The notes beneath the pieces are model-generated. The model saw only the letters and a program-made list of their open reading frames with translations, searched no databases and had not been told where the DNA came from. Shown here one piece after another: positions 1 to 64,000 of a stretch of 64,000 bases of DNA. The stretch covers positions 1,240,001 through 1,304,000 of the forward strand of contig NZ_CP031015.1 in NCBI RefSeq assembly GCF_003850245.1, given 5' to 3'. Position numbers and translations under genes: made by a program. This DNA comes from Microbacterium sp. ABRD28 (lineage in GTDB: Bacteria > Actinomycetota > Actinomycetes > Actinomycetales > Microbacteriaceae). Position 1 is the first letter of the stretch. Each line of letters begins with the position of its first letter.

Positions 1-954
1 GATCGGATGCCGCCCATTCCGGTCGAGCTGATGATGAACGTGGGCGCACCCGATCAGGCATTCGCCTTCGCCGCGCTCCCCAACGCCGGGGTGGGGCTCG
101 CCCGACTGGAGTTCATCATCAATGAACTCATCGGCATCCACCCGCAGGCGCTGCTGGACGTCGCGGCGCTGGACGAACCGCTGCGCGCGGAGATCATGCT
201 CCGCACGAGCCCCTACGGCGGGCCGCGGGAGTTCTTCGTCCGGCGCCTCGCCGAGGGCGTCTCGACCATCGCGGCCGCGTTCGCACCCAAACCGGTGATC
301 GTCCGCACGAGCGACTTCAAGACCAACGAGTACGCGCATCTGCTCGGAGGCGAGCGATACGAGCCGCAGGAGGAGAACCCGATGCTCGGGTGGCGGGGAG
401 CGTCGCGCTACGTCACCGACCGGTTCGCCGACTGCTTCGCCATGGAATGCGACGCGCTGCGCCACGTCCGTGACGCCATGGGTCTGACGAACGTGAAGAT
501 CATGGTCCCGTTCGTCCGCACGGTCGATGAGGCCGCAGCCGTCGAGCGGGTGCTCGCCGAGAATGGCCTGCGCCGCGGTGAGAACGGCCTCGAGGTCCTG
601 ATGATGTGCGAGATCCCGTCGAACGCCCTGCTCGCCGATCGCTTCCTCGACCACTTCGACGGCTTCTCCATCGGGTCCAACGACATGACCCAGCTCGTCC
701 TCGGCGTCGATCGGGATTCCGATCTCGTCGCGGCGGCCTTCGACGAGCGGAACCCCGCCGTGCTCAGCGTGCTCCAGATGGCGATCGAGGCGTGCAGTCG
801 GCGAGGGAAGTACGTCGGCATCTGCGGACAGGGCCCGTCGGATCATCCTGATCTCGCTGACTGGCTCGTCAGCCACGACATCGGATCGATCTCCCTCAAC
901 CCCGACAGCATCATCGAGACGTGGTTGTCGTTGGCGAAGCGCGAAGCCCGATGA
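1..954 (+). CDS. ppsA: Phosphoenolpyruvate synthase, C-terminal part (5' end outside window)
   Basis: The reading frame is open from base 1, so the gene begins upstream of the window; about 317 C-terminal residues are visible. They form the PEP-utilising TIM-barrel domain that carries out the pyruvate half of the reaction (pyruvate + ATP to PEP + AMP + Pi). Family marks are [10 protein letters not shown], the GWRGASRY segment, the metal-ligand stretch [18 protein letters not shown] and the catalytic-cysteine motif GICGQGPSD. The Met at base 7 is internal, not a start. The stop directly abuts the stop of the convergent universal stress gene. PEP synthase beside universal stress proteins recalls energy-stress or hypoxia clusters of other actinobacteria (inference). 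The mobile phosphohistidine and ATP-grasp domains cannot be checked here. Confidence 0.93.
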
Positions 955-1791
955 TCAGCGACCCGATGGCACGACGATGATGGGAACCTCGAGACGGCCG
1001 ATGAGGTCTTGCCCGACCGAACCGAAGAACCCCCCGGCCAGCACTCCCCGCCCGTGGGTGCCCAGCACCATCAGCGAGCTGTCACTCGCGGCGATGCTCA
1101 GGGCGGACGCGGCGTTGTCGTGGATGAGCACACGATCGACCGCGAGGTCGGGAGCAACCCCCTGAACTCGCTCGACGGCCCGGTCCATGAGCTGCATATG
1201 CTGCGTTCGCACGTCGCGCTGGGAGGATACGGTCGTTGCGGGGATCGGGCCCAACCATGCGTGGACGATACGAAGGCTCTCACCCGCGGCGGCCGACTCG
1301 GATGCGGCGAAGGTCAGCGCCGCATCGCTCGACGGGTCCGACGCGAGGCCCACCGTGATCGGTCCGCTCTTCTCGGACCATCCTGAAGGGACGATGCAGG
1401 TGGGCACGGTCGCCGTCGCACTCACGCGAAGCGACATCCATCCGTGCAGTGCTTCGCGGATGGAGCTGTCGGTATCGACGCCGATCACCAGGAGGTCCGC
1501 GTCTGCCGCGGCGTCGGTCAGGGCGCGCGGCATCAGGCCGTCGATGCGCTCCGTCTCGATCGGGAGTGTGGGGTTCGCCGCGCGGAGACGGTGCTCGGCG
1601 CGGGCGAGGTCGTCCTCGGCCCGCGGCTGATCCTGGAGAAACGGGTTGGTCACGATGACGACCTCCACGCGCGCCCGACGGCTCAGTGCGCGATCGGTGA
1701 CCCAGTCGAGCGCAGCGTCTGCTCCGTCGCTGGCGTCGTAACCCAGAAGAATGCGTTCCATGGTGACCGTCCGTTCCGGTGAGGGTGTCAT
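955..1791 (-). CDS. Universal stress protein, two UspA domains
   Basis: A 278-residue protein with two UspA domains in tandem. The first begins MERILLGYDASDGADAAL; the second ends with the ATP-binding signature VLGTHGRGVLAGGFFGSVG followed by IIVVPSG. Such two-domain USPs are cytosolic, usually ATP-binding, and linked to dormancy or energy stress. The start at 1791 gives an ATGA overlap with the upstream USP gene and implies translational coupling. An internal ATG at 1761, which begins right at the conserved domain, is an almost equally good alternative. The stop is immediately adjacent to that of the convergent PEP synthase gene. The precise ligand and role cannot be read from sequence. Confidence 0.9.
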   Translation of the reverse strand: MTPSPERTVTMERILLGYDASDGADAALDWVTDRALSRRARVEVVIVTNPFLQDQPRAEDDLARAEHRLRAANPTLPIETERIDGLMPRALTDAAADADLLVIGVDTDSSIREALHGWMSLRVSATATVPTCIVPSGWSEKSGPITVGLASDPSSDAALTFAASESAAAGESLRIVHAWLGPIPATTVSSQRDVRTQHMQLMDRAVERVQGVAPDLAVDRVLIHDNAASALSIAASDSSLMVLGTHGRGVLAGGFFGSVGQDLIGRLEVPIIVVPSGR

Positions 1792-2630
1792 CGCACGACC
1801 ACCGTCGCGGTGGCGAGCCGGAGGAGGACCTGCTGGCTGGTGGATCCGAGGAGGAAACGCGCGAGCCGGCTGCGGCCGTGCGAACCGATGACGGTGAGCC
1901 GGGCGCCGGAGGCGAGCCGATTGATCACCGTCTCGGGTCTGTCGCTGCTCTCCACGACACGGCGCACCTCCAGGTCGGGATACTGCTGCGAGATCCCGGA
2001 CATCGATATGCCGAGCGCCTCTTCGGTCAGCGACTGCATGTTCCGCAGATAGCCGTCGGGATACGACCGGACAGACAGGGGAATGGCGATGGGGGACCAG
2101 CTCATCACCGCCGTCAGCGCCTCGCCCGATCGGTCCGCTTCGGCGGCGGCGAAGACGATCGCGGCCTCGGATGCTTCTGAGCCGTCGACCCCGACGATGA
2201 CGCCGGACCGGCCGGTGAGGTCGAGATCGGGAACCACCGCGACCGGGCAGTGCGCGCCGGCCGTGATGCGGATCCCGTGCGGACCCCGCGCCGGTTGCGA
2301 CTCGGTTCCGCGGTAGTCGCTGCCGATGACCAGCAGGGACGCGTCCTTCGACGCGTCGATCAATCGTTCGATCGGCTTGCCGCGTTCGAGGCGTATCTCC
2401 ACGGGTACTCCGCGTGCGCGGACGCGCTCGGCTTCGTTCCTGAGCACGTCTTCTTTCCACTCCTGCGCCCAGCCGACCACGTCGCCTTCGTCGCCGACGC
2501 CGACGGCCCCGTCGACGATCGACAGCAGCTCGAGCCGATCTCCCCGCGCGGCTGCTCTGTCTACCGCCCAGTCCACGGCACGACGCGACACCGCCGCATC
2601 CGTGACCCCGACCACCACCTTCTGCTGCAC
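1788..2630 (-). CDS. Universal stress protein, two UspA domains
   Basis: A 280-residue tandem UspA protein starting VQQKVVVGVTDAAVSRRA. The C-terminal domain has the nucleotide-binding motif VIGSHGRSRLARFLLGST and ends in a hydrophobic strand. The first domain keeps VIGSDYRGTES in place of the full G-x-G-x9-G(S/T) motif, so ATP binding is more certain in the second half. The GTG at 2630 was chosen because it begins right at the first beta strand; the only in-frame ATG further upstream lies inside the tRNA-like gene and would add residues that are just translated tRNA. It is the first gene of a two-USP operon, overlapping the next by 4 nt. Confidence 0.88.
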   Translation of the reverse strand: MQQKVVVGVTDAAVSRRAVDWAVDRAAARGDRLELLSIVDGAVGVGDEGDVVGWAQEWKEDVLRNEAERVRARGVPVEIRLERGKPIERLIDASKDASLLVIGSDYRGTESQPARGPHGIRITAGAHCPVAVVPDLDLTGRSGVIVGVDGSEASEAAIVFAAAEADRSGEALTAVMSWSPIAIPLSVRSYPDGYLRNMQSLTEEALGISMSGISQQYPDLEVRRVVESSDRPETVINRLASGARLTVIGSHGRSRLARFLLGSTSQQVLLRLATATVVVR

Positions 2631-2726
2631 CTCGCCACCGTCTTCCTCGATCGAATCCCGGTTTCCGTTGATTCGACCATTCCGGCAAGCGGACCGCGCG
2701 GGTGGGTCGGAAGTCCCGGCGTGAGG

Positions 2727-2802
2727 TGGACGCGACGGCGGGAGTCGAACCCGCAACGCTGCCGGATATGAGCCGGAGCCCGGGACCGCCCGGATCGCCG
2801 CG
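2727..2802 (-). tRNA. tRNA-like gene, anticodon CAU (Met/Ile2 type), atypical D arm
   Basis: Reading the minus strand gives a 7-bp acceptor stem (one G-U pair), an anticodon loop CTCATAT with CAU in the proper place (plus-strand 2768-2770), a perfect 5-bp T stem with loop TTCGACT, a T discriminator and an encoded CCA. Length is 73 nt plus CCA, which is normal. Odd points are A instead of U at position 8, a GC-only D arm with a short loop, and a mismatch at the top of the anticodon stem (or a bulged C with three further pairs). It does not match typical actinobacterial initiator, elongator or Ile2 tRNAs. It is either a divergent extra tRNA or a decaying copy. Confidence 0.6.
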
Positions 2803-2858
2803 ATGCCCTCGACGTTACGTGAGGGCGGCGACAGCGGCCAGGAATGTGAAGGAGAGTG

Positions 2859-4667
2859 TCAGGGTGTGACGGCGTGTGTCGTCGGGCGATCTTCAACGCC
2901 CTGCGGAATCCCGCCTGTCAACGCCGACAGCCGCGCGACGCCGATCGGCTCGTCGGGCAGCAGCGGGACGATCGCGATGCGATCGGTCAGTTCCTGAATG
3001 CGGTCGATCTGCGCGACTTCGTTGCGGGCTCGCGTCCGCAGGAACGGCGAGCGGGGGTGCGTCGCGGCGATCGAGTTGTTCGCCACCCACGCCCAGGGGT
3101 GGATGCCGGCACGTTCCAGGTCGTCCTGCAGCCCCGTCGCTTCCAGCACAGGCGTCGTCTCGGCGAGCGTCACCAGAAGGATCTTCGTCTGTGCGGGGTT
3201 TTGAAGTCGCATCAACGGCGTCGAATAGGCCATGTTCACGGCTCCCATCTGGCGGGCGATCTCGCGATGGTACGAGCCGGCGGTGTCGAGGAGCAGCAGG
3301 GTGTGTCCGGTCGGTGCGGTGTCCATCACGACGAACTTCCGTCGGGAGTCGTGTATCGCCCGAGAGAACTGGTGGAAGACCGCGACCTCCGCGGTGCACG
3401 GCGACATCAGGTCCTCGGCCAACGCCGCGCGTCCCGATTCGTCCAACTCCTTCCCCTTCGTCGCCATGACGTGCGCACGGTACTGCTCGAGTGCGATGTC
3501 GGGGTCGATCCGTGTCACGGTGAGGCCGTCGACCGCTGCGCCGAGCGTGTCGTCGAGGTGGGCGGCCGGATCGGTGGTGGTCAGGAGCACCTCGTGACCG
3601 CGGTTGGCCAGGGCGAGGGCGACGGCAGCGGCGACGGTCGTCTTGCCGACACCGCCCTTGCCCATGCACATCACCAGACCACGCCCGTCGCGCTCGATCT
3701 CATCCACGAGGGCGACCAGGGGCGCGTCCGGCAGAACGGCGGTCTCGGCGGCATCCCCCACCGCCTCATCGGCGAGTTCGGGGTCGAAGAACGTGCGGAC
3801 CGCTTCGAGGCCGACGACGTCGCGGGCCTTGAGCTCCAGAACATCACGGGGCAGATCGGCGATCGCCGCCGGAACGGCCGACAGCGCGGCGGCCTCCCGA
3901 CGACGCAGCGCCACCGCGATCGGCTCGTCGCCGGCTCTCTCGGGGAGGACGCCGTTGATCACGACGAACGCGTTCGTCATGCCGATCGCGGTCAGCTCGG
4001 CGAACGTGCGGTCGATCTCCTTGAGCGCGGACGGTTGCGGGCGGGTGACCAGGATCAGCCGGGTGCGGTCGGGATCGGTGAGCGCAGACACCGCCGCTGC
4101 GTACGTTGCCCGGTGCTTGTCCAGTCCGGCGAGGGGACCAAGGCACGACGCGTTTCCGCCGGTCGAGAGGAACCGCGTCCACGATCCGGGCAACTGCAGG
4201 AGTCGGATGGTGTGGCCGGTAGGAGCGGTGTCGAAGAGGATGTGGTCGTATCGCCCGTATGCGGCGTCGTCCGTCAGAAGCTGCGTGAACTCATCAAAGG
4301 ATGCGACCTCGGTGGTGCACGAACCCGAGAGCCCTTCGATGACCCCGGCGATCTCCGATTCGGGCAGCAGCCCTCGGAGGGGCCCGATGATGCGCTCCCG
4401 ATAGGCGTCGGCCGCTTGCGCGGGATCGATCTCCAGCGCATCGAGGCCGGGAACCGACGCGATCCCCGTGACGGCGTTGCCGATCGCGATGCCGAACACC
4501 TGGCCGAGGTTGGACGCGGGATCAGTGCTCACGAGCAGGACGCGCTGCCCCACGGTCGCGAGGTGGACGGCCGTGGCGCACGCGACCGACGTCTTGCCGA
4601 CGCCGCCCTTGCCGGTGAAGAACAAGAACCGTGGTGCGTTCGCGAGGAATCTCATGGCACCACTCAT
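2859..4667 (-). CDS. arsA: Arsenite-type anion-transporting ATPase ArsA (two nucleotide-binding halves)
   Basis: A 602-residue protein made of two homologous ATPase halves. P-loops GKGGVGKT lie near residues 19-26 and about 335-342, and the DTAPTGHT switch motif appears in both halves. The three cysteines that bind As(III)/Sb(III) in E. coli ArsA (113, 172, 422) have equivalents near 117 (GSCTTEVASFDEF), 176 (ASCLGPLAGLDK) and 424 (SPCTAEVAVFHQF). This favours a true ArsA over a Get3-like paralogue. ArsA normally energises the ArsB permease, with ArsD as metallochaperone; no arsB, arsD or arsR is visible here. The start at 4667 is chosen for the purine-rich GGCGGAGGAAG just upstream; ATG 4655 is the alternative. 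Confidence 0.92.
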   Translation of the reverse strand: MSGAMRFLANAPRFLFFTGKGGVGKTSVACATAVHLATVGQRVLLVSTDPASNLGQVFGIAIGNAVTGIASVPGLDALEIDPAQAADAYRERIIGPLRGLLPESEIAGVIEGLSGSCTTEVASFDEFTQLLTDDAAYGRYDHILFDTAPTGHTIRLLQLPGSWTRFLSTGGNASCLGPLAGLDKHRATYAAAVSALTDPDRTRLILVTRPQPSALKEIDRTFAELTAIGMTNAFVVINGVLPERAGDEPIAVALRRREAAALSAVPAAIADLPRDVLELKARDVVGLEAVRTFFDPELADEAVGDAAETAVLPDAPLVALVDEIERDGRGLVMCMGKGGVGKTTVAAAVALALANRGHEVLLTTTDPAAHLDDTLGAAVDGLTVTRIDPDIALEQYRAHVMATKGKELDESGRAALAEDLMSPCTAEVAVFHQFSRAIHDSRRKFVVMDTAPTGHTLLLLDTAGSYHREIARQMGAVNMAYSTPLMRLQNPAQTKILLVTLAETTPVLEATGLQDDLERAGIHPWAWVANNSIAATHPRSPFLRTRARNEVAQIDRIQELTDRIAIVPLLPDEPIGVARLSALTGGIPQGVEDRPTTHAVTP

Positions 4668-4735
4668 CTTCCTCCGCCTACCTCGACGATGCGGGCCGGA
4701 GGTCCTTCGAGCCGGAGCCTCGTCTTCGTTTGCGC

Positions 4736-5731
4736 TCACCGACCGGGAGCGCGAGCGGGCGGGGGAGGAGCGTCGAGGGCGCGCAGCATCCGCTCGAGCA
4801 CCTCGCGCAGCTCGGAGCGCGACGGCTCGGCGAGGTCGGTCGTGTAGTCCACCCCCGCCGGGATCCACGACAGGCCGTACATGGTCTCGCGGAAGTCGGC
4901 GCCACCGACGGGCCACCGCGTGTGCGCAGCATCCTCTTCGGTGGCGCCCTGCCCCCAGATGCCGAAGTGCTCCTTCATCACCTCGAACGGCAGGTCGATG
5001 ACGGCGTCGGCCTCGACGGGCTGCCGCGTCCACGCCCGGGCGACGAGGATGAAGTCCTCCACCTCGTCGGGGGTCAACGGCCGCGGCTCGAAGAGCACCC
5101 GGGTGTGCTCGACCCGCGCGAGCCGATCGACGCGGAAGGTGCGCCAGTCGTCGCGCTCGAGGTCCCAGCAGAGCAGGTACCAGTGCCGGTCGGCGGGGGC
5201 GAGGGCATGCGGTTCGACCCGGCGGCGGGTCTCGGCGCCGGTCATCGAGGTGTAGTCGAATCGCACGCGCTCGTGGTCGCGGATCGCCAGCGCCAGTTCG
5301 CCGAGCACCTCGCTCGACACCGCCGCGCCCGACTGGATCCCCGCCGGCTGCACCGCGTCGGCCAATGCCGTCACCCGGCGGCGGAGCGGGGCAGGCAGCA
5401 CCTGCTCGAGCTTCGCCAGAGCCGTGAGGGTCGTCTCGGGGCCGCTGACCAGTCGCTGCGATGCGGCGACGCGCAGCCCGATCGCCATCGCCACGGCCTC
5501 CTCGTCGGTGAGGAGGAGCGGCGGCACCGCGCTCCCGGCCTCGAGGCGGTAGCCGCCGGTGATGCCGGGCGTCGACTCGATGCGGTAGCCGAGGTCGCGG
5601 AGCCGCTCGACGTCTCTGCGCACGGTCCGCTCGGTCACGCCGAGCCGCGCGGCGAGTTCGGTGCCGGGCCAGTGCCGATGCGTCTGCAGGAGATTCAGCA
5701 GTGCGAGCGCGCGGGTGGTCGTGTCGGACAT
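4736..5731 (-). CDS. DeoR-type HTH / WYL-domain transcriptional regulator
   Basis: A 331-residue protein. The N-terminal winged helix (about residues 5-55, with LAARLGVTERTVRRDVERLRDLGY) is followed by a linker, a WYL domain (HWYLLCWDLERDDWRTFRVDRL) and a C-terminal WCX-like extension. WYL proteins are ligand-responsive DNA-binding regulators. The gene diverges from the ABC exporter at 5793, with a 17-nt perfect palindrome between the two starts, so it probably controls that exporter and itself. The effector is unknown. A short leader and the lack of a strong ribosome-binding site leave the start slightly uncertain, but the HTH begins immediately after it. Confidence 0.9.
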   Translation of the reverse strand: MSDTTTRALALLNLLQTHRHWPGTELAARLGVTERTVRRDVERLRDLGYRIESTPGITGGYRLEAGSAVPPLLLTDEEAVAMAIGLRVAASQRLVSGPETTLTALAKLEQVLPAPLRRRVTALADAVQPAGIQSGAAVSSEVLGELALAIRDHERVRFDYTSMTGAETRRRVEPHALAPADRHWYLLCWDLERDDWRTFRVDRLARVEHTRVLFEPRPLTPDEVEDFILVARAWTRQPVEADAVIDLPFEVMKEHFGIWGQGATEEDAAHTRWPVGGADFRETMYGLSWIPAGVDYTTDLAEPSRSELREVLERMLRALDAPPPPARAPGR

Positions 5732-5737
5732 GCATTG

Positions 5738-5770
5738 ATTCTGCCCGTAATTGCGGACAGAATCTGTCCG
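5738..5770. promoter_or_regulatory. Palindromic operator between WYL regulator and ABC exporter
   Basis: CGGACAGAATCTGTCCG at 5754-5770 is a perfect inverted repeat with a single central base. A second inverted pair, ATTCTG (5738-5743) with CAGAAT (5757-5762), overlaps it. It lies in the 61-nt divergent spacer, so one site could control both directions. Assignment to the WYL protein is by position only. Confidence 0.6.
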
Positions 5771-5792
5771 GGTGCGCTTCTACCTTCGACTC

Positions 5793-6845
5793 ATGGCGAA
5801 TCAACCGATCATCGAAGCGCAGGGGCTCACCAAGCGCTTCACCGTCAAGAAGAAGACCGTGGCGGCGGTCACCGACCTGACGTTCGAGGTGCAGCGCGGC
5901 GAGCTCGTCGCGTTCCTCGGACCCAACGGCGCGGGCAAGTCCACGAGCCTGCGCATGCTCACCACCCTGCTCCCGCCGACGTCCGGCACCGCGCGGGTCG
6001 TCGGTCATGACATCCTGCGAGACCCTGCGGGCGTTCGCGCCCGCATCGGGTACGTCGGTCAGCTCACCAGCGGCAGCTTCGCCCAGCGCGCCCGTGACGA
6101 GCTGCTGAGTCAAGGTGCCTTCTACGGGATGGGCCGTGCCGCGGCATCCGCTCGGGCAGACGAGCTCATCGAATCGCTCGATCTCTCGGGGTTCGCGACC
6201 CGCACCGTGCAGCAGCTCAGCGGCGGACAGAAGCGGCGGCTCGACGTCGCGCTGGGACTCATGCACGCCCCGCCGCTGATCTTCCTCGACGAGCCGTCGA
6301 CGGGACTCGACCCGCAGAGCCGGGCGAACCTGTGGCAGCACATCCTCGACCTCCGGAGGCGATTCGGCACGACCGTCTTCCTCACCACGCACTACCTCGA
6401 GGAGGCCGATCGCTACGCCGAACGCGTCATGGTGATGGACAGGGGCCGCGTCATCGCCGATGACACCGCCGCGCGGCTGAAGGCCGAGCTGGCCGGAGAT
6501 GTGCTGACGCTCGGGTTCGCTGCACCGGATGCTGCTGACCGCGCACTTCCGCTGCTGTCGGCGTTGAGCGCGCGCGAGGTGCGGCGCGACGGCGCCGTCG
6601 ACCTGGTGGTGACGGCGCCGGACGGCGATGCGCTTCTTCCGCGCGCGGTGCGCGCGCTCGACGCCGCGGGCATCGAGGTGGTGCGCGCGACCGGCGTCCC
6701 GCCGACCCTCGACGATGTCTTCCTCAGCCTCACGGGGCGGACGCTCCGCGACGCCGAGCACCCGATCGACGACGAGACCGACGGGGACGCCGCCGTCCCC
6801 GAGACCGAGACCGCGAAAACCCAGACCGAAGGAGCAGTGCGATGA
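5793..6845 (+). CDS. ABC transporter ATPase, DrrA-like drug exporter family
   Basis: A 350-residue ABC ATPase. Walker A GPNGAGKST is at residues 43-51, the signature is LSGGQKRRLDVALGLM, Walker B is LIFLDEPSTGLDP, and the H-loop is TTHYLEEADRYAERV. The C-terminal extension of about 100 residues ends with the DDVFLSLTGRTL segment typical of DrrA/NodI-like exporters. ATG 5793 is preferred because homology begins directly (MANQPIIEAQGLTKRF); an in-frame start at 5751 would lie in the operator. It overlaps the permease gene by ATGA, and together they should form a lipid or drug exporter at the cytoplasmic membrane. Substrate unknown. Confidence 0.93.
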   Translation: MANQPIIEAQGLTKRFTVKKKTVAAVTDLTFEVQRGELVAFLGPNGAGKSTSLRMLTTLLPPTSGTARVVGHDILRDPAGVRARIGYVGQLTSGSFAQRARDELLSQGAFYGMGRAAASARADELIESLDLSGFATRTVQQLSGGQKRRLDVALGLMHAPPLIFLDEPSTGLDPQSRANLWQHILDLRRRFGTTVFLTTHYLEEADRYAERVMVMDRGRVIADDTAARLKAELAGDVLTLGFAAPDAADRALPLLSALSAREVRRDGAVDLVVTAPDGDALLPRAVRALDAAGIEVVRATGVPPTLDDVFLSLTGRTLRDAEHPIDDETDGDAAVPETETAKTQTEGAVR

Positions 6846-7651
6846 GCGCGCCCGTACGCCAGTCCCCGGCATCCGATCGCCCCGACACCGCGGTGCGACC
6901 GAACCCCGCCCGCGACACCTGGAACGTGCTCACCCGGGAGCTGCGTCCGACGATGCGCGACCCGTTCACGCTCATCTTCAGCCTCGTGCAACCGCTGGTC
7001 TTCCTGGGGCTCTTCGCTCCCCTGCTCGTCGGGCAGTCGGGAGAACCCGTGGGCGAGACCTTGAGCTGGTTCGTGCCGGGTGTGCTGGTGATGATCGTGC
7101 TCTTCGGCACCGGTGCGACCGGGTCGAACCTGCAGTACGAGATGATGACAGGCTCGCACGAGCGAACCCTCGTCGCGCCCATCTCGCGCGGGTCGCTGCT
7201 CGTCGGGCGGGCGCTGAAGGAGGTGGCGCCCATCGTCATCCAGGCGATCATCATCGTGTTGATCGCGCTGCCGTTCGGCTTCGCGGTGAATGTGCCGGGG
7301 CTCGTGGTCGGCCTCGGGCTGCTGGCGGTGTTCGGTGTCGGTCTGGGGTCGCTGTCGTACGCGCTGGCGCTGAAGACGAAAGACCGGGAATGGCTGTTCT
7401 GGGGGGTCCAGCAGACCCTGATCTTCCCGCTGCTGATCCTCTCCGGCGTGCTCCTGCCCCTGGACGACGGGCCCGCATGGATGCGCGCGATCGCAAGCGT
7501 CAACCCCGTCAACTGGGTCGTCCAGGCCGAGCGGGCGCTCCTCTCGGGCGACCTCGCGGCTCCGGTCGTGCTGTGGGGCTGGCTCGCGGCGCTGCTGCTG
7601 GCTGCGGTGGGGCTCGCGGTCGGGGTGCGGGGGATGCGCAAGAGCGGCTGA
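6842..7651 (+). CDS. ABC-2 type permease, DrrB-like
   Basis: A 269-residue membrane protein with about six predicted transmembrane segments after a soluble N-terminus of roughly 45 residues. The N-terminal amphipathic stretch ELRPTMRDPFTLIFSLVQPLVFLGLF and the GSHERTLVAPISRGSLLVGRALKEV loop are typical of ABC2 drug-resistance permeases. It overlaps the ATPase gene by 4 nt, as expected for the two halves of one exporter. It is followed by an inverted repeat at 7668-7741 that separates it from the convergent gene. Confidence 0.92.
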   Translation: MSAPVRQSPASDRPDTAVRPNPARDTWNVLTRELRPTMRDPFTLIFSLVQPLVFLGLFAPLLVGQSGEPVGETLSWFVPGVLVMIVLFGTGATGSNLQYEMMTGSHERTLVAPISRGSLLVGRALKEVAPIVIQAIIIVLIALPFGFAVNVPGLVVGLGLLAVFGVGLGSLSYALALKTKDREWLFWGVQQTLIFPLLILSGVLLPLDDGPAWMRAIASVNPVNWVVQAERALLSGDLAAPVVLWGWLAALLLAAVGLAVGVRGMRKSG

Positions 7652-7667
7652 GCCGGGGCGTGTCCCC

Positions 7668-7741
7668 AACTCCTGCAGAATCGGTGGGCGGGCGCCCCGG
7701 CGGGGCTGTTCGCGCTCCTCAGCGCCGATTTTGCAGGAGTT
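7668..7741. repeat. Inverted-repeat element between convergent genes
   Basis: The 17-nt arms AACTCCTGCAGAATCGG (7668-7684) and its near-complement (7725-7741) differ at one position and enclose a 40-nt GC-rich centre. It sits between the ABC permease and a convergent membrane-protein gene, so it can act as a two-way terminator. It looks like a palindromic intergenic element rather than a simple hairpin; no copy of the same arms was seen elsewhere in the window. Confidence 0.6.
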
Positions 7742-7775
7742 AGGGCGGCGCCGCCGGGACGGGTGTTCCCCGCGG

Positions 7776-8270
7776 TCAGTGGCGCGCGGAGTCCCGCATC
7801 AGGGAGGACTGCGCTCGGGTCGCTACCGGCACGGCCGTGCCGCGCGGCCACGCCCAGGCCGTGCGAAGGATGAACGCCAGGATCAGCAGCTCGACCCCGA
7901 TCGAGATGGCGTAGAACGCCGCCCACTCCCAGGTCGAGCCGGCCGCGTTGAAGATCGAGTAGGGGATGAGGAGCGCGGCGGCGACGAGGTTCAGCGTGCG
8001 GTTGACGCGGGCCGGCAGGGTCATCGAGAGGATCACCATCACGGCGGGGATCGACACCGATACCAGGAAGATCGTCAGCAGTGTCGAGCTGATGTCGAAG
8101 CGCCAGATGAATCCATCGGTGATCCCGTCGATCACGCCCGGCTTGTAGAAGTTCAAGATGTCGACGTAGACGTACAGGAACACGAAGCTCGTCCAGGCGG
8201 CGGTGAGCTTCGCGCGGACGGGCATCGGGGCGCTGTCGAGCAGCGGCCGGGGTGAGGTCGAGGTGGTCAT
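7776..8270 (-). CDS. Small four-helix membrane protein (DUF6326-like)
   Basis: A 164-residue protein with about four transmembrane segments: AAWTSFVFLYVYVDILNFY, TLLTIFLVSVSIPAVMVIL, TLNLVAAALLIPYSIFNAAG and FYAISIGVELLILAFILRTAW. It resembles small actinobacterial membrane proteins of the DUF6326 type (recalled resemblance, not searched). The function is unknown. It is divergent from a TetR regulator, and three clustered operators lie in the shared spacer, so it is the likely target of that regulator. The ATG at 8270 is preceded by a purine-rich AGAGAGAAG. Confidence 0.75.
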   Translation of the reverse strand: MTTSTSPRPLLDSAPMPVRAKLTAAWTSFVFLYVYVDILNFYKPGVIDGITDGFIWRFDISSTLLTIFLVSVSIPAVMVILSMTLPARVNRTLNLVAAALLIPYSIFNAAGSTWEWAAFYAISIGVELLILAFILRTAWAWPRGTAVPVATRAQSSLMRDSARH

Positions 8271-8333
8271 GGTGTCTTCTCTCTCTGCGAGGATCCGGGC
8301 CCCACGGCCCGTGGGTGAGCGACGGCGGTGAGT

Positions 8334-8379
8334 CGTACACCGTACGTCGTACACTGTACTGTGACCCGTACGCTGTACG
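8334..8379. promoter_or_regulatory. Three clustered CGTAC-NNN-GTACG operators
   Basis: Three copies of a short palindrome lie at 8334-8346 (CGTACACCGTACG), 8348-8360 (CGTACACTGTACT, one arm base changed) and 8367-8379 (CGTACGCTGTACG). Centre spacings are 14 and 19 nt. They fill the spacer between the TetR gene and the divergent membrane protein gene and are probably the TetR binding sites controlling both. Confidence 0.72.
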
Positions 8380-8405
8380 GTTGTCAAGACGGCGGAGGGA
8401 GAGCG

Positions 8406-9119
8406 GTGTCAGTCGACGAGGAGGGCGGTGCCGCGGCATCCGCGGGTCTGAGCACGGGTCGAGTGGTCCTCGAGGCGATCCGGCTGGCCGACGCCGAGGG
8501 TGTCCACGGGCTGAGCATGCGCCGGCTCGCGACCGTTCTGAATGCGGGGGCGATGACGCTCTACCACTACGTCGCGAACAAGGAGGAGCTGCTCGACGCG
8601 ATGGTCGACGTCGTGTTCGACGAGATCGCGTTGCCGCGCGAAGACGTCGAGTGGCGGCAAGCGATCCGCGAGCGGGCGCTGTCGGCTCGGGGGGTGCTCG
8701 CTCGTCATCGCTGGGCGATCGGGTTGCTCGATACGCGGACCGCGCCGGGGCCGGCGAACCTCCGTCATCACGAGGCCGTGACGGCGTGCCTGCGGAAGGC
8801 CGGTTTCTCGGTCGCGATGGCCACGCACGCCAACTGGGTGCTCGACAGCTACCTGTACGGTCACGCGCTGCAGGCGGGGGGACTGTCGCTGGACACCCCG
8901 GATGACTTCGCCGAGGCGATCGACGACGTCTACCTGCCGCAGCTTCCGGCAGAGCAGTTCCCCTACCTCAGCGAATCCGCCACGACGTTGGCCGCCGCGG
9001 GTTACGACCCGTCGGAGGAGTTCCTGTTCGGACTCGACCTCATCCTCGACGGGCTGGAGGCGCGGCGCGGTGGCGGAGAGAGCGGGCGCCCCCTCGGTCA
9101 CACGGGGCGCGGGCGATAG
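8406..9119 (+). CDS. TetR/AcrR family transcriptional regulator
   Basis: A 237-residue protein with an N-terminal TetR HTH (LSTGRVVLEAIRLADAEGVHGLSMRRLATVLNAGAMTLYHYVANKEELLDAMVD) and a C-terminal actinobacterial TetR_C-like ligand domain. The GTG start at 8406 follows a strong GGAGGGAG ribosome-binding site 4 nt upstream; an in-frame start at 8328 would be inside the operator array. Divergent from the small membrane protein at 7776-8270. Its 3' end overlaps the convergent reductase gene by 22 nt. The inducer is unknown, and autoregulation through the CGTAC operators is likely. Confidence 0.9.
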   Translation: MSVDEEGGAAASAGLSTGRVVLEAIRLADAEGVHGLSMRRLATVLNAGAMTLYHYVANKEELLDAMVDVVFDEIALPREDVEWRQAIRERALSARGVLARHRWAIGLLDTRTAPGPANLRHHEAVTACLRKAGFSVAMATHANWVLDSYLYGHALQAGGLSLDTPDDFAEAIDDVYLPQLPAEQFPYLSESATTLAAAGYDPSEEFLFGLDLILDGLEARRGGGESGRPLGHTGRGR

Positions 9120-9661
9120 CGCAGCAGCATCACGCCGTTGCCGAAGCGACGCTCGCCGAGCAGCTCGAGGTCGAGTCGGATGCCGGTGGGCAGGCCCGAC
9201 TTCCCTCCGCCGACCGAGACCGGCGCGACGTAGAGCTGCACCTCGTCGACGAGGCCTGCGCGCAGCGCCTGCCCCGCGAGGTCGGCGCCGCCGATGAGGA
9301 GGTCGCGGTCAGCGGCATCCTTCCTTTCGCGGATCGCCGCCGCATCGAAGTCGCGCTCGATTCGGGTGCGCGCCGTCGGCGTCTCGACCAGGGCCGATGA
9401 ATACACGACTTTGTCGGTGTCGGTGAACGCCGCCGCGAACGCGGCGAGAGCGGGTGACTGTGCGGCGAAGGACGGATCGATCTCCCAGACCGCCATCTTC
9501 TCGTAGAGGCGCCGGCCGTAGACGAGCGTGCCGATCGACTGCATCAGCTCCGTGTGCGCGGCGAAGACATCGTCGCCGGGCGGGAGGAAGTCGAAGCCCC
9601 CGCGTGGATCTTCGATGAAGCCGTCGAGGGAGACATTCGTCGTGTAGATGAGCCTGCCCAC
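9098..9661 (-). CDS. Dihydrofolate reductase-family protein (RibD C-terminal fold)
   Basis: A 187-residue protein with the RibD_C/DHFR-like fold: RLIYTTNVSLDGFIEDPRGGFDF at the N-terminus, GTLVYGRRLYEKM, and RDLLIGGADLAGQALRAGLVDEVQLYVAPVSVGGG towards the C-terminus. Members are NADPH-dependent reductases, often of unknown substrate; this is not the housekeeping folA type. A GTG start with GAGGAGG upstream was chosen. Its upstream region carries a run of 15 G (C on the coding strand). The 3' end overlaps the convergent TetR gene. Confidence 0.88.
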   Translation of the reverse strand: MGRLIYTTNVSLDGFIEDPRGGFDFLPPGDDVFAAHTELMQSIGTLVYGRRLYEKMAVWEIDPSFAAQSPALAAFAAAFTDTDKVVYSSALVETPTARTRIERDFDAAAIRERKDAADRDLLIGGADLAGQALRAGLVDEVQLYVAPVSVGGGKSGLPTGIRLDLELLGERRFGNGVMLLRYRPRPV

Positions 9662-9716
9662 CAGCGCCTCCTCGCGTCGTCGCTCACGCTACTCCTTGGC
9701 GCCCTCCCGCGAATGC

Positions 9717-9731
9717 GGGGGGGGGGGGGGG
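9717..9731. repeat. 15-nt G homopolymer
   Basis: An uninterrupted run of 15 G in the 85-nt spacer between the esterase stop and the start of the reductase gene, about 56-70 nt upstream of the latter. Such runs are prone to slippage, and the count is also where sequencing errors collect. Confidence 0.8.
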
Positions 9732-9746
9732 CGAGGGCGACGCGTG

Positions 9747-10385
9747 TCAGCGCGCCGCCAGCCACTTCCGCGCCGCGTCGACGTCGCTCTGGGCGAGGCC
9801 GTGGCCGCCGGGGCGGACGTGCCGCTCGACGGCCGCGTCGTGCGCCTGCGCCACCTCGACCAGGCGGTCGACGCTCGCCGACGGCGCCATCGGGTCCGCG
9901 GCGCCGTTCAGCAGCACGAGCTCGACCGCCGACGCATCCCCGACGGGGTCGCGGTCGGCGAACGGGTACATCCCGCTGAACGCCACGACCCGGTCGAGGG
10001 TCTCGGGATGCAGTAGCGCGGTCGCCAGCCCGATGTTCGCCCCGTTCGAGAATCCGGCCGCGATGACCCGCCTGTCGCCGAGCCCGTACCGCTCCCGCGC
10101 GACGGCGAGGAACCCGGCGAGCTCACCCGCCCGCACGATCACATCGTCGACGTCGAAGACCCCCTCGCCCCTGCGACGGAACCACCGCGTCATCCCCTGC
10201 TCGCTCACCCGTCCGCGAGGCGAGAGCACGCCCGCGCCCGGCCACAGGTGCGACACCAGCGCGGTGATCTCGCGCTCGTTGCCGCCGGTGCCGTGGAGGG
10301 TCAGCAGCACCGGGGCGTCGGCGTCGCCCGGCTCGAACAGGTGCGGCCAGCCGTCGAGGTCGACCGCCGTGCCGGCCCCGCTCAC
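9747..10385 (-). CDS. Alpha/beta hydrolase, carboxylesterase/phospholipase-like
   Basis: A 212-residue alpha/beta hydrolase of the short YpfH/carboxylesterase type. The oxyanion region is LLTLHGTGGNE, the nucleophile elbow is AAGFSNGANIG (Ser in G-F-S-N-G), the acid lies in LLNGAADPMAP and the catalytic His in RPGGHGLAQSD. No signal peptide, so cytosolic. The GTG start at 10385 overlaps the stop of the dioxygenase gene by GTGA. The esterase/dioxygenase pairing is well known (MhqD/MhqO-like quinone and catechol detoxification), which suggests a role in quinone or electrophile resistance (inference). Confidence 0.9.
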   Translation of the reverse strand: MSGAGTAVDLDGWPHLFEPGDADAPVLLTLHGTGGNEREITALVSHLWPGAGVLSPRGRVSEQGMTRWFRRRGEGVFDVDDVIVRAGELAGFLAVARERYGLGDRRVIAAGFSNGANIGLATALLHPETLDRVVAFSGMYPFADRDPVGDASAVELVLLNGAADPMAPSASVDRLVEVAQAHDAAVERHVRPGGHGLAQSDVDAARKWLAAR

Positions 10386-11350
10386 GCGGCGACCTCGGGG
10401 TTGTTCTCGGTCGGCAGCGTCACCGGCTGCACGCGCGCCTCGATCGCCTCGCGAGAGGGCTCGAGCCACGGCGGCAGCTTCAGCGAGCGGCCGAGTTCGA
10501 GCAGGGGTTCGTCGATGTCGAAGCCGGGGGTGTCGGTCGCGATCTCGAAGAGCACTCCGCCGGGCTCGCGGAAGTAGATGCTCGTGAAGTACTGCCGGTC
10601 GAGGATCTCGGTCACCTGGTGTCCGCGTGAGACGAGGTCGTTGCGCCACGCGAGCTGCGTCTCCTGGTCGGGCACTCGGAAGGCGATGTGGTGCACCGTG
10701 CCGCCGGCGGTCAGACCCTCGGGCGCGAGACCGGAGGCGTGCACGTCGACGAGGGCGCCGGGCCCACCGGGGCCGGCAGCGAGGCGCGTGCGCCCGCCCT
10801 CCTGCTCGACGATGCGCATGCCGAGGTCGTTCACCATGAGCCCGACTGTTCCCTCGGCGTCGCGGACGGTCAGAACGCTGGAGTGCTGCCCGCGGATCGC
10901 GTACTCCGCCGGCACGCTCTTGGAGTCCCACGGGTCGCGCGGGTCGTTCTCGTTCGTGGCGACGAGCTCGATCTGCAGCCCGTCGGGGTCGCGGACGAGC
11001 AGGCGCTCCTCGCTCGAGCTCGTCGAGGTGATCTTCGCCTCAGACCCGACCGATGCGAAGTGGTCGACCCACCAGCCGAGCGACCCGGCGGGAACCGAGA
11101 ACGCCGTCGAAGTCGACTGGCCCGCCCCGATGCGGCCGGGCGCGATGCCGCGCCACGGGAAGAAGGTCATGAGGCTGCCGGGGCGGCCCGCCTCGTCTCC
11201 GTAGTAGAGGTGGTAGGTGCCGGGGGCGTCGAAGTTGACGGTCTTCTTGACCAGTCGAAGCCCCAGCCCGGTGATGTAGAAGTCGATGTTCTTCTGCGGG
11301 TCTCCCGCGAGCGCGGTGACGTGGTGCAGACCCTGTGTGGCGGCGGTCAT
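10382..11350 (-). CDS. Ring-cleaving dioxygenase, MhqO/glyoxalase family
   Basis: A 322-residue protein with two vicinal-oxygen-chelate (glyoxalase) modules. The first starts GLHHVTALAGDPQKNIDFYITGLGLRLVKKTVNFD, the second contains TVHHIAFRVPDQETQ, and the metal-ligand region IYFREPGGVLFEIATDTPGF is near the end. The two HH pairs and the terminal Glu fit the metal site. In Bacillus the orthologous MhqO group is induced by hydroquinones and repressed by a MarR protein. The ATG at 11350 follows CAGGAGAG. First gene of the esterase operon; no MarR gene is in the window. Confidence 0.9.
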   Translation of the reverse strand: MTAATQGLHHVTALAGDPQKNIDFYITGLGLRLVKKTVNFDAPGTYHLYYGDEAGRPGSLMTFFPWRGIAPGRIGAGQSTSTAFSVPAGSLGWWVDHFASVGSEAKITSTSSSEERLLVRDPDGLQIELVATNENDPRDPWDSKSVPAEYAIRGQHSSVLTVRDAEGTVGLMVNDLGMRIVEQEGGRTRLAAGPGGPGALVDVHASGLAPEGLTAGGTVHHIAFRVPDQETQLAWRNDLVSRGHQVTEILDRQYFTSIYFREPGGVLFEIATDTPGFDIDEPLLELGRSLKLPPWLEPSREAIEARVQPVTLPTENNPEVAA

Positions 11351-11384
11351 GATCTCTCCTGAAGTCCGATGCCGGATGATGTCT

Positions 11385-11396
11385 ATGCAAACGCAT
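11385..11396. promoter_or_regulatory. Candidate operator upstream of dioxygenase operon
   Basis: ATGC-AAAC-GCAT is an inverted repeat in an unusually AT-rich stretch (about 11380-11412) 35 nt upstream of the dioxygenase start. Its position fits a MarR-type operator, as in other mhq operons. The arms are short, so this is tentative. Confidence 0.3.
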
Positions 11397-11470
11397 GAAT
11401 CATCTGTTTCATTCCAGGATGCCGCAGCGCGGCCGATCGCGACAGGTCGGGGGTGGGCCGCGGCATCCGT

Positions 11471-11476
11471 TAGCGT
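11471..11476 (+). promoter_or_regulatory. -10 box TAGCGT of a leaderless start
   Basis: TAGCGT lies 6 nt before the ATG at 11483 and no ribosome-binding site is present, so the transcript probably begins at or next to the start codon. Confidence 0.5.
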
Positions 11477-11482
11477 TATCGG

Positions 11483-12496
11483 ATGGCGACGGTGACACGG
11501 CGGGGCATCCTCGCCGGCGTCGCGGCCGCCGTGGCCGGGGTGCTGGCCGTCGGGTTGGTGACCGCGGTCGTGCTCACCACCCTTCAGGTGCTTCCCGCCG
11601 GAGAGAGCCCGGTGGTCGATGACACCACGATCGGGGTGCAGCTGACCGGTGCGGCAGCTGCCGACCCCGGACGCGACGCGTCCATGGCGTGGCTGGCCCG
11701 CGGCATCCTTCTTCTCGCCCTCGTCTGGGGCGTGATCGGCATGTTCGCCGCACGTACGCGGCTCGTGCGTCGGCCGGGAGCCGCGGCCGCACGCGCCAGC
11801 TGGCTCGGCTCGACCCGGCCCTGGCGGGCCCGGGAGTCGACACTCGGCCTGCTGCAGCTGGACAAGTGGCTGCTCATCCTCGTTCCGGGAGCCTTGCTGC
11901 TCGGCACGCGGGCGGTGCAGACCTCGTTCCTCTCGTGGGTGCACCTCCTGATCGTGATGAGCGGATGGTGCGTCGCCGTCCTCGTGCTGAGGGCGCTCGT
12001 GGGCGCGCGGTCGCCGTGGCCGGTGCTGGCCGCTGCGGGGGGCGCGGTCGTGCTGCGCTGCGTGTGGACACTCATCCCGGTCGCGATCGGCGGGCCGGCG
12101 GCGGCGTGGTCGGCCCTGTGGACCGAGCCGGTGCTGCGCTGGATCTACGCACTCGTCGCGGCGGTGCTGCTCGTCTGGGTGTTCGTGGCGGCGGCATGGG
12201 CGCTCGTGATGCAGGTGGGGCCCAGGGCAGCCACCGGGTTCGTGCTCGCGGCGATCGGTGCGGGGCTTGCGCTGCCCGCGCTGGTCATCGGGATCATCGG
12301 CGGTCAGACCGTTGCGGAAGCGTGGGCGACGTCGCTCGCTCCGCTCGGAGGTCTCGCCCCTGCTCCGTTCGTGTGGCTGGAGTTCCCGGTCGCAGCGGCG
12401 TGGTGGGCGGCGACGGCCGGCGGCGTGCTGTGCGTCGTCGGCGGAGCGCTGGCGGTCCCGGGACGACGCGCGGGCGCCGGTGCGCCTCCTGAGTGA
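11483..12496 (+). CDS. Multi-spanning membrane protein of unknown function
   Basis: A 337-residue protein with about seven hydrophobic segments: one N-terminal (GILAGVAAAVAGVLAVGLVTAVVL), an extracytoplasmic stretch of about 45 residues, then helices around WLARGILLLALVWGVIGMF, LLILVPGALLLG, LLIVMSGWCVAVLVL, ALVAAVLLVWVFVAAAWALV, FVLAAIGAGLALPALVIGII and WWAATAGGVLCVVGGALAV. No catalytic motif or recognised family. Divergent from the dioxygenase operon and followed by an ABC-2 exporter on the same strand, though a separate promoter precedes the exporter. It could be an accessory protein of that exporter, but nothing proves it. Confidence 0.7.
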   Translation: MATVTRRGILAGVAAAVAGVLAVGLVTAVVLTTLQVLPAGESPVVDDTTIGVQLTGAAAADPGRDASMAWLARGILLLALVWGVIGMFAARTRLVRRPGAAAARASWLGSTRPWRARESTLGLLQLDKWLLILVPGALLLGTRAVQTSFLSWVHLLIVMSGWCVAVLVLRALVGARSPWPVLAAAGGAVVLRCVWTLIPVAIGGPAAAWSALWTEPVLRWIYALVAAVLLVWVFVAAAWALVMQVGPRAATGFVLAAIGAGLALPALVIGIIGGQTVAEAWATSLAPLGGLAPAPFVWLEFPVAAAWWAATAGGVLCVVGGALAVPGRRAGAGAPPE

Positions 12497-12549
12497 GATT
12501 CCCGGAAAACGTACATCCGGGGCTCCTCGGGTTTGTCGGGGCCGCGCCC

Positions 12550-12607
12550 TAGGCTGAGCCGCGTGACCTGCCTGACCGTGACGATGCCAGCCCGTGACCA
12601 TGCCTGA
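12550..12607 (+). other. -10 box TAGGCT and possible 14-codon leaderless upstream ORF
   Basis: TAGGCT (12550-12555) is 7 nt before a GTG at 12563 that opens a 14-codon frame (VTCLTVTMPARDHA) ending at 12607. That frame overlaps the start region of the ABC ATPase gene, which itself has no clear ribosome-binding site. If the transcript is leaderless, ribosomes finishing the short frame could restart at 12594 or 12600. Speculative. Confidence 0.25.
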
Positions 12608-13652
12608 CGGCGCCGCACCCGACCCTGCTGCCGCGGGGGGCGGCGCCGGGATCGCCGCGGAGGGGATCGCATCCGGCGGAGCCGTCTCGGACGGGATCGT
12701 CGCCACGCACGTCCGCCGGTCGTTCGGCGACGTCCACGCCGTGCGCGATGTGAGTCTGCACGCCCTCCCCGGCAAGGTCACCGGGCTCGTCGGGCCCAAC
12801 GGGTCGGGCAAGACCACGCTGCTGCTGATGCTGTCATCGCTTCTGGCTCCCGATGCGGGTGAGATCCGTGTCGCCGGCATCGACCCGGTCGTCGAGCCGC
12901 AGCGTGCCTGCGCCGTCATCGGGTGGATGCCCGATGCGCTCGGCGCATGGGGCTCACTCACGGTGCGCGAGACCCTCGTCACGACCGGGCGCCTGTACGA
13001 CCTGCCGCGAAACGAGGCCGCTCAACGCGCCGAGGCGCTCATCGACCTGCTCGACCTGCGCGCGCTCGCCGCCGCGCCGGCGCGCGTGCTCTCGCGCGGA
13101 CAGAAGCAGCGTCTGGGGCTCGCCCGCGCGCTCGTGCACAACCCGCGGGTGCTGCTGCTCGACGAGCCGGCCTCGGGCCTCGACCCCGAATCGCGTGTGC
13201 ACCTTCGGACGCTCCTGCGCCGACTCGCCGATGACGGTCGGACGGTCCTGATCTCGAGCCACATCCTCTCCGAGCTCGAAGAGCTCGTCGACGACGCGGC
13301 GTTCCTCATCGCCGGCGAGTCGGTCTCGGCCGAGCGGGTCGCCGCGTCGGCGCAGCGTCAGCGGTACTGGCGCGTGCGGATCGCGGGCGGCGATGTGCTC
13401 GCAGCGCAGGCAGCGATCGCGACCGCGCTGGGGAGGAAGGATGTCACGGGCGACCGTGCCGGTGCGCTCGTCGCCTTCGCGAGCGACGCCGACGCTGCGG
13501 CGGGGCTCGCGGCGATCGTCGGCGCGGGGATCGCGGTGGCGGAGTTCGCCCCGTCGACCGGCCGGCTCGAGCAGACCCTGCTCGACCTGCGGGAAGGGGC
13601 GGCGCCGGTGGCCGTGGACGATACCCCGACCACGGGGGAGGGTGACCGATGA
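12594..13652 (+). CDS. ABC transporter ATPase
   Basis: A 352-residue ABC ATPase. After an alanine/glycine-rich head of about 35 residues come Walker A GPNGSGKTT (about residues 68-76), signature LSRGQKQRLGLARAL (R replaces the usual G), Walker B VLLLDEPASGLDPESR and H-loop ISSHILSELEELVDDAAFL. The C-terminal domain binds the permease or acts as a regulatory tail. It overlaps the permease gene at 13649 by ATGA. The GTG at 12594 and the ATG at 12600 are both possible starts. It resembles the two-component ABC-2 exporters used for antibiotics, lipids or antimicrobial peptides. Substrate unknown. Confidence 0.9.
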   Translation: MTMPDGAAPDPAAAGGGAGIAAEGIASGGAVSDGIVATHVRRSFGDVHAVRDVSLHALPGKVTGLVGPNGSGKTTLLLMLSSLLAPDAGEIRVAGIDPVVEPQRACAVIGWMPDALGAWGSLTVRETLVTTGRLYDLPRNEAAQRAEALIDLLDLRALAAAPARVLSRGQKQRLGLARALVHNPRVLLLDEPASGLDPESRVHLRTLLRRLADDGRTVLISSHILSELEELVDDAAFLIAGESVSAERVAASAQRQRYWRVRIAGGDVLAAQAAIATALGRKDVTGDRAGALVAFASDADAAAGLAAIVGAGIAVAEFAPSTGRLEQTLLDLREGAAPVAVDDTPTTGEGDR

Positions 13653-14794
13653 ACGCTCAACGCATCGCCACCATCATCCGTCTGGAACTGACCCAGCGGG
13701 TGCGGAGCGTCGCCTGGTACGTGCTGCTCGGCGTCTTCGGGGTGCTGCTGCTCGGGGTGACAGCCCTGACCTTCATTTCGGTGCCGCGCGACGCGTTCCA
13801 GCAGGCGGGGAGCACCGCGTACTCGATCATCGTGTTCTTCGTGCTGCTGCTGGTGGTGCTGGTCTCGCCCACCCTCAGCGGCAACGCCATCAACGGCGAC
13901 CGCGATGCGGCGACGCTGGCGCCGGTGCAGGTGACGCTCGCGACGACGACCGACATCATCATCGGCAAGTTCCTCGCGGCGTGGATCACGGGGCTCGCGT
14001 TCCTCGTCGTGTCGGCGCCGTTCCTCATCTTCGCCGCCGTGTTCGGCGAGGTGCGGCCCGACGTGCTGCTGGTGTCGCTGGTGATCCTCATCATCGAGGT
14101 GGCGGTCGTCGCGGGCCTGGGGGTCGCGCTCAGCGGCATCCTCGCTCGTCCTCTCTTCTCGGTGGCGGTGACCTATCTGACCGTCGCCGCGCTCGTCGTG
14201 GGGACGCCCATCGCGTTCGGGCTCGTGGGCACGGCCTTCCCGACCGAGATCGAGTCGCGGCAACGGTACCTGCAGCCGGTGTTCCAGGAGCCGATGCAGG
14301 TGCCCGAGGAGTGCATGACGGCCGAGCCCGGTGCGACCTCGCCGTCGCCGGAGTGCGTCGACCTCGGTTTCGGGCCCGGGGTGGAGGAGCCCGACTATGT
14401 GTGCGGTGAGTGGATGACCTCGACCTACACCGTGCCGCGGTTCGACCGCGTGTGGTGGCTGCTGTCGGCGAACCCGTTCGTGATCCTCGCCGATGCGACG
14501 CCGACGGTGTGGCGCGACGGCTACCCGGTCGACGCGTTCGGGACGCTCAAGGTCGGGGTGCGCACCGCGCAGATCGCGCCGGAGACGCAGCAGGTCTACG
14601 ACGAGTGCGAGAACGCCACCTTGGAACCCGGTGAGGCGTACCCGACGGCCGAGGAGCAGGTCGCGGGCACCGTGCCGAGCTGGTTCGTGGGGCTCGGGGT
14701 GCAGCTGGCGCTCCTGGCGCTGCTGATGTGGCGCGCCGCGGTGCGGACGCACACGCCGTCGCGGCGGCTCCCCCCGGGCACCCGTATCGCATAG
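13649..14794 (+). CDS. ABC-2 type permease with large extracytoplasmic loop
   Basis: A 381-residue permease partner of the preceding ATPase. Helices include VAWYVLLGVFGVLLLGVTAL, SIIVFFVLLLVVLVSPTLSG, AAWITGLAFLVVSAPFLIFAAVF, LLVSLVILIIEVAVVAGLG and YLTVAALVVGTPIAFGLV. A loop of about 150 residues follows before the last helix (SWFVGLGVQLALLALLMWRAA). The loop has four cysteines (PEECMTAEP, SPECVDLG, DYVCGEWM, VYDECEN), suggesting disulfides outside the membrane. NAINGDRDAATLAPVQVTLATTTDIIIGKF is the typical coupling-helix region. It is convergent with the aldo/keto reductase across a repeat array. Confidence 0.88.
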   Translation: MNAQRIATIIRLELTQRVRSVAWYVLLGVFGVLLLGVTALTFISVPRDAFQQAGSTAYSIIVFFVLLLVVLVSPTLSGNAINGDRDAATLAPVQVTLATTTDIIIGKFLAAWITGLAFLVVSAPFLIFAAVFGEVRPDVLLVSLVILIIEVAVVAGLGVALSGILARPLFSVAVTYLTVAALVVGTPIAFGLVGTAFPTEIESRQRYLQPVFQEPMQVPEECMTAEPGATSPSPECVDLGFGPGVEEPDYVCGEWMTSTYTVPRFDRVWWLLSANPFVILADATPTVWRDGYPVDAFGTLKVGVRTAQIAPETQQVYDECENATLEPGEAYPTAEEQVAGTVPSWFVGLGVQLALLALLMWRAAVRTHTPSRRLPPGTRIA

Positions 14795-14831
14795 CGCCCG
14801 CGCCGCGCCGCGCCCCCCCCGCGCCGCGCCC

Positions 14832-14856
14832 CGTCGCGTCGCGTCGCGTCGCGTCG
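14832..14856. repeat. Five tandem CGTCG units
   Basis: A perfect 5-nt repeat, five copies, in the spacer right after the permease gene and just before the 21-nt repeat array. Confidence 0.75.
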
Positions 14857-14861
14857 CGCGA

Positions 14862-15063
14862 GGGTGCACTCGTTCCCCGCGGGGGTGCACTCGTTTCCCG
14901 CGGGGGTGCACTCGTTCCCCGCGAGGGTGCACTCGTGCCAGAGCGCCCCATCGATGGAACGCACCCTCGCGGTCGAGAGGAGCACCGTCAGACAAGAGGA
15001 GTGCACCCTCGCGCTCAGGGAGTGCACCCTCGCGCGGAGGGAGTGCACCCTCGCGAGGGGGCG
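14862..15063. repeat. 21-nt-period repeat array, inverted halves, between convergent genes
   Basis: Left half: GGGTGCACTCGTT-type units start at 14862, 14883, 14904 and 14925, exactly 21 nt apart. Right half: the inverse unit (GTGCACCCTCGCG) starts at 15001, 15022 and 15043, with decayed copies in phase at 14959 and 14980, again 21 nt apart. The halves can fold on each other. No coding signal in the 283-nt spacer; it separates the ABC permease and the aldo/keto reductase, which converge. The same unit occurs twice more at 16671-16712. Confidence 0.85.
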
Positions 15064-15077
15064 GGCGGAAAGCGCGG

Positions 15078-16641
<1,564 letters not shown>

Positions 16642-16670
16642 GGTCGCGGCGGGGGCGAGCGCACCCCGGA

Positions 16671-16712
16671 CGGGTGGGGGGTGCACCCTCGCGGGTGGGG
16701 GGTGCACCCTCG
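16671..16712. repeat. Two perfect 21-nt tandem repeats
   Basis: Two identical units, 16671-16691 and 16692-16712, each containing GGTGCACCCTCG. Same core and same 21-nt period as the array at 14862-15063. Again placed between two convergent genes (PIN and lactonase). Confidence 0.85.
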
Positions 16713-16717
16713 CGGGG

Positions 16718-17758
16718 TCAGGCGAAGCGGACCCAGTTCGCGCCGCGACCGGTCTCCACCTGCTGGAGGAGGTCGAGCGCGTCGCCGTCGACCGCGTACA
16801 GCGACACGGTCGTCGAGCGCTCGCCCGCGGCGACGAGGAAGCGACCGTCGGCGCTCAGCGCGAAGCCGCGCGGCTGCGGCTCGGTCACGAAGAACCGGCT
16901 CGGTGCCGTGACCCCTCCGTCGGCGCCCACCGCAACAGCCGCGAGGGTGCTCTCGGTGCGCTCGGTCGCCCAGAGGAACGCTTCGTCGGCTCCAAAGTGC
17001 AGGTCGGCGCCCCAGATGAGGTGCCCCGCCATCGGGTCGGCGCCGAACGTGCTGTGCGTGAGGTTCTTCGTCGTGTCGAACGCCGTCGCCGCACCGATGA
17101 GACGCAGTGTGCCGTCGACCGTGTCGCGGGCGTAGTGCAGAACCTCGCCCGAGAACTCCGTCAACACGTACACCGCATCCTGCGCGGCGTTCACGACGAG
17201 GTGACGGGGGCCGCTGCCGGCGGGCGACGCCACGGTCTCGGGGTCGAGCGGGACGAGCGCCAGGTCGTCGTCGAGCGCGTACTGCGCGACGAGGTCGTCG
17301 CCGAGTGAGACGAAGTACGCGAAGCGCCCGTCGGCGCTCGGCAGCACCGCGTGCAGGTTCGCGAACTCGACCCGGCTCACCGGCTCGCCGACGACCCCGT
17401 CGTCGATCCGGCACGAGATGCCGTACCCCCCGCTGTACGCGGCGCCGAGGAGACCCGATCCGTCGCGCGTGAGCGCGAGATAGTTCATGCCGCCGTCGGG
17501 GAGGTGGAGCCGCGAGCGCGGCTCCAGTCGACCGCTCTCCCTGTCGAGCGCGAGGGTGACGATGCCGGCGGGCTCGCCCTCCTTCGACCCCTTCACCCCC
17601 GCGTAGACGAGGTCGTGTGCGGCGTCGACGGCGAAGGTCGAGCACGCGGGGAGCCCCTCCGTGACGGCGAGACGCGTCATCCGCTCTCCGTCGAGACGGA
17701 AGACGCTGATCGAGCCGTCTCCGGCGTTGGCAACGAGCACGAGCGCAGAGTCGGTCAT
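16718..17758 (-). CDS. pgl: Lactonase family protein (6-phosphogluconolactonase-type beta-propeller)
   Basis: A 346-residue seven-bladed beta-propeller of the YbhE type, built of repeated blades such as RLDGERMTRLAVTEG, LHLPDGGMNYLALTRDGSGLL, SPAGSGPRHLVVNAAQDAVYVLTEFS and TEPQPRGFALSADGRFLVAAGERSTTV. The GPRH and PRGFA segments are characteristic. Members hydrolyse 6-phosphogluconolactone or other cyclic lactones in the cytosol; whether this is the housekeeping enzyme is uncertain. A TACGAT -10 box 6 nt before the ATG predicts leaderless transcription. The downstream spacer holds a 21-nt tandem repeat. Confidence 0.85.
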   Translation of the reverse strand: MTDSALVLVANAGDGSISVFRLDGERMTRLAVTEGLPACSTFAVDAAHDLVYAGVKGSKEGEPAGIVTLALDRESGRLEPRSRLHLPDGGMNYLALTRDGSGLLGAAYSGGYGISCRIDDGVVGEPVSRVEFANLHAVLPSADGRFAYFVSLGDDLVAQYALDDDLALVPLDPETVASPAGSGPRHLVVNAAQDAVYVLTEFSGEVLHYARDTVDGTLRLIGAATAFDTTKNLTHSTFGADPMAGHLIWGADLHFGADEAFLWATERTESTLAAVAVGADGGVTAPSRFFVTEPQPRGFALSADGRFLVAAGERSTTVSLYAVDGDALDLLQQVETGRGANWVRFA

Positions 17759-17764
17759 GCCTCG

Positions 17765-17770
17765 ATCGTA
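17765..17770 (-). promoter_or_regulatory. -10 box TACGAT of the lactonase gene
   Basis: On the minus strand TACGAT lies 6 nt upstream of the ATG at 17758, with no ribosome-binding site between them: a leaderless start. Confidence 0.5.
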
Positions 17771-17843
17771 GGTCGATTCACGGCCGGCGCCGAGTGGCGG
17801 TCGCCGACGACCCCGTATCGTGGATTGATCCCCGCCACTGACC

Positions 17844-17926
17844 CACGGGAGCAATCCGTGCGCCACCACCGAACCTCCACCGACCAGGAGGGTCGATCTT
17901 CGTACCCCCTCCATTCGCGAGGGGGT
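17844..17926 (+). promoter_or_regulatory. Structured 5' leader with hairpin over the ribosome-binding site
   Basis: The leader of the first CNNM gene contains CACGG/CCGTG (17844-17860), a CCTCC/GGAGG pair and a perfect 8-bp hairpin ACCCCCTC (17904-17911) / GAGGGGGT (17919-17926) with a 7-nt loop. The last arm is the ribosome-binding site itself, 8 nt before the ATG. Such layout is typical of translational control. No known riboswitch class was recognised. Confidence 0.45.
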
Positions 17927-17934
17927 GAATCCGG

Positions 17935-19335
17935 ATGCTGGCGGCGACACTGACCCTGCTGCTGGGCATCATCGTCACACTGGCGATCATCGTCGCCTGC
18001 GGCTTCTTCGTCGCCCAGGAGTTCGCCTACATGTCCGTCGATCGTTCGCGGATGGCGGCCAAGGCCGAGAAGGGCGACGTGCAGGCGGGGCGGGTGCTCT
18101 CGATCACCAAGCGCACCTCCTTCATGCTCTCGGGTGCGCAGCTGGGCATCACGGTCACCGGCCTGCTCATCGGGTACGTCGCCGAGCCGCTCATCGGACA
18201 GTCGATCGGCACGCTGCTCGGCGGCGTCGGACTCGACCCGACGGTCTCGGTGATCATCGGCACCACGGGGGCTCTGCTCCTGGCGACGATCGTGACGATG
18301 ATCTTCGGCGAGCTGTATCCGAAGAACCTCGCGATCGCGAACCCCGATCCGCTCGCGCGTGCCCTCGCCGTCCCCACGCGCATCTACCTGACGCTGTTCG
18401 GCTGGCTGATCGCGGTCTTCGATCTCGCCGCGAACGCCCTGCTGCGGCTTCTGCGCATCGAACCGCTCGAAGACGTCGACGAGAGCGCGACCGCCCGCGA
18501 CCTGGAAGCGATCATCGAGGACTCCCGCGCGAGCGGCGACCTGCCCGACGACCTCTCGAACATCATCGACCGCATCCTGGACTTCCCGCAGCGCGATGTC
18601 GAGCACGCGATGGTGCCGCGTTCCCACATCGATTCGATCGCCCCCGACACCACGATCGCCGAGGTGCTCTCGCTGATGTCGACCGGTCACACCCGCTACC
18701 CGGTCATCGGCGACGAGGACACCCCGGTCGGCATCGTCAATCTCATCGACCTGCTCCGCGGGCACTACGACCCCTCCGCGCCGGTGTCCACCGTGATGCG
18801 CGAGGCGGTCGTCCTGCCGACATCCATGCGGTTGCCGATCGCGCTCGAGCGGATGCGCCGCACTCGCAACGAGATGGCCTGCGTCGTCGACGAGTACGGC
18901 AACTTCGACGGCATCCTCACCCTGGAGGATCTGACGGAAGAGGTCGTGGGGGAGATCTCCGACGAGCACGACCTGGAGGTCGACGAGGTGACCTCCGACG
19001 GCGACGCGTCGTGGACGGTGCCGGGCGACGTCCACCTCGACGAGCTGGAGCGGCTCATCGGGCACGATCTGGAGCGTGACGGTGCGGAGACGGTCGCGGG
19101 ACTGACGATCAGCGAGCACGGCGACCTCCCACCCCTGGGTGCCGTCGTGCGGGTCGACCTGCCCGAGCGGGCGGGCGAGGCCGTGCAGGGGCTGAACATC
19201 CAGCGCTGGCTCGAGATCGAGGTGCTCGAGATCGAGCGGCACGTGCCGTCGCGTCTGACCGTCCATCTCCACGAGCGGGATCTCGACGCCGAGCACGATG
19301 CGGATGACCGCGCGGAGGCGGAGGCGGACCGATGA
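17935..19335 (+). CDS. CNNM/CorC-type membrane protein (DUF21 - CBS - CorC_HlyC)
   Basis: A 466-residue protein. The N-terminal DUF21 transmembrane domain (about residues 1-145; first helix LTLLLGIIVTLAIIVACGFF, family motif AQEFAYMSVDRSRM) is followed by two CBS domains (about 210-340; VPRSHIDSIAPDTTIAEVLSLM, ACVVDEYGNFDGILTLEDLTEE) and a C-terminal CorC_HlyC domain (about 350-435). The family exports or regulates Mg2+ and Co2+; older names call it hemolysin. It forms a two-gene operon with a related protein (4-nt overlap) and has a structured leader that may regulate translation. Confidence 0.92.
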   Translation: MLAATLTLLLGIIVTLAIIVACGFFVAQEFAYMSVDRSRMAAKAEKGDVQAGRVLSITKRTSFMLSGAQLGITVTGLLIGYVAEPLIGQSIGTLLGGVGLDPTVSVIIGTTGALLLATIVTMIFGELYPKNLAIANPDPLARALAVPTRIYLTLFGWLIAVFDLAANALLRLLRIEPLEDVDESATARDLEAIIEDSRASGDLPDDLSNIIDRILDFPQRDVEHAMVPRSHIDSIAPDTTIAEVLSLMSTGHTRYPVIGDEDTPVGIVNLIDLLRGHYDPSAPVSTVMREAVVLPTSMRLPIALERMRRTRNEMACVVDEYGNFDGILTLEDLTEEVVGEISDEHDLEVDEVTSDGDASWTVPGDVHLDELERLIGHDLERDGAETVAGLTISEHGDLPPLGAVVRVDLPERAGEAVQGLNIQRWLEIEVLEIERHVPSRLTVHLHERDLDAEHDADDRAEAEADR

Positions 19336-20381
19336 ACGGATGGACCGTCGCTCTCATCACGACGCTGCTGATCATCGCCAGCGCGTTCTTCGTCATCGTC
19401 GAGTTCGCCCTGCTCGCCGCCCGCCGCCACCGGCTGGAGCAGGAGGCCGACCGCAGTGCGTCGGCGCGCGCCGCCCTGCGAGGAATGAACGAGCTGACGG
19501 TCATGCTCGCCTTCGCGCAGCTGGGGATCACCGCCTGCACGTTCCTCCTGGGCGCGATCACCAAGCCGGCGATCGACTACGCGCTCGCCCCCGTCTTGGA
19601 GGCGTGGGGCCTGCCCGCGGTGCTCTCGGGCGTGATCGCGTTCATGCTCGCCCTGATCCTGGTGACCTTCCTGCACCTCGTGGTCGGTGAGATGGCCCCC
19701 AAGTCGTGGGCGATCGCGCATCCTGAGGTTGCGGCCAAAGCCACCGGCATCCTGGCGCGCGCCCTCACCTGGCCGCTGCGACCGTTCCTCCTGTGGATCA
19801 ACCACATCGCCAACCGCCTCGTCAGGGCGTCCGGCGTCGAGCCCGTCGAGAAGGCGGCGGTGGGCGGCCAGGACGCGGACACCATCCGCGAACTCGTCGC
19901 GCACTCGCGCGAGGCGGGCACGCTCGAGCGGCAGTACTCCGAGCCGATCGCGCAGGCGATCGCCATGAGCACGCGCACGGTGGGGGAGATCGTCCGGGTC
20001 GACCGGACGCCGACATCCGTCCCCGCCGACGCCGCGGTCGCCGACCTGCAGCGCGTGGCCGCGGAGTCGGGGCACCTTCGCATCCTCGTGGGGTCGACCA
20101 CCGACTGCGCGGTTGCGCATGTGCGCGACACGCTGAAGCTCACTCCGACGACGCCGGTGGCCGCGATCGCGCGGAAGCCGCTCGTGGTCGAGCCGGCCGC
20201 GTCGGCGTACGACACGCTGCTGCGGATGCGCCGTGGGCGCGTGCAACTGGCGATCGTCGTGGACGGTCAGCGCCTGCTCGGCGTGGTCACGATCGACGAC
20301 CTTCTCGGGCAACTGCTTCCCGGACCGGATGCCGCCGCGCAGCCGATCGCGGGAGGGGCGGGTGTCGGGGGCCCGACCTAG
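19332..20381 (+). CDS. CNNM/CorC-type membrane protein (DUF21 - CBS), second copy
   Basis: A 349-residue paralogue-like partner with DUF21 helices (VALITTLLIIASAFFVIVEFALLAARRHRLEQ, VIAFMLALILVTFLHLVVGEMAPKSWA) and a degenerate CBS pair ending LAIVVDGQRLLGVVTIDDLLGQLLPG. The CorC_HlyC domain of the first protein is absent. It overlaps the upstream gene by ATGA. Side-by-side pairs of long and short CNNM proteins are common in actinobacteria and may form heteromers (inference). The end of this gene contains the -10 box of the following helicase gene. Confidence 0.9.
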   Translation: MNGWTVALITTLLIIASAFFVIVEFALLAARRHRLEQEADRSASARAALRGMNELTVMLAFAQLGITACTFLLGAITKPAIDYALAPVLEAWGLPAVLSGVIAFMLALILVTFLHLVVGEMAPKSWAIAHPEVAAKATGILARALTWPLRPFLLWINHIANRLVRASGVEPVEKAAVGGQDADTIRELVAHSREAGTLERQYSEPIAQAIAMSTRTVGEIVRVDRTPTSVPADAAVADLQRVAAESGHLRILVGSTTDCAVAHVRDTLKLTPTTPVAAIARKPLVVEPAASAYDTLLRMRRGRVQLAIVVDGQRLLGVVTIDDLLGQLLPGPDAAAQPIAGGAGVGGPT

Positions 20382-20384
20382 ACT
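20379..20384 (+). promoter_or_regulatory. -10 box TAGACT overlapping a stop codon
   Basis: TAGACT contains the TAG stop of the CNNM gene and lies 9 nt before the ATG of the helicase gene, which has no clear ribosome-binding site. It implies a separate, near-leaderless helicase transcript. Confidence 0.45.
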
Positions 20385-20393
20385 TGACGGGCA

Positions 20394-22862
20394 ATGACTG
20401 ACGTCTCTCCGGCCGCGCGCCCCGCGGCATCCGTCCCTCTCATCGTCGACGGCGATCCCGGGCCCCGACCGGGCTCGGGCGCTCGCGTCGACGAAGACCT
20501 GCTCGCCGGGCTCAACCCCGAGCAGCGCGAGGCGGTGACCTACCGCGGGCAGGCGCTCCTCATCGTCGCCGGCGCAGGATCGGGAAAGACCAGCGTGCTC
20601 ACGCGGCGCATCGCGTCGCTGCTGCGCAACAAAGAGGCGTGGCCGAGCCAGATCCTCGCGATCACGTTCACCAACAAGGCCGCAGGAGAGATGCGCGAGC
20701 GCGTGCACCAGCTCGTGGGCGACCGGTCGCAGGGCATGTGGATCTCGACGTTCCACTCGGCCTGCGTGCGCATCCTGCGGCGTGAAGCCGAGCAGTTCGG
20801 ATTCACCAAGTCGTTCACGATCTACGACTCCGGCGACTCGCGCGCGCTGGTCAAGCGACTGGTGAAAGAGCATGAAGCGGATGCCTACGGACTGACCCCG
20901 TCGGCGGTGCAGGGGAAGATCTCCAAGCTCAAGAACGAGCTCGCCGATGCGGAGTCGTACGCCCGGTCGGCGAACATGAACGACCCGGCCGAGCGCGTCT
21001 TCTGCGACGTATTCGCGGCGTACCAGCGAGAGCTGCAGCGCGCGAACGCATTCGACTTCGACGACCTCATCGCCCAGACGGTGTACCTGTTCCGGGCGTT
21101 CCCGCAGGTGGCGGATGTGTATCGCCGGCGGTTCCGGCACATCCTCGTCGACGAGTACCAGGACACCAACCACTCGCAGTACGCGCTGATCCACGAGCTG
21201 ACGCGGGCGCCGGGATCCGACGGTGGCCCGATCGCTTCGTCGGGCGGAATGATGATCTTCGACGCGCCGGCGACCGAAGAAGCCGCGTCGCTGACGGTCG
21301 TCGGCGACTCCGACCAGTCGATCTACGCGTTCCGCGGAGCGGACATCCGCAACATCAGCGAGTTCGAGCGCGATTTCCCGGGCGCGAAGGTGGTGCTCCT
21401 CGAGCAGAACTACCGGTCGACGCAGAACATCCTGTCGGCGGCGAACGCGGTGATCAGCCACAACTTCGACCGGAAAGACAAGCGGCTGTGGACCGACGTC
21501 GGCGCGGGGGAGAAGATCGTCGGGTTCACCGGCTATTCGCAGCACGACGAGGCCCAGTTCGTCGCCGACGAGATCGAGGTGCTGCACAAGGGCGGCGTGC
21601 CGTACGACCAGATGGCGGTCTTCTATCGCACCAACTCGCAGTCGCGTGCGCTGGAGGAGATCTTCATCCGTGCCGCCGTGCCGTACAAGATCATGGGCGG
21701 CACGAAGTTCTACGAGCGCGCCGAGATCAAGGACGCCCTGGCCTACCTCGTCGCCGTGGCCAACCCCGCCGATGAGATGGCGATGCGCCGCATCATCAAC
21801 CGGCCGCGCCGCGGCATCGGCGACGTGACGATCGAGACGATCAGTCGCTATGCCGCCGACGAGCAGATCACCTTCCGCGACGCGCTCGGCAATGCCTCGG
21901 CGCTGGGCGTCGGACCCAAGATCCAGGCGGCGATCGCGCACCTGGATGCGGTTCTCGCCGAAGCGTCCGATCTCATGCTTCCCGCATCGGGCGAGCTGCC
22001 CCCGCCGACCGCGGTGGCCGACGGACTGCAGCTGCTGCTGTCGAAGAGCGGCTACCTCGACGCGTTGCGCGCGAGCCGTGACCCGCAGGACGAAGCGCGC
22101 GTGGAGAACCTCGACGAGCTCGTCGCTGTCGCCCGCGAGTTCGCGCGCAACAATCCGGAAGGGACGATCGTCGACTTCCTCACCGAGGTGGCGCTCGTCT
22201 CCGACGCGGATGACCTGGAAGATGCCTCGGGATCGGTGTCGCTCATGACGATGCATACCGCGAAGGGCCTCGAGTACGACGCCGTGTTCCTCACCGGGGT
22301 GGAAGAAGACCTGATCCCGCACCGGATCTCGGCCGGCGAACCGGGCGGTCCCCAGGAGGAGCGGCGGCTGTTCTACGTCGGCGTCACCCGGGCGCGCAAG
22401 CGCCTGTACCTGACCCTGGCGATGACCCGTGCGCAGTTCGGCGAGGTGTCGGTGGCGATGCCGAGCCGGTTCCTGCAGGAGATCCCGTCGGATCTGCTCG
22501 ACTGGCGCCAGTCGCCGGGCGACGTGAACTCACGCGGCGGGACGCAGTCGCGGGCGCTCAATGCGCGGCGCGGCTCCGCGGGGTCGGGCTTCGGCGCGTC
22601 GGGGTCGGGCCGACGGTACGGCGACGACCTCGTGCCGAAGTCGACGTCGCTGGAGAAGTTCGCCAACCGCATCCCGGCGAAGGTGCGCGACAACGGCGAT
22701 ATGGAGCTCGCGCCGGGAGACCGCATCCGTCACGACGACTTCGGCGAGGGCCGCATCGACGCCATCACCGGTGAGGGCGCGAAGCGTGTCGCGCATGTGC
22801 GCTTCGAGAAGGTCGGCATGAAGAAGCTCCTGGTGAAGATCGCACCGATCGCGAAGCTGTAG
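20394..22862 (+). CDS. pcrA: UvrD/PcrA-type ATP-dependent 3'-5' DNA helicase
   Basis: An 822-residue SF1A helicase with all motifs: Q motif LNPEQREAV, motif I IVAGAGSGKTSVLTRRI, Ia AITFTNKAAGEMRERV, II LVDEYQDTN, III VVGDSDQSIYAFRGADI, IV VLLEQNYRST, V LMTMHTAKGLEYDAVFL and VI RRLFYVGVTRARKRLYL. The C-terminus after about residue 770 (GDRIRHDDFGEGRIDAITGEG...) is the Tudor-like domain of PcrA/UvrD that touches RNA polymerase. Role: nucleotide excision and mismatch-type repair, and removal of roadblocks and RecA. The length is slightly above typical PcrA, mostly from a 35-residue head and an insert near residue 280. Confidence 0.96.
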   Translation: MTDVSPAARPAASVPLIVDGDPGPRPGSGARVDEDLLAGLNPEQREAVTYRGQALLIVAGAGSGKTSVLTRRIASLLRNKEAWPSQILAITFTNKAAGEMRERVHQLVGDRSQGMWISTFHSACVRILRREAEQFGFTKSFTIYDSGDSRALVKRLVKEHEADAYGLTPSAVQGKISKLKNELADAESYARSANMNDPAERVFCDVFAAYQRELQRANAFDFDDLIAQTVYLFRAFPQVADVYRRRFRHILVDEYQDTNHSQYALIHELTRAPGSDGGPIASSGGMMIFDAPATEEAASLTVVGDSDQSIYAFRGADIRNISEFERDFPGAKVVLLEQNYRSTQNILSAANAVISHNFDRKDKRLWTDVGAGEKIVGFTGYSQHDEAQFVADEIEVLHKGGVPYDQMAVFYRTNSQSRALEEIFIRAAVPYKIMGGTKFYERAEIKDALAYLVAVANPADEMAMRRIINRPRRGIGDVTIETISRYAADEQITFRDALGNASALGVGPKIQAAIAHLDAVLAEASDLMLPASGELPPPTAVADGLQLLLSKSGYLDALRASRDPQDEARVENLDELVAVAREFARNNPEGTIVDFLTEVALVSDADDLEDASGSVSLMTMHTAKGLEYDAVFLTGVEEDLIPHRISAGEPGGPQEERRLFYVGVTRARKRLYLTLAMTRAQFGEVSVAMPSRFLQEIPSDLLDWRQSPGDVNSRGGTQSRALNARRGSAGSGFGASGSGRRYGDDLVPKSTSLEKFANRIPAKVRDNGDMELAPGDRIRHDDFGEGRIDAITGEGAKRVAHVRFEKVGMKKLLVKIAPIAKL

Positions 22863-22891
22863 CCGCGCGCAGGCCGCGCCCGTGCGTAGTT

Positions 22892-22952
22892 CGCGACCCG
22901 TCAGATTCTGCTGCTCGGTCTCGATGTGGGCCGCGTTTTCTGACGGGTCGCG
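22892..22952. repeat. Palindromic element A (14-bp perfect arms)
   Basis: Arms CGCGACCCGTCAGA (22892-22905) and TCTGACGGGTCGCG (22939-22952) are perfectly complementary around a 33-nt centre. A further half-arm CTGACGGGTCG follows at 22953-22963, facing the left arm of element B. Confidence 0.75.
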
Positions 22953-22974
22953 CTGACGGGTCGTGATGGCGAGT

Positions 22975-23037
22975 CCGCGACCCGTCAGAATCTGCTGCCC
23001 TTCGTAGCTGCGGGCGACGTTTTGTGACGGGTCGCGG
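22975..23037. repeat. Palindromic element B (13-bp perfect arms), related to A
   Basis: Arms CCGCGACCCGTCA (22975-22987) and TGACGGGTCGCGG (23025-23037). Shares with element A the arm core CGACCCGTCA, TCTGCTGC right after the left arm and GTTTT just before the right arm, while the middle differs. Two diverged copies of one element lie in tandem in the 222-nt gap between pcrA and the SseB-like gene. Confidence 0.75.
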
Positions 23038-23072
23038 AGGCCGAGCCGGGCGCGGCCCGCAGGGCCGCCGCG

Positions 23073-23078
23073 TAGGCT
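23073..23078 (+). promoter_or_regulatory. -10 box TAGGCT of the SseB-like gene
   Basis: Six nt before the ATG at 23085, no ribosome-binding site: leaderless start. Confidence 0.5.
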
Positions 23079-23084
23079 GGCACG

Positions 23085-24212
23085 ATGGCACTCTTCGGGC
23101 GACGTAAGAAGACCGACGACCACCGCGACGACGCGACTCCGCAGACGGGAACGCCCGACCCCGAGGCGCCCGAGACGGATGTCGAGGTCGCCGATGCCCC
23201 CGGGCTCGCCCCGCGAAAGGGTGAGGACTCCGCGGGGGGCGGTGACGCCGCATCCGCTGCTCCTGCGGCCGAGGAGCCGGTTCCGCACGTGAACATCTCG
23301 GTGTCGACCTATGGCGCGCCGCGCACGGCGCCGGCTGCGCGACCGGTCGCCGCCGACTCCTCCGCGAGCGCACCGGCCACCGCCGCCGGCACACCGGCCT
23401 CGGCCGCGCGCACCCCCGGCCCCGCCGAGGCGCCCGCGCCGTCGCAGACCGTTCCGGGCCTTCCCGACAACGGCCTGGTCATCCAGGCGCTGCGCGCGCT
23501 TCCCGACAAGCCCGAGTCGCTCGACCTCATCCACGTCGCCCGTCAGCTCCTGCAGGGCCAGCTGTTCCTGCGCATCAAGGGCGACGCCCGGCAGCTGCTG
23601 TCGGAGGGCGCCCAGCTTCCGCTCGCCGTCGCGACCGTCGGCGACAAGCAGTACGTGCTGGCCTTCAGTGGCGGGGCAGCCCTGCAGGCGAGCGTCGCGT
23701 CGGACGGCGATCAGCAGACATCCGCTGTCGCGCAGCCCGCGGCCACGGTGCTCCGTCACGTGGTCTCGGGAACCTACGCCGGCATCATCATCGACCCGTC
23801 GTCGGCGCCCGCGCGCGCGGTGATCCCGCGGGAACTCATCGAGCGGATGCTCGACCAGGCCGACCCCAACGCGCTAGTGAAGCACCTGCTCACGGGCCCG
23901 CGCACGCCCGCCACCGGCGCCGAGATCGTCGCGGCGATGCCCGGAGCACGGCTCTGGGTCGCGGTCAACGAAACGCCCGACGGAAAGGTCGGCGTCGCCG
24001 AAGCCCGCGCGAACGGCGAGCGGCTGCTGCAGGTGTTCACGCACCCGCTCGAGGTCGCGGCCATCGGCCGCGGCGACAGGGCCGCCCCGATCACGGCCGA
24101 CCGGCTGGGGGCCGCGCTCGCCGCCGATGCGGCGCTCGCCGGCATCCTCGTCGACGCCGCCGGTCCGTGGATCCGGCTCGGACGCGAAGACCTCGGCCCG
24201 ATCCTCCCCTGA
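23085..24212 (+). CDS. SseB-like protein with long disordered N-terminus
   Basis: A 375-residue protein. Residues 1-120 are low-complexity Ala/Pro/Asp-rich (charged start MALFGRRKKTDDHRDD). The rest contains the SseB N-terminal fold, beginning VIQALRALPDKPESLDLIHVARQLLQGQLFLRIKGDARQLL and running to YAGIIIDPSSAPARAVIPRELIERML. SseB-fold proteins are found in type III/ESX secretion contexts and as stand-alone actinobacterial proteins of unknown role. No secretion genes are nearby. Predicted leaderless, transcribed alone between pcrA and the repair polymerase. Confidence 0.75.
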   Translation: MALFGRRKKTDDHRDDATPQTGTPDPEAPETDVEVADAPGLAPRKGEDSAGGGDAASAAPAAEEPVPHVNISVSTYGAPRTAPAARPVAADSSASAPATAAGTPASAARTPGPAEAPAPSQTVPGLPDNGLVIQALRALPDKPESLDLIHVARQLLQGQLFLRIKGDARQLLSEGAQLPLAVATVGDKQYVLAFSGGAALQASVASDGDQQTSAVAQPAATVLRHVVSGTYAGIIIDPSSAPARAVIPRELIERMLDQADPNALVKHLLTGPRTPATGAEIVAAMPGARLWVAVNETPDGKVGVAEARANGERLLQVFTHPLEVAAIGRGDRAAPITADRLGAALAADAALAGILVDAAGPWIRLGREDLGPILP

Positions 24213-24249
24213 GGCGAGTCCTCTCCTGACGGGTGCCGTCGCGACGCGG

Positions 24250-24255
24250 TAGCGT
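24250..24255 (+). promoter_or_regulatory. -10 box TAGCGT of the repair polymerase gene
   Basis: Seven nt before the ATG at 24263, no ribosome-binding site: leaderless start. It supports 24263 over the in-frame start at 24233. Confidence 0.5.
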
Positions 24256-24262
24256 CGCCTGC

Positions 24263-25297
24263 ATGGCGAGCCCGTTCACGATGCTGACCGTTCCCGGGCC
24301 CGCGGGCGACCGCGAGGTGCGCCTGTCGAACCCCGACCGGGTGCTGTGGCCGGCGCTCGGGATCACCAAGCGCGAGCTCGCCGAGTACCTCATGGCGGTG
24401 TCGGGTCCGTTCCTCGCCGCGAACGGCAACCGGCCGGTGTCGCTCGAACGGTTCCCCGAATCGGTGGAGGGGGAGCGGTTCTACTCCAAGAACCCGCCGA
24501 AGGGCACGCCCGACTACGTCGAAGCGGTGACCGTGCGGTACAACAGCGGGCGGCGGCATCCGCAGATCGTGCTGACCGAACCTGCGGCCGTCGTGTGGGC
24601 GGCCCAGATGAACACGATCGTGTTCCACCCCTGGGCGTCGCTGACGAGCAATACCGACAACCCTGTCGAGCTGCGGATCGACCTCGATCCGCAGCCGGGC
24701 ACCGACTTCGCCGATGCCGCCGCGGTCGCGCCCGCCCTGCGTGACGTGCTCGCCGAGGCGGGGCTGACGGCGTTCCTGAAGACGAGCGGCAATCGCGGCA
24801 TCCATGTGTTCTGCCCCATCGAGCCCGAGTGGGAGTTCCTCGACGTGCGGCACGCCGTCATCGCCGCCGGACGGGAGCTCGAGCGCCGGATGCCCGACCG
24901 CGTGACGACGAACTGGTGGAAGGAAGAGCGCGGCGAGCGCATCTTCATCGACTTCAACCAGGCCAACCGCGACCGCACGATGGCGGGGGCCTACAGCCCG
25001 CGGGCGCTCGCGGGCGCGACCGTCTCGACGCCGATCACGTGGGATGAACTCGCGCGTGTCGACCCCGCGGCCTTCACGGTGCGTTCGGTGCCGGCGCGGC
25101 TGGCCTCGGTCGGAGACCCGTGGCAGGGGATGCTCGAGACGCCGGGGCGCATCGACGTGCTGCTGGAGTGGTGGCAGCGCGACCTCGACGACGGGCTCGG
25201 CGAGCTGCCGTTCCCGCCCGACTTCCCGAAGATGCCGGGCGAGCCGCCCCGCGTTCAGCCCAGCCGCAAGAATCCGGAGAACTGGCCGAAGGAGTAG
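24263..25297 (+). CDS. LigD-type primase-polymerase (non-homologous end joining/repair)
   Basis: A 344-residue stand-alone polymerase domain of the LigD/PolD group (archaeo-eukaryotic primase superfamily). The catalytic pair is Asp140 and Asp142 in RIDLDPQPG. Other family motifs are FLKTSGNRGIHVFCPI and the third metal ligand region RIFIDFNQANRDRTMAGAYSPR. The N-terminus NPDRVLWPALGITKRELAEYL is typical. Such enzymes fill gaps at breaks, preferring ribonucleotides. In many actinobacteria the gene neighbours a LigC-type ligase; here the ligase comes 8.6 kb later, beyond a regulatory/lipoprotein block. No ku gene in the window. Confidence 0.93.
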   Translation: MASPFTMLTVPGPAGDREVRLSNPDRVLWPALGITKRELAEYLMAVSGPFLAANGNRPVSLERFPESVEGERFYSKNPPKGTPDYVEAVTVRYNSGRRHPQIVLTEPAAVVWAAQMNTIVFHPWASLTSNTDNPVELRIDLDPQPGTDFADAAAVAPALRDVLAEAGLTAFLKTSGNRGIHVFCPIEPEWEFLDVRHAVIAAGRELERRMPDRVTTNWWKEERGERIFIDFNQANRDRTMAGAYSPRALAGATVSTPITWDELARVDPAAFTVRSVPARLASVGDPWQGMLETPGRIDVLLEWWQRDLDDGLGELPFPPDFPKMPGEPPRVQPSRKNPENWPKE

Positions 25298-25363
25298 CGC
25301 GGTTCGTTCCCCGGCGAAGGGACGGATGCCGCGGCGCGCCTCGTGTCGAGCTTTTCCCGTTCG

Positions 25364-25403
25364 CCTGTCGCAAACGGCCCGCGTGGCCGCTCTTTGTGAC
25401 AGG
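25364..25403. repeat. Hairpin-forming inverted repeat
   Basis: CCTGTCGCAAA (25364-25374) faces TTTGTGACAGG (25393-25403) with one mismatch. CGGCC/GGCCG extends the stem inward past a 3-nt bulge to a 5-nt loop. Lies 66 nt after the polymerase gene; probable terminator or intergenic palindrome. Confidence 0.55.
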
Positions 25404-25492
25404 TGGCTCGCGCGCGGGGCTCCCGGCACGGGATGCCGCAGCGCGAGGTCGCGCGGTGTGCTCCTCAAACGGGAGCGGTTACCCTGCTTCCC

Positions 25493-25620
25493 CCGTCACG
25501 TTCGGCCCTGCCAGCGCGCGAAGCGGGGCGGATGTTGCCGGGGGAGCATGGGGCGCCCGGCTTCCTCCGTCACGTTGGCCCTGCCAGCGCGCGAAGCGGG
25601 GCGGATGTTGCCGGGGGAGC
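25493..25620. repeat. Near-identical direct repeat, two ~55-nt copies
   Basis: Copies at 25493-25547 (55 nt) and 25567-25620 (54 nt) differ only by one deleted base; start to start is 74 nt. Within the 447-nt gap between the polymerase and lipoprotein genes. No coding frame or known family recognised. The similarity implies a recent duplication. Confidence 0.8.
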
Positions 25621-25636
25621 GGATGTCGGGCGGAAC

Positions 25637-25697
25637 ATTGCACGAAGATTGCGCGGCGCAGAGCGCGCCGAAAACCGCGCAACGGTCCTCATAGCGT
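25637..25697 (+). promoter_or_regulatory. Promoter with two 11-nt-period ATTGCRCG repeats
   Basis: ATTGCACG (25637-25644) and ATTGCGCG (25648-25655) are direct repeats 11 nt apart, one helical turn. The second starts exactly 44 nt before a -10 box TAGCGT (25692-25697). Direct repeats on one DNA face are the binding mode of SARP regulators, two of which are encoded at 28148-33762. The lipoprotein mRNA then has a leader of about 40 nt with ribosome-binding site GAGGGGGA. Confidence 0.65.
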
Positions 25698-25744
25698 CGG
25701 CGCGTGCCGGATGATCCGGCACCACGGACCGAGGGGGACCACCC

Positions 25745-26329
25745 ATGCACACCACACCCGCACCCGCATCCGCCCACGCGCCGGAAGCGTCGACTCCGCT
25801 GCAGCGCCGATTGGCGGCCGCCGCCGCAGCGGGGCTGCTCGCCGCCGTCACGCTCACCGGCTGCACCTTCACACTCGGCGCCTCCGGCGCCGAACCCGGC
25901 GCAACCGAGCCGGCCGCCACAACGACGACCGACCCCGACCCCGACGTCACCGACCCCGGCGGCACCCGCCCGGCGGGCGGCGACGCGGGATTCGTCGAGA
26001 CCGAGGCCGGTGCGATCGCGCTCTTTCAAGACCGCTGGTACGACAACTTCTGCTCCAGCGTCAACATCGCGATGGGCGACGAGAACTGCGTCGGCATCGC
26101 GATCGAGGCCCTCGAGATGATCGACGGCGCGGCCGACCGCGCCACCGCTGCCGGTGCCGACGATGAGCTCGTCACCGCGGCGACCGCGGCAGAAGACGCC
26201 GCCGCCGCGTTCCGCGCCGCCGAGTGCGACATCTCCACCTCAGACACCTGCGTCGGCCCGACCGACGACTTCACCGACGCGGTGCGCGCGTACGGCGACG
26301 AACTCACCGAGAGGCTGGCCGCGCAATGA
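25745..26329 (+). CDS. Putative secreted lipoprotein, unknown function
   Basis: A 194-residue protein. An extended N-terminus ends in a type II signal peptide, LAAAAAAGLLAAVTLTGC, with the lipid-modified Cys near residue 40. A Thr/Pro/Asp-rich linker (residues 50-80) follows, then a small helical domain with four Cys (NFCSSV, ENCVGIA, AECDIS, DTCVG), suited to two disulfides outside the cell. No known family recognised. It is separated by 92 nt from the protease gene, whose promoter has the same repeat architecture, so the two are probably co-regulated but separately transcribed. Confidence 0.8.
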   Translation: MHTTPAPASAHAPEASTPLQRRLAAAAAAGLLAAVTLTGCTFTLGASGAEPGATEPAATTTTDPDPDVTDPGGTRPAGGDAGFVETEAGAIALFQDRWYDNFCSSVNIAMGDENCVGIAIEALEMIDGAADRATAAGADDELVTAATAAEDAAAAFRAAECDISTSDTCVGPTDDFTDAVRAYGDELTERLAAQ

Positions 26330-26353
26330 ATGCCGCGCGCTCTGCAAGGTCGG

Positions 26354-26414
26354 ATTGCACGAACATTGCACGCCCGAAACGGCTCGCTCCGGCATCCGAT
26401 CCCGTCCGTAGCTT
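26354..26414 (+). promoter_or_regulatory. Second promoter with two 11-nt-period ATTGCACG repeats
   Basis: ATTGCACG at 26354-26361 and again at 26365-26372 (11 nt apart). The second repeat starts 44 nt before the -10 box TAGCTT (26409-26414), the same distance as in the lipoprotein promoter. The ATG at 26422 is 7 nt after the -10 box, so the protease mRNA is likely leaderless. Confidence 0.68.
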
Positions 26415-26421
26415 CGGCGAC

Positions 26422-28008
26422 ATGAACACCACCGCACCTTCTCGTCGCACTCGCTCACGGCTTCTGCCGGCCGGTGCGGCCATGCTCACGACGACCGCTC
26501 TGGCCCTCACCGGGTGCATGAGCTTCGTCACTCCCGAAGCCGCCCAGCCTGCGGGCGTCGGCTTCGACGACATCCAGACCGCGACCATCCAGATCGAGGC
26601 CGTCGGTACCTTCGTCTCGCCCGAGATGGGCGGCTACGAGGCCGCCGGCCGCGGTTCGGGCTTCCTCATCAGCGAAGACGGCCTCGCCGTGACCAACAAC
26701 CACGTGGTCGTCGGCGCCGGCACGCTGAAGGTCTGGCGCGGCGGCGACACGAGCGAGACGCTGAACGCCAAGGTGCTCGGGTCGTCGGAGTGTCTCGACC
26801 TCGCGGTCATCCAGCTGCAGGAGGACGAATACCCGCACTTCACCTGGCGTGAGGGCGAGATCACCACCGCGACCGACGTCTACGCCGCCGGCTTCCCGCT
26901 CGGCGATCCCGAGTTCACCATGACCCGCGGCATCGTGTCGAAGGCCGACACCGCCGTCGACACTCCCTGGGCCTCACTCGACCACGTGATCGAGCACGAC
27001 GCCCGCATCCGCGGCGGCAACTCCGGCGGGCCCCTCATCGACAGTGAAGGGCGCCTGGTCGGCGTGAACTACGCCGGCAACGACCAGTACGACCAGAACC
27101 TCGCCATCCACCGCGACGAGGTGCAGAAGGTCATCGAGCAGCTGAGCGAGGGCGAGAGCGTGCTGAGCCTCGGTATCAACGGCACCGCCCTCATGACCGA
27201 GGAGGGCGAGGGGCTCGGCATCTGGGTCAACTCCGTCGCCTCGGGGTCGGCGGCCGATACCGCCGGCGTCGCGCCCGGCGACCTCCTCACAAAGATGGAG
27301 GGCGTCTCGGTGGGCGTCGACGGCACCATGGCCGACTACTGCGACGTGCTGCGCACACACGGCCATGACGCCACGCTGTCGGTGGAGCTGTACCGCCCTG
27401 CCGAGGGCGTCTACTACACCGGGCAGTTCAACGGCGAGCCCGTTGAAGCGGTCTCGGTGGCCACGCAGGCCGGCGCCGGCTCGGGCGGCGGGGGAACCGG
27501 CGGGTCCGGCGGTTCGGGAGCCGTCTCGGCCGAGGAGTACGTCTCGATCGTGGATGACACGGGAAGCGTCACGGTCGATGTGCCGGCCGCCTGGGGCGAC
27601 CTCGACACCTCGGTCTACACCGACCCGCGCGGCGGGCAGTGGGCGCGCATCGATGCCAGCACGGATGTCGCGGCGTTCGCATCGGGCTGGTCGGTGCCGG
27701 GTGTCTCGGTGGTCGCGGCTCCCGCGGATACGGCGACGATCCAGCCCGAGGAGTGGCTGGGCATGACCGCCGACTACCTGGAGCAGTCGGGGTGCTCGCA
27801 GGGCGCCATCGACGAGTACACCGACGACCTCCACACCGGGGTCTTCCAGTACTGGACCGGATGCGGCGAATCCGCAGCCGACTATCTGATGCTCGCCGCC
27901 TACTCCAACGACGGACAGTACGTCATCGTGCTCGCGGTCACCGCCCTGACGGAGAACGACCTCTACGCGATCGATCACGCCCTGGGTAGCTTCGCCGCTG
28001 CCTTCTGA
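26422..28008 (+). CDS. Lipid-anchored trypsin-like serine protease with PDZ domain
   Basis: A 528-residue protein. The lipoprotein signal ends at LALTGC (Cys32). The S1/HtrA-type catalytic triad is His94 (LAVTNNHVV), Asp126 (ECLDLAVIQL) and Ser201 (IRGGNSGGPL). A PDZ-like segment follows (about residues 255-330; IWVNSVASGSAADTAGVAPGDLLTKMEGVSV), then a Gly/Ser linker (about 353-372) and a C-terminal domain of about 150 residues (VSIVDDTGSVTVDVPAAWGDL...) with two Cys, reminiscent of PsbP/Mog1-like folds. It should act on the outer face of the membrane. A strong hairpin terminator follows. Co-regulation with the preceding lipoprotein is indicated by matching promoters. Confidence 0.92.
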   Translation: MNTTAPSRRTRSRLLPAGAAMLTTTALALTGCMSFVTPEAAQPAGVGFDDIQTATIQIEAVGTFVSPEMGGYEAAGRGSGFLISEDGLAVTNNHVVVGAGTLKVWRGGDTSETLNAKVLGSSECLDLAVIQLQEDEYPHFTWREGEITTATDVYAAGFPLGDPEFTMTRGIVSKADTAVDTPWASLDHVIEHDARIRGGNSGGPLIDSEGRLVGVNYAGNDQYDQNLAIHRDEVQKVIEQLSEGESVLSLGINGTALMTEEGEGLGIWVNSVASGSAADTAGVAPGDLLTKMEGVSVGVDGTMADYCDVLRTHGHDATLSVELYRPAEGVYYTGQFNGEPVEAVSVATQAGAGSGGGGTGGSGGSGAVSAEEYVSIVDDTGSVTVDVPAAWGDLDTSVYTDPRGGQWARIDASTDVAAFASGWSVPGVSVVAAPADTATIQPEEWLGMTADYLEQSGCSQGAIDEYTDDLHTGVFQYWTGCGESAADYLMLAAYSNDGQYVIVLAVTALTENDLYAIDHALGSFAAAF

Positions 28009-28012
28009 AATC

Positions 28013-28044
28013 GTGGGGCCCCGACCGCCGGGTCGGGGCCCCAC
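28013..28044 (+). terminator. Strong hairpin terminator after protease gene
   Basis: Perfect 14-bp stem GTGGGGCCCCGACC / GGTCGGGGCCCCAC with a 4-nt loop, starting 5 nt after the stop codon. No T-run follows, which is usual for GC-rich actinobacteria. Confidence 0.85.
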
Positions 28045-28147
28045 CGCACGACAGGATTGCACCACAATGGCAACGGAATCATCACTGACGGCCCCCGCTC
28101 CGGTCACCGGCGCGGGGACGACGCGCTTCGCCGAGGGGGGAGTGAGC

Positions 28148-30943
28148 GTGACGGTGGACGTGCGCTTACTGGGCCTGGTCGAGGTGCGCGTGGACGACGG
28201 GGTCGTCGCGCTGCGGGGCGACATCCCCAAAGCCCTCGTTTCGCGGCTGGCACTCAGCGCGGGTGACATCGTCTCGGCGGAGGAGCTGATCGCGGATGTC
28301 TGGCCGCAGCCTCCCGCGAACGTCCTCTCGACCCTGCGGGCCCACCTCTCGCGACTGCGGGCCGCAGGCCTTGGTGCGCACCTCGTCGGGGCACGCGGGG
28401 GATACTCCCTCGATGTGCCCGCCGACCGGGTCGACCTTCTGCGGCTGCGGGCCGAGCTCGCCGCAGCCACCCGCCTCCCGGCGTCGGAGGAACGTCTGGC
28501 CGCCCTCGGTGAGATCGCCGCGCGCGCGGCGCGCGACCCGCTCCCGGGACTCGACGCCATCCCGTTCGTCGCCGCCGTGCGCGCCCGTCACCTCGCCGAT
28601 CGGCGCGTGCTCGAAGAAGACCTCGGCGAGCAGGCCCTCGACCTCGGCGACACCGCCCTGGCGACCTCGGTGCTCGCCGGGACGGCGCAGCGACACCCGT
28701 TCGACGAGCGGCCCGTACGCCTCCTCGCCACGGCGCTCTCGCGCTCCGCGCGCATCCCCGACGCCCTCACCGCGATCGACGCGTTCACCACGCGCCTGCA
28801 GGACGAGAGAGGCGTGGATCCGTCGGCCCGGCTGCAGGCGCTTCGGGCATCGATCGTGCGGGTGGATCCCGAGGTCGTCACGCACCGCACCGGTGCGGCC
28901 GTGCGACGGGTGGGCGTCGGCATCCCGCTCACCCGCTTCGTCGGACGCGCCGACGATCTCGCACGCCTCCGGGAGCGCCGCCGCGACCGCCGCCTCATCA
29001 CGATCGTCGGCCCCGCCGGGGTCGGGAAGACCCGCACCGCCGTCGAACTCGCCCGTGAGGCCACAACCGCCCTCGACGACGAGCAGTACATGGTCGACCT
29101 CGCCGACTTCCGTCAGCCTGACGAGGTGGTCGCGGCGATCGCGGCGGTCGTGAGGGCGCGGGAGCTGACGATGGATGCCATCGTCCGACGTCTCCGCTCC
29201 GGCCGCATCCTGCTGCTCCTCGACAACGCCGACCACGTGCTCGGCGCGCTCGCCGTCGCGGTCGACCGGCTGCTGCAGGGCACGGAAGGGGTGCGTATCG
29301 TCGTGACCAGCCGCGAGCCGCTGCGACTGTCGGGCGAGGAGGTCGTGGTGCTCCGCCCTCTCGTCGGTGACGCCCACGCCGACGCCTGGCGGCTCTTCGC
29401 CGAGCGTGCCGCCGACGCGCGCGGCGGTTACGGTTTCGATGACGGCGAGCTCGACGAAGCGCGCGCCCTCTGCGCGGAACTCGAGGGCATCCCCCTCGCG
29501 CTCGAACTCGCCGCGGCGCGGCTCGATGTGCTCGACGCCGCGCAGGTGCGTGAGGGGATCGGCGCGCACGCCTCGCCCCGAGGGCGACACGACAGCGTCC
29601 GCACCGCGATCGACTGGACGTTCGGGCAGCTGAGCGAGCCGCAGCGCGAACTGCTGCAAGAGACCTCGAGATTCGCCGGTGCCTTCACCGTCGGGGCGGT
29701 CTCCGGAGCATCCGGCCGGCCCTGGGCCGACACCGTCACCCTCCTCGATGAGCTTGTCGGCAAGTCCCTCCTCGCCGTCGAGCGCGGCAGCACCGGTCGG
29801 CGTCGATTCCGCATGCTGGAGTCGACCCGCGAGTACCTCACCGAGCGTGAGGACCCGGCACGGGCGGCGATGTGGCGGCTGCGGTACCGGTGGTGGTTCG
29901 CCGACCTCACGACCACGCTGGGCCCGACGCTGCGCACGTTCGAGGCCCGCGACAGCATGGCGGTGCTCGACGACTTCCGCGCCGACCTCACCGAGGCGTT
30001 CGAGACGGCGGTGCTGGCCGGCGATCGCGACGCCGCCGTTCGGCTGGCGGCTGGACAGGCGCAGTACTGGTTCCTCCGCGGCCTGATGGTCGAGGGCCGC
30101 AGCCGCCTGGAGCGGGCCCTCGAGCTGCCGGGCGATGCCACCTCGCTCGACGGGATCGCGTGGCTGGAGCTGGCGAATCTCGCCTACCAGACCGGCGACG
30201 CCGCGGCGGGCTTCGGCGCCATCGCGCGGGCGCGGGGCGAGGGGGAACGGCTCGCCGATCCGTCGGTGACCGCGGTGGCGCTGGCACGCGAGGCGTACGG
30301 CCGGGCGATCTTCGGTCAGGCCGACCTGGGCGAGAATCTCCTCGCGCAGGCGCAGCACCTCACCGGCGAGGCTCAGGCCTGGGCGCGGGCCGAGGTGCAC
30401 ATGTCCGAGGGCCAGATCCGGCGGGCGCAGGGGAGGACGGATGACGCGCTGCAGGCGCTCCGCTCCTCGTACCGGATCGCGGCGTCGATCGGCTACACGT
30501 GGATGATCACGACCTCGAAGTACGTCACGGCGAAGACCCTCGTCGACGCGCGCCGGCCGAAGGAGGCCATCGACGTCGCGGTGGGGGCGGTGGAGGAGGC
30601 ACGCGCGAACGAGGACGCCGCCGGTGCGTTGGCGGTGGTGTTCGTCATCGCGGGGGCGTGCGCCTTCGTCGAGCGCCACGAGATCGGGGTGCGGCTGCTC
30701 GGTGCCGTCGAGGAGATCGGGCGGCAGTACGACTACAGCACCGCCGCCGTCGAGGGAGAGGATGCCGCGCGTCTGCGCGCGTCGCTCAGCGTCGGGATGA
30801 CCCCGACCGAGTTCGCGCATCAGTACGAGCAGGGCCGGCGATGCGGTTGGCCCGACGTGCGCGAGATGCTCGCGCGCCTTCCGCGTCGGGAGTTCTCGAT
30901 GGCTGCGGACCCGTCACGCGCCGACACGGACGCGTCGCCGTGA
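28148..30943 (+). CDS. AfsR/SARP-family regulator with STAND NTPase (first of pair)
   Basis: About 931 residues. The N-terminal winged helix is OmpR/SARP-like (VRLLGLVEVRVDDGVVALRGDIPKALVSRLAL...LSTLRAHLSRLRAAGL), followed by a bacterial transcriptional activation domain (about residues 95-245). Then comes an NB-ARC/STAND ATPase with P-loop GPAGVGKT near 288-295, LLLLDNADHVLGAL (Walker B), TSREPLRLSGEEVVVL and ELEGIPLALELAAARLDVL, and a helical TPR-like C-terminal half. GTG 28148 has a strong GGGGGGAG site; an ATG at 28067 in the same frame is an alternative. Overlaps the next regulator by GTGA. Probably activates the lipoprotein and protease promoters upstream (inference). Confidence 0.9.
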   Translation: MTVDVRLLGLVEVRVDDGVVALRGDIPKALVSRLALSAGDIVSAEELIADVWPQPPANVLSTLRAHLSRLRAAGLGAHLVGARGGYSLDVPADRVDLLRLRAELAAATRLPASEERLAALGEIAARAARDPLPGLDAIPFVAAVRARHLADRRVLEEDLGEQALDLGDTALATSVLAGTAQRHPFDERPVRLLATALSRSARIPDALTAIDAFTTRLQDERGVDPSARLQALRASIVRVDPEVVTHRTGAAVRRVGVGIPLTRFVGRADDLARLRERRRDRRLITIVGPAGVGKTRTAVELAREATTALDDEQYMVDLADFRQPDEVVAAIAAVVRARELTMDAIVRRLRSGRILLLLDNADHVLGALAVAVDRLLQGTEGVRIVVTSREPLRLSGEEVVVLRPLVGDAHADAWRLFAERAADARGGYGFDDGELDEARALCAELEGIPLALELAAARLDVLDAAQVREGIGAHASPRGRHDSVRTAIDWTFGQLSEPQRELLQETSRFAGAFTVGAVSGASGRPWADTVTLLDELVGKSLLAVERGSTGRRRFRMLESTREYLTEREDPARAAMWRLRYRWWFADLTTTLGPTLRTFEARDSMAVLDDFRADLTEAFETAVLAGDRDAAVRLAAGQAQYWFLRGLMVEGRSRLERALELPGDATSLDGIAWLELANLAYQTGDAAAGFGAIARARGEGERLADPSVTAVALAREAYGRAIFGQADLGENLLAQAQHLTGEAQAWARAEVHMSEGQIRRAQGRTDDALQALRSSYRIAASIGYTWMITTSKYVTAKTLVDARRPKEAIDVAVGAVEEARANEDAAGALAVVFVIAGACAFVERHEIGVRLLGAVEEIGRQYDYSTAAVEGEDAARLRASLSVGMTPTEFAHQYEQGRRCGWPDVREMLARLPRREFSMAADPSRADTDASP

Positions 30944-33762
30944 CCGCCGTGCGGATCCACCTGTTCGGGGGGCTTCGGGTGACCGGCGAGGGGGCACCAC
31001 CGCCGGTGCGCGGTGCGATCCCCGAGGCTATCCTCTGCCGTCTCGCCCTCGACCCGGAGCGGTTGTTCACGACCGGCGAGCTCGTCGATGCGCTCTGGCC
31101 CGCGGCGTCCGACAGCGTCGTGTCGAGCCTGCGCGCCCACCTGTCCCGGTTGCGGACGCGGGGATGGGGCGAGCTGCTGCCCGGCGGGCGCGGAGGATAC
31201 CGCCTGGCGGTCGCCCCCGAGGCGGTCGACGTGATCCGGTATCGGCGGCTGCTCGGGGCCGACGGCACCCGGTCGGATGACCCCTCGGCGCGCGCGGCGG
31301 CGCTCGCCGAGGCCGAGGCGCTCTGGACCGGGACGCCGCTTGCGCGCGTGATCGAGTTTCCGTTCGCGCCGCCGGTGATCGCCGAGCTCGGGATGCTGCG
31401 GCGCGCCGCCGCTGCCGAGCGCGCCGATCTGGAGACGGCCGCTTCGCGGCCGGCGGCGGCCCTCGCCGCGCTCGCGCCCTGGGCGGACGACCTCGAGGAC
31501 GACGAGGTGGGTGTGCGGCTCGCCGGGGCGCTCGCCGAGGCAGGGCGCATCGCCGACGCGCTCGCCGAGGTGGACCGCCGTGTCGCGCATCGGCGCCGTG
31601 CCGGGGCGACGGTGCCGGAGGCATGGGCGCGACTGCGCGATCGCATCGCCCGTGGGGAGGACGGGCGCGCGGGCGTCCCTGGTACGGGCGGTGGCGCAGG
31701 CGGCGTCGCGACGGGTCAGTCCGCTGCAGGGGCCGCGGCCGGCCCGGGTGCCGACGCATCGGGCGGTCCCTCGCGGCGGCCTCGCGATCTGATCGGGCGC
31801 GCGGCCGAACTCGATCGCATCGCCGACGCGCGGGCGCAGTCGCGGCTCGTGACCCTGACCGGGCCGGCCGGAGTCGGCAAGACACGCCTTGCCGCCGAGG
31901 TCGCGCGCCGCGGGTCGGGCACCGACGACGACGCGCAGTGGTTCGTCGACCTCACCGTCATCCGCTCTCCCGACCGCCTGATGGGGGCGGTCGCCGAGAC
32001 CCTCGGCTGCGCGAGCGAGATCGACGGGATCGCGGCGGCGCTCGGCGGTCGGCGGACGCTCGTCGTGTTCGACAACGCCGAGCACGTCCTCGGCGCGACG
32101 GCCGCGCTCGCTGCCGCGCTGCTCGAGCGCTGCGCAGGGCTCGGCGTGCTCGTGACGAGCCGTGAAGCGATGCGGATGGCGGGGGAGCGGGTCGTGACCG
32201 TCGAACCGCTCCTCGGCGGGGCGCTGGATGACGCGGTCGAACTCTTCCTCCAGCGTGCGGGAGAGAGCAGCGGGATGACGGGATGGACCGCCGATGACCG
32301 CGATGCCGTGCGACGCCTGTGCGTCGCGCTCGACGGGCTCCCGCTGGCGATCGAGCTCGCCGCCGCGCGACTGGACGTGCTGAGCCTCGAAGAAGTCGCC
32401 GGTTCGTTGGAGGCTCTCGGGCCGCAGGGGAGCGGCGCGGGCCGGCACGATTCGCTCGACGCCGCGATCGACTGGAGCGTCGGCATGATCTCCGATGACG
32501 AGCGAAGCACCCTCGGTCAGCTGGCGCGCTTCTCCGGACCGTTCGGGCTCGATGCCGTGGCCGGCATCTGCCGAGTCGAAGGGGCCGATCCCCGCGAGTC
32601 CACCATCGCCCTCGTTCGTCGCTCGCTCGTCGTCCCCGCCGGGTCGGGCGGAGGGGAGCGCCGGTTCCGGCTGCTCGACACCGTCCGCCGCTACGCCCGG
32701 TCGCACCTGCAGACCGAGAGTGACATCGAGTGGGACGTGCGGCACGGGCGCTGGATGGCCGACTACGCCGGTCGGACGGCGCCGCTCCTGCGCTCGGCGT
32801 CGGCGTCGAAGGCGCGAGCGTCGTTGCGTGGCTATGCGGCTGATCTGCAGGATGCCACGGCCCGTGCCATCCGCTCGGGGGATCGCGCCCTGGCGGTCGA
32901 GCTCGTCGGGTCGCTGGCGTGGTTCTGGTACGAGCGCGGGCAGGCGGACGAGGCGCTCAACCTCATCGATCAGGCGCTCGCCGTACCCGGACCGCGCCTC
33001 TCAGGACCCGAGGCGCGCGCGCTGTATGCCGCGACCTTCATGCAGGCTGTGGGAGGAGACCCGCTCGGGACCGTGCACGCACTCCGGCGCTTCGCCGAGG
33101 CCGCCGATGCCGCCGCCGACCCGGCGCACGCGATGATCGCGCACACCCTGCTCGGCTCGCTCGCTGCCGTCGAGGGCAACATCGACACGCGGCAGGCCGA
33201 GCTCGCGATCGCCGAGCGATGGCGCGCCGAGGTCGGAGAAGGCGACCGGTGGGCGATCGCGGACCACCTCTATATCCGGGGTGATGCGCTGCGGATCGCC
33301 GGACACCCGGCGCAGGCGCTCGACAGCCTCGAGGAGGGCTACCGCCTGGCCGCCGAGATCGGTCACACGTGGACGCTTGCGGCGTCGTGCTACATCACGG
33401 GCAAGGTGCTGACCGAGGTCGGACGGCCGCGTGATGCGGTGGGGATCCTCCGCACCGGTGCCGGCCACTCCCTCGCCCGTGAAGACCGGATCAGCGCGCT
33501 CGCCGCGGTCAACGCGATCGCGGTGGCGCTGGGGGAGCTCGGGGCGTTCGAAGATGCCGGGGAGCTCTTCGGCCTGGTCGACGCGCTCGGGCCGCGCTTC
33601 GGGTTCCACCCCGTGGCGTCGGACGGGTCGTACGCCGAGCCGTTCCGCGCGCGTGCCGCCGCTGCACTCGGCGCGGCGTGGGATGCGGCGCGCGCCCGCG
33701 GCGCCGCGCGCGACGTCGCGTGGGCGCTCGAGCGCGCAGCCGCGGTCGCCGCTCGCGTCTGA
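30940..33762 (+). CDS. AfsR/SARP-family regulator with STAND NTPase (second of pair)
   Basis: A 940-residue paralogue of the preceding protein with the same domain order. Winged helix VRIHLFGGLRVTGEGAPPPVRGAIPEAILCRLALDPERLF..., BTAD-like region, a Gly/Ala linker near 245-280, NB-ARC with P-loop GPAGVGKT at about 308-315, TLVVFDNAEHVLGA, TSREAMRMAGERVV and ALDGLPLAIELAAARLDVL, then TPR-like helices to the end. The GTG start overlaps the previous stop (GTGA), so the pair is translationally coupled and could act as a heteromer. The BTAD segment is shorter and more degenerate than in its partner. Ligand and target are unknown. Confidence 0.9.
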   Translation: MTAVRIHLFGGLRVTGEGAPPPVRGAIPEAILCRLALDPERLFTTGELVDALWPAASDSVVSSLRAHLSRLRTRGWGELLPGGRGGYRLAVAPEAVDVIRYRRLLGADGTRSDDPSARAAALAEAEALWTGTPLARVIEFPFAPPVIAELGMLRRAAAAERADLETAASRPAAALAALAPWADDLEDDEVGVRLAGALAEAGRIADALAEVDRRVAHRRRAGATVPEAWARLRDRIARGEDGRAGVPGTGGGAGGVATGQSAAGAAAGPGADASGGPSRRPRDLIGRAAELDRIADARAQSRLVTLTGPAGVGKTRLAAEVARRGSGTDDDAQWFVDLTVIRSPDRLMGAVAETLGCASEIDGIAAALGGRRTLVVFDNAEHVLGATAALAAALLERCAGLGVLVTSREAMRMAGERVVTVEPLLGGALDDAVELFLQRAGESSGMTGWTADDRDAVRRLCVALDGLPLAIELAAARLDVLSLEEVAGSLEALGPQGSGAGRHDSLDAAIDWSVGMISDDERSTLGQLARFSGPFGLDAVAGICRVEGADPRESTIALVRRSLVVPAGSGGGERRFRLLDTVRRYARSHLQTESDIEWDVRHGRWMADYAGRTAPLLRSASASKARASLRGYAADLQDATARAIRSGDRALAVELVGSLAWFWYERGQADEALNLIDQALAVPGPRLSGPEARALYAATFMQAVGGDPLGTVHALRRFAEAADAAADPAHAMIAHTLLGSLAAVEGNIDTRQAELAIAERWRAEVGEGDRWAIADHLYIRGDALRIAGHPAQALDSLEEGYRLAAEIGHTWTLAASCYITGKVLTEVGRPRDAVGILRTGAGHSLAREDRISALAAVNAIAVALGELGAFEDAGELFGLVDALGPRFGFHPVASDGSYAEPFRARAAAALGAAWDAARARGAARDVAWALERAAAVAARV

Positions 33763-33935
33763 CGCGCTCGTGCGGCGGATCGCCGGGTGGCGCGTTTCGC
33801 GGCCCACCACCCGACCCGGCACCGGACGTCGTCTGTGCCGGTATCGAGGGACGTGAGGTCGCGCGATGAGCGCCCGAACGCAAGGGAGTGTGCGGCGGGA
33901 TGGCGCGACACCGGCGCGCACGCGAGACTGAGGCG

Positions 33936-34997
33936 ATGGACCTTCCCGTCATGCCCCCGGTCGCGCCGATGCTCGCCAAATCGGTCGCGGCGATCCCCGA
34001 CCTCGGGCATGTCGAGCCGAAATGGGACGGGTTCCGCACGATCGTGTTCCGCGATGGCGACGAGGTCGAACTCGGAAGCCGCAACGAACGGCCGATGACG
34101 CGGTACTTCCCCGAGCTCGTCGAGGCCCTGCGCGCTCAGCTCCCCGAGCGCTGCGTCGTCGACGGAGAGATCGTCGTCGCCACCGACGGCGGCCTGGATT
34201 TCGAGGCGCTGCAGCAGCGCATCCACCCCGCGGCGAGCCGGGTGAACCTGCTCGCCGCCCAGACGCCGGCGTCGTTCATCGCCTTCGACCTGCTCGCGCT
34301 CGGCGACGACGACCTCACCGGCCGTCCGTTCGCCGAGCGTCGCGCCCTTCTGGTCGAGGCGCTCTCGGGCGTCGAGCCGCCGATCTACGTCACGCCCGCG
34401 ACCGGCGATCCCGCCGTCGCGCAGGAGTGGTTCGAGACCTTCGAAGGCGCGGGCTTGGATGGCGTGATCGCCAAACCCCTCGACGGTCCGTATCAGCCCA
34501 ACAAGCGCACGATGTTCAAGATCAAGCACGAGCGCACCGCCGACTGCGTGGTCGCGGGATTCCGCTGGCACAAGTCGGGGCCGATCGTCGGCTCACTCCT
34601 CCTGGGCCTTTACGGCGACGACGGCACCCTGCACCACGTCGGGGTGACGGCATCCTTCCCGATGGCTCGAAGGAAGACCCTGCTCGACGATCTCGCGCCC
34701 TACCGCGACGTCGACCTCTCCGCCCACCCCTGGGGCGGCTGGGCCGAGCACGCCGGTGACGGCGGCCGGCTCGCGGGCGCGGGCAGCCGGTGGAACGCCG
34801 GCAAGGACCTCTCCTTCGAGCCGCTGCGCCCCGAGCTCGTGGTCGAGGTCGCGTACGACCACATGGAGGGCGAGCGTTTTCGCCACATCCCGTCGTTCCG
34901 ACGCTGGCGCCCCGACCGCGACCCGCGCTCGTGCACCTTCGCGCAACTGGAGGTGCCGGCGAGCTTCACGCTGTCCGACATCCTGCCCGGACTTTGA
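33936..34997 (+). CDS. ATP-dependent DNA ligase, LigC/LigD-ligase type
   Basis: A 353-residue ligase. Adenylated Lys29 is in EPKWDGFR (motif I), then SRNERPMTRYFPEL, motif III VVDGEIVVA, motif IIIa FIAFDLLALGDDDL, motif IV GLDGVIAKPLDGPYQ and motif V TMFKIKHERTADCVVAGFRW, followed by an OB-fold domain. It seals nicks in repair or end joining together with a LigD-type polymerase, such as that at 24263. The ATG at 33936 is preceded by GAGACT with a 6-nt gap, a variant of the leaderless -10 box. It converges with the AI-2E transporter gene; the 44-nt spacer shows nothing special. Confidence 0.93.
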   Translation: MDLPVMPPVAPMLAKSVAAIPDLGHVEPKWDGFRTIVFRDGDEVELGSRNERPMTRYFPELVEALRAQLPERCVVDGEIVVATDGGLDFEALQQRIHPAASRVNLLAAQTPASFIAFDLLALGDDDLTGRPFAERRALLVEALSGVEPPIYVTPATGDPAVAQEWFETFEGAGLDGVIAKPLDGPYQPNKRTMFKIKHERTADCVVAGFRWHKSGPIVGSLLLGLYGDDGTLHHVGVTASFPMARRKTLLDDLAPYRDVDLSAHPWGGWAEHAGDGGRLAGAGSRWNAGKDLSFEPLRPELVVEVAYDHMEGERFRHIPSFRRWRPDRDPRSCTFAQLEVPASFTLSDILPGL

Positions 34998-35041
34998 GCC
35001 CAGGGGGCGCCTGAACTGCTCGCGCGCTGCGGACTCCCGCG

Positions 35042-36229
35042 CTATACCGCGGGTTCGACCGCTTTCTTCTGCGCCCAGCGGGCGGGCTCGTTCGGGCCGT
35101 TCCACACCTTGACGATCCCCCAGACCACCGCGGTGATCGGCACGGCGAGCACTGCACCGAGGATCCCGCCGAGTACGGTGCCGACGGTCAGGGCGATGAG
35201 GATGACGAAGGCGTGGAGCTTCAGCGTCCGCCCCATGAGAACGGGCTGGAGGAAGTTGCCCTCGAGCTGGTTCACCAGCACGACCACACCCACGACGAAG
35301 AGGGCGTTGACCCAGTCGTTCGCGACGAGGGCGACGAGTGCTGCGAGGATGCCGGCGACGGTCGCCCCGACGATCGGGATGAACGCCAGAAGGAACACCA
35401 GCACCGCCAGCGGCAGCGCGAGCGGCACCTGCAGGATGACCAGACCGATGCCGATGCCGACGGCATCGACGAACGCGACCGCGGCGGTGCCGCGCACGTA
35501 CGACCCGAGTGTCACGACGGTCTTGTCGCCGATGCGGCGGGCGCGCGCCTCGTCCGCCCCGCGGAAGGGGCGCAGCAGGAACTCCCAGAGCCACGGGCCG
35601 TCCTTCAGGAAGAAGAAGAGGACGACGATCATGAGGATCAGGCCGGTGACGAAGTTGGCCAGCACGCTGACGCCGGCGAGGGCCCCGGAGCCGAACTGTG
35701 CGCTGGTGACGAAGTCGATGACCTGATCGCGCCACTGCTCGAGCTGGGCCTCGTCGGGAGCGAAAGGGAGGGTGTTGATCCAGCTCAGCAACTCGCGGAA
35801 CCCCGCCTCGGCCTGAGAGTAGAGGTCGTCCCACTGGTTGCGCACCGCCCAGACGATGAGCCATCCGGCGAGCCCCAGCACGATCACGACGGCGAGCATG
35901 GTGATGAGCGTCGCGACGACCGACGGTACGCCTCGGCGGCGCAGCCACGACATCAGCGGCGCGAAAGCGCAGGCGAAGATCAGGGCGATGATGACGGGGA
36001 TCCACACCACCGTCACCTGCTGAAGGCCGAGGACGGCGAGCGTGGCGATGCCGATGACGATCGCGATCTGGAGCGACCGGGTCGCGAGTTTGCCGAATCC
36101 ATCGGCCCAGAGCCCGAGGGCGACGGGTGCCTTTGCGGCCTTGGCCGCGGCCGACCCGGCGTCACCGGCGGAGCCGAGTGCACCGGTGTCGAAAGCGTGG
36201 CGGCGCGGGGCGCGACGGAAGAGTCCCAT
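35042..36229 (-). CDS. AI-2E family transporter (PerM/YdiK-type permease)
   Basis: A 395-residue protein with seven or eight transmembrane segments after a basic head (MGLFRRAPRRHAFDTG). Family features include LQQVTVVWIPVIIALIFACAFAPLMSWLRRRGVPSVVATLI, FFFLKDGPWLWEFL, VRGTAAVAFVDAVGIGIGLVILQVPLALPLAVLVFLLAFIPIVGATVAGILAALVAL and NQLEGNFLQPVLMGRTLKLHAFVILIALTVGTVLGGILGAVLAVPITA. Members are exporters or ion antiporters, and true AI-2 transport is proven for few. Leaderless start predicted. The terminal residues KKAVEPAV are basic and cytosolic. Confidence 0.92.
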   Translation of the reverse strand: MGLFRRAPRRHAFDTGALGSAGDAGSAAAKAAKAPVALGLWADGFGKLATRSLQIAIVIGIATLAVLGLQQVTVVWIPVIIALIFACAFAPLMSWLRRRGVPSVVATLITMLAVVIVLGLAGWLIVWAVRNQWDDLYSQAEAGFRELLSWINTLPFAPDEAQLEQWRDQVIDFVTSAQFGSGALAGVSVLANFVTGLILMIVVLFFFLKDGPWLWEFLLRPFRGADEARARRIGDKTVVTLGSYVRGTAAVAFVDAVGIGIGLVILQVPLALPLAVLVFLLAFIPIVGATVAGILAALVALVANDWVNALFVVGVVVLVNQLEGNFLQPVLMGRTLKLHAFVILIALTVGTVLGGILGAVLAVPITAVVWGIVKVWNGPNEPARWAQKKAVEPAV

Positions 36230-36235
36230 GGCTGA

Positions 36236-36241
36236 ACCATA
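36236..36241 (-). promoter_or_regulatory. -10 box TATGGT of the AI-2E transporter gene
   Basis: Six nt upstream of the ATG at 36229 on the minus strand, no ribosome-binding site: leaderless start. Confidence 0.5.
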
Positions 36242-36363
36242 CGGCCGTGTCGACGCGCCGGTCAGGTGGTTGCGCGGCACGTCGCAGGGGGATACGAGCT
36301 CCCCGAGCCGACGGCGCTTCCGGGTCGTGACATCGAGTGTCACGCCGTGCGAGACTGGATGTC

Positions 36364-37668
36364 ATGACGTCTGTGCCCGCCCCCACCGCGACCGACAGCA
36401 CCGACAGCGCCGAGACCTCGCACGGCGCCGGTTCCGCCGCCGCCGGCGCCCTCCCGGGCGACCGCGCGGGCGCCTACCGCGTGACCGATCCGCTCGACAC
36501 CGACTACTACGGCGTCTTCGCCGACATCGGCGGCGCCGAGCGTGACGCCTGGTCGCGCGCCCGGGTACTGATCTCGGAGTACGGCGATCGGTCGGCGGCG
36601 CAGTGGGATGCCGGCGAGTACGACATCTCGATCGTGCGTCGGATGGGCGAGCTCGACCTCTTCGTCGACGGCATCGAGCACGAGGGCCTGACCGCCCTGT
36701 CGCCTCTGGCTGCGGGGCTTGTCAACATGGAGATCTCGCGCGGCGACGGATCGCTCGGCACCGTCCTCGCGGTGCAGGGCGGCCTGGCGCTGCGCACCCT
36801 GGCGCTGTTCGGCAGCGACGCGCAGAAGGCGCAGTACCTGCAGCCGATCGCCCGCGGTGAGATCCTCGGTTCGTTCGCTCTGACCGAGCCCGACCACGGC
36901 TCCGACTCGGTCTCGCTCGAGACCCGCGCGACGCGCGCCGATGACGGCGGCTGGATCATCGACGGCGCGAAGAAGTGGATCGGCAACGGCGCCTCGGGCG
37001 GGGTCACCTTCGTCTGGGCCCGCGTCGAATCGCCCGGGGCCGACGACCACGGCAAGGTGCGATGCTTCCTCGTGCCGCAGGAGACCGAGGGCTACCACGG
37101 CGAGCCCATCACCGGGAAGGCGTCGCTGCGGGGCATCCATCAGGCTCACATCACCCTGCGCGGCGTCCAGCTCCCCGCCGACGCGGTGCTTCCAGGCAGC
37201 CACAGCTTCAAGGACGCCTCGACGGTGCTCTACGCCACCCGGTCGGGAGTCGCCTGGTCGGCTCTCGGGCACGCGACCGCCTGCTACGAGGCGGCGCTGC
37301 AGTATTCCCAGCAGCGCGAGCAGTTCGGCAAGCGCCTCGCGGGGTTCCAGATGGTGCAGGAGCGTCTCACCCAGATGCTCTCCGAGCTCACCGCGATGCA
37401 GCTGTACTGCCGTCACCTCGCCGACCTGGAGGCATCCGGGGGTCTGCGACCCACGCAGGCGTCGCTGGCGAAGTATCACAACACGCGCACCGCCCGCCGG
37501 ATCGCCGCCACGGCGCGCGACCTCCTCGGCGGCAACGGAATCCTCCTGGAGTACGGCGTGATGCAGCACATGGCCGACATCGAGGCCATCCACACCTATG
37601 AGGGCACCGAGTCGATCCAGGCGCTTCTCCTCGGCCGCGACATCACGGGTGTGAGCGCGTTCGCCTGA
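36364..37668 (+). CDS. Acyl-CoA dehydrogenase (glutaryl-CoA dehydrogenase-like)
   Basis: A 434-residue flavoenzyme. After a disordered head of about 40 residues comes the ACAD fold: SFALTEPDHGSDSVSLETRATRADDGGWIIDGAKKWIGNG (FAD-binding), VAWSALGHATACYEAALQYSQQREQFGKRLAGFQMVQERL, and RDLLGGNGILLEYGVMQHMADIEAIHTYEGTESIQALLLGRDITG. The catalytic Glu is in HTYEGT. The HGSD and GNGI signatures are closest to the glutaryl-CoA dehydrogenase group. It probably acts in lysine/tryptophan or dicarboxylate breakdown. It is followed 3 nt later by the stop of a convergent TetR gene. The spacer before it holds the variant -10 box GAGACT. Confidence 0.92.
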   Translation: MTSVPAPTATDSTDSAETSHGAGSAAAGALPGDRAGAYRVTDPLDTDYYGVFADIGGAERDAWSRARVLISEYGDRSAAQWDAGEYDISIVRRMGELDLFVDGIEHEGLTALSPLAAGLVNMEISRGDGSLGTVLAVQGGLALRTLALFGSDAQKAQYLQPIARGEILGSFALTEPDHGSDSVSLETRATRADDGGWIIDGAKKWIGNGASGGVTFVWARVESPGADDHGKVRCFLVPQETEGYHGEPITGKASLRGIHQAHITLRGVQLPADAVLPGSHSFKDASTVLYATRSGVAWSALGHATACYEAALQYSQQREQFGKRLAGFQMVQERLTQMLSELTAMQLYCRHLADLEASGGLRPTQASLAKYHNTRTARRIAATARDLLGGNGILLEYGVMQHMADIEAIHTYEGTESIQALLLGRDITGVSAFA

Positions 37669-37671
37669 GCG

Positions 37672-38346
37672 CTACTCCGACAAAGCGTCGCGCAGGCGCC
37701 GCGCCACCTCGGCGCTGGGGGTCCGGCGCGGGAACACCGCGACCACGAGGTCGTCGGGCGCCGGGTCGGATGCCTCGGGCAGCACCCCGAAGCGGCGCCG
37801 CGCATCGTCGAGCGCCCGCGTGAGCACCGATACCGGCACGCGCTTCGGCCCGCGGATCAGCCGCCGCAGCACGTGGTTGTGCACCGCGGTGACGAGAGCC
37901 GAGAATCCGACCGCGTCGAGCGGGTCGAGGCCCGGCAGGGCCTGGCGGAGGTACTCGTCGAAGAGGCGCTCGTAGCGGAAGACCGTGACGATCTCGCGGT
38001 CGCGCAGCGCCGGGATCTGGCGTACCACCGCGTAGCGACGTCGGGCCAGGTCGGGATCGGCGGCGAAGTGCTGATACACCTGCACGGATGCCTCGCACAC
38101 GGCCGCCCACGGATCATCGTGCGGCTGTGCGAGGAAGGTCCGGAGTTCTTCGAGCAGGCCCTCGTGGTCGGCGAACACCACGTCTTCCTTGCCGCCGTAC
38201 TGGCGGAAGAACGTCGAGCGCGACATCCCCGCCGCGCGCGCGATCTGATCGACCGACGTCTGCTCGAACCCCTGCGTGTGGAACAACTCGACCGCGGCCG
38301 CCACGACACCGGTGCGGCCGACGAACGCAGGATCGGCGTCGCTCAC
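37672..38346 (-). CDS. TetR family transcriptional regulator
   Basis: A 224-residue protein. HTH: GRTGVVAAAVELFHTQGFEQTSVDQIARAAGMSRSTFFRQYGGKEDVVFADHEGLL. The rest is a TetR ligand domain of the MftR-like type (ALPGLDPLDAVGFSALVTAVHNHVLRRL). The GTG start at 38346 follows a TAAGCT -10 box by 6 nt. The gene is convergent to acyl-CoA dehydrogenase and divergent from the FAD protein at 38415, which is the more likely target. Effector unknown. Confidence 0.9.
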   Translation of the reverse strand: MSDADPAFVGRTGVVAAAVELFHTQGFEQTSVDQIARAAGMSRSTFFRQYGGKEDVVFADHEGLLEELRTFLAQPHDDPWAAVCEASVQVYQHFAADPDLARRRYAVVRQIPALRDREIVTVFRYERLFDEYLRQALPGLDPLDAVGFSALVTAVHNHVLRRLIRGPKRVPVSVLTRALDDARRRFGVLPEASDPAPDDLVVAVFPRRTPSAEVARRLRDALSE

Positions 38347-38352
38347 GGTCCG

Positions 38353-38358
38353 AGCTTA
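38353..38358 (-). promoter_or_regulatory. -10 box TAAGCT of the TetR gene
   Basis: Six nt upstream of the GTG at 38346 on the minus strand: leaderless start. Confidence 0.5.
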
Positions 38359-38414
38359 GCGGCGGGGTCGCCGGGGAACACGGCGGGTGTGGTGTGCGCA
38401 CGTTTGTCAAGGCC

Positions 38415-39188
38415 ATGGTCCGGTTGGGTTCATGGTCCTTCACTGTGTTCATGTCCCTTTTCGCCGCCGCCGTCAACACCACGGGCCAAGCGCTTCCGCG
38501 CGGTGAGCACTACGACGTCGTGGTGGTCGGGGCCTCGCTCACCGGGCTCGTCGCGACCCTCATGCTCACGCAGTCCGGTCGCCGGGTCGCGCTCGTCGAA
38601 GCGGGGGTGATCAGCCCGGCTCGCCCTGGCGGGAGCCGAGATGCGAATGAGGAGACCGCGCTCGCCGCGGCGCTCGTCGCCGCCGGTGCCGCTCTGCACA
38701 CCCGCACGCTCGTTCATGCCGTCACGTCGGCGAACCCGTGCCGGCTCGACACCGAACACGGTCCGCTCTTCGCCGATCAGGTGATCCTCGCCACCGGCGC
38801 TCGCGACGCCGAGTCGGTCTACCGTCCCGGCCCGACCCCGTCGCGCTGGCGCGCGGCGTCGTACCTGCTGCCGGCGCCGACAGCAGCGATGCCGGGGACG
38901 GATGACGCGCCACGCCGCCCGGCCGATGTCATCGGACCCGCGCCGATGGTGGGCAAGCTGCCGCGTGCGCTCGGTCGCATCCGATTCGTCACCTCCTGCC
39001 ACGGGCGGGGCCGGACGCGCGCGGCACCCGCGGCGCTCGAGGTGGTCGCCGACATCCTCCAGCTCGCCCGTGTCGACCGACCGGGGTGGAAGGTGACACT
39101 CCAGAAGGCGCAGGCGGCGCAGCATGCGCAGGTCGTCAAGACCGCCCGGAAACCCGACACCCCGCCCGCGACCTCGTCGGTCGCGTGA
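38415..39188 (+). CDS. FAD-binding Rossmann-fold protein, apparently internally shortened
   Basis: About 257 residues. A clear N-terminal FAD/NAD dinucleotide-binding unit HYDVVVVGASLTGLVATLMLTQSGRRVALVEAG is followed after only about 60 residues by ADQVILATGA. In DAO or glucose-inhibited-division-type oxidoreductases these are usually 150 or more residues apart. The C-terminal 120 residues match no family I know and are Pro/Ala/Arg-rich. This looks like a degraded or internally deleted FAD-dependent oxidoreductase, though the frame is intact. Start uncertain (GTG 38394, ATG 38415 or ATG 38451). Divergent from a TetR gene. May be a pseudogene. Confidence 0.5.
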   Translation: MVRLGSWSFTVFMSLFAAAVNTTGQALPRGEHYDVVVVGASLTGLVATLMLTQSGRRVALVEAGVISPARPGGSRDANEETALAAALVAAGAALHTRTLVHAVTSANPCRLDTEHGPLFADQVILATGARDAESVYRPGPTPSRWRAASYLLPAPTAAMPGTDDAPRRPADVIGPAPMVGKLPRALGRIRFVTSCHGRGRTRAAPAALEVVADILQLARVDRPGWKVTLQKAQAAQHAQVVKTARKPDTPPATSSVA

Positions 39189-39238
39189 CGGCGACGACGT
39201 TCTCGCGTGGCGGGGCGTCAGGGTCGGAGAGCCCCCAC

Positions 39239-39736
39239 TCAGCCGACGAACGTGATCACACCCGTGATGATGAGCGTGATGAGGGTGGTCCACAAGGCGA
39301 TCGCGACCGCCTGCCAGAACAGCACCCGGCCCGGGGCGACGCCGGTGGACACCAGCGCCGCGGCGGTGAACTGCGTCGGAACCAGCAGCGGGCCGAGCAG
39401 GCTCACCCCGGGAGTGCCGTAGCGCTCGTAGGCGCGCATGACCTTCTGACGGCGCGGCGAGAGTTCCGGTTCCTCCCGTCCTCCGCGCGTGGTCACCGCG
39501 GTGCGGACCCGGGCGCCGGCGAAGACGATCACGGCGACGCAGAGCAGGTTTCCGGCGAAGCCGGCGACGCCGGCGACGACGGGATGGATGCCGCCGATGA
39601 TGCCGATCGCAGAGGCGCCCTCGCCCTCGATGAACGGCACGGCACCCGCGAGGGCGACGATGAGGGGGCGGAGCAGCTCGGGCATCTGGGCGACCAGGTT
39701 CTGGAAGCCGAGGATGAGGTCGGCGATGGGGTTCAC
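39239..39736 (-). CDS. Small membrane protein resembling small multidrug export proteins
   Basis: A 165-residue protein with about four membrane segments. The segment LAGAVPFIEGEGASAIGIIGGIHPVVAGVAGFAGNLLCVAVIVFAGARV and the later RYGTPGVSLLGPLLVPTQFTAAALVSTGVAPGRVLFWQAVAIALWTTLITLIITGVI follow the pattern of the Sm_multidrug_ex/DedA-like small proteins. The acidic pair in FIEGEG is conserved in such proteins. The GTG at 39736 has CAGGGAGACATC before it. It diverges from the sensor kinase at 39889, which may control it (DesK systems often sit beside small membrane targets). The export function is unproven. Confidence 0.7.
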   Translation of the reverse strand: MNPIADLILGFQNLVAQMPELLRPLIVALAGAVPFIEGEGASAIGIIGGIHPVVAGVAGFAGNLLCVAVIVFAGARVRTAVTTRGGREEPELSPRRQKVMRAYERYGTPGVSLLGPLLVPTQFTAAALVSTGVAPGRVLFWQAVAIALWTTLITLIITGVITFVG

Positions 39737-39858
39737 GATGTCTCCCTGTGGATCGGACGGGCCGTCTGTCGGACGGTGATTCCATCCCACGGGATCGGGG
39801 CGTTCTGCGGCAGTGTCGGAGCGTCACCTGCCGCCGGGAGGATGCTGCGGGCGAGGTG

Positions 39859-39882
39859 TGACAAAAGTCATGGTCGTACTGT
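39859..39882 (+). promoter_or_regulatory. Operator TGACAAAAGTCA and -10 box of the two-component operon
   Basis: TGACAAAAGTCA (39859-39870) is an inverted repeat of the kind bound by DesR/LiaR-type response regulators. TACTGT (39877-39882) is 6 nt before the GTG at 39889, a leaderless start. Position between divergent genes suggests autoregulation and control of the small membrane protein. Confidence 0.5.
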
Positions 39883-39888
39883 GGCAGT

Positions 39889-41124
39889 GTGACCGACGTC
39901 TCCCGAACCGCCTCGGCGTTCGCGCCGCTGCCGGCCGCGCGCGCCTTGGCGCGCGGGGTGACGGCGACCTGGTGGTACACCGCCGGGTCGGTGATGATCT
40001 TCCAGGCCGTGACGCTCTTCTTCTGGCTCGTGCCGACGCTCACCGGCGGCGAGGCCCTCGAAGTTGCGGTGTACCTCGCCGCCGCGGCGGTGTCGCTCGC
40101 CTCGAGCGTGCCACTGCTCGCGCGGTACGGCCGGCGGCGACGGGAGGATTCCGACGACGAGGAGCGATTCTCTTCCACGGTGCTCTGGTCGCTCGTGGTC
40201 GCCGCCGGTGCCGCAGCGGTGGTCGGGGTGATCGCATCGTCGGTGCTCGAAGCCGCGGCGCTCGTCGCGCTGGCGGTGCTGCTGCTGCGCTGGCAGCCCG
40301 GTGTGCGTCTGCGTCTGGTGACGGGCGTCACCGTCGTGCTCGTCGCGATCTGGATCATCGAGCCGGTCGCGACGGGTCGGACGCTCACCGGCGAGGTCGT
40401 TTTCGTCTACAACCTGTTCTCGGTGCTGCTGCCGCCCACCGCCGTGCTGTGCCTGTGGTGGTGGGACATCGTCCTCGCCCTCGACGAGGCCCGCGCCGCC
40501 GAGGGCCGGCTGGCCGCGGCACAGGAACGGCTGCGGCTGGCGGGCGACCTGCACGACCTGCAGGGGCACCACCTGCAGGTGATCGCCCTCCAGCTCGAGC
40601 TCGCCGAGCGGATGCTGCCGCGCGACCCTCTCGCCGCCGTGGAGCAGGTGCGGCTCGCCCGCGCGTCGGTCGATGAGGCGCGCAACGGCACGCGAGCCCT
40701 CGCCGCGCGGTTCCGCGGCGTTCCGCTGTCGGACGAACTCGCCAACGCCGCCGACCTGCTGCGGGCGGCGGGCCTGAGCGTCACGCTCGACGTCGACCCC
40801 CGCGCTGACGCGGCGCCCGCCGACATCCTCGGTCCGGTCGTGCGCGAGAGCACGACGAACATCCTCAAGCACGGCGGCGGCGCGTGGGTGCGGTTGAGCC
40901 TCGCGCGCGAGGCGGGAGGGGGCGGCGAGGTGTGGCGGTTCGGCGTCAGCAACGACCTGCCCGCCCCGCCGACACCCGCGCCCGCGACGCCCGCCGGATC
41001 GGGGCTCGCGGGTATCGCCGAGCGGGTGGGCTCGGTCGGGGGAGCAGCGCACTGGGAAGCCGCGCACGAACGCTTCGCACTCGAGGTCACGGTGCCCGCG
41101 GCATCCGTCGGAGGTGTCGCATGA
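39889..41124 (+). CDS. Sensor histidine kinase, DesK/NarX-type (HisKA_3)
   Basis: A 411-residue kinase. Five or six N-terminal membrane helices with almost no external loop (MIFQAVTLFFWLVPTL, VYLAAAAVSLASSVPLLA, VVAAGAAAVVGVIASSVLEAAALVALAVLLL and following) suggest membrane-state sensing, as in DesK. The HisKA_3 phosphoacceptor is His222 (AGDLHDLQGHHLQVIALQLELAERML). The HATPase_c domain has VVRESTTNILKHGGG (N box) and GSGLAGIAERVGSVGG (G box). It overlaps the response regulator gene by ATGA. Confidence 0.93.
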   Translation: MTDVSRTASAFAPLPAARALARGVTATWWYTAGSVMIFQAVTLFFWLVPTLTGGEALEVAVYLAAAAVSLASSVPLLARYGRRRREDSDDEERFSSTVLWSLVVAAGAAAVVGVIASSVLEAAALVALAVLLLRWQPGVRLRLVTGVTVVLVAIWIIEPVATGRTLTGEVVFVYNLFSVLLPPTAVLCLWWWDIVLALDEARAAEGRLAAAQERLRLAGDLHDLQGHHLQVIALQLELAERMLPRDPLAAVEQVRLARASVDEARNGTRALAARFRGVPLSDELANAADLLRAAGLSVTLDVDPRADAAPADILGPVVRESTTNILKHGGGAWVRLSLAREAGGGGEVWRFGVSNDLPAPPTPAPATPAGSGLAGIAERVGSVGGAAHWEAAHERFALEVTVPAASVGGVA

Positions 41125-41723
41125 TCCGGATCCTCATCGCCGACGACGAAGACATGATCCGCTCGGCCCTCGCGGCACTGCTGCGACTCGAGGACGATTT
41201 CGAGGTCGTCGCCGAGTGCCGCGACGGGGAGGAGGCCGTGGCCGAGGCGGTGCGGCTTCGGCCCACCGTGTGCCTGCTCGACCTGGAGATGCCCGGCCTC
41301 GACGGCGTCGACGCCGCCGCGCGCATCCGCCGGCAGGCGGGGTCGCGCTGCGTGGTGGTGACGCGCCACGCGCGGCCCGGGGTGCTGCGCCGGGCCTTGA
41401 GCGCCGGGGTCGACGGGTTCCTGCCGAAGTCGCGCCGGGCGCAGGATGTCGCCGCGGTGATCCGCGACGTCGCCGCCGGGCGGCGCTACGTCGACCCCGA
41501 GATCGCCGCGGACGCGCTGACCGACGAGCGGAGCCCGTTGACCGATCGTGAACTCGACGTGCTGCGCGCGGGGTCGCGCGGCGAGACGATCGCCGAGATC
41601 GCGGCGACGCTGCACCTCTCGCCCGGCACGGTGCGCAACCACGTCTCTGCCGTGCTCGGAAAACTCGGCCTCGCGACCCGGCAGCAGGCGGCGATCCTCG
41701 CGCGCGAGCGTGGCTGGATCTGA
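41121..41723 (+). CDS. LuxR/NarL-type response regulator
   Basis: A 200-residue regulator. The receiver domain starts MIRILIADDEDMIRSAL with phosphoacceptor Asp54 in CLLDLEMPG and a conserved Lys in GFLPKSRRAQDV. C-terminal LuxR HTH: PLTDRELDVLRAGSRGETIAEIAATLHLSPGTVRNHVSAVLGKLGLATRQQAAILARERGW. Partner of the preceding kinase. Closest to the DesR group, which controls membrane lipid or cell-envelope genes. Confidence 0.94.
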   Translation: MIRILIADDEDMIRSALAALLRLEDDFEVVAECRDGEEAVAEAVRLRPTVCLLDLEMPGLDGVDAAARIRRQAGSRCVVVTRHARPGVLRRALSAGVDGFLPKSRRAQDVAAVIRDVAAGRRYVDPEIAADALTDERSPLTDRELDVLRAGSRGETIAEIAATLHLSPGTVRNHVSAVLGKLGLATRQQAAILARERGWI

Positions 41724-41735
41724 GGGCGGTCGTGC

Positions 41736-42227
41736 TCAGTAGCGCTCGAGCGGATCGTGATCGGACATCGCGAAGCAGGCGCTGAAGCCCGAGATCATGA
41801 GCTGGGTGTTGTCTTCGAGAGCGGCGATCCCCAGAGTCAGGCCGTCCTCCCGAAACAGGTCGAGGGCGGCAGCACCGCCGCCGAGTGCGCTGGTCCGCTG
41901 CGTCCAGCCCGGTCTGTCCGCCCACTCGGCGGCGATGTCGTCGATCAGCGACGCCGTGTCGGTGTCGGGGGAGATGACGACGGCACTCGCTCCCGGCCAG
42001 GTGTAGGTCTTCCCGTCGTCGCAGAGGAGCAGCGAGGCGGTCTGGGGTGAGTCGAGGTCGTCGATCACGACGTCGTCGGGAATCGCTGCGCGCAGCTCCG
42101 ACTGCGCATCCATGTAGTCGGCCTTGGCGTGCTCGAGGGTCAGCGGCCCATCAGCGGGAGACGGGGTGCACGCGGCGAGTGTCACGAGCAGGAGGCCGGC
42201 CGCCGTGGCGGCGATCCCTCGCCTCAT
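41736..42227 (-). CDS. Putative lipoprotein, unknown function
   Basis: A 163-residue protein with a lipoprotein signal MRRGIAATAAGLLLVTLAAC (Cys20) and a domain of about 140 residues (TLEHAKADYMDAQSELRAAIPDDVVIDDL...) with two further Cys (LLLCDDGKTY and SACFAMS). No recognised family. Similar secreted small domains occur widely in Microbacterium-type genomes. Convergent with the response regulator gene, 12 nt apart. GTG at 42236 is an alternative start. Confidence 0.78.
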   Translation of the reverse strand: MRRGIAATAAGLLLVTLAACTPSPADGPLTLEHAKADYMDAQSELRAAIPDDVVIDDLDSPQTASLLLCDDGKTYTWPGASAVVISPDTDTASLIDDIAAEWADRPGWTQRTSALGGGAAALDLFREDGLTLGIAALEDNTQLMISGFSACFAMSDHDPLERY

Positions 42228-42440
42228 CCTCACCACCCCCGTTGATGACGATGGTGGATCCGCGCGACGCCCCTCCTCATGCCGACAACGCTACGCCGAG
42301 TGCGGGGCGGTCGAGGGAAGGTGCCGCACCTGGGCGAGGGCGAGAGCGGCGCCGCGACGGCGGGCGTACGCCCTCGGGAGGGAGGGCGCGAGGGGCTCGG
42401 CGTCGAGACAACCGGGATGAGGCGGTCCGTCGCCGGTAGT

Positions 42441-42477
42441 AGGGTAGGGGACTGGTCGATATCTCGACATCGAGATT
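42441..42477 (+). promoter_or_regulatory. sucC promoter with palindromic operator
   Basis: A -10-like TAGGGT (42441-42446) is followed by a perfect inverted repeat ATCTCGA-CA-TCGAGAT (42462-42477) near or just after the expected transcript start, 45 nt before the sucC GTG. Such placement suits repression. The remaining part of the 295-nt gap (42228-42440) shows no gene. Confidence 0.5.
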
Positions 42478-42522
42478 TTCTTGACCCACACATCCCACCG
42501 TTCGCCCAGCGAAGGACTCTCT

Positions 42523-44617
<2,095 letters not shown>

Positions 44618-44622
44618 GTCCG

Positions 44623-45072
44623 GTGCCGCTGAAGGGCGAGTACAAGCCCAGCACGTCGCAGTGGGCCCGTGAGCAGGCCGAGCAGTACGAGGCCTCGGGC
44701 GGAACCGAAGCCAATCTCCTGCGCGGCGTGCCGATCATCGTGCTGACCACGGTCGGCGCGAAGAGCGGGGGCCTGCGCAAGACGGCGCTCATGCGCGTCG
44801 AGCACGAGGGGCGCTACGCGGTCGTCGCGTCGAAGGGCGGCGCCCCCGACGAGCCCGCGTGGGCGGCGAACATGCGCGCGCACGCGCACGTGGAACTGCA
44901 GGATGGGGCGGTCAAGCGCGACTACCTGGCGCGCGAGCTGTCGGGCGACGAGTACAGCGAGTGGTGGAACCGCTCGGCCGAGGTGTGGCCGGACTACAAC
45001 GAGTACCAGAAGAAGACCGACCGCAAGATCGCGCTCTTCGTCCTCGAGCCGTTCGACCCGCCCTCGGAGTAA
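44623..45072 (+). CDS. Deazaflavin (F420)-dependent nitroreductase family protein
   Basis: A 149-residue DDN-type protein: [75 protein letters not shown], then [27 protein letters not shown]. The TVGAKSG-x-R-K-T segment and the split-barrel layout match F420H2-dependent quinone reductases and nitroreductases such as Ddn. It sits 5 nt after sucD, so is probably co-transcribed. It implies that the host makes F420. GTG start. Confidence 0.88.
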
Positions 45073-45130
45073 TCCCCGAGAATCCCCGGAGGATGCCGCG
45101 CCGCGCCGTGGTCGCGCCGGATCGCCGGTC

Positions 45131-45136
45131 TACGAT
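45131..45136 (+). promoter_or_regulatory. -10 box TACGAT
   Basis: Six nt before the GTG at 45143, leaderless start for the following membrane-anchored protein. Confidence 0.5.
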
Positions 45137-45142
45137 CGGGCC

Positions 45143-45679
45143 GTGAGGTCGGAGATCGCCCTGGTGCTGGCGTGCGTCGGCGCGCTCGGCGCCGCGGCGG
45201 GGATCGGTCTCGCAGCCGCGGTCGCCATTCCGCCGAGCCTGGCGAACCTCGGAGCCACGGTGTACGAGACGCCGACCGAGGTCACGATCGCCGACGCCTC
45301 GGTGAGTCTCACCGCGCCGGCGGGCTGGGTCGTCCGCCGCCCGCCCTTCGACGACGACGAGCTGAGCCTCACCAGCCCCGACGGGCGACTCGAGATCGCG
45401 GTCACCGAGCTGAACGGGGGCTTCGACACCGCGTACGCCGACCTCGTCCGCGGAGGCGACGCGGAGGGCGCCGAGGCCGTGACCGAGACCCTGTCGTCGG
45501 GCTCGCGCGCCCGGCACACCGAGGTTCTCGACGAAGACGGCGGCGTCGTCCTGGCGGCCGTCGGAGATGAGCGCGGTCCGGTCAGCGCGGGGATCGTCGC
45601 GCGGGTCACCGACGCGAGCATCGGCGACTACCGCTATGCGATCGCCGAGGTGCTCGACACCGTTCGGGTGCCGTCGTGA
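45143..45679 (+). CDS. Membrane-anchored extracytoplasmic protein, PsbP/LpqN-like fold possible
   Basis: A 178-residue protein. One N-terminal hydrophobic helix (EIALVLACVGALGAAAGIGLAAAVAI) serves as membrane anchor or signal; the rest is a small alpha/beta domain (VSLTAPAGWVVRRPPFDDDELSLTSPDGRLEIAVTELNG...GDYRYAIAEVLDTVRVPS). The pattern of a strand followed by APAGW resembles PsbP/LpqN-type domains of actinobacterial secreted proteins. It overlaps the deacetylase gene by GTGA. No enzymatic motif. Confidence 0.72.
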   Translation: MRSEIALVLACVGALGAAAGIGLAAAVAIPPSLANLGATVYETPTEVTIADASVSLTAPAGWVVRRPPFDDDELSLTSPDGRLEIAVTELNGGFDTAYADLVRGGDAEGAEAVTETLSSGSRARHTEVLDEDGGVVLAAVGDERGPVSAGIVARVTDASIGDYRYAIAEVLDTVRVPS

Positions 45680-47271
45680 AAGGGCGCCCGAGGCGGCGTC
45701 CGGCGTCGCGGGGCTCGCGGGACCGCCGCATCGTGTTCCCCGTCGTCCTGATCGGCGCACTCGCTCTCGTCGCGTGCGCACCGGCGACGGATGCCGCCTG
45801 GCGGCCGACCGCCTTCCCCGCCGCCCGGGTGGCGGTGACGGAATTCCCCGCCGCCATCGATCCCGCAACGGTGCCGGCGCTTCGACCGATCCGCATCCGC
45901 AACGACGAGGTGGGGGTCCAGGCCCGGGTGGCGCTCCTGCCCGGCCGCACGCCGCTGAACGACCGTGTCGTCGGCGCGGTGCGCGAGGCGATCGGCGCCC
46001 GCGAAGCGGCCACCGGCGTCTCCTACGCACCCCAGGTTCAGGCGCGCGGGGCGGGACTCGGAGAGCGGATGTGCATCACCGGATCGACCCGGCTTCCTGC
46101 CGCCGAGCTGCTCGCCGACCCCCGTCTCGGACCGGTCAACGGTTCGGGCACCGCGGTGGCCTGCGACATCGTCGTCGCCGCCGGACCCTACCTCGGGGTG
46201 CGGGTGCGGACGGTCTCCGGCGATGCGGCGACGATCGGCGGTGATACCTCGACCACGCTCTACACCGACCTCCGCACCGGCGAGACCCTCTCGGCCGACG
46301 CGCTGTGGACCCCCGAGGCGGGGCCCGCGCTGTGGGGAGACATCGTCGAGGCCCTCCGGCGCGACGCGGGCGCGCTGAGCCTCGCTCCGGTCCAACCCCC
46401 TGACGAGGCGGGGCTCGCCGTCATCGGCGCGGCGCTCGCCCGTTCCGTCCCCGCCGGGGGCGCCGTCGTCATCGAGGTGCCGGCCGGATTCAGCCCGCCC
46501 GAACTGCAGGCACTCGGCATCGCCGCGACGACCGAGCCGATGCCGGTCGCGGTACCGCTGGAGGTCGCGGCGCCGTATCTGACGCCGTTCGGAGCGGGCC
46601 TCGTCGGCGCCGTGGCATCCGCTCTTCCCTACGAAGCCCCGGCGAGCATCCCCGCCGGTGCCGACGCGATCGACTGCGAACTCGTTCCCTGCGTGGCGGT
46701 GACCTACGACGACGGCCCGTCGGAGTACACCGCCGGCATCCTCGACGAGCTCCGTGCCCGCGGGGCTGCCGCCACGTTCTACGTTCTGGGCGAGAAGGCC
46801 CGGGGCTGGGCCGATACGCTGCGCCGCATGCGCGACGAGGGGCACGAGATCGCCAACCACTCGTGGAGTCACCCGAGCCTCCCCTCTCTCACCGATGAGC
46901 AGGTCGCCGCACAGCTGCGCGACACGAGCGCTGCCATCCAGAACGTGGTGGGGACGCGTCCGACGAACTTCCGTCCGCCGTACGGCGAGTACAACCAGAA
47001 CGTCCTGCGGATCGCGGGGCTGCCGGCGATCCTGTGGGATGTCGACACCTTCGACTACCAGCGACCCGAGGTCGACACGCTCATCTCGCGGGCTGTCGAC
47101 GCCCCCCGTCCGGGCTCCATCGTGCTGATGCACGACATCCACCCCGGCACCGCGGCCGCCGCCGCCGCCACCTACGACGGACTGCTCGACCGCGGCTTCT
47201 CGCTGGTGACGGTCACGCAGATCTTCGAAGGCGACGTACCGACGTCCGGGGCATGGACCTCGGGGCGCTGA
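45676..47271 (+). CDS. Lipoprotein polysaccharide deacetylase (NodB/CE4)
   Basis: A 531-residue protein. Type II signal IVFPVVLIGALALVAC (Cys34), a domain of about 280 residues of unclear family, then a NodB domain (about residues 325-525) with all CE4 motifs: VTYDDGPSEYTAG (metal Asp), HEIANHSWSHPSLPSL (two His), FRPPYGEYN, WDVDTFDY and SIVLMHDIHPGT. It should remove acetyl groups from peptidoglycan or another cell-wall glycan on the outer membrane face, altering lysozyme sensitivity. Translationally coupled with the preceding anchored protein. Confidence 0.92.
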   Translation: MKGRPRRRPASRGSRDRRIVFPVVLIGALALVACAPATDAAWRPTAFPAARVAVTEFPAAIDPATVPALRPIRIRNDEVGVQARVALLPGRTPLNDRVVGAVREAIGAREAATGVSYAPQVQARGAGLGERMCITGSTRLPAAELLADPRLGPVNGSGTAVACDIVVAAGPYLGVRVRTVSGDAATIGGDTSTTLYTDLRTGETLSADALWTPEAGPALWGDIVEALRRDAGALSLAPVQPPDEAGLAVIGAALARSVPAGGAVVIEVPAGFSPPELQALGIAATTEPMPVAVPLEVAAPYLTPFGAGLVGAVASALPYEAPASIPAGADAIDCELVPCVAVTYDDGPSEYTAGILDELRARGAAATFYVLGEKARGWADTLRRMRDEGHEIANHSWSHPSLPSLTDEQVAAQLRDTSAAIQNVVGTRPTNFRPPYGEYNQNVLRIAGLPAILWDVDTFDYQRPEVDTLISRAVDAPRPGSIVLMHDIHPGTAAAAAATYDGLLDRGFSLVTVTQIFEGDVPTSGAWTSGR

Positions 47272-47305
47272 CCCACAGCGCCGGCCTGCTGCCCTTTCGG
47301 GAACG

Positions 47306-48784
47306 TCAGGCGCCCAGGAGGGCCTCGATCGGGCCGCGGGCGAAGTAGACGACGAACCCGGCCGACACGATCCACAGCAGCGGACTGATCTCCCGCGCCT
47401 TCCCGGCGAAGACCCGCACGATCACCCACGAGACGAAGCCCGCGCCGATGCCGTTGGCGATCGAGTAGGTCAGGGGCATCACCGTCACGGCGAGGAAGAC
47501 CGGCAGCAGCACCGAGAAATCGCTGAAGTCGATCGCCCGGATCTGCGACATCATCAGGGCGCCGACGATCACCAGCGCCGCCGCGGCCACCTCGGTGGGC
47601 ACGATCGACACCAGCGGCGTGAAGAACATGGCGACGAGGAAGAGGCCACCGGTGACGAGGTTGGCCAGGCCCGTGCGGGCTCCCTCGCCGATGCCGGCGC
47701 CGGACTCGATGAAGACGGTGTTGGACGACCCGGAGGTGTACCCGCCCGCGACCGCGCCGACACCCTCGACGATCAGCGCGGAGCGCAGGCGCGGGAAGTT
47801 CCCCTGCGCGTCGGACAGGCCGGCCTCCTTCGCCAGGCCCGTGAGGGTACCCATGGCGTCGAAGAAGTTCGTGAAGACCAGCGTGAAGACGAGCATGAGG
47901 GCGGCGAGGATGCCGATGCGGGCGAACGCGCCGAAGAGATCGACCTGTCCGACCAGCGCGAGGTCGGGCAGGCTCACCCACTGTGCGGGGAGCTCGGGCA
48001 CCGACAGCCCCCAGCCGCCCGGAGTGTCGACGGCCGAGCCGAGGTTCCACACCGCCTCGACGATCACCGCCAGCACGGTGCCGCTGACCAGTCCGATGAG
48101 GATGCCGCCCCGCACCCGTCGTGCCATGAGGATGCCGGTGAGCAGCAGCGTGAAGACGAACACCAGCGTCGGGATCGTCCCGATCGAGCCTTCCACTCCG
48201 AGCCCGACCGGGGGTGAGCCGACACCGGTCGCGGTGACGAACCCGGCGTTGACGAACCCGATGAAGGCGATGAAGAGACCGATGCCGACCGTGATGGCGA
48301 GCTTCAGCTGCAGGGGCACGGCGTCGAAGATCATGCGGCGCAGGCCCGTCGCGGCCAGGAGCACGATGATGAGACCGTTGATGATCACCAGGCCCATCGC
48401 CTCGGGCCAGGTCACCTCACCCACGACCGAGACGGCGAGGAACGAGTTGATGCCGAGGCCCGCGGCGAACCCGAACGGCAGTCGGGCGACGAGGCCGAAC
48501 AGGATCGTCATCACGCCCGCCGTCAGTCCCGTCACCGCCGAGAGCTGAGCGAAGTCCAGGCTGTTGCCGTCGACGTCGACACCGCTGGAGAGGATGATCG
48601 GGTTCAGGATGACGATGTACGCCATCGTCACGAACGTGACCACCCCGCCACGGACCTCGGCGGCGACCGACGAGCCTCGCTTGGTGATCTCGAAGAACCG
48701 GTCGAGCCGGTTCTTCGAGGTGCCGTCGTCGTGCCGGTTCGATGTCGCGGCGCCGATCGTCGGCGCGTCAGATGTGTTGCTCAC
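47306..48784 (-). CDS. NCS2 family purine permease (AzgA-like)
   Basis: A 492-residue permease with about 12-14 helices. Starts VSNTSDAPTIG...RLDRFFEITKRGSSVAAEVRGGVVTFVTMAYIVILNPIILS, typical of the AzgA-like hypoxanthine/adenine/guanine group. GFAAGLGINSFLA, VFTNFFDAMGTLTGLAKEAGL (substrate-contact region) and YTSGSSNTVFIESGAGIGEGARTGLANLVTGGLFLVAMF are characteristic. The GTG at 48784 follows GGGGGAGGTC. It lies beside de novo purine genes purN/purH, though on the opposite strand. Function: proton-coupled purine-base uptake. Confidence 0.93.
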   Translation of the reverse strand: MSNTSDAPTIGAATSNRHDDGTSKNRLDRFFEITKRGSSVAAEVRGGVVTFVTMAYIVILNPIILSSGVDVDGNSLDFAQLSAVTGLTAGVMTILFGLVARLPFGFAAGLGINSFLAVSVVGEVTWPEAMGLVIINGLIIVLLAATGLRRMIFDAVPLQLKLAITVGIGLFIAFIGFVNAGFVTATGVGSPPVGLGVEGSIGTIPTLVFVFTLLLTGILMARRVRGGILIGLVSGTVLAVIVEAVWNLGSAVDTPGGWGLSVPELPAQWVSLPDLALVGQVDLFGAFARIGILAALMLVFTLVFTNFFDAMGTLTGLAKEAGLSDAQGNFPRLRSALIVEGVGAVAGGYTSGSSNTVFIESGAGIGEGARTGLANLVTGGLFLVAMFFTPLVSIVPTEVAAAALVIVGALMMSQIRAIDFSDFSVLLPVFLAVTVMPLTYSIANGIGAGFVSWVIVRVFAGKAREISPLLWIVSAGFVVYFARGPIEALLGA

Positions 48785-48830
48785 TGAGACCTCCCCCTCG
48801 ACGTTAGCGGGTTCCGGCGGCACCGATCGG

Positions 48831-48836
48831 TAGGGT
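48831..48836 (+). promoter_or_regulatory. -10 box TAGGGT of the perM-like gene
   Basis: Nine nt before the ATG at 48846; short or absent leader. Confidence 0.45.
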
Positions 48837-48845
48837 CGTTGAGGC

Positions 48846-50264
48846 ATGCAACGCTTCGTGGTCGCTCTTCTCGCCGCCGTCGACGCCGCAATCGCGGCGG
48901 CGATCGGCCTTGCGCTGATCCTCGCGCCGGCGACGCTGCTGTGGGTGTTCGGGTTCGGCACCGCCGCCGACTGGTCGGCGCTGTGGGCGGCGACCGCCTC
49001 GGTGTGGCAGCTCGGCCATCTCGTGCCGCTGGACATCACGCTTCCGCCGATCTACCTCACCGCCGCCGGCATCGACGAGGCCGCCGCATCGTTCTCGCTC
49101 TCGCTCGCACCGCTCGCACTGACGGCCCTGACCGCGGGCCTCGCCGCGCGGACGGGCGTGCGGGCTTCACGGTCGGAGGCGTGGGAGAGCGGGCTCATCG
49201 GCGGGATCGGCGTCTTCACGGCGCTCGCCGCGGGCATCGCGGTCACCGGTGCCAACCCGCTCGCCGCCACACCGCTCGGGGTCGTGATCGCCCTTCCGGC
49301 CCTCGTCTTCGCGATTCCGGCGACCCTCGCCGCGCTCATCACCGAGTGGCGGGAGGCCGACGTCGGACTCATCGCCCGCGGCCGCGACGCCCTCGAGATC
49401 CGGATCGGCGAGGCGGGTCTCGCGGCGGTGTCGGAGACCACGCGCGGCGTCGGGATCGTCGTCACCGGGTTCGTCGGGGCGGGTGCTGCCCTCCTCACCG
49501 TGGCGCTCGTCGCCCGCGGCCCGCAGGTGGTCGCCCTCTCGCAGGCCGGCAACGCCGACGTGCTCGGCGCGAGCGTCATCGCGCTCGGCCAGCTCGCGTA
49601 TCTGCCGACCCTGATCATCTGGGCGTCGTCCTTCATCGCCGGGCCCGGCTTCGCCGTCGGCGCGGCGACCACGGTCGCCCCCGCCGGCACTCAGGTGGGG
49701 GTTCTGCCGCCGGTGCCGCTCCTGGGCGTCATCCCCGAATCGACCACCTCGTGGCTTCTCCTCCTCGCGCTCGTACCGGTCGCGCTCGGAGCGCTCGCGG
49801 GATGGATGGTGCGTTCGCGCCTGGTCGCCGACCACCCGCGTGCGATCGCCGACGGGTGGGGCCTGCGGGCGACGATCGCCGGCGCGATCGCCGTGCTGTC
49901 GGGGGGCGCCGCGGCGCTCCTCGCGCAGCTCGCCGGTGGCGCGATCGGGCCGGGGGCGCTCGCACAGGTGGGACCGGCGCCCGGCGCAGTCGGTCTGGCC
50001 GTCGGCGTCGAGGTGCTCGTCGGGGCCGCGATCCTGCTCGCGCTGCCGTCCGGTCGGGGGAGCGGCGACGATGATGCCGAGGGGTGGCGGGTGGGGGAGC
50101 CGGACCCGACGGTTGAATCCGAGACTCCGCCGGCGGACACCGCGTCGGATACGGCTCCCGTGGCCGGCGCAGCGGACGACGAGCCCGCCGGGAACCCCGA
50201 CCAGACCGACACCCAGCCGCTCTTCCCGCACCCCCGGCGCGGCGGAGGCTCGCCGCTAGACTAG
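48846..50264 (+). CDS. perM: PerM/DUF6350-like membrane protein
   Basis: A 472-residue protein with about nine or ten membrane helices and a soluble acidic C-terminal tail of about 65 residues ([26 protein letters not shown]...). Helices start at [23 protein letters not shown]. Identification rests on family layout (long membrane protein of DUF6350 type) and synteny: M. tuberculosis perM lies between sucCD and purN-purH, exactly as here. PerM supports cell division under stress in mycobacteria. The stop overlaps the promoter of purN. Confidence 0.78.
50257..50262 (+). promoter_or_regulatory. -10 box TAGACT of purN
   Basis: Inside the last codons of the perM-like gene, 6 nt before the purN GTG at 50269. 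Leaderless start; read-through from perM is also possible. Confidence 0.45.
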
Positions 50265-50268
50265 GCCG

Positions 50269-50895
50269 GTGCTCACCGTCGCGGTCCTCATCTCGGGCGC
50301 GGGGTCCAATCTCCGGGCGCTCCTCGAGGCCGCGGCTGAATCCGACTATCCGGCGCGCATCATCGCCGTCGGCGCCGACCGCGAGGCCGACGGATTCGCC
50401 CACGCCGAGACCTTCGGCGTGCCGACCCTCCTCGTGCCGTGGCGCGGTGCCGCCGAGCGTGAGGCGTGGGGGGTCGAGCTCGACGCGCAGCTGCGCGTCT
50501 GGAACCCCGACCTCATCGTGTTGAGCGGGCTCATGCGCCTCCTCCCCGCCGCCTTCGTCGAGTCGTGGAGCCCGCGCATCATCAACACCCATCCCGCGTA
50601 TCTCCCCGAGTTCCCGGGAGCGCACGCGGTGCGCGATGCCCTCGCGGCCGGCGCGACCGAGACCGGGGCCAGCGTCATCCTCGTCGACACCGGCGTCGAC
50701 ACCGGTCCGATCCTCGCTCAAGAGCGTGTGCCGATCCTTCCCGATGACGACGAGCACCGCCTGCACGAACGCATCAAGCCCGTCGAGCGACGCCTCATGA
50801 TCGACGTGGTCCGCCGGATCGCGACCGGGGAGCTCGACCTCGCTCGCGCCGCGGTTCCCGGCACGCCCGCGTCACCGACATCCGCTCCCGCCTGA
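50269..50895 (+). CDS. purN: Phosphoribosylglycinamide formyltransferase
   Basis: A 208-residue GAR transformylase: [19 protein letters not shown] (GAR phosphate loop), [22 protein letters not shown] (catalytic Asn and His; NTHPAYLP replaces the usual NIHPSLLP), [24 protein letters not shown] (catalytic Asp). It uses 10-formyl-THF in the third step of purine synthesis. GTG start at 50269; the gene lies 41 nt before purH, with which it forms an operon. Confidence 0.96.
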
Positions 50896-50936
50896 CCCCT
50901 CGCCCCGACACCCCGCTCGCCTCGAGAAGGAGACCC

Positions 50937-52541
50937 ATGGCCGGCCCGAGTCACGACCCGTCCCTGTACCGCGACCGCGATGTCGTGCCGATCCGCCGCG
51001 CACTGGTGTCGGTCAGCGACAAGACCGATCTGCTGCCGCTCGCCGAGGCCCTCGCCTCGTCCGGTGTCGAGATCGTCTCCACCGGATCGACGGCGGCGAC
51101 GATCCGCGACGCCGGCTTCCCGGTGACCGACGTCTCGTCCGTGACCGGCTTCCCCGAGTCGCTCGACGGGCGTGTGAAGACCCTGCATCCCGCAGTGCAC
51201 GCGGGACTCCTCGCCGATCTGCGGCTGGAAGACCACGAGCGTCAGCTCGCCGAACTGGGCATCGGCGCGTTCGAGCTCGTCGTGGTGAACCTCTACCCGT
51301 TCGTCCAGACCGTCGCCTCCGGCGCCGAGGGTGACACGGTCGTCGAGCAGATCGACATCGGCGGTCCCGCGATGGTGCGCGCGTCGGCGAAGAACCACGC
51401 CAATGTCGCGATCGTCGTGTCACCCGAGTCGTATCCCGCCATCATCGAGGCTGTGCGCGGCGGCGGCACCACCCTGACCCAGCGGCGCGAGCTCGCCGCC
51501 CGCGCGTTCGCGCACACCGCCTCGTACGACACCGCCGTGGCCGCCTGGTTCGCCGAGGGGACGCTCGCCGAGGAAGACCTCCCGGCGCACCTGACGATCA
51601 AGGCCGAGCGGCTGGCGACCCTCCGCTACGGCGAGAACGCGCACCAGCGCGCGGCGATCTACACCCGTGTCGGCGGACACGGCATCGCCCAGGCCACCCA
51701 GCTGCAGGGCAAGGAGATGTCGTACAACAACTACGTCGATGCCGATGCGGCGCTGCGCGCGGCGTTCGACATGGTCAAGCCCGCGGTGGCGATCATCAAG
51801 CACGCCAACCCGTGCGGCATCGCCGTCACGGCGCCGAACGCCCTCGATCCGATCGCCTCCGCGCACCTGCGCGCACACGAGTGCGACCCGGTATCGGCCT
51901 TCGGCGGCGTCATCGCGGCGAACCGGACCGTCACGCTGAAGATGGCCGAGAACCTGCGCGACATCTTCACCGAGGTCATCGTCGCGCCCGACTTCGAGCC
52001 GGCGGCGCTGGAGGTGTTCCGGCTGAAGAAGAACCTGCGCATCCTGCAGCTGCCCGCCGACTGGCGGCAGGAGCGGATGGACGTGCGTCTCGTCTCGGGC
52101 GGCCTGCTGCTGCAGGACGCCGACCGGTTCCCCGACGACATCGAGTCGGTCGCGAAGGACTGGCAGCTGGTGTCGGGCGACAGGCCCGCGGAAGAGGAGA
52201 TGACGAATCTCATCTTCGCCTGGAAGGCCTGCCGCGCGGTGAAGTCGAACGCCATCGTGCTGGCGAAGAACTCCGCCACGGTCGGCATCGGGATGGGACA
52301 GGTCAACCGGGTCGACTCCTGCCGTCTCGCCGTCGAGCGGGCGGGGGACCGTGTGAGCGGTTCGGTCGCGGCATCCGATGCCTTCTTCCCCTTCGCCGAC
52401 GGGCCGCGCGTGCTCATCGACGCCGGCGTCTCGGCGATCGTGCAGCCGGGCGGATCGGTGCGCGACGACGAGGTCATCGCCGCTGCGCGCGACGCCGGAG
52501 TGACGATGTTCTTCACCGGGGAGCGCCACTTCTTCCACTGA
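50937..52541 (+). CDS. purH: Bifunctional AICAR transformylase / IMP cyclohydrolase
   Basis: A 534-residue enzyme. The N-terminal MGS-like IMP cyclohydrolase domain (residues 15-145; [39 protein letters not shown]...[24 protein letters not shown]) precedes the AICAR transformylase domain ([27 protein letters not shown] with the catalytic Lys-His, [30 protein letters not shown]). Last two steps to IMP. Strong GAAGGAGA site 4 nt before the ATG. It is convergent with the flavoprotein gene. Confidence 0.97.
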
Positions 52542-52567
52542 GCGCGCACGGCGCTCGGCGTTGCATC

Positions 52568-52583
52568 CTCGCCCCGGGGCGAG
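52568..52583. terminator. GC-rich 16-nt palindrome between convergent genes
   Basis: CTCGCCCCGGGGCGAG is a perfect palindrome 27 nt after the purH stop, in the 97-nt convergent spacer. It may serve as terminator for both strands, but has no loop spacer of its own and no T-run. Confidence 0.35.
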
Positions 52584-52638
52584 TCGCGCGCGGGGAGCGG
52601 GTGGGCGAGGGGCGGCGCGGAGTGACGGTGCCGCGAGC

Positions 52639-54072
52639 TCAGACCGCCGTCGGGCGGCCGTACTCCTCGAGGAAGCGGAGCCACACCTCGCTCACCGTCG
52701 GATACGACGGCACCGCATGCCACAGCCGCGAGAGCGGCACCTCGCCGACGACGGCGATGGTGGCGGAGTGGAGCAGCTCGGCGACATCGGGCCCCACGAA
52801 GGTGCCGCCCACGAGCACCTCGCGCTCGGTGTCGATGATCGCGCGCGCGCGACCGACGTAGTCGTCCGACACCGTCGATGCCCCCGCGACCCACGACAGG
52901 TCGTAGTCGATCACCCGCACCGGCAGGCCCGCCTTCTCGGCAGCGGCGGCGGTGAGTCCGACCGACGCGACCTCGGGGTCGGTGAAGGTCACCTGCGGCA
53001 CCGCGGCGTGGTCGGCGGTCGCGACGTGCGCGCCCCAGGGGGCGTCGTCGACCGGCGCGCCCGTCGCGCGTGCGGCGATCACGTCGCCGGCGGCACGGGC
53101 CTGGTACTTGCCCTGGTGGGTGAGGAGGGCGCGGTGGTTGACGTCGCCGACGGCGTAGAGCCAGTCGGTGCCGCGCACGAGCATCGTGTCGTCGACGTCG
53201 AGCCAGGTCCCCGACTCCAGGCCGATGCTCTCCAGACCCAGGTCGGTCGTGCGCGGCACGCGGCCGGTGGCGACGAGCACGCGCTCGGCCGCGACCTCCG
53301 AGCCATCGGACAGCTCGAGCACAGCGAGCCCGTCGTCGGCGGCGCGGGCGCGGGTGACGTCGACGTTCGTCCGCACGTCGACCCCGAGCCCGCGAAGCGA
53401 CTCCTCGACCATCTCTCCCGCGAACGGCTCGGTGCCCCCGAGCAGCCCCGAGCGGGCCACCAGCGTCACCTCGGTGCCGAAGCCGGCGTATGCGGTCGCC
53501 ATCTCGGCGCCCACGACCCCGCCGCCGAGGACCGTCAGGGATGCGGGAGGATTCTGCACCGCGGTCGCATCGCGACTCGTCCACGGCTCGATGTCGCGCA
53601 GCCCCGGGATATCGGGAAGAAGCGCCGCCGAGCCGGTGCAGAAGGCCACCGCGTGTCGGGCGACGAGGATCGTGTCGATGCCCTCGTCATCGGTCACGAT
53701 GACCCGCTTCTCACCGTCCAGACGCGCGTGGCCGCGGACGAGGTCGATCTTCGCCTTCTGGAGCCACTGCACCTGCGAGTCGTCGTTCCATTCGTGGGTG
53801 ATGCCGTCGCGGCGACGCAGCACCGCCGAGACGTCGAGGTCTCCCGTCACCGCCTGCTTCGCGCCATCCACCGCCTGCGCCGCGCGCAGTGCCGCGGCGC
53901 TTCGCAGCAGCGCCTTCGACGGCATGCACGCCCAGTACGAGCACTCGCCGCCGACGAGCTCGGCTTCGACGATGACGGTCTTCATTCCCCCTTGAACCGC
54001 TCGGTCGGCCACGTTCTCGCCGACCGCTCCGGCGCCGACGACGACGACGTCGTACTCACGGATGATGTCCAT
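52639..54072 (-). CDS. Pyridine nucleotide-disulfide oxidoreductase (lipoamide dehydrogenase/mercuric reductase-like)
   Basis: A 477-residue flavoprotein. FAD-binding YDVVVVGAGAVGENVADRAV, redox pair Cys44/Cys49 in GGECSYWACMPSKALL, NAD(P)-binding LTVLGGGVVGAEMATAYAGFG, second FAD contact DWLYAVGDVNHRALLTHQGKYQA, and the C-terminal interface domain. The end reads HAVPSYPTVSEVW, where lipoamide dehydrogenases have HAHPTxxE. This fits the actinobacterial group of uncharacterised NAD(P)H-quinone or disulfide reductases more than E3 itself. It is divergent from the LacI gene; about 210 nt of the spacer before the LacI operators holds no clear feature. Confidence 0.9.
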   Translation of the reverse strand: MDIIREYDVVVVGAGAVGENVADRAVQGGMKTVIVEAELVGGECSYWACMPSKALLRSAAALRAAQAVDGAKQAVTGDLDVSAVLRRRDGITHEWNDDSQVQWLQKAKIDLVRGHARLDGEKRVIVTDDEGIDTILVARHAVAFCTGSAALLPDIPGLRDIEPWTSRDATAVQNPPASLTVLGGGVVGAEMATAYAGFGTEVTLVARSGLLGGTEPFAGEMVEESLRGLGVDVRTNVDVTRARAADDGLAVLELSDGSEVAAERVLVATGRVPRTTDLGLESIGLESGTWLDVDDTMLVRGTDWLYAVGDVNHRALLTHQGKYQARAAGDVIAARATGAPVDDAPWGAHVATADHAAVPQVTFTDPEVASVGLTAAAAEKAGLPVRVIDYDLSWVAGASTVSDDYVGRARAIIDTEREVLVGGTFVGPDVAELLHSATIAVVGEVPLSRLWHAVPSYPTVSEVWLRFLEEYGRPTAV

Positions 54073-54286
54073 GGACCCGACCCTAACGCCGCGCACCCGC
54101 GCGCGGGCGAGGTTGCGGGTCCTTCCCTCGAGCCACGCACGTCGGAGATTCGCGCGTAGTGCGGAGCTTCCAGCGCGTTCACGCCGAAGATGACCGCATT
54201 CTCCGAAGTTCGGGCGAGGAGAGCGGCCATGCGCTGAGGAGGGGCGCTGGGCGGAGGGGAGCCGCGCCGAGGGGTTGCGCACAACG

Positions 54287-54321
54287 CTAAACCGCTTTAG
54301 GGTAGCTCTTAACCGGTTTAG
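54287..54321. promoter_or_regulatory. Twin LacI-type operators
   Basis: CTAAACCGCTTTAG (54287-54300) and CTTAACCGGTTTAG (54308-54321) are LacI-family palindromes 21 nt apart, two helical turns, 32 nt before the regulator start. They are probable autoregulatory and locus operators. Confidence 0.75.
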
Positions 54322-54352
54322 GACACCGGCTGACGACACGAAGAGGTGACGG

Positions 54353-55375
54353 ATGACGCAGCACGGCCGCCCCACCATCGCCGACGTCGCACGCCGTGCG
54401 GGGGTCAGCAAGGGCCTCGTCTCGTTCGCCCTCAACGACCGTGCCGGGGTCGCCCCCGACACGCGTGAGCGCATCCTCTCCGCTGCCGCCGAGCTCGGCT
54501 GGAGCCCGAACCTCCGCGCCCGCTCCCTCAGCGTCGGCCGCGCTTTCGCGTGCGGCCTGGTGATCGGGCGCAGCCCCGACGTCATCGCCGCAGACCCGTT
54601 CTTCCCGTCGTTCATCGCCGGTGTCGAGGACGAGTTCTCGGTGTCGGGCCAGGTGCTGGTGCTCGCCGCGGCGACCCCCGGTCGACAGGAGGCCGAGACG
54701 TACCGGGGCCTTGCTGCCGACCGACGCGTGGACGGCGTCATCCTCTCTGACCTCCGCGCCGGTGACGAGCGCATCGCGCTCATCGGCGAGTTGGGTCTTG
54801 CCGCCGTGACCCTCGGGGTCCCCGACGTGGCGAGCCCCTTCACCTCGATCTCGGTCGACGACGGCGCGGGCATCCGCCTGGCCGTCGACCACCTCGCCGA
54901 CCTGGGGCACACCGACATCGCCCATGCGGCCGGTCCCTTCTCGATGCTGCACGGACGGCACCGTGCGGCGGCGTTCGAAGAGGCGGCGGCGGCCCGCGGC
55001 ATCCGGTCCCGCATCGTCGAGACCGACTTCAGCGCGGCAGACGGCGCTCGCGTCACGGAAGAGCTGCTGGATGCCGCGGCGCCGCCGACCGCGATCGTGT
55101 ACTCCAACGACAACATGGCCATCGCCGGTCTCGGGGTCGCCCAGCGGCGCGGCCTCGACGTCCCGCGCGACCTGTCGATCACCGGCTTCGACGACACCGA
55201 GATCGGTCGTCACGTCCACCCCGCCATCACGAGCGTCTCCACCGACGCCCGCGGCTGGGGCGCGGCGGCGGCGCGGGCGCTGCTCGAAGCCATCGCCGGT
55301 GCCGAAGCCGGCGCGATCGACCTCCCCGACCCCCGGCTCGTCGTGCGCGCCTCCACCGGCGCGCCGCGCGGCTGA
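54353..55375 (+). CDS. LacI family transcriptional regulator
   Basis: A 340-residue repressor. HTH with hinge helix: RPTIADVARRAGVSKGLVSFALNDRAGVAPDTRERILSAAAELGWSPNLRARSLSVGRA. Periplasmic-binding-protein-like sugar domain from about residue 63, ending DLSITGFDDTEIGRHVHPAITSVSTDARGWGAAAARALLEAI. It leads a sugar ABC importer and glycosidase locus, so probably senses a beta-mannoside or similar sugar. GAAGAGGTGACGG precedes the ATG. Confidence 0.94.
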   Translation: MTQHGRPTIADVARRAGVSKGLVSFALNDRAGVAPDTRERILSAAAELGWSPNLRARSLSVGRAFACGLVIGRSPDVIAADPFFPSFIAGVEDEFSVSGQVLVLAAATPGRQEAETYRGLAADRRVDGVILSDLRAGDERIALIGELGLAAVTLGVPDVASPFTSISVDDGAGIRLAVDHLADLGHTDIAHAAGPFSMLHGRHRAAAFEEAAAARGIRSRIVETDFSAADGARVTEELLDAAAPPTAIVYSNDNMAIAGLGVAQRRGLDVPRDLSITGFDDTEIGRHVHPAITSVSTDARGWGAAAARALLEAIAGAEAGAIDLPDPRLVVRASTGAPRG

Positions 55376-55383
55376 CACCACCC

Positions 55384-55398
55384 GCGGGCTCCGCCCGC
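55384..55398 (+). other. Short hairpin between LacI and binding-protein genes
   Basis: GCGGGC-TCC-GCCCGC lies 13 nt before the AAGGAG site of the binding-protein gene. It may stabilise that mRNA or dampen read-through from the repressor gene. Confidence 0.3.
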
Positions 55399-55416
55399 AC
55401 GCACAAGGAGATGAAC

Positions 55417-56706
55417 ATGCGACGACGCATCATTCCCGTGGCGGGAGCCGCCGCGGCCATCCTCGCCCTGAGCGCCTGCAGCGGCGGCAGCGGCGGCGGC
55501 GGAGCCGGCGGCATGGACAGCCGCGGCGACATCACGATCTGGTACTCCAACAACGAGGCCGAGATCGCCTGGGCCGAGCAGATGGTCGAGGCATGGAACG
55601 CCGAGAACGCCGACGAGCAGATCACCGCTCAGGAGATCCCCGCCGGCTCCTCCAGCGAAGAGGTCATCAGCGCGGCCATCACCGCCGGAAACGCCCCCTG
55701 CCTGATCTTCAACACCTCGCCCGCGGCCGTGCCGGAGTTCCAGCGCCAGGGAGGGCTGGTCGATCTCACCGAGTTCGAAGACGGCGAGGAGTACATCACC
55801 GAGCGCTCGGGCGACCTCGCCGAGCAGTACCGCTCGGAGGACGGCGGCTTCTACCAGATGCCGTGGAAGAGCAACCCCGTGCTGATCTTCTACAACAAGG
55901 CGCTCTTCGCCGAAGCCGGGCTCGACCCTGAGAACCCGTCGCTGTCGACCTACGACGAGTTCCTCGAGACGTCTCGCACCCTCAGCGAGGCGGGCGTGGC
56001 CGAGTACGCCATCAACCCCGCACCGACGAGCGAGTTCTTCCAGTCGTGGTTCGACTTCTACCCCCTCTATGCCGCGGAGACCGGCGGCACCCAGCTGGTC
56101 GAGGACGGCGCCGCGACCTTCGACAGCCCCGAGGGCGAAGCGGTCGCCGACTTCTGGCGCACCCTCTACGCCGAGGGCCTGGCCGGCCAGGAGCAGTACC
56201 AGGGCGACGCGTTCGCAGACGGCTACGCCGCCATGGCCATCGTCGGCCCGTGGGCCATCTCGGTCTACGGCGACACCGTGGAGTGGGGCTCGGTTCCGGT
56301 CCCGACCTCCGGCGGCACCGCGCCCGAGGAGACCTGGACCTTCAGCGACGCCAAGAACGTCGGCCTCTTCACCGCATGCGAGAACAAGGGCACGGCGTGG
56401 GACGTGCTGAAGTTCGCCACCAGCGAGGAGCAGGACGGACTGTGGCTCGAGGCCACGGGCCAGATGCCGCTGCGTCAGGATCTCACCGGCACCTACCCCG
56501 ACTACTTCGCCGCGAACCCCGCCTACGAGCAGTTCGGCGATCAGGCCTCGCGCACCGTCGAGGTGCCCAACGTGCCGAACTCGGTCGAGATCTGGCAGAC
56601 GTTCCGCGACGGATACTCCGAGGCGGTGGTCTTCGGCGAGGGCGAGATCCCCACGTTCCTCTCCGACACCGCGACCGAGGTCGACGACCTGGCGGCGGGA
56701 GACTGA
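55417..56706 (+). CDS. ABC transporter extracellular sugar-binding lipoprotein
   Basis: A 429-residue family-1 solute-binding protein. Lipoprotein signal IIPVAGAAAAILALSAC (Cys21) with a Gly/Ser linker, then DITIWYSNNEAEIAWAEQMVEAWNAENADEQITAQEI, NKALFAEAGLDPENPSLSTYDEFLETSRTLSEAGV and AMAIVGPWAISVYGDTVEWGSVPVPTSGGTAPEETWTFSDAKNVGLF, as in maltose/cellobiose-type binding proteins. ATG 55417 is chosen because AAGGAG is 6 nt away, whereas ATG 55411 abuts it. First gene of the importer. Confidence 0.93.
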   Translation: MRRRIIPVAGAAAAILALSACSGGSGGGGAGGMDSRGDITIWYSNNEAEIAWAEQMVEAWNAENADEQITAQEIPAGSSSEEVISAAITAGNAPCLIFNTSPAAVPEFQRQGGLVDLTEFEDGEEYITERSGDLAEQYRSEDGGFYQMPWKSNPVLIFYNKALFAEAGLDPENPSLSTYDEFLETSRTLSEAGVAEYAINPAPTSEFFQSWFDFYPLYAAETGGTQLVEDGAATFDSPEGEAVADFWRTLYAEGLAGQEQYQGDAFADGYAAMAIVGPWAISVYGDTVEWGSVPVPTSGGTAPEETWTFSDAKNVGLFTACENKGTAWDVLKFATSEEQDGLWLEATGQMPLRQDLTGTYPDYFAANPAYEQFGDQASRTVEVPNVPNSVEIWQTFRDGYSEAVVFGEGEIPTFLSDTATEVDDLAAGD

Positions 56707-56707
56707 G

Positions 56708-57694
56708 ATGACCGTCTCCACCGGCACTCCCGGTCAGGGCGCCGACGCGCGCCCCGACCGGGAGGCGCCCGGACGGGACGGCGCAGAAGGGCCCGATCGA
56801 CCGAAGGGGATGCTGCGCCGCATCCTGGGTTCGCATCCGCTGGGCCTCGTCTTCGCCGCGCCGTATCTGATCTTCATCGGCGTCGTCTTCGCGTACCCGA
56901 TCGTGTTCGCGGTGTGGATGTCGTTCCACGATTACTTCTTCGCCGCGCCCGGGGCGGTCGTGGACCGCCCGTTCGTCGGGTTCGACAACTACGTCACGGT
57001 GCTGAGCGACCCCGACGTCTGGCGCTCGTTCGGCAACGTGGGGATCTTCCTCGTCATCAACGTGCCGCTGACGGTGGCGCTGTCGATGCTGCTCGCCACG
57101 GCGCTGGATCGCGTCGCGCGCGCGAAGACCTTCTTCCGCGTCGCCTACTACGTCCCCTACGTCACCGCGTCGGTGGCCGTGGTCGCGGTGTGGCTGTTCC
57201 TCTTCTCGGGCAACGGACTGGTCAACAACATCCTCGGTCCGCTCGCACCCGACCCGTCCTGGCTGATCAACTCCGCGCTGGCGATGCCGACGATCGCCCT
57301 GTTCGTCACGTGGAAGGGGCTCGGGTTCTACATCCTGCTCTACCTCGCGGCGCTGCAGAACGTGCCCCGCGAGCTCTACGAGTCGGTGTCGATGGACGGC
57401 GGTGGCCGCATCCGGCAGTTCTTCTCCGTCACGGTGCCGAGCGTGCGCCCCGCCACACTCCTCGTCGTGCTGCTGGCGACCATCACCGGGGCGAACCTCT
57501 TCACCGAGCCGTACCTGCTCACCGGCGGGGGCGGACCCAACGGCGCGTCCACCTCCCCGGTGCTCCTGATCTATCAGCGCGGCATCGAGCAGGGGAACCC
57601 CGACATCGCCGCGGCGATCGGGGTCATCCTCATCATCTTCGTGCTGATCATCGCGGCGCTCCAGCGTCGCTTGGTAGGAGGGGAGGACCGATGA
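56708..57694 (+). CDS. ABC sugar transporter permease, MalF/UgpA type
   Basis: A 328-residue permease with six helices after a 45-residue polar head. The cytosolic EAA loop is LYESVSMDGGGRIRQFFSVTVPSVRPATLLVV. Starts one base after the stop of the binding-protein gene. No ATPase gene is present in the locus, so a shared MsiK-like ATPase encoded elsewhere must energise it, as is common in actinobacteria. Confidence 0.94.
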   Translation: MTVSTGTPGQGADARPDREAPGRDGAEGPDRPKGMLRRILGSHPLGLVFAAPYLIFIGVVFAYPIVFAVWMSFHDYFFAAPGAVVDRPFVGFDNYVTVLSDPDVWRSFGNVGIFLVINVPLTVALSMLLATALDRVARAKTFFRVAYYVPYVTASVAVVAVWLFLFSGNGLVNNILGPLAPDPSWLINSALAMPTIALFVTWKGLGFYILLYLAALQNVPRELYESVSMDGGGRIRQFFSVTVPSVRPATLLVVLLATITGANLFTEPYLLTGGGGPNGASTSPVLLIYQRGIEQGNPDIAAAIGVILIIFVLIIAALQRRLVGGEDR

Positions 57695-58530
57695 AACGCG
57701 CACTCGGCAGTTCCGCCGCGATGTACGTCGTGCTGAGCCTGGGCGCTCTGGCCTTCCTCTTCCCCTTCTACTACATGGTGATCGGGTCGCTGCAGACGAC
57801 GGTCGACCCGTCGCCGAGCGGGGCGTTCCCCGACCCCGGCAACCTGACGCTCGACAACTACGGCGCCATCAACGCGCGGATCGACCTGCTGCAGGGCCTG
57901 GCCAACTCGGGCATCTTCACCGGCGGCGTGATCCTCGGCACCGTGGTGTTCGGCGTGCTCGCCGGGTACGCCCTGGCGGTGCTGCACTGGCGGGGGAGGA
58001 GCGCCACCTTCTCGCTGGTGCTGCTGGTGCAGGTGATCCCATTCCAGCTGCTGATGATCCCGCTCTACGTGATGATCGCGCGGGATTACGGGCTCGCCGA
58101 CTCCTACGCCGGCATGATCCTGCCGTTCTTCATCAACTCCACCGCCGTCATCATCTTCCGTCAGTACTTCCTGCAGCTTCCCAAAGAGCTCTTCGACGCC
58201 GCCCGCATCGACGGCGCCGGCGAGCTGCGGCTGCTGTGGAACGTCGCGCTGCCGCTCGTGCGCCCGGCGCTCCTGACGGTGGTGCTGCTGACCTTCATCG
58301 GCCCGTGGAACGAGTTCCTCTGGCCCTTCCTCATCACCAAGGAGGCCTCCATGCAACCCCTCGCGGTGTCGCTGGCGAACTTCCTGTCGAACATCGCCGC
58401 GTCCACCGCCAACCCGTTCGGCGCGACCCTCGCGGGCGCCGTCGTCCTGGCCGCGCCCGCCGTCGCGCTGTTCCTCGTCTTCCAGCGCTACTTCACCAGC
58501 AACGACCTCGGATCCGGAGTGAAAGGATGA
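57691..58530 (+). CDS. ABC sugar transporter permease, MalG/UgpE type
   Basis: A 279-residue permease with six helices, start MKRALGSSAAMYVVLSLGALAFLFPFYYMVIGSLQT. EAA loop: LPKELFDAARIDGAGELRLLWNVALPLVRPALLTVV. Overlaps the first permease gene by ATGA and the GH130-type gene by ATGA. Forms the membrane channel with the MalF-type protein. Confidence 0.94.
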   Translation: MKRALGSSAAMYVVLSLGALAFLFPFYYMVIGSLQTTVDPSPSGAFPDPGNLTLDNYGAINARIDLLQGLANSGIFTGGVILGTVVFGVLAGYALAVLHWRGRSATFSLVLLVQVIPFQLLMIPLYVMIARDYGLADSYAGMILPFFINSTAVIIFRQYFLQLPKELFDAARIDGAGELRLLWNVALPLVRPALLTVVLLTFIGPWNEFLWPFLITKEASMQPLAVSLANFLSNIAASTANPFGATLAGAVVLAAPAVALFLVFQRYFTSNDLGSGVKG

Positions 58531-59621
58531 CCATGACATCCCCCCTGACCACCGTTCCCTATCGGATGACCCGCGTCGGCGTCGTGATGACACCGACCCC
58601 CGGCGACCCGCAGGAGGCCGAGGGGGTGCTGAACCCCGCCTCGGGTCGCAGGCCGGACGGCACCCTCTACCTCCTGCCCCGGCTCGTCGCCGAGGGCAAC
58701 GTCTCACGGGTCGGCCTCGCCCGCGTCGTGCTCGACGACGGCGTGCCGGCGGGAGTCGAGCGCGAGGGTGTCGTGCTCGAGCCCGACCGCGGGTGGGAGC
58801 GGGGAGCCGACAACGCCGGCGTCGAAGACCCCCGGGTCACCTGGATCGAGACCCTCGGGCTGCACGTGATGACCTATGTCGCCTACGGTCCGCTCGGGCC
58901 CCGGACCGCGCTCGCGGTCTCGCCCGACCTCCGTCAGTGGCGCCGCCTGGGTCCCGCGCTGTTCCGGTACGACGACGCGCTCGACATGGACCTGAACCTG
59001 TTCCACAACAAAGACACCGTGTTCTTCCCCGAGCCGGTGTCCGCACCCGACGGCACGCTCAGTCTCGCGGTGCTGCACCGTCCCATGTGGGATCTCGGTG
59101 AGACCAGGCCCGGCCAGGGTGTGCGGGTGCCCGCCGGTGTCACCGACGAGCGCCAGTCGATCTGGATCAGCTACGTCCCCCTCGATGCGGTGCGCGAAGA
59201 CATCGCCAACCTCGTGCTGTGGGAGCAGCACCGCTTCGTCGCGGGGCCGGAGTTCCCCTTCGAAGAGGTCAAGATCGGCGGCGGCCCGCCGCCGCTTCGC
59301 GTGCCCGAGGGGTGGCTGGTGCTCCACCACGGGGTGACGGGCGTCATCGACAACGCTTTCTCGCAGCAGCAGAAGGTCAACTACGCCGCCGGGGCGCTGC
59401 TGCTCGACGCCGACGACCCGAGCCGGGTGATCGCGCGCACCCCCGAACCGCTCCTGCGGCCCGAGACCGACGACGAGCGCAGCGGCATCGTGCCGAACGT
59501 CGTCTTCCCGACCGCGATAGAGGAGATCGACGGACGCCATTTCGTCTTCTACGGCATGGCCGACTCCAAGATCGGCGTCGCGCTTCTGGAGCGCACCGAC
59601 GCCCCGATCGAGGGGGCATGA
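58527..59621 (+). CDS. GH130-type glycoside phosphorylase/hydrolase
   Basis: A 364-residue five-bladed propeller enzyme of the GH130 kind. Characteristic are NPASGRRPDGTLYLLPRLVAEGNVSRVGLARV, the active-site strand NAGVEDPRVTWIETLGLHVMTYVAYG, NKDTVFFPEPV, GGGPPPLRVPEGWLVLHHGV and VPNVVFPTAIEEIDGRHFVFYGMADSKIGVALL. GH130 enzymes cleave beta-mannosides (beta-1,4-mannosyl-glucose, mannosyl-GlcNAc or beta-1,2-mannosides) by phosphorolysis or hydrolysis. No signal peptide, so it acts on imported oligosaccharide. The subgroup is not decided from sequence. Confidence 0.9.
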   Translation: MTMTSPLTTVPYRMTRVGVVMTPTPGDPQEAEGVLNPASGRRPDGTLYLLPRLVAEGNVSRVGLARVVLDDGVPAGVEREGVVLEPDRGWERGADNAGVEDPRVTWIETLGLHVMTYVAYGPLGPRTALAVSPDLRQWRRLGPALFRYDDALDMDLNLFHNKDTVFFPEPVSAPDGTLSLAVLHRPMWDLGETRPGQGVRVPAGVTDERQSIWISYVPLDAVREDIANLVLWEQHRFVAGPEFPFEEVKIGGGPPPLRVPEGWLVLHHGVTGVIDNAFSQQQKVNYAAGALLLDADDPSRVIARTPEPLLRPETDDERSGIVPNVVFPTAIEEIDGRHFVFYGMADSKIGVALLERTDAPIEGA

Positions 59622-59656
59622 CCGTCCGAGCATGGCCGACTGAAAAGGAGAAGCAC

Positions 59657-61702
59657 ATGAACATGCACGCACGACGAGGTGCGCGCTGGGCCGTCACCGG
59701 CGCCGCCGTTCTCGCCCTCACCGTGGGGCTCGTGAGCCCTGCGGCGGCGACGGCGACGGCGACGCCGCCGGCGACGGCTGCGGTGGCGACATCCGTCCCG
59801 TCCGCTCCGCTGACGAACCTCGCGCACCTGGACTTCCTGCTCGACCAGGCGACCCCGCCCGCAGACGTCGAAGGGCACACCACCTACCGCCTGGCCGAGG
59901 AACCCACCCTGACCTTCCCCTGGACCTACGCCGACGCCCGTGACGGCGGCACGTTCGAGCGGGTCGGCGGCGGGCCCCTCGATCCTGCGACCGGATACTG
60001 GGGTCAGGGGGCGTACAACGCCGACGACATCTCCCGCGCCGCGGTGGTGTACCTCCGGCACTTCGAGCAGACGGGCGACGAGGCGAGCGCCGACAAGGCG
60101 TACGAACTCCTGCGCGGGCTCACCTACATGCAGACCGTGACCGGCCCGAACGCCGGCAACGTCGTGCTGTGGATGCAGCCCGACGGCACCCTGAACCCCT
60201 CGGCCGAGCCGATCGAGCTGCCCGACCCGTCGGACTCGGGCGCCAGCTACTGGCTCGCCCGCACGATCTGGGCGCTCGGCGAGGGCTACGCCGCCTTCGC
60301 CGACGTCGACCCCGCGTTCGCGGCATTCCTCGACGAGCGGCTCGACCTCGCTCTGCAGGCCCTCGACCGGCAGGTGCTCTCGCGTTACGGCGAGTGGACC
60401 GAATCCGACGGACTGCGCGTTCCGGCGTGGCTGATCGTCGACGGAGCGGATGCCTCGGCTGAGGCCGTGATCGGACTGGCGGCGCGGGTGGCCGCCGGAC
60501 CCGACGCGCCCGCGGCGCGCGACGCGCTGGCCAAGCTCGCCGACGGTATCGCGGCGATGTCGGCCGGTGACGAGAAATCGTGGCCCTACGGCGCGGTGCT
60601 CCCGTGGGCGCAGTCGCGGAGCATGTGGCACGCGTGGGCGTCGCAGATGCCGGCGGCTCTCGCCGTGGCATCCGATGTCCTCGACGACCCGTCGCTGCTC
60701 GAACCCGCCGTGGCCGACACCGCCGTCTTCACCCCGACGCTGCTGACCGCCGGCGGGGCGGACAACGGCTGGTTCCCCAGCCCCACCGACCGGGTGCAGA
60801 TCGCGTACGGTGTCGACTCCCGGGTGCAGTCGCTGCTGTCGGTGGCGGATGCCACGGGCTCGGCCGGTCTCGAGGGTCTCGCGGGTCTGCAGGCGGCCTG
60901 GTACTTCGGTGCGAACCGGGCGGGGGAGCCGATGTACGACGCCGCGACCGGTGTCACCTACGACGGGCTCCAGCCCGACGGCTCCATCAACCGCAACAGC
61001 GGTGCAGAAAGTGCCATCCACGGCCTGCTGACGATGCTCGCCCTCGATGCGCACCCGGCGGTCGCGGCGCGCGCCACGGCGCTGACGACCGTCGCCGCGC
61101 AGGACGGACTGCGTGTCGTCGAGGCCGAGACCGCCGTGACCACCGACGGCACCGTCACCACCCCTGAGTCGTGGACGGGCGAGTCGAGCTGGTCGGGTGA
61201 CGCCCTGTCGCTCGCCCCGGGGGAGGAGGCGACCTGGGATGTCGGTCCGGCAGACACGCGGCGCTGGCTCGAGCCGGTCGTCTGGTCCGACCCCGGCGAG
61301 ACGTCGAGGTCGACCTGGCGGTCGGGCGGGCAGCTCACGGTGACAGGACCCGCGCAGGGCATCTCGCCCACACCGGGCGTGCTGCTGCCGTATGCGTTGA
61401 CCGCCCCGCTGTCGGCGAACCGCGACGAGGTCAGCGTGAAAGCCCTCAGCGGTGAGCTGATGCTCGACGCGATCCTCGTGCGCCCGTGGCTATCGCGACT
61501 CGTCCTCGAGGGAGACGGGGCGCGCACCGAGCTCGTGCAGTCCACCGCGACCGGCGCGCAGCGTGCATCCCTCGGCGCCGTCGGGGTCGAGTCGACGATC
61601 CGCGTCTTCGACGAGACCGGAGAGCTCGTGCGCACGACGTCGGTGACGGGCGAGACGAGCGTGGTCGTCCCGCGCGGGGGGTTCGCGCTCGCCGAGGGCT
61701 GA
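59657..61702 (+). CDS. Secreted protein with likely (alpha/alpha) barrel, unknown family
   Basis: A 681-residue secreted protein. A Sec signal (RRGARWAVTGAAVLALTVGLVSPAAATA) precedes a helical repeat domain (about residues 55-480) with motifs WGQGAYNADDISRAAVVYLRHFEQTGDEASADKAYELLRGL, SYWLARTIWALGEGYAAF and GSINRNSGAESAIHGLLTML, as in alpha/alpha-barrel glycosidases. A C-terminal beta-rich domain (480-680) follows. I do not recognise a CAZy family. The downstream position in the GH130 importer operon suggests it releases the imported oligosaccharide outside the cell. GGAG is 6 nt before the ATG. Confidence 0.8.
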   Translation: MNMHARRGARWAVTGAAVLALTVGLVSPAAATATATPPATAAVATSVPSAPLTNLAHLDFLLDQATPPADVEGHTTYRLAEEPTLTFPWTYADARDGGTFERVGGGPLDPATGYWGQGAYNADDISRAAVVYLRHFEQTGDEASADKAYELLRGLTYMQTVTGPNAGNVVLWMQPDGTLNPSAEPIELPDPSDSGASYWLARTIWALGEGYAAFADVDPAFAAFLDERLDLALQALDRQVLSRYGEWTESDGLRVPAWLIVDGADASAEAVIGLAARVAAGPDAPAARDALAKLADGIAAMSAGDEKSWPYGAVLPWAQSRSMWHAWASQMPAALAVASDVLDDPSLLEPAVADTAVFTPTLLTAGGADNGWFPSPTDRVQIAYGVDSRVQSLLSVADATGSAGLEGLAGLQAAWYFGANRAGEPMYDAATGVTYDGLQPDGSINRNSGAESAIHGLLTMLALDAHPAVAARATALTTVAAQDGLRVVEAETAVTTDGTVTTPESWTGESSWSGDALSLAPGEEATWDVGPADTRRWLEPVVWSDPGETSRSTWRSGGQLTVTGPAQGISPTPGVLLPYALTAPLSANRDEVSVKALSGELMLDAILVRPWLSRLVLEGDGARTELVQSTATGAQRASLGAVGVESTIRVFDETGELVRTTSVTGETSVVVPRGGFALAEG

Positions 61703-61713
61703 GTCCCGAAGAC

Positions 61714-61749
61714 ACACGGGGGTGGGTGCCTGGGCGCCCACCCCCGTGT
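61714..61749 (+). terminator. Strong hairpin terminator of the sugar locus
   Basis: A 16-bp stem ACACGGGGGTGGGTGC / GCGCCCACCCCCGTGT (one G-U pair) with a 4-nt loop, 12 nt after the stop of the secreted protein gene. Confidence 0.85.
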
Positions 61750-61795
61750 CCGATTTCCGCCGGAATGTGTCCCCCGATCGTGACAGGCTGGGGTC

Positions 61796-63472
61796 ATGAC
61801 GACTCCCGAGACGGCGCCTCCGCCGGTGCAGGGCACGCCCCGCGAGATGGGCTTCGCCGAACGCTACCGGGTCATCCGGTCGCGCGACCGGCGCTTCGAC
61901 GGGCAGTTCGTCACCGCGGTGCGCTCGACGGGCATCTACTGCCGGCCCAGCTGCCCCGCCCGCACGCCCAAAGAGCAGAACGTCACCTTCTTCGCCACCT
62001 CGGCTGCCGCACACGAAGCCGGCTATCGCGCGTGCAAGCGCTGCCTGCCCGAAGCGGCGCCCGGCTCGCCCGCCTGGGACGTCCGCGGCGACCTCGCGGC
62101 CCGCGCCATGCGGCTCATCATCGACGGCGTCGTCGACCGCGAGGGAGTACCCGGCCTCGCCCGGCGACTCGGCTATTCGGCGCGCCACCTCACCCGTCTG
62201 CTCACCGCCGAACTCGGTGCCGGCCCCCTCGCCCTCGCCCGCGCGCAACGCGCCCACACCGCCCGCACCCTGCTCGTCGGCACCGACCTGTCGTCGGCGG
62301 ATGTCGCGTTCGCGGCGGGATTCTCCAGCGTCCGCCAGTTCACCGACACGATCGGCGAGGTGTTCGGGATGCCGCCGCGCGACCTCCGCGCCCGGCGCCA
62401 GGGCTCCCCGGGGTCGGCCGTCGTCCCCGGGACGAGCGACCTCGCCCCCGGAACGATCGATCTCGCTCTCCCGCTTCGCGGACCCATCGACACCGCGGGA
62501 CTGTTCGGCTGGATGCGCGCGCACGCCGTTCCGGGTGTGGAGCGCGGTGACGCGACATCCTTCGCCCGGGTCGTGCGCCTGCCGTCCGGACCCGCCTGGT
62601 TCGAGGTGCGCGAGGAGGCCGGCAGGCTGCGCCTGCGCGCCCGACCGTCGTCGCTGCACGACCTCAGCACCCTCATCGCCCGGGTGCGGCGGCTGTTCGA
62701 CCTCGACGCCGACCCGCTGGCCGTCGACGAGGCGCTGTCGATCCACCCCGAGCTCAGGGCCGCGGTCGCGGACATCCCGGGTGTGCGGGTCCCGGGCGCG
62801 ATCGACGCCGACGAGATGCTGCTGCGCGCGATGATCGGGCAGCAGATCAGCGTCGCCGCCGCGCGCACGATGCAGGGGAGGCTCGTCGCGGCCCTCGGCG
62901 CCGAGGTCGACACTCCCGAGGGATCGATGACGCTCTTCCCCGATCCGGCGGTGATCGCCGACCGCGGCCACGAGGTGCTGCGGGGCCCGGCGGCGCGCGT
63001 GCGTGCGGTGATCGCCGCCGCCGCGGCGCTCGCCGACGGCTCGCTGACGCTCGGGCCGGGCGACGACCGGGCCGAGCAGCGCCTGCGGCTCCTCGCCCTC
63101 CCGGGGGTCGGACCGTGGACGGCCGACTACGTCCGCATGCGCGTGCTGGGTGACCCCGACGTGCTGCTGCCGGGCGACGTCGCCGCCCGCACCGGGGCGG
63201 CAGCCCTCGGCCTCCCCGCCGACCCGCGCAGCTTCACCGCGTGGGCCGAGCGCACCGCGCCCTGGCGCAGCTACGCGATGGCCCACTTCTGGTACGCGGC
63301 ACCCGTGACGCGCGCCTGGCGCGCCGACGCGGGCACCAGGGAGATCCCCGCCAGCACGGGCACCCGCAGGGCCGACCCCGTGCCCGGTGCCTCACCCGCC
63401 CCACCCGTTACCCTGCGCCCCACCGATCCTGCACCCGTCACCGCACCGACCCGCCGGAGGACCGCCTCATGA
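61796..63472 (+). CDS. Ada-AraC-AlkA fusion: methyl-sensing DNA-3-methyladenine glycosylase
   Basis: A 558-residue fusion. The N-terminal Ada zinc domain has its four cysteines in [19 protein letters not shown]...[11 protein letters not shown]. Next is an AraC HTH (about residues 100-195; [23 protein letters not shown]...[21 protein letters not shown]), then an AlkA-type N-terminal domain (about 215-310) and an HhH-GPD glycosylase ([31 protein letters not shown], catalytic Asp near residue 460). It both senses methyl phosphotriesters and removes alkylated bases. Overlaps the MGMT gene by ATGA. Confidence 0.94.
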
Positions 63473-63984
63473 GCACCGCGATCATCCAGACCCTCGACAC
63501 ACCCGACGGACCCTTCACGATCCTCGAGAGCGAGGGTCACGTCGAGGCCTCGGGGTGGACCGCCGACCACGCCGCACTCCTCGCCCGCCTCGCCCCGGCT
63601 CACCGTCCCGACGCGGTCGCCGAGGGCGACACCGCGGCGGCCGTCGCCGTCACCGCCTACTACGCCGGCGACGTCGACGCGATCGACGCCGTCCCGGTCC
63701 GCCAGCACGGCACGGCCCTGCAGCGAGCCGGGTGGGAGGCGCTTCGCGGCATCTCACCGGGGCAGCCGCTCACCTACACGGCGTTCGCCGCCCGGCTCGG
63801 CAACCCCCGCGCCGTCCGCGTCGCGGCCTCGATCTGCGCGCGCAACGCGCCGGCGCTCTTCGTCCCCTGCCACCGCGTGCTCCGCTCCGACGGCACCCTC
63901 GGGGGGTTCGCGTGGGGACTCGACGTCAAGCGTTCGCTCCTCGATCGCGAGAGCCGGTTCGCCCTGGCGCGAACTGCCTCTTGA
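63469..63984 (+). CDS. ogt: Methylated-DNA--protein-cysteine methyltransferase
   Basis: A 171-residue O6-alkylguanine-DNA alkyltransferase. The acceptor Cys134 is in [32 protein letters not shown]; the preceding [13 protein letters not shown] is the asparagine-hinge region. It irreversibly accepts the alkyl group. Translationally coupled to the AlkA fusion. The Ada functions (sensor, glycosylase and methyltransferase) are thus split over two proteins of one operon. Confidence 0.95.
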
Positions 63985-64000
63985 TCACAGCCTCCTCCCA

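Follow-up and report, generated by a model that had tools for sequence, protein, structure and literature searches.

In published descriptions, SARPs are antibiotic activators that lie over the -35 region and adapt sigma, a placement on which the AfsR structures rest. In SARP promoters, the 3' repeat stands 8 bp from the -10 element and overlaps the -35, and -29.5 is given as the centre of the afs box (PMC10936776). The SARP-LAL protein PimR was called unprecedented for leaving the -35 untouched (PMC3367932).

The window considered here, i.e. the whole 64,000-nucleotide stretch of Microbacterium sp. ABRD28 that was analysed, holds two promoters for which a sequence-only reading had claimed a SARP-like geometry. 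The 11-nt period of their repeats bears this out, whereas the gap of 36 bp instead of 8 bp and the lack of overlap with a -35 depart from it. A regulon built on such promoters appears real, and the adjoining twin BTAD-STAND (AfsR-like) proteins are most likely what drives it. With a strict and different spacing kept in dozens of promoters, it could be tested whether the SARP DNA-binding module also works as a class I activator. The sites further provide large AfsR-like regulators outside Streptomyces with a working DNA code, and suggest a testable function (surface protease, lipoproteins) for a regulator class with mostly unknown signals. No description of this promoter type was found in the literature searched, which left most subscription journals outside its scope and is no proof of novelty.

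The two promoters of the window

The locus is flanked by a LigD polymerase gene (24233-25297) and a LigD ligase gene (33936-34997), between which a lipoprotein, a lipoprotein protease and two large regulators are encoded (Table 1). LigD polymerase and ligase are here separate genes on either side of the regulon; the ligase adjoining regulator 2 is encoded on the opposite strand in G152 and G321.

Table 1. Positions of the promoter elements and genes of the locus in the window
Feature	Position	Strand	Description
Promoter 1, candidate activator site	25637-25655	+	direct repeats ATTGCACG 25637-25644 and ATTGCGCG 25648-25655, period 11
Promoter 1, -10 element TAGCGT	25692-25697	+	first base 44 nt from start of repeat 2
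Small lipoprotein, 194 aa	25745-26329	+	lipobox LTGC, four-Cys helical domain
Promoter 2, candidate activator site	26354-26372	+	direct repeats ATTGCACG 26354-26361 and ATTGCACG 26365-26372, period 11
Promoter 2, -10 element TAGCTT	26409-26414	+	44 nt from start of repeat 2
Lipoprotein serine protease, HtrA/DegP-like	26422-28008	+	Trypsin_2, PDZ and C-terminal PsbP/LpqN-like domain (about 373-528)
Perfect 14-bp RNA hairpin, protease/regulator intergenic	28013-28044	+	no T run
Single ATTGCACC half site ahead of regulator 1	28056-28063	+	probable relic
Regulator 1	28067-30943	+	winged-helix DNA-binding domain, BTAD, STAND-type NTPase and C-terminal region
Regulator 2, regulator 1 paralogue	30940-33762	+	same architecture

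As had been read from the letters, each promoter carries two ATTGCRCG repeats with an 11-nt period, one pair before the lipoprotein gene and one before the protease gene. Both pairs, ATTGCACG-AAG-ATTGCGCG (25637-25655) and ATTGCACG-AAC-ATTGCACG (26354-26372), are exact. From the first base of the second repeat (25648 and 26365) to that of the TAGCNT element (TAGCGT at 25692, TAGCTT at 26409), the distance is exactly 44 nt in both, leaving 36 bp between the end of the 8-mer and the -10. With at most two mismatches allowed, two repeat pairs are found in the window against 0.11 expected, a number reached in none of 100 shuffles, and these two are the only exact pairs of the 3.27-Mb window genome. 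This common layout of repeats and -10 is far beyond chance. A sigma-70 scan of positions 25300-28300 found no promoter.

The lipoprotein promoter is directly preceded by a 73-bp tandem duplication (25482-25620) with an identical 44-bp core, which is compatible with the repeats being a recent duplication or a mobile repeat devoid of regulatory meaning. Such an origin is extremely unlikely. Indeed, the sequence between repeats and -10 is dissimilar in the two promoters while the spacing is equal, the layout is common to 27 promoters less than 75% identical and is also found at unlinked places in G386, and its conservation across genera speaks against it.

The lipoprotein promoter pair is conserved at the orthologues of G271, G149 and G051 (distance 44; first repeat GTTGCACG in G051) and of G152 (distance 43), and the promoter 1 -10 is equally placed in the lipoprotein orthologues. 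Pairs at a distance of 44 also precede the protease orthologues of G051, G271, G149, G321, G152 and G047. The repeat pair was thus found upstream of orthologues in relatives, where its absence would by the sequence-only reading have been a refutation, and the recurrence of the layout there upholds its view of two co-regulated promoters. The lipoprotein starts 47 nt after its -10 (G000) and the protease transcript is probably leaderless, since the ATG (26422) lies 7 nt past the -10. Beyond these two promoters, 26 further sites with one or two mismatches were found in the window genome, none of them with a -10 at 43-45; its 28 degenerate matches are no excess over the 24 of a reversed control. 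The regulon of the window genome may consist of these two promoters alone.

The single ATTGCACC at 28056-28063 had also been pointed out as a half site before the regulator operon. It is present, but looks degenerate and lacks both a partner repeat and a -10 at 44. Rather than a working site, it is probably the degenerate remnant of an autoregulatory promoter seen in G047, G152 and G321, a relic status which is only a likelihood because that region aligns poorly. The adjacent hairpin at 28013-28044 (z of -4.85 for a 71-nt stretch) is a possible attenuator or end-stabilising hairpin.

Spacing and distribution of the repeat pairs

The pattern ATTGCACGNNNRTTGCR, i.e. the pair alone with the -10 ignored, was searched in 366 genomes of the genus and returned 29 sites in 24 genomes. 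Two sites whose first 55 bases are identical to those of another site were dropped. Among the 27 distinct sites, TANNNT stands at 44 in 12 and at 43 in one, and nowhere else over 15-120; the binomial P on this spacing treats related sites as independent and is indicative only. Eight of the 24 genomes have TANNNT at 43-44 (G000, G051, G047, G149, G152, G267, G271, G321), and twin regulators occur in seven of these eight. Seven others (G001, G060, G066, G083, G235, G258, G259) represent a second type, which has a single regulator together with a divergent alpha/beta hydrolase, repeats reading ATTGCACGAACGTTGCA (ATTGCACGATCGTTGCA in G235), and (C/G)AG(G/T)CT rather than TANNNT as the -10 at 43-44. 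The remaining nine display neither kind of -10, and no regulator-1 homologue (E<=1e-60) was found in the ten bare-pattern genomes that these nine form with G069.

A relaxed set of 61 pairs was composed of all 59 RTTGCR-N5-RTTGCR pairs of 12 genomes, picked after sites had already been seen in most of them, and of two pairs from G051. The 59 pairs of the 12 genomes compare with 16 in the reversed control. TANNNT lies at 44 in 29 of the 61 pairs, at 45 in four, at 43 in three and at 42 in one, and once at each of five other distances; the 24 pairs without TANNNT at 42-46 are about the chance expectation. Over 37 loci (587 kb), period 11 was found in 42 pairs and any other period of 7-23 in at most two, and the combination of period 11 with distance 44 occurred 27 times, the next combination twice.

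In an alignment of 27 non-redundant promoters (less than 75% identical), a C stands two bases ahead of TA in 23 and the fourth base of the -10 is C (TANC) in 24, neither feature being imposed by the search. No -35 consensus was found, as no column from 17 to 52 (position 52 being three bases before TA) exceeds 19 of 27. This bears on a canonical SARP arrangement, in which the regulator dimer would, like AfsR at afsS, lie over the -35 and bridge sigma region 4, the upstream pair being accessory. The protein family and the 11-bp period are the same, and the protease promoters of G152 (L168, about 6608) and G321 (L169, about 96) contain a third (A/G)TTGCACG 12 nt before the -10, close to the position of a canonical SARP site. 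However, none of the columns that separate the pair from position 52 is common to more than 19 of the 27 promoters, and between the end of the last repeat and the -10 there are 36 bp, not 8 bp (PMC10936776), which makes this arrangement quite improbable.

The sign of regulation is not readable from sequence alone, so that regulators sitting on the upstream repeats could also hold the promoters off. Nevertheless, a rigidly kept distance and helical phase relative to the -10, together with the missing -35, are activator traits that a repressor would not need, and SARPs are described as activators (PMC10936776, PMC10972967). Repression is therefore judged very unlikely.

A table of 50 sites, selected for a -10 at 43-45, served as a basis for targets and not for statistics. 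At 27 of these sites, a frame of 100 or more codons starts 6-8 nt past the -10, two spurious calls being excluded, and leaderless transcripts look common among the regulon promoters.

The 44-nt spacing is kept where the repeat sequence drifts. Thus, G110 and G290 carry GTTGCAGC-GGC-GTTAACCG, G005 carries GTTGTCGC-AAG-GTTGTCGC and G132 carries GTTAGCCC-AAA-GTTGCACG, all at 44. The regulators of these four genomes have RVYVSRLR or RVYITRLR as recognition helix, whereas it reads RAHxSRLR or RAYMSRLR in the ATTGCACG species; the comparison covers the RVYxS/TRLR and RAxxSRLR genomes of the genus. Counted on the alignment, R92 of AfsR corresponds to the Arg of SRLR in regulator 1, and T88 to the variable second residue.

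OmpR/PhoB-type response regulators also use 11-bp direct repeats, and another OmpR-type or similar regulator (e.g. PhoP-like) might bind the repeats, the AfsR-like twins being mere neighbours. PhoP and AfsR sites overlap at afsS (PMC10972967), and G267 has a site and no detected regulator-1 homologue at E<=1e-60, only weak pieces being found in its fragmented assembly of 640 contigs. That site (L172, 5203) is perfect and lies ahead of a DUF4870 gene. Such a regulator is nonetheless improbable: a widely present one would not explain why the sites largely track the regulator-1 clade, sites sit before regulator 1 itself in seven genomes, and the drift of the repeats goes together with the change of the recognition helix.

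Among 299 sampled genomes of the family, 13 encode regulator-1 homologues (E<=1e-60), in eight of 85 genera with the own genus counted. At least three genera besides Microbacterium (g69, g22 and g12) show the same layout with the relaxed repeat RTTGCR, placed before orthologous proteases, lipoproteins and DUF4870 genes and before the genes of the regulators themselves. In four of the eight genera (g24, g33, g56 and g59; one genome each), no standard RTTGCR pair was found at 44. The G471 protease is preceded by the diverged GTAATCAC-GGC-GTTAACGC at 44 from TACCGT, and the DUF4870 gene of G628 by diverged repeats at 45. A palindrome-like ATCCCAGATTC-TGGGA, which is not a repeat pair, stands before the regulator in G388 (L201, upstream of 6176) and G471 (L205, upstream of 6721). 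In G386, sites precede the protease gene and an exported DUF2207 gene at distances of roughly 480 and 700 kb from the regulators of this genome, which points to action in trans. The small dedicated regulon tied to the twins, as first proposed, is hence backed by co-occurrence and by the sites at orthologues, but it is wider in relatives than had been stated.

Protease orthologues were found at 21 loci in 20 of the 366 genomes. At 11 loci (G000, G051, G271, G149, G321, G152, G047, G290, G110, G132, G005), a site precedes the protease or an operon ending in it. None of the other ten has a site within 1.5 kb, the upstream region in G019, where the protease start was not located, being judged by site scans. 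In six of the ten, stretches of 15-16 kb each contain no regulator-1 or -2 homologue. G001, which belongs to these site-less loci, has a second-type regulator elsewhere. In the protease upstream regions of G187 (L125) and G001 (L130), neither of which has these regulators nearby, GAGCACYGCAAG occurs with its first base 22 nt ahead of a TANNNT, perhaps reflecting a different control. A self-similar repeat of another sequence at 44 in G187 lies about 3 kb from the protease and was judged a chance match.

A scan of a collection of 84,980 species gave 37 stretches, the actinobacterial ones being two Microbacterium contigs only; this collection may omit records very near the window genome, and the pattern is too strict for the relaxed sites of other genera. 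The matches elsewhere (Bacteroidota, Mesorhizobium, Acidobacteria and others) were put down to chance, this pattern not being a rare one where genomes are richer in AT. When repeats of any sequence (7/8 identical, period 11) before TANNNT were sought at 27 loci (L011-L037), none was found at 43-45. Of these loci, 19 (L019-L037) encode more remote relatives of the regulators, for some of which the match lies outside the DNA-binding domain only. The remaining eight (G132, G005, G110, G085 and four single-regulator loci) have sites that this test would not register, being too far away, too diverged or combined with another -10. The layout is consequently at least not general to BTAD-STAND genes.

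Regulators and target genes

Two SARP/AfsR-like regulators had been announced immediately downstream, and both indeed combine a BTAD with an AAA/NB-ARC-type NTPase. The BTAD scores 41.7 bits in regulator 1 and 27.4 bits in regulator 2 (cut-off 22.1), and the NTPase matches AAA_22 in regulator 1 (36.7 bits, cut-off 27) and NB-ARC in regulator 2 (24.1 bits, cut-off 23.5). Trans_reg_C reaches 23.5 bits in regulator 1, below the cut-off of 26.2, and is not listed for regulator 2. No TPR family was reported in either regulator at E 0.001; a below-cut-off match of regulator 2 to a TPR protein model spans residues 279-495, which is the NTPase region. Regulator 1 aligns with AfsR over residues 34-584, DNA-binding domain included (E 7e-19), and with EmbR (PDB 2fez) through the DNA-binding domain (E 3e-12). 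Against the AfsR equivalog NF053617 (NCBIfam), for which regulator 2 is unlisted, regulator 1 scores 91.5 bits with a cut-off of 1430 and is therefore AfsR-like but not AfsR.

The two regulators share 36% identity across the NTPase and C-terminal part. In a tree that did not include the single-regulator proteins of G060, G258 and G259, which were short pieces only, they form separate clades, co-present in all seven twin genomes; G085, whose branch is long and weak, was not drawn on as evidence. The start of regulator 1 may be ATG 28067 or GTG 28142/28148, and regulator 2 begins within the end of regulator 1, start and stop forming a 4-nt overlap (GTGA).

In the protease, Trypsin_2 (100 bits) is followed by PDZ_6 (36.9 bits), both above cut-off, and H94, D126 and S201, assigned as the triad from motifs, are invariant in 11 of 11 aligned proteins. 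It scores 132.6 bits for NCBIfam degP_htrA_DO, short of the cut-off of 416.2, and is thus HtrA-like outside that named subfamily. A fold search found residues 373-528 to resemble PsbP, LpqN and MTC28; the C-terminal domain alone was used, the model being poor in the protease part (mean pLDDT 61). Characterised HtrAs are not known to combine the protease with a C-terminal PsbP/LpqN-like domain. The lipoprotein matches no Pfam or NCBIfam family. Its residues 79-194 are confidently predicted as a helical domain, for which no PDB match with E < 0.001 was found.

The four-Cys lipoprotein is also a target in G386, G433 and G634 (28-29% identity). DUF4870 genes are targets in G132, G267 and G594, in G047 as the second gene past the site and in G005 at the GTTGTCGC site; in G132 and G005 they adjoin a DUF4190 gene. 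Other targets are a hemerythrin in G047 and an alpha/beta hydrolase in G433 and in the second type; G386 adds a DUF2207 protein and an Ig-like surface protein whose neighbour resembles it. A site also precedes regulator 1 in seven genomes (G047, G152, G321, G433, G496, G594, G634), some of these promoters having one degenerate repeat. As the targets are export and surface proteins, an envelope or protein-export stress response is the most likely role of the regulon.

Proposed mechanism and comparison with described systems

It is quite probable that these promoters form a multi-genus regulon whose activator is the neighbouring AfsR-like twins, or a single homologue in other species, acting in a class I manner from about -57. 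The activator would be the large AfsR-like pair (SARP domain and STAND NTPase), two winged-helix domains of which would bind side by side on one face of the DNA at RTTGCRNN direct repeats with an 11-bp period. Its site would be centred near -57 if +1 is at 26421-26422. As there is no -35 element, RNA polymerase would be recruited or held by the activator, most likely via the alpha-CTD, and would open a (T/C)C-N-TANCNT -10 element. From this upstream, phase-locked position, the recruiting SARP dimer would perhaps be a heterodimer of the twins; in some species, the paired ancient paralogues could each occupy one repeat. The output would be mainly exported or membrane proteins, i.e. the HtrA-like protease, the four-Cys lipoprotein and the DUF4870/DUF4190 proteins, together with regulator 1. 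Positive feedback on regulator 1 is suggested by its own site in the seven related genomes, and in the window it might result from transcripts that start at the protease promoter and continue through the 28013-28044 hairpin.

More broadly, these promoters may constitute a distinct class of SARP promoters, with STAND activators at a fixed -57, a 36-bp gap, no -35, class I activation, an envelope/export-stress regulon and often leaderless transcripts, in several genera of the family. This wider proposal is put forward tentatively, our judgement leaning slightly against it.

The DNA-binding and BTAD core of regulator 1 is shared with EmbR of Mycobacterium tuberculosis (PDB 2fez), in which an FHA domain stands behind this core (PMC10936776) instead of the STAND NTPase of the window regulators. 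A parallel for an HtrA-like protease within a dedicated stress response appears to be the CssRS/CutRS secretion-stress control of Streptomyces (PMC12802291). The window protease differs from HtrA/DegP in being a lipoprotein with a C-terminal PsbP/LpqN-like domain, and its proposed controller would be a cytosolic AfsR-like pair, whereas CssRS/CutRS is a two-component system.

PimR, acting at pimM in Streptomyces natalensis, shares the SARP domain and an ATPase-type region with the window regulators (PMC3367932, PMC5930380). It recognises heptameric repeats of 11 bp clear of the -35, and class I activation was proposed by the authors (PMC3367932). PimR differs by its one target promoter, with three repeats (CGGCAAG) and a protected region 93 nt from the transcript start, and the accessible parts of PMC3367932 and PMC5930380 report no rigid spacing over many promoters.

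AfsR of Streptomyces coelicolor at afsS (PMC10936776; PDB 8hvr, 8jke, 8k60) has the SARP domain, BTAD and NTPase in common with the window regulators and likewise uses two 11-bp direct repeats, the first 8 bp of each being contacted. Its contact residue R92 is present in both window regulators (by alignment for regulator 1, by motif for regulator 2), whereas T88 is Ala in both by the same count. The afs box overlaps the -35 and is occupied by AfsR touching sigma region 4, whereas the window sites lie at about -57 with a 36-bp gap and no -35. Finally, AfsR is involved in antibiotic control, whereas the targets in the window are surface and membrane proteins.
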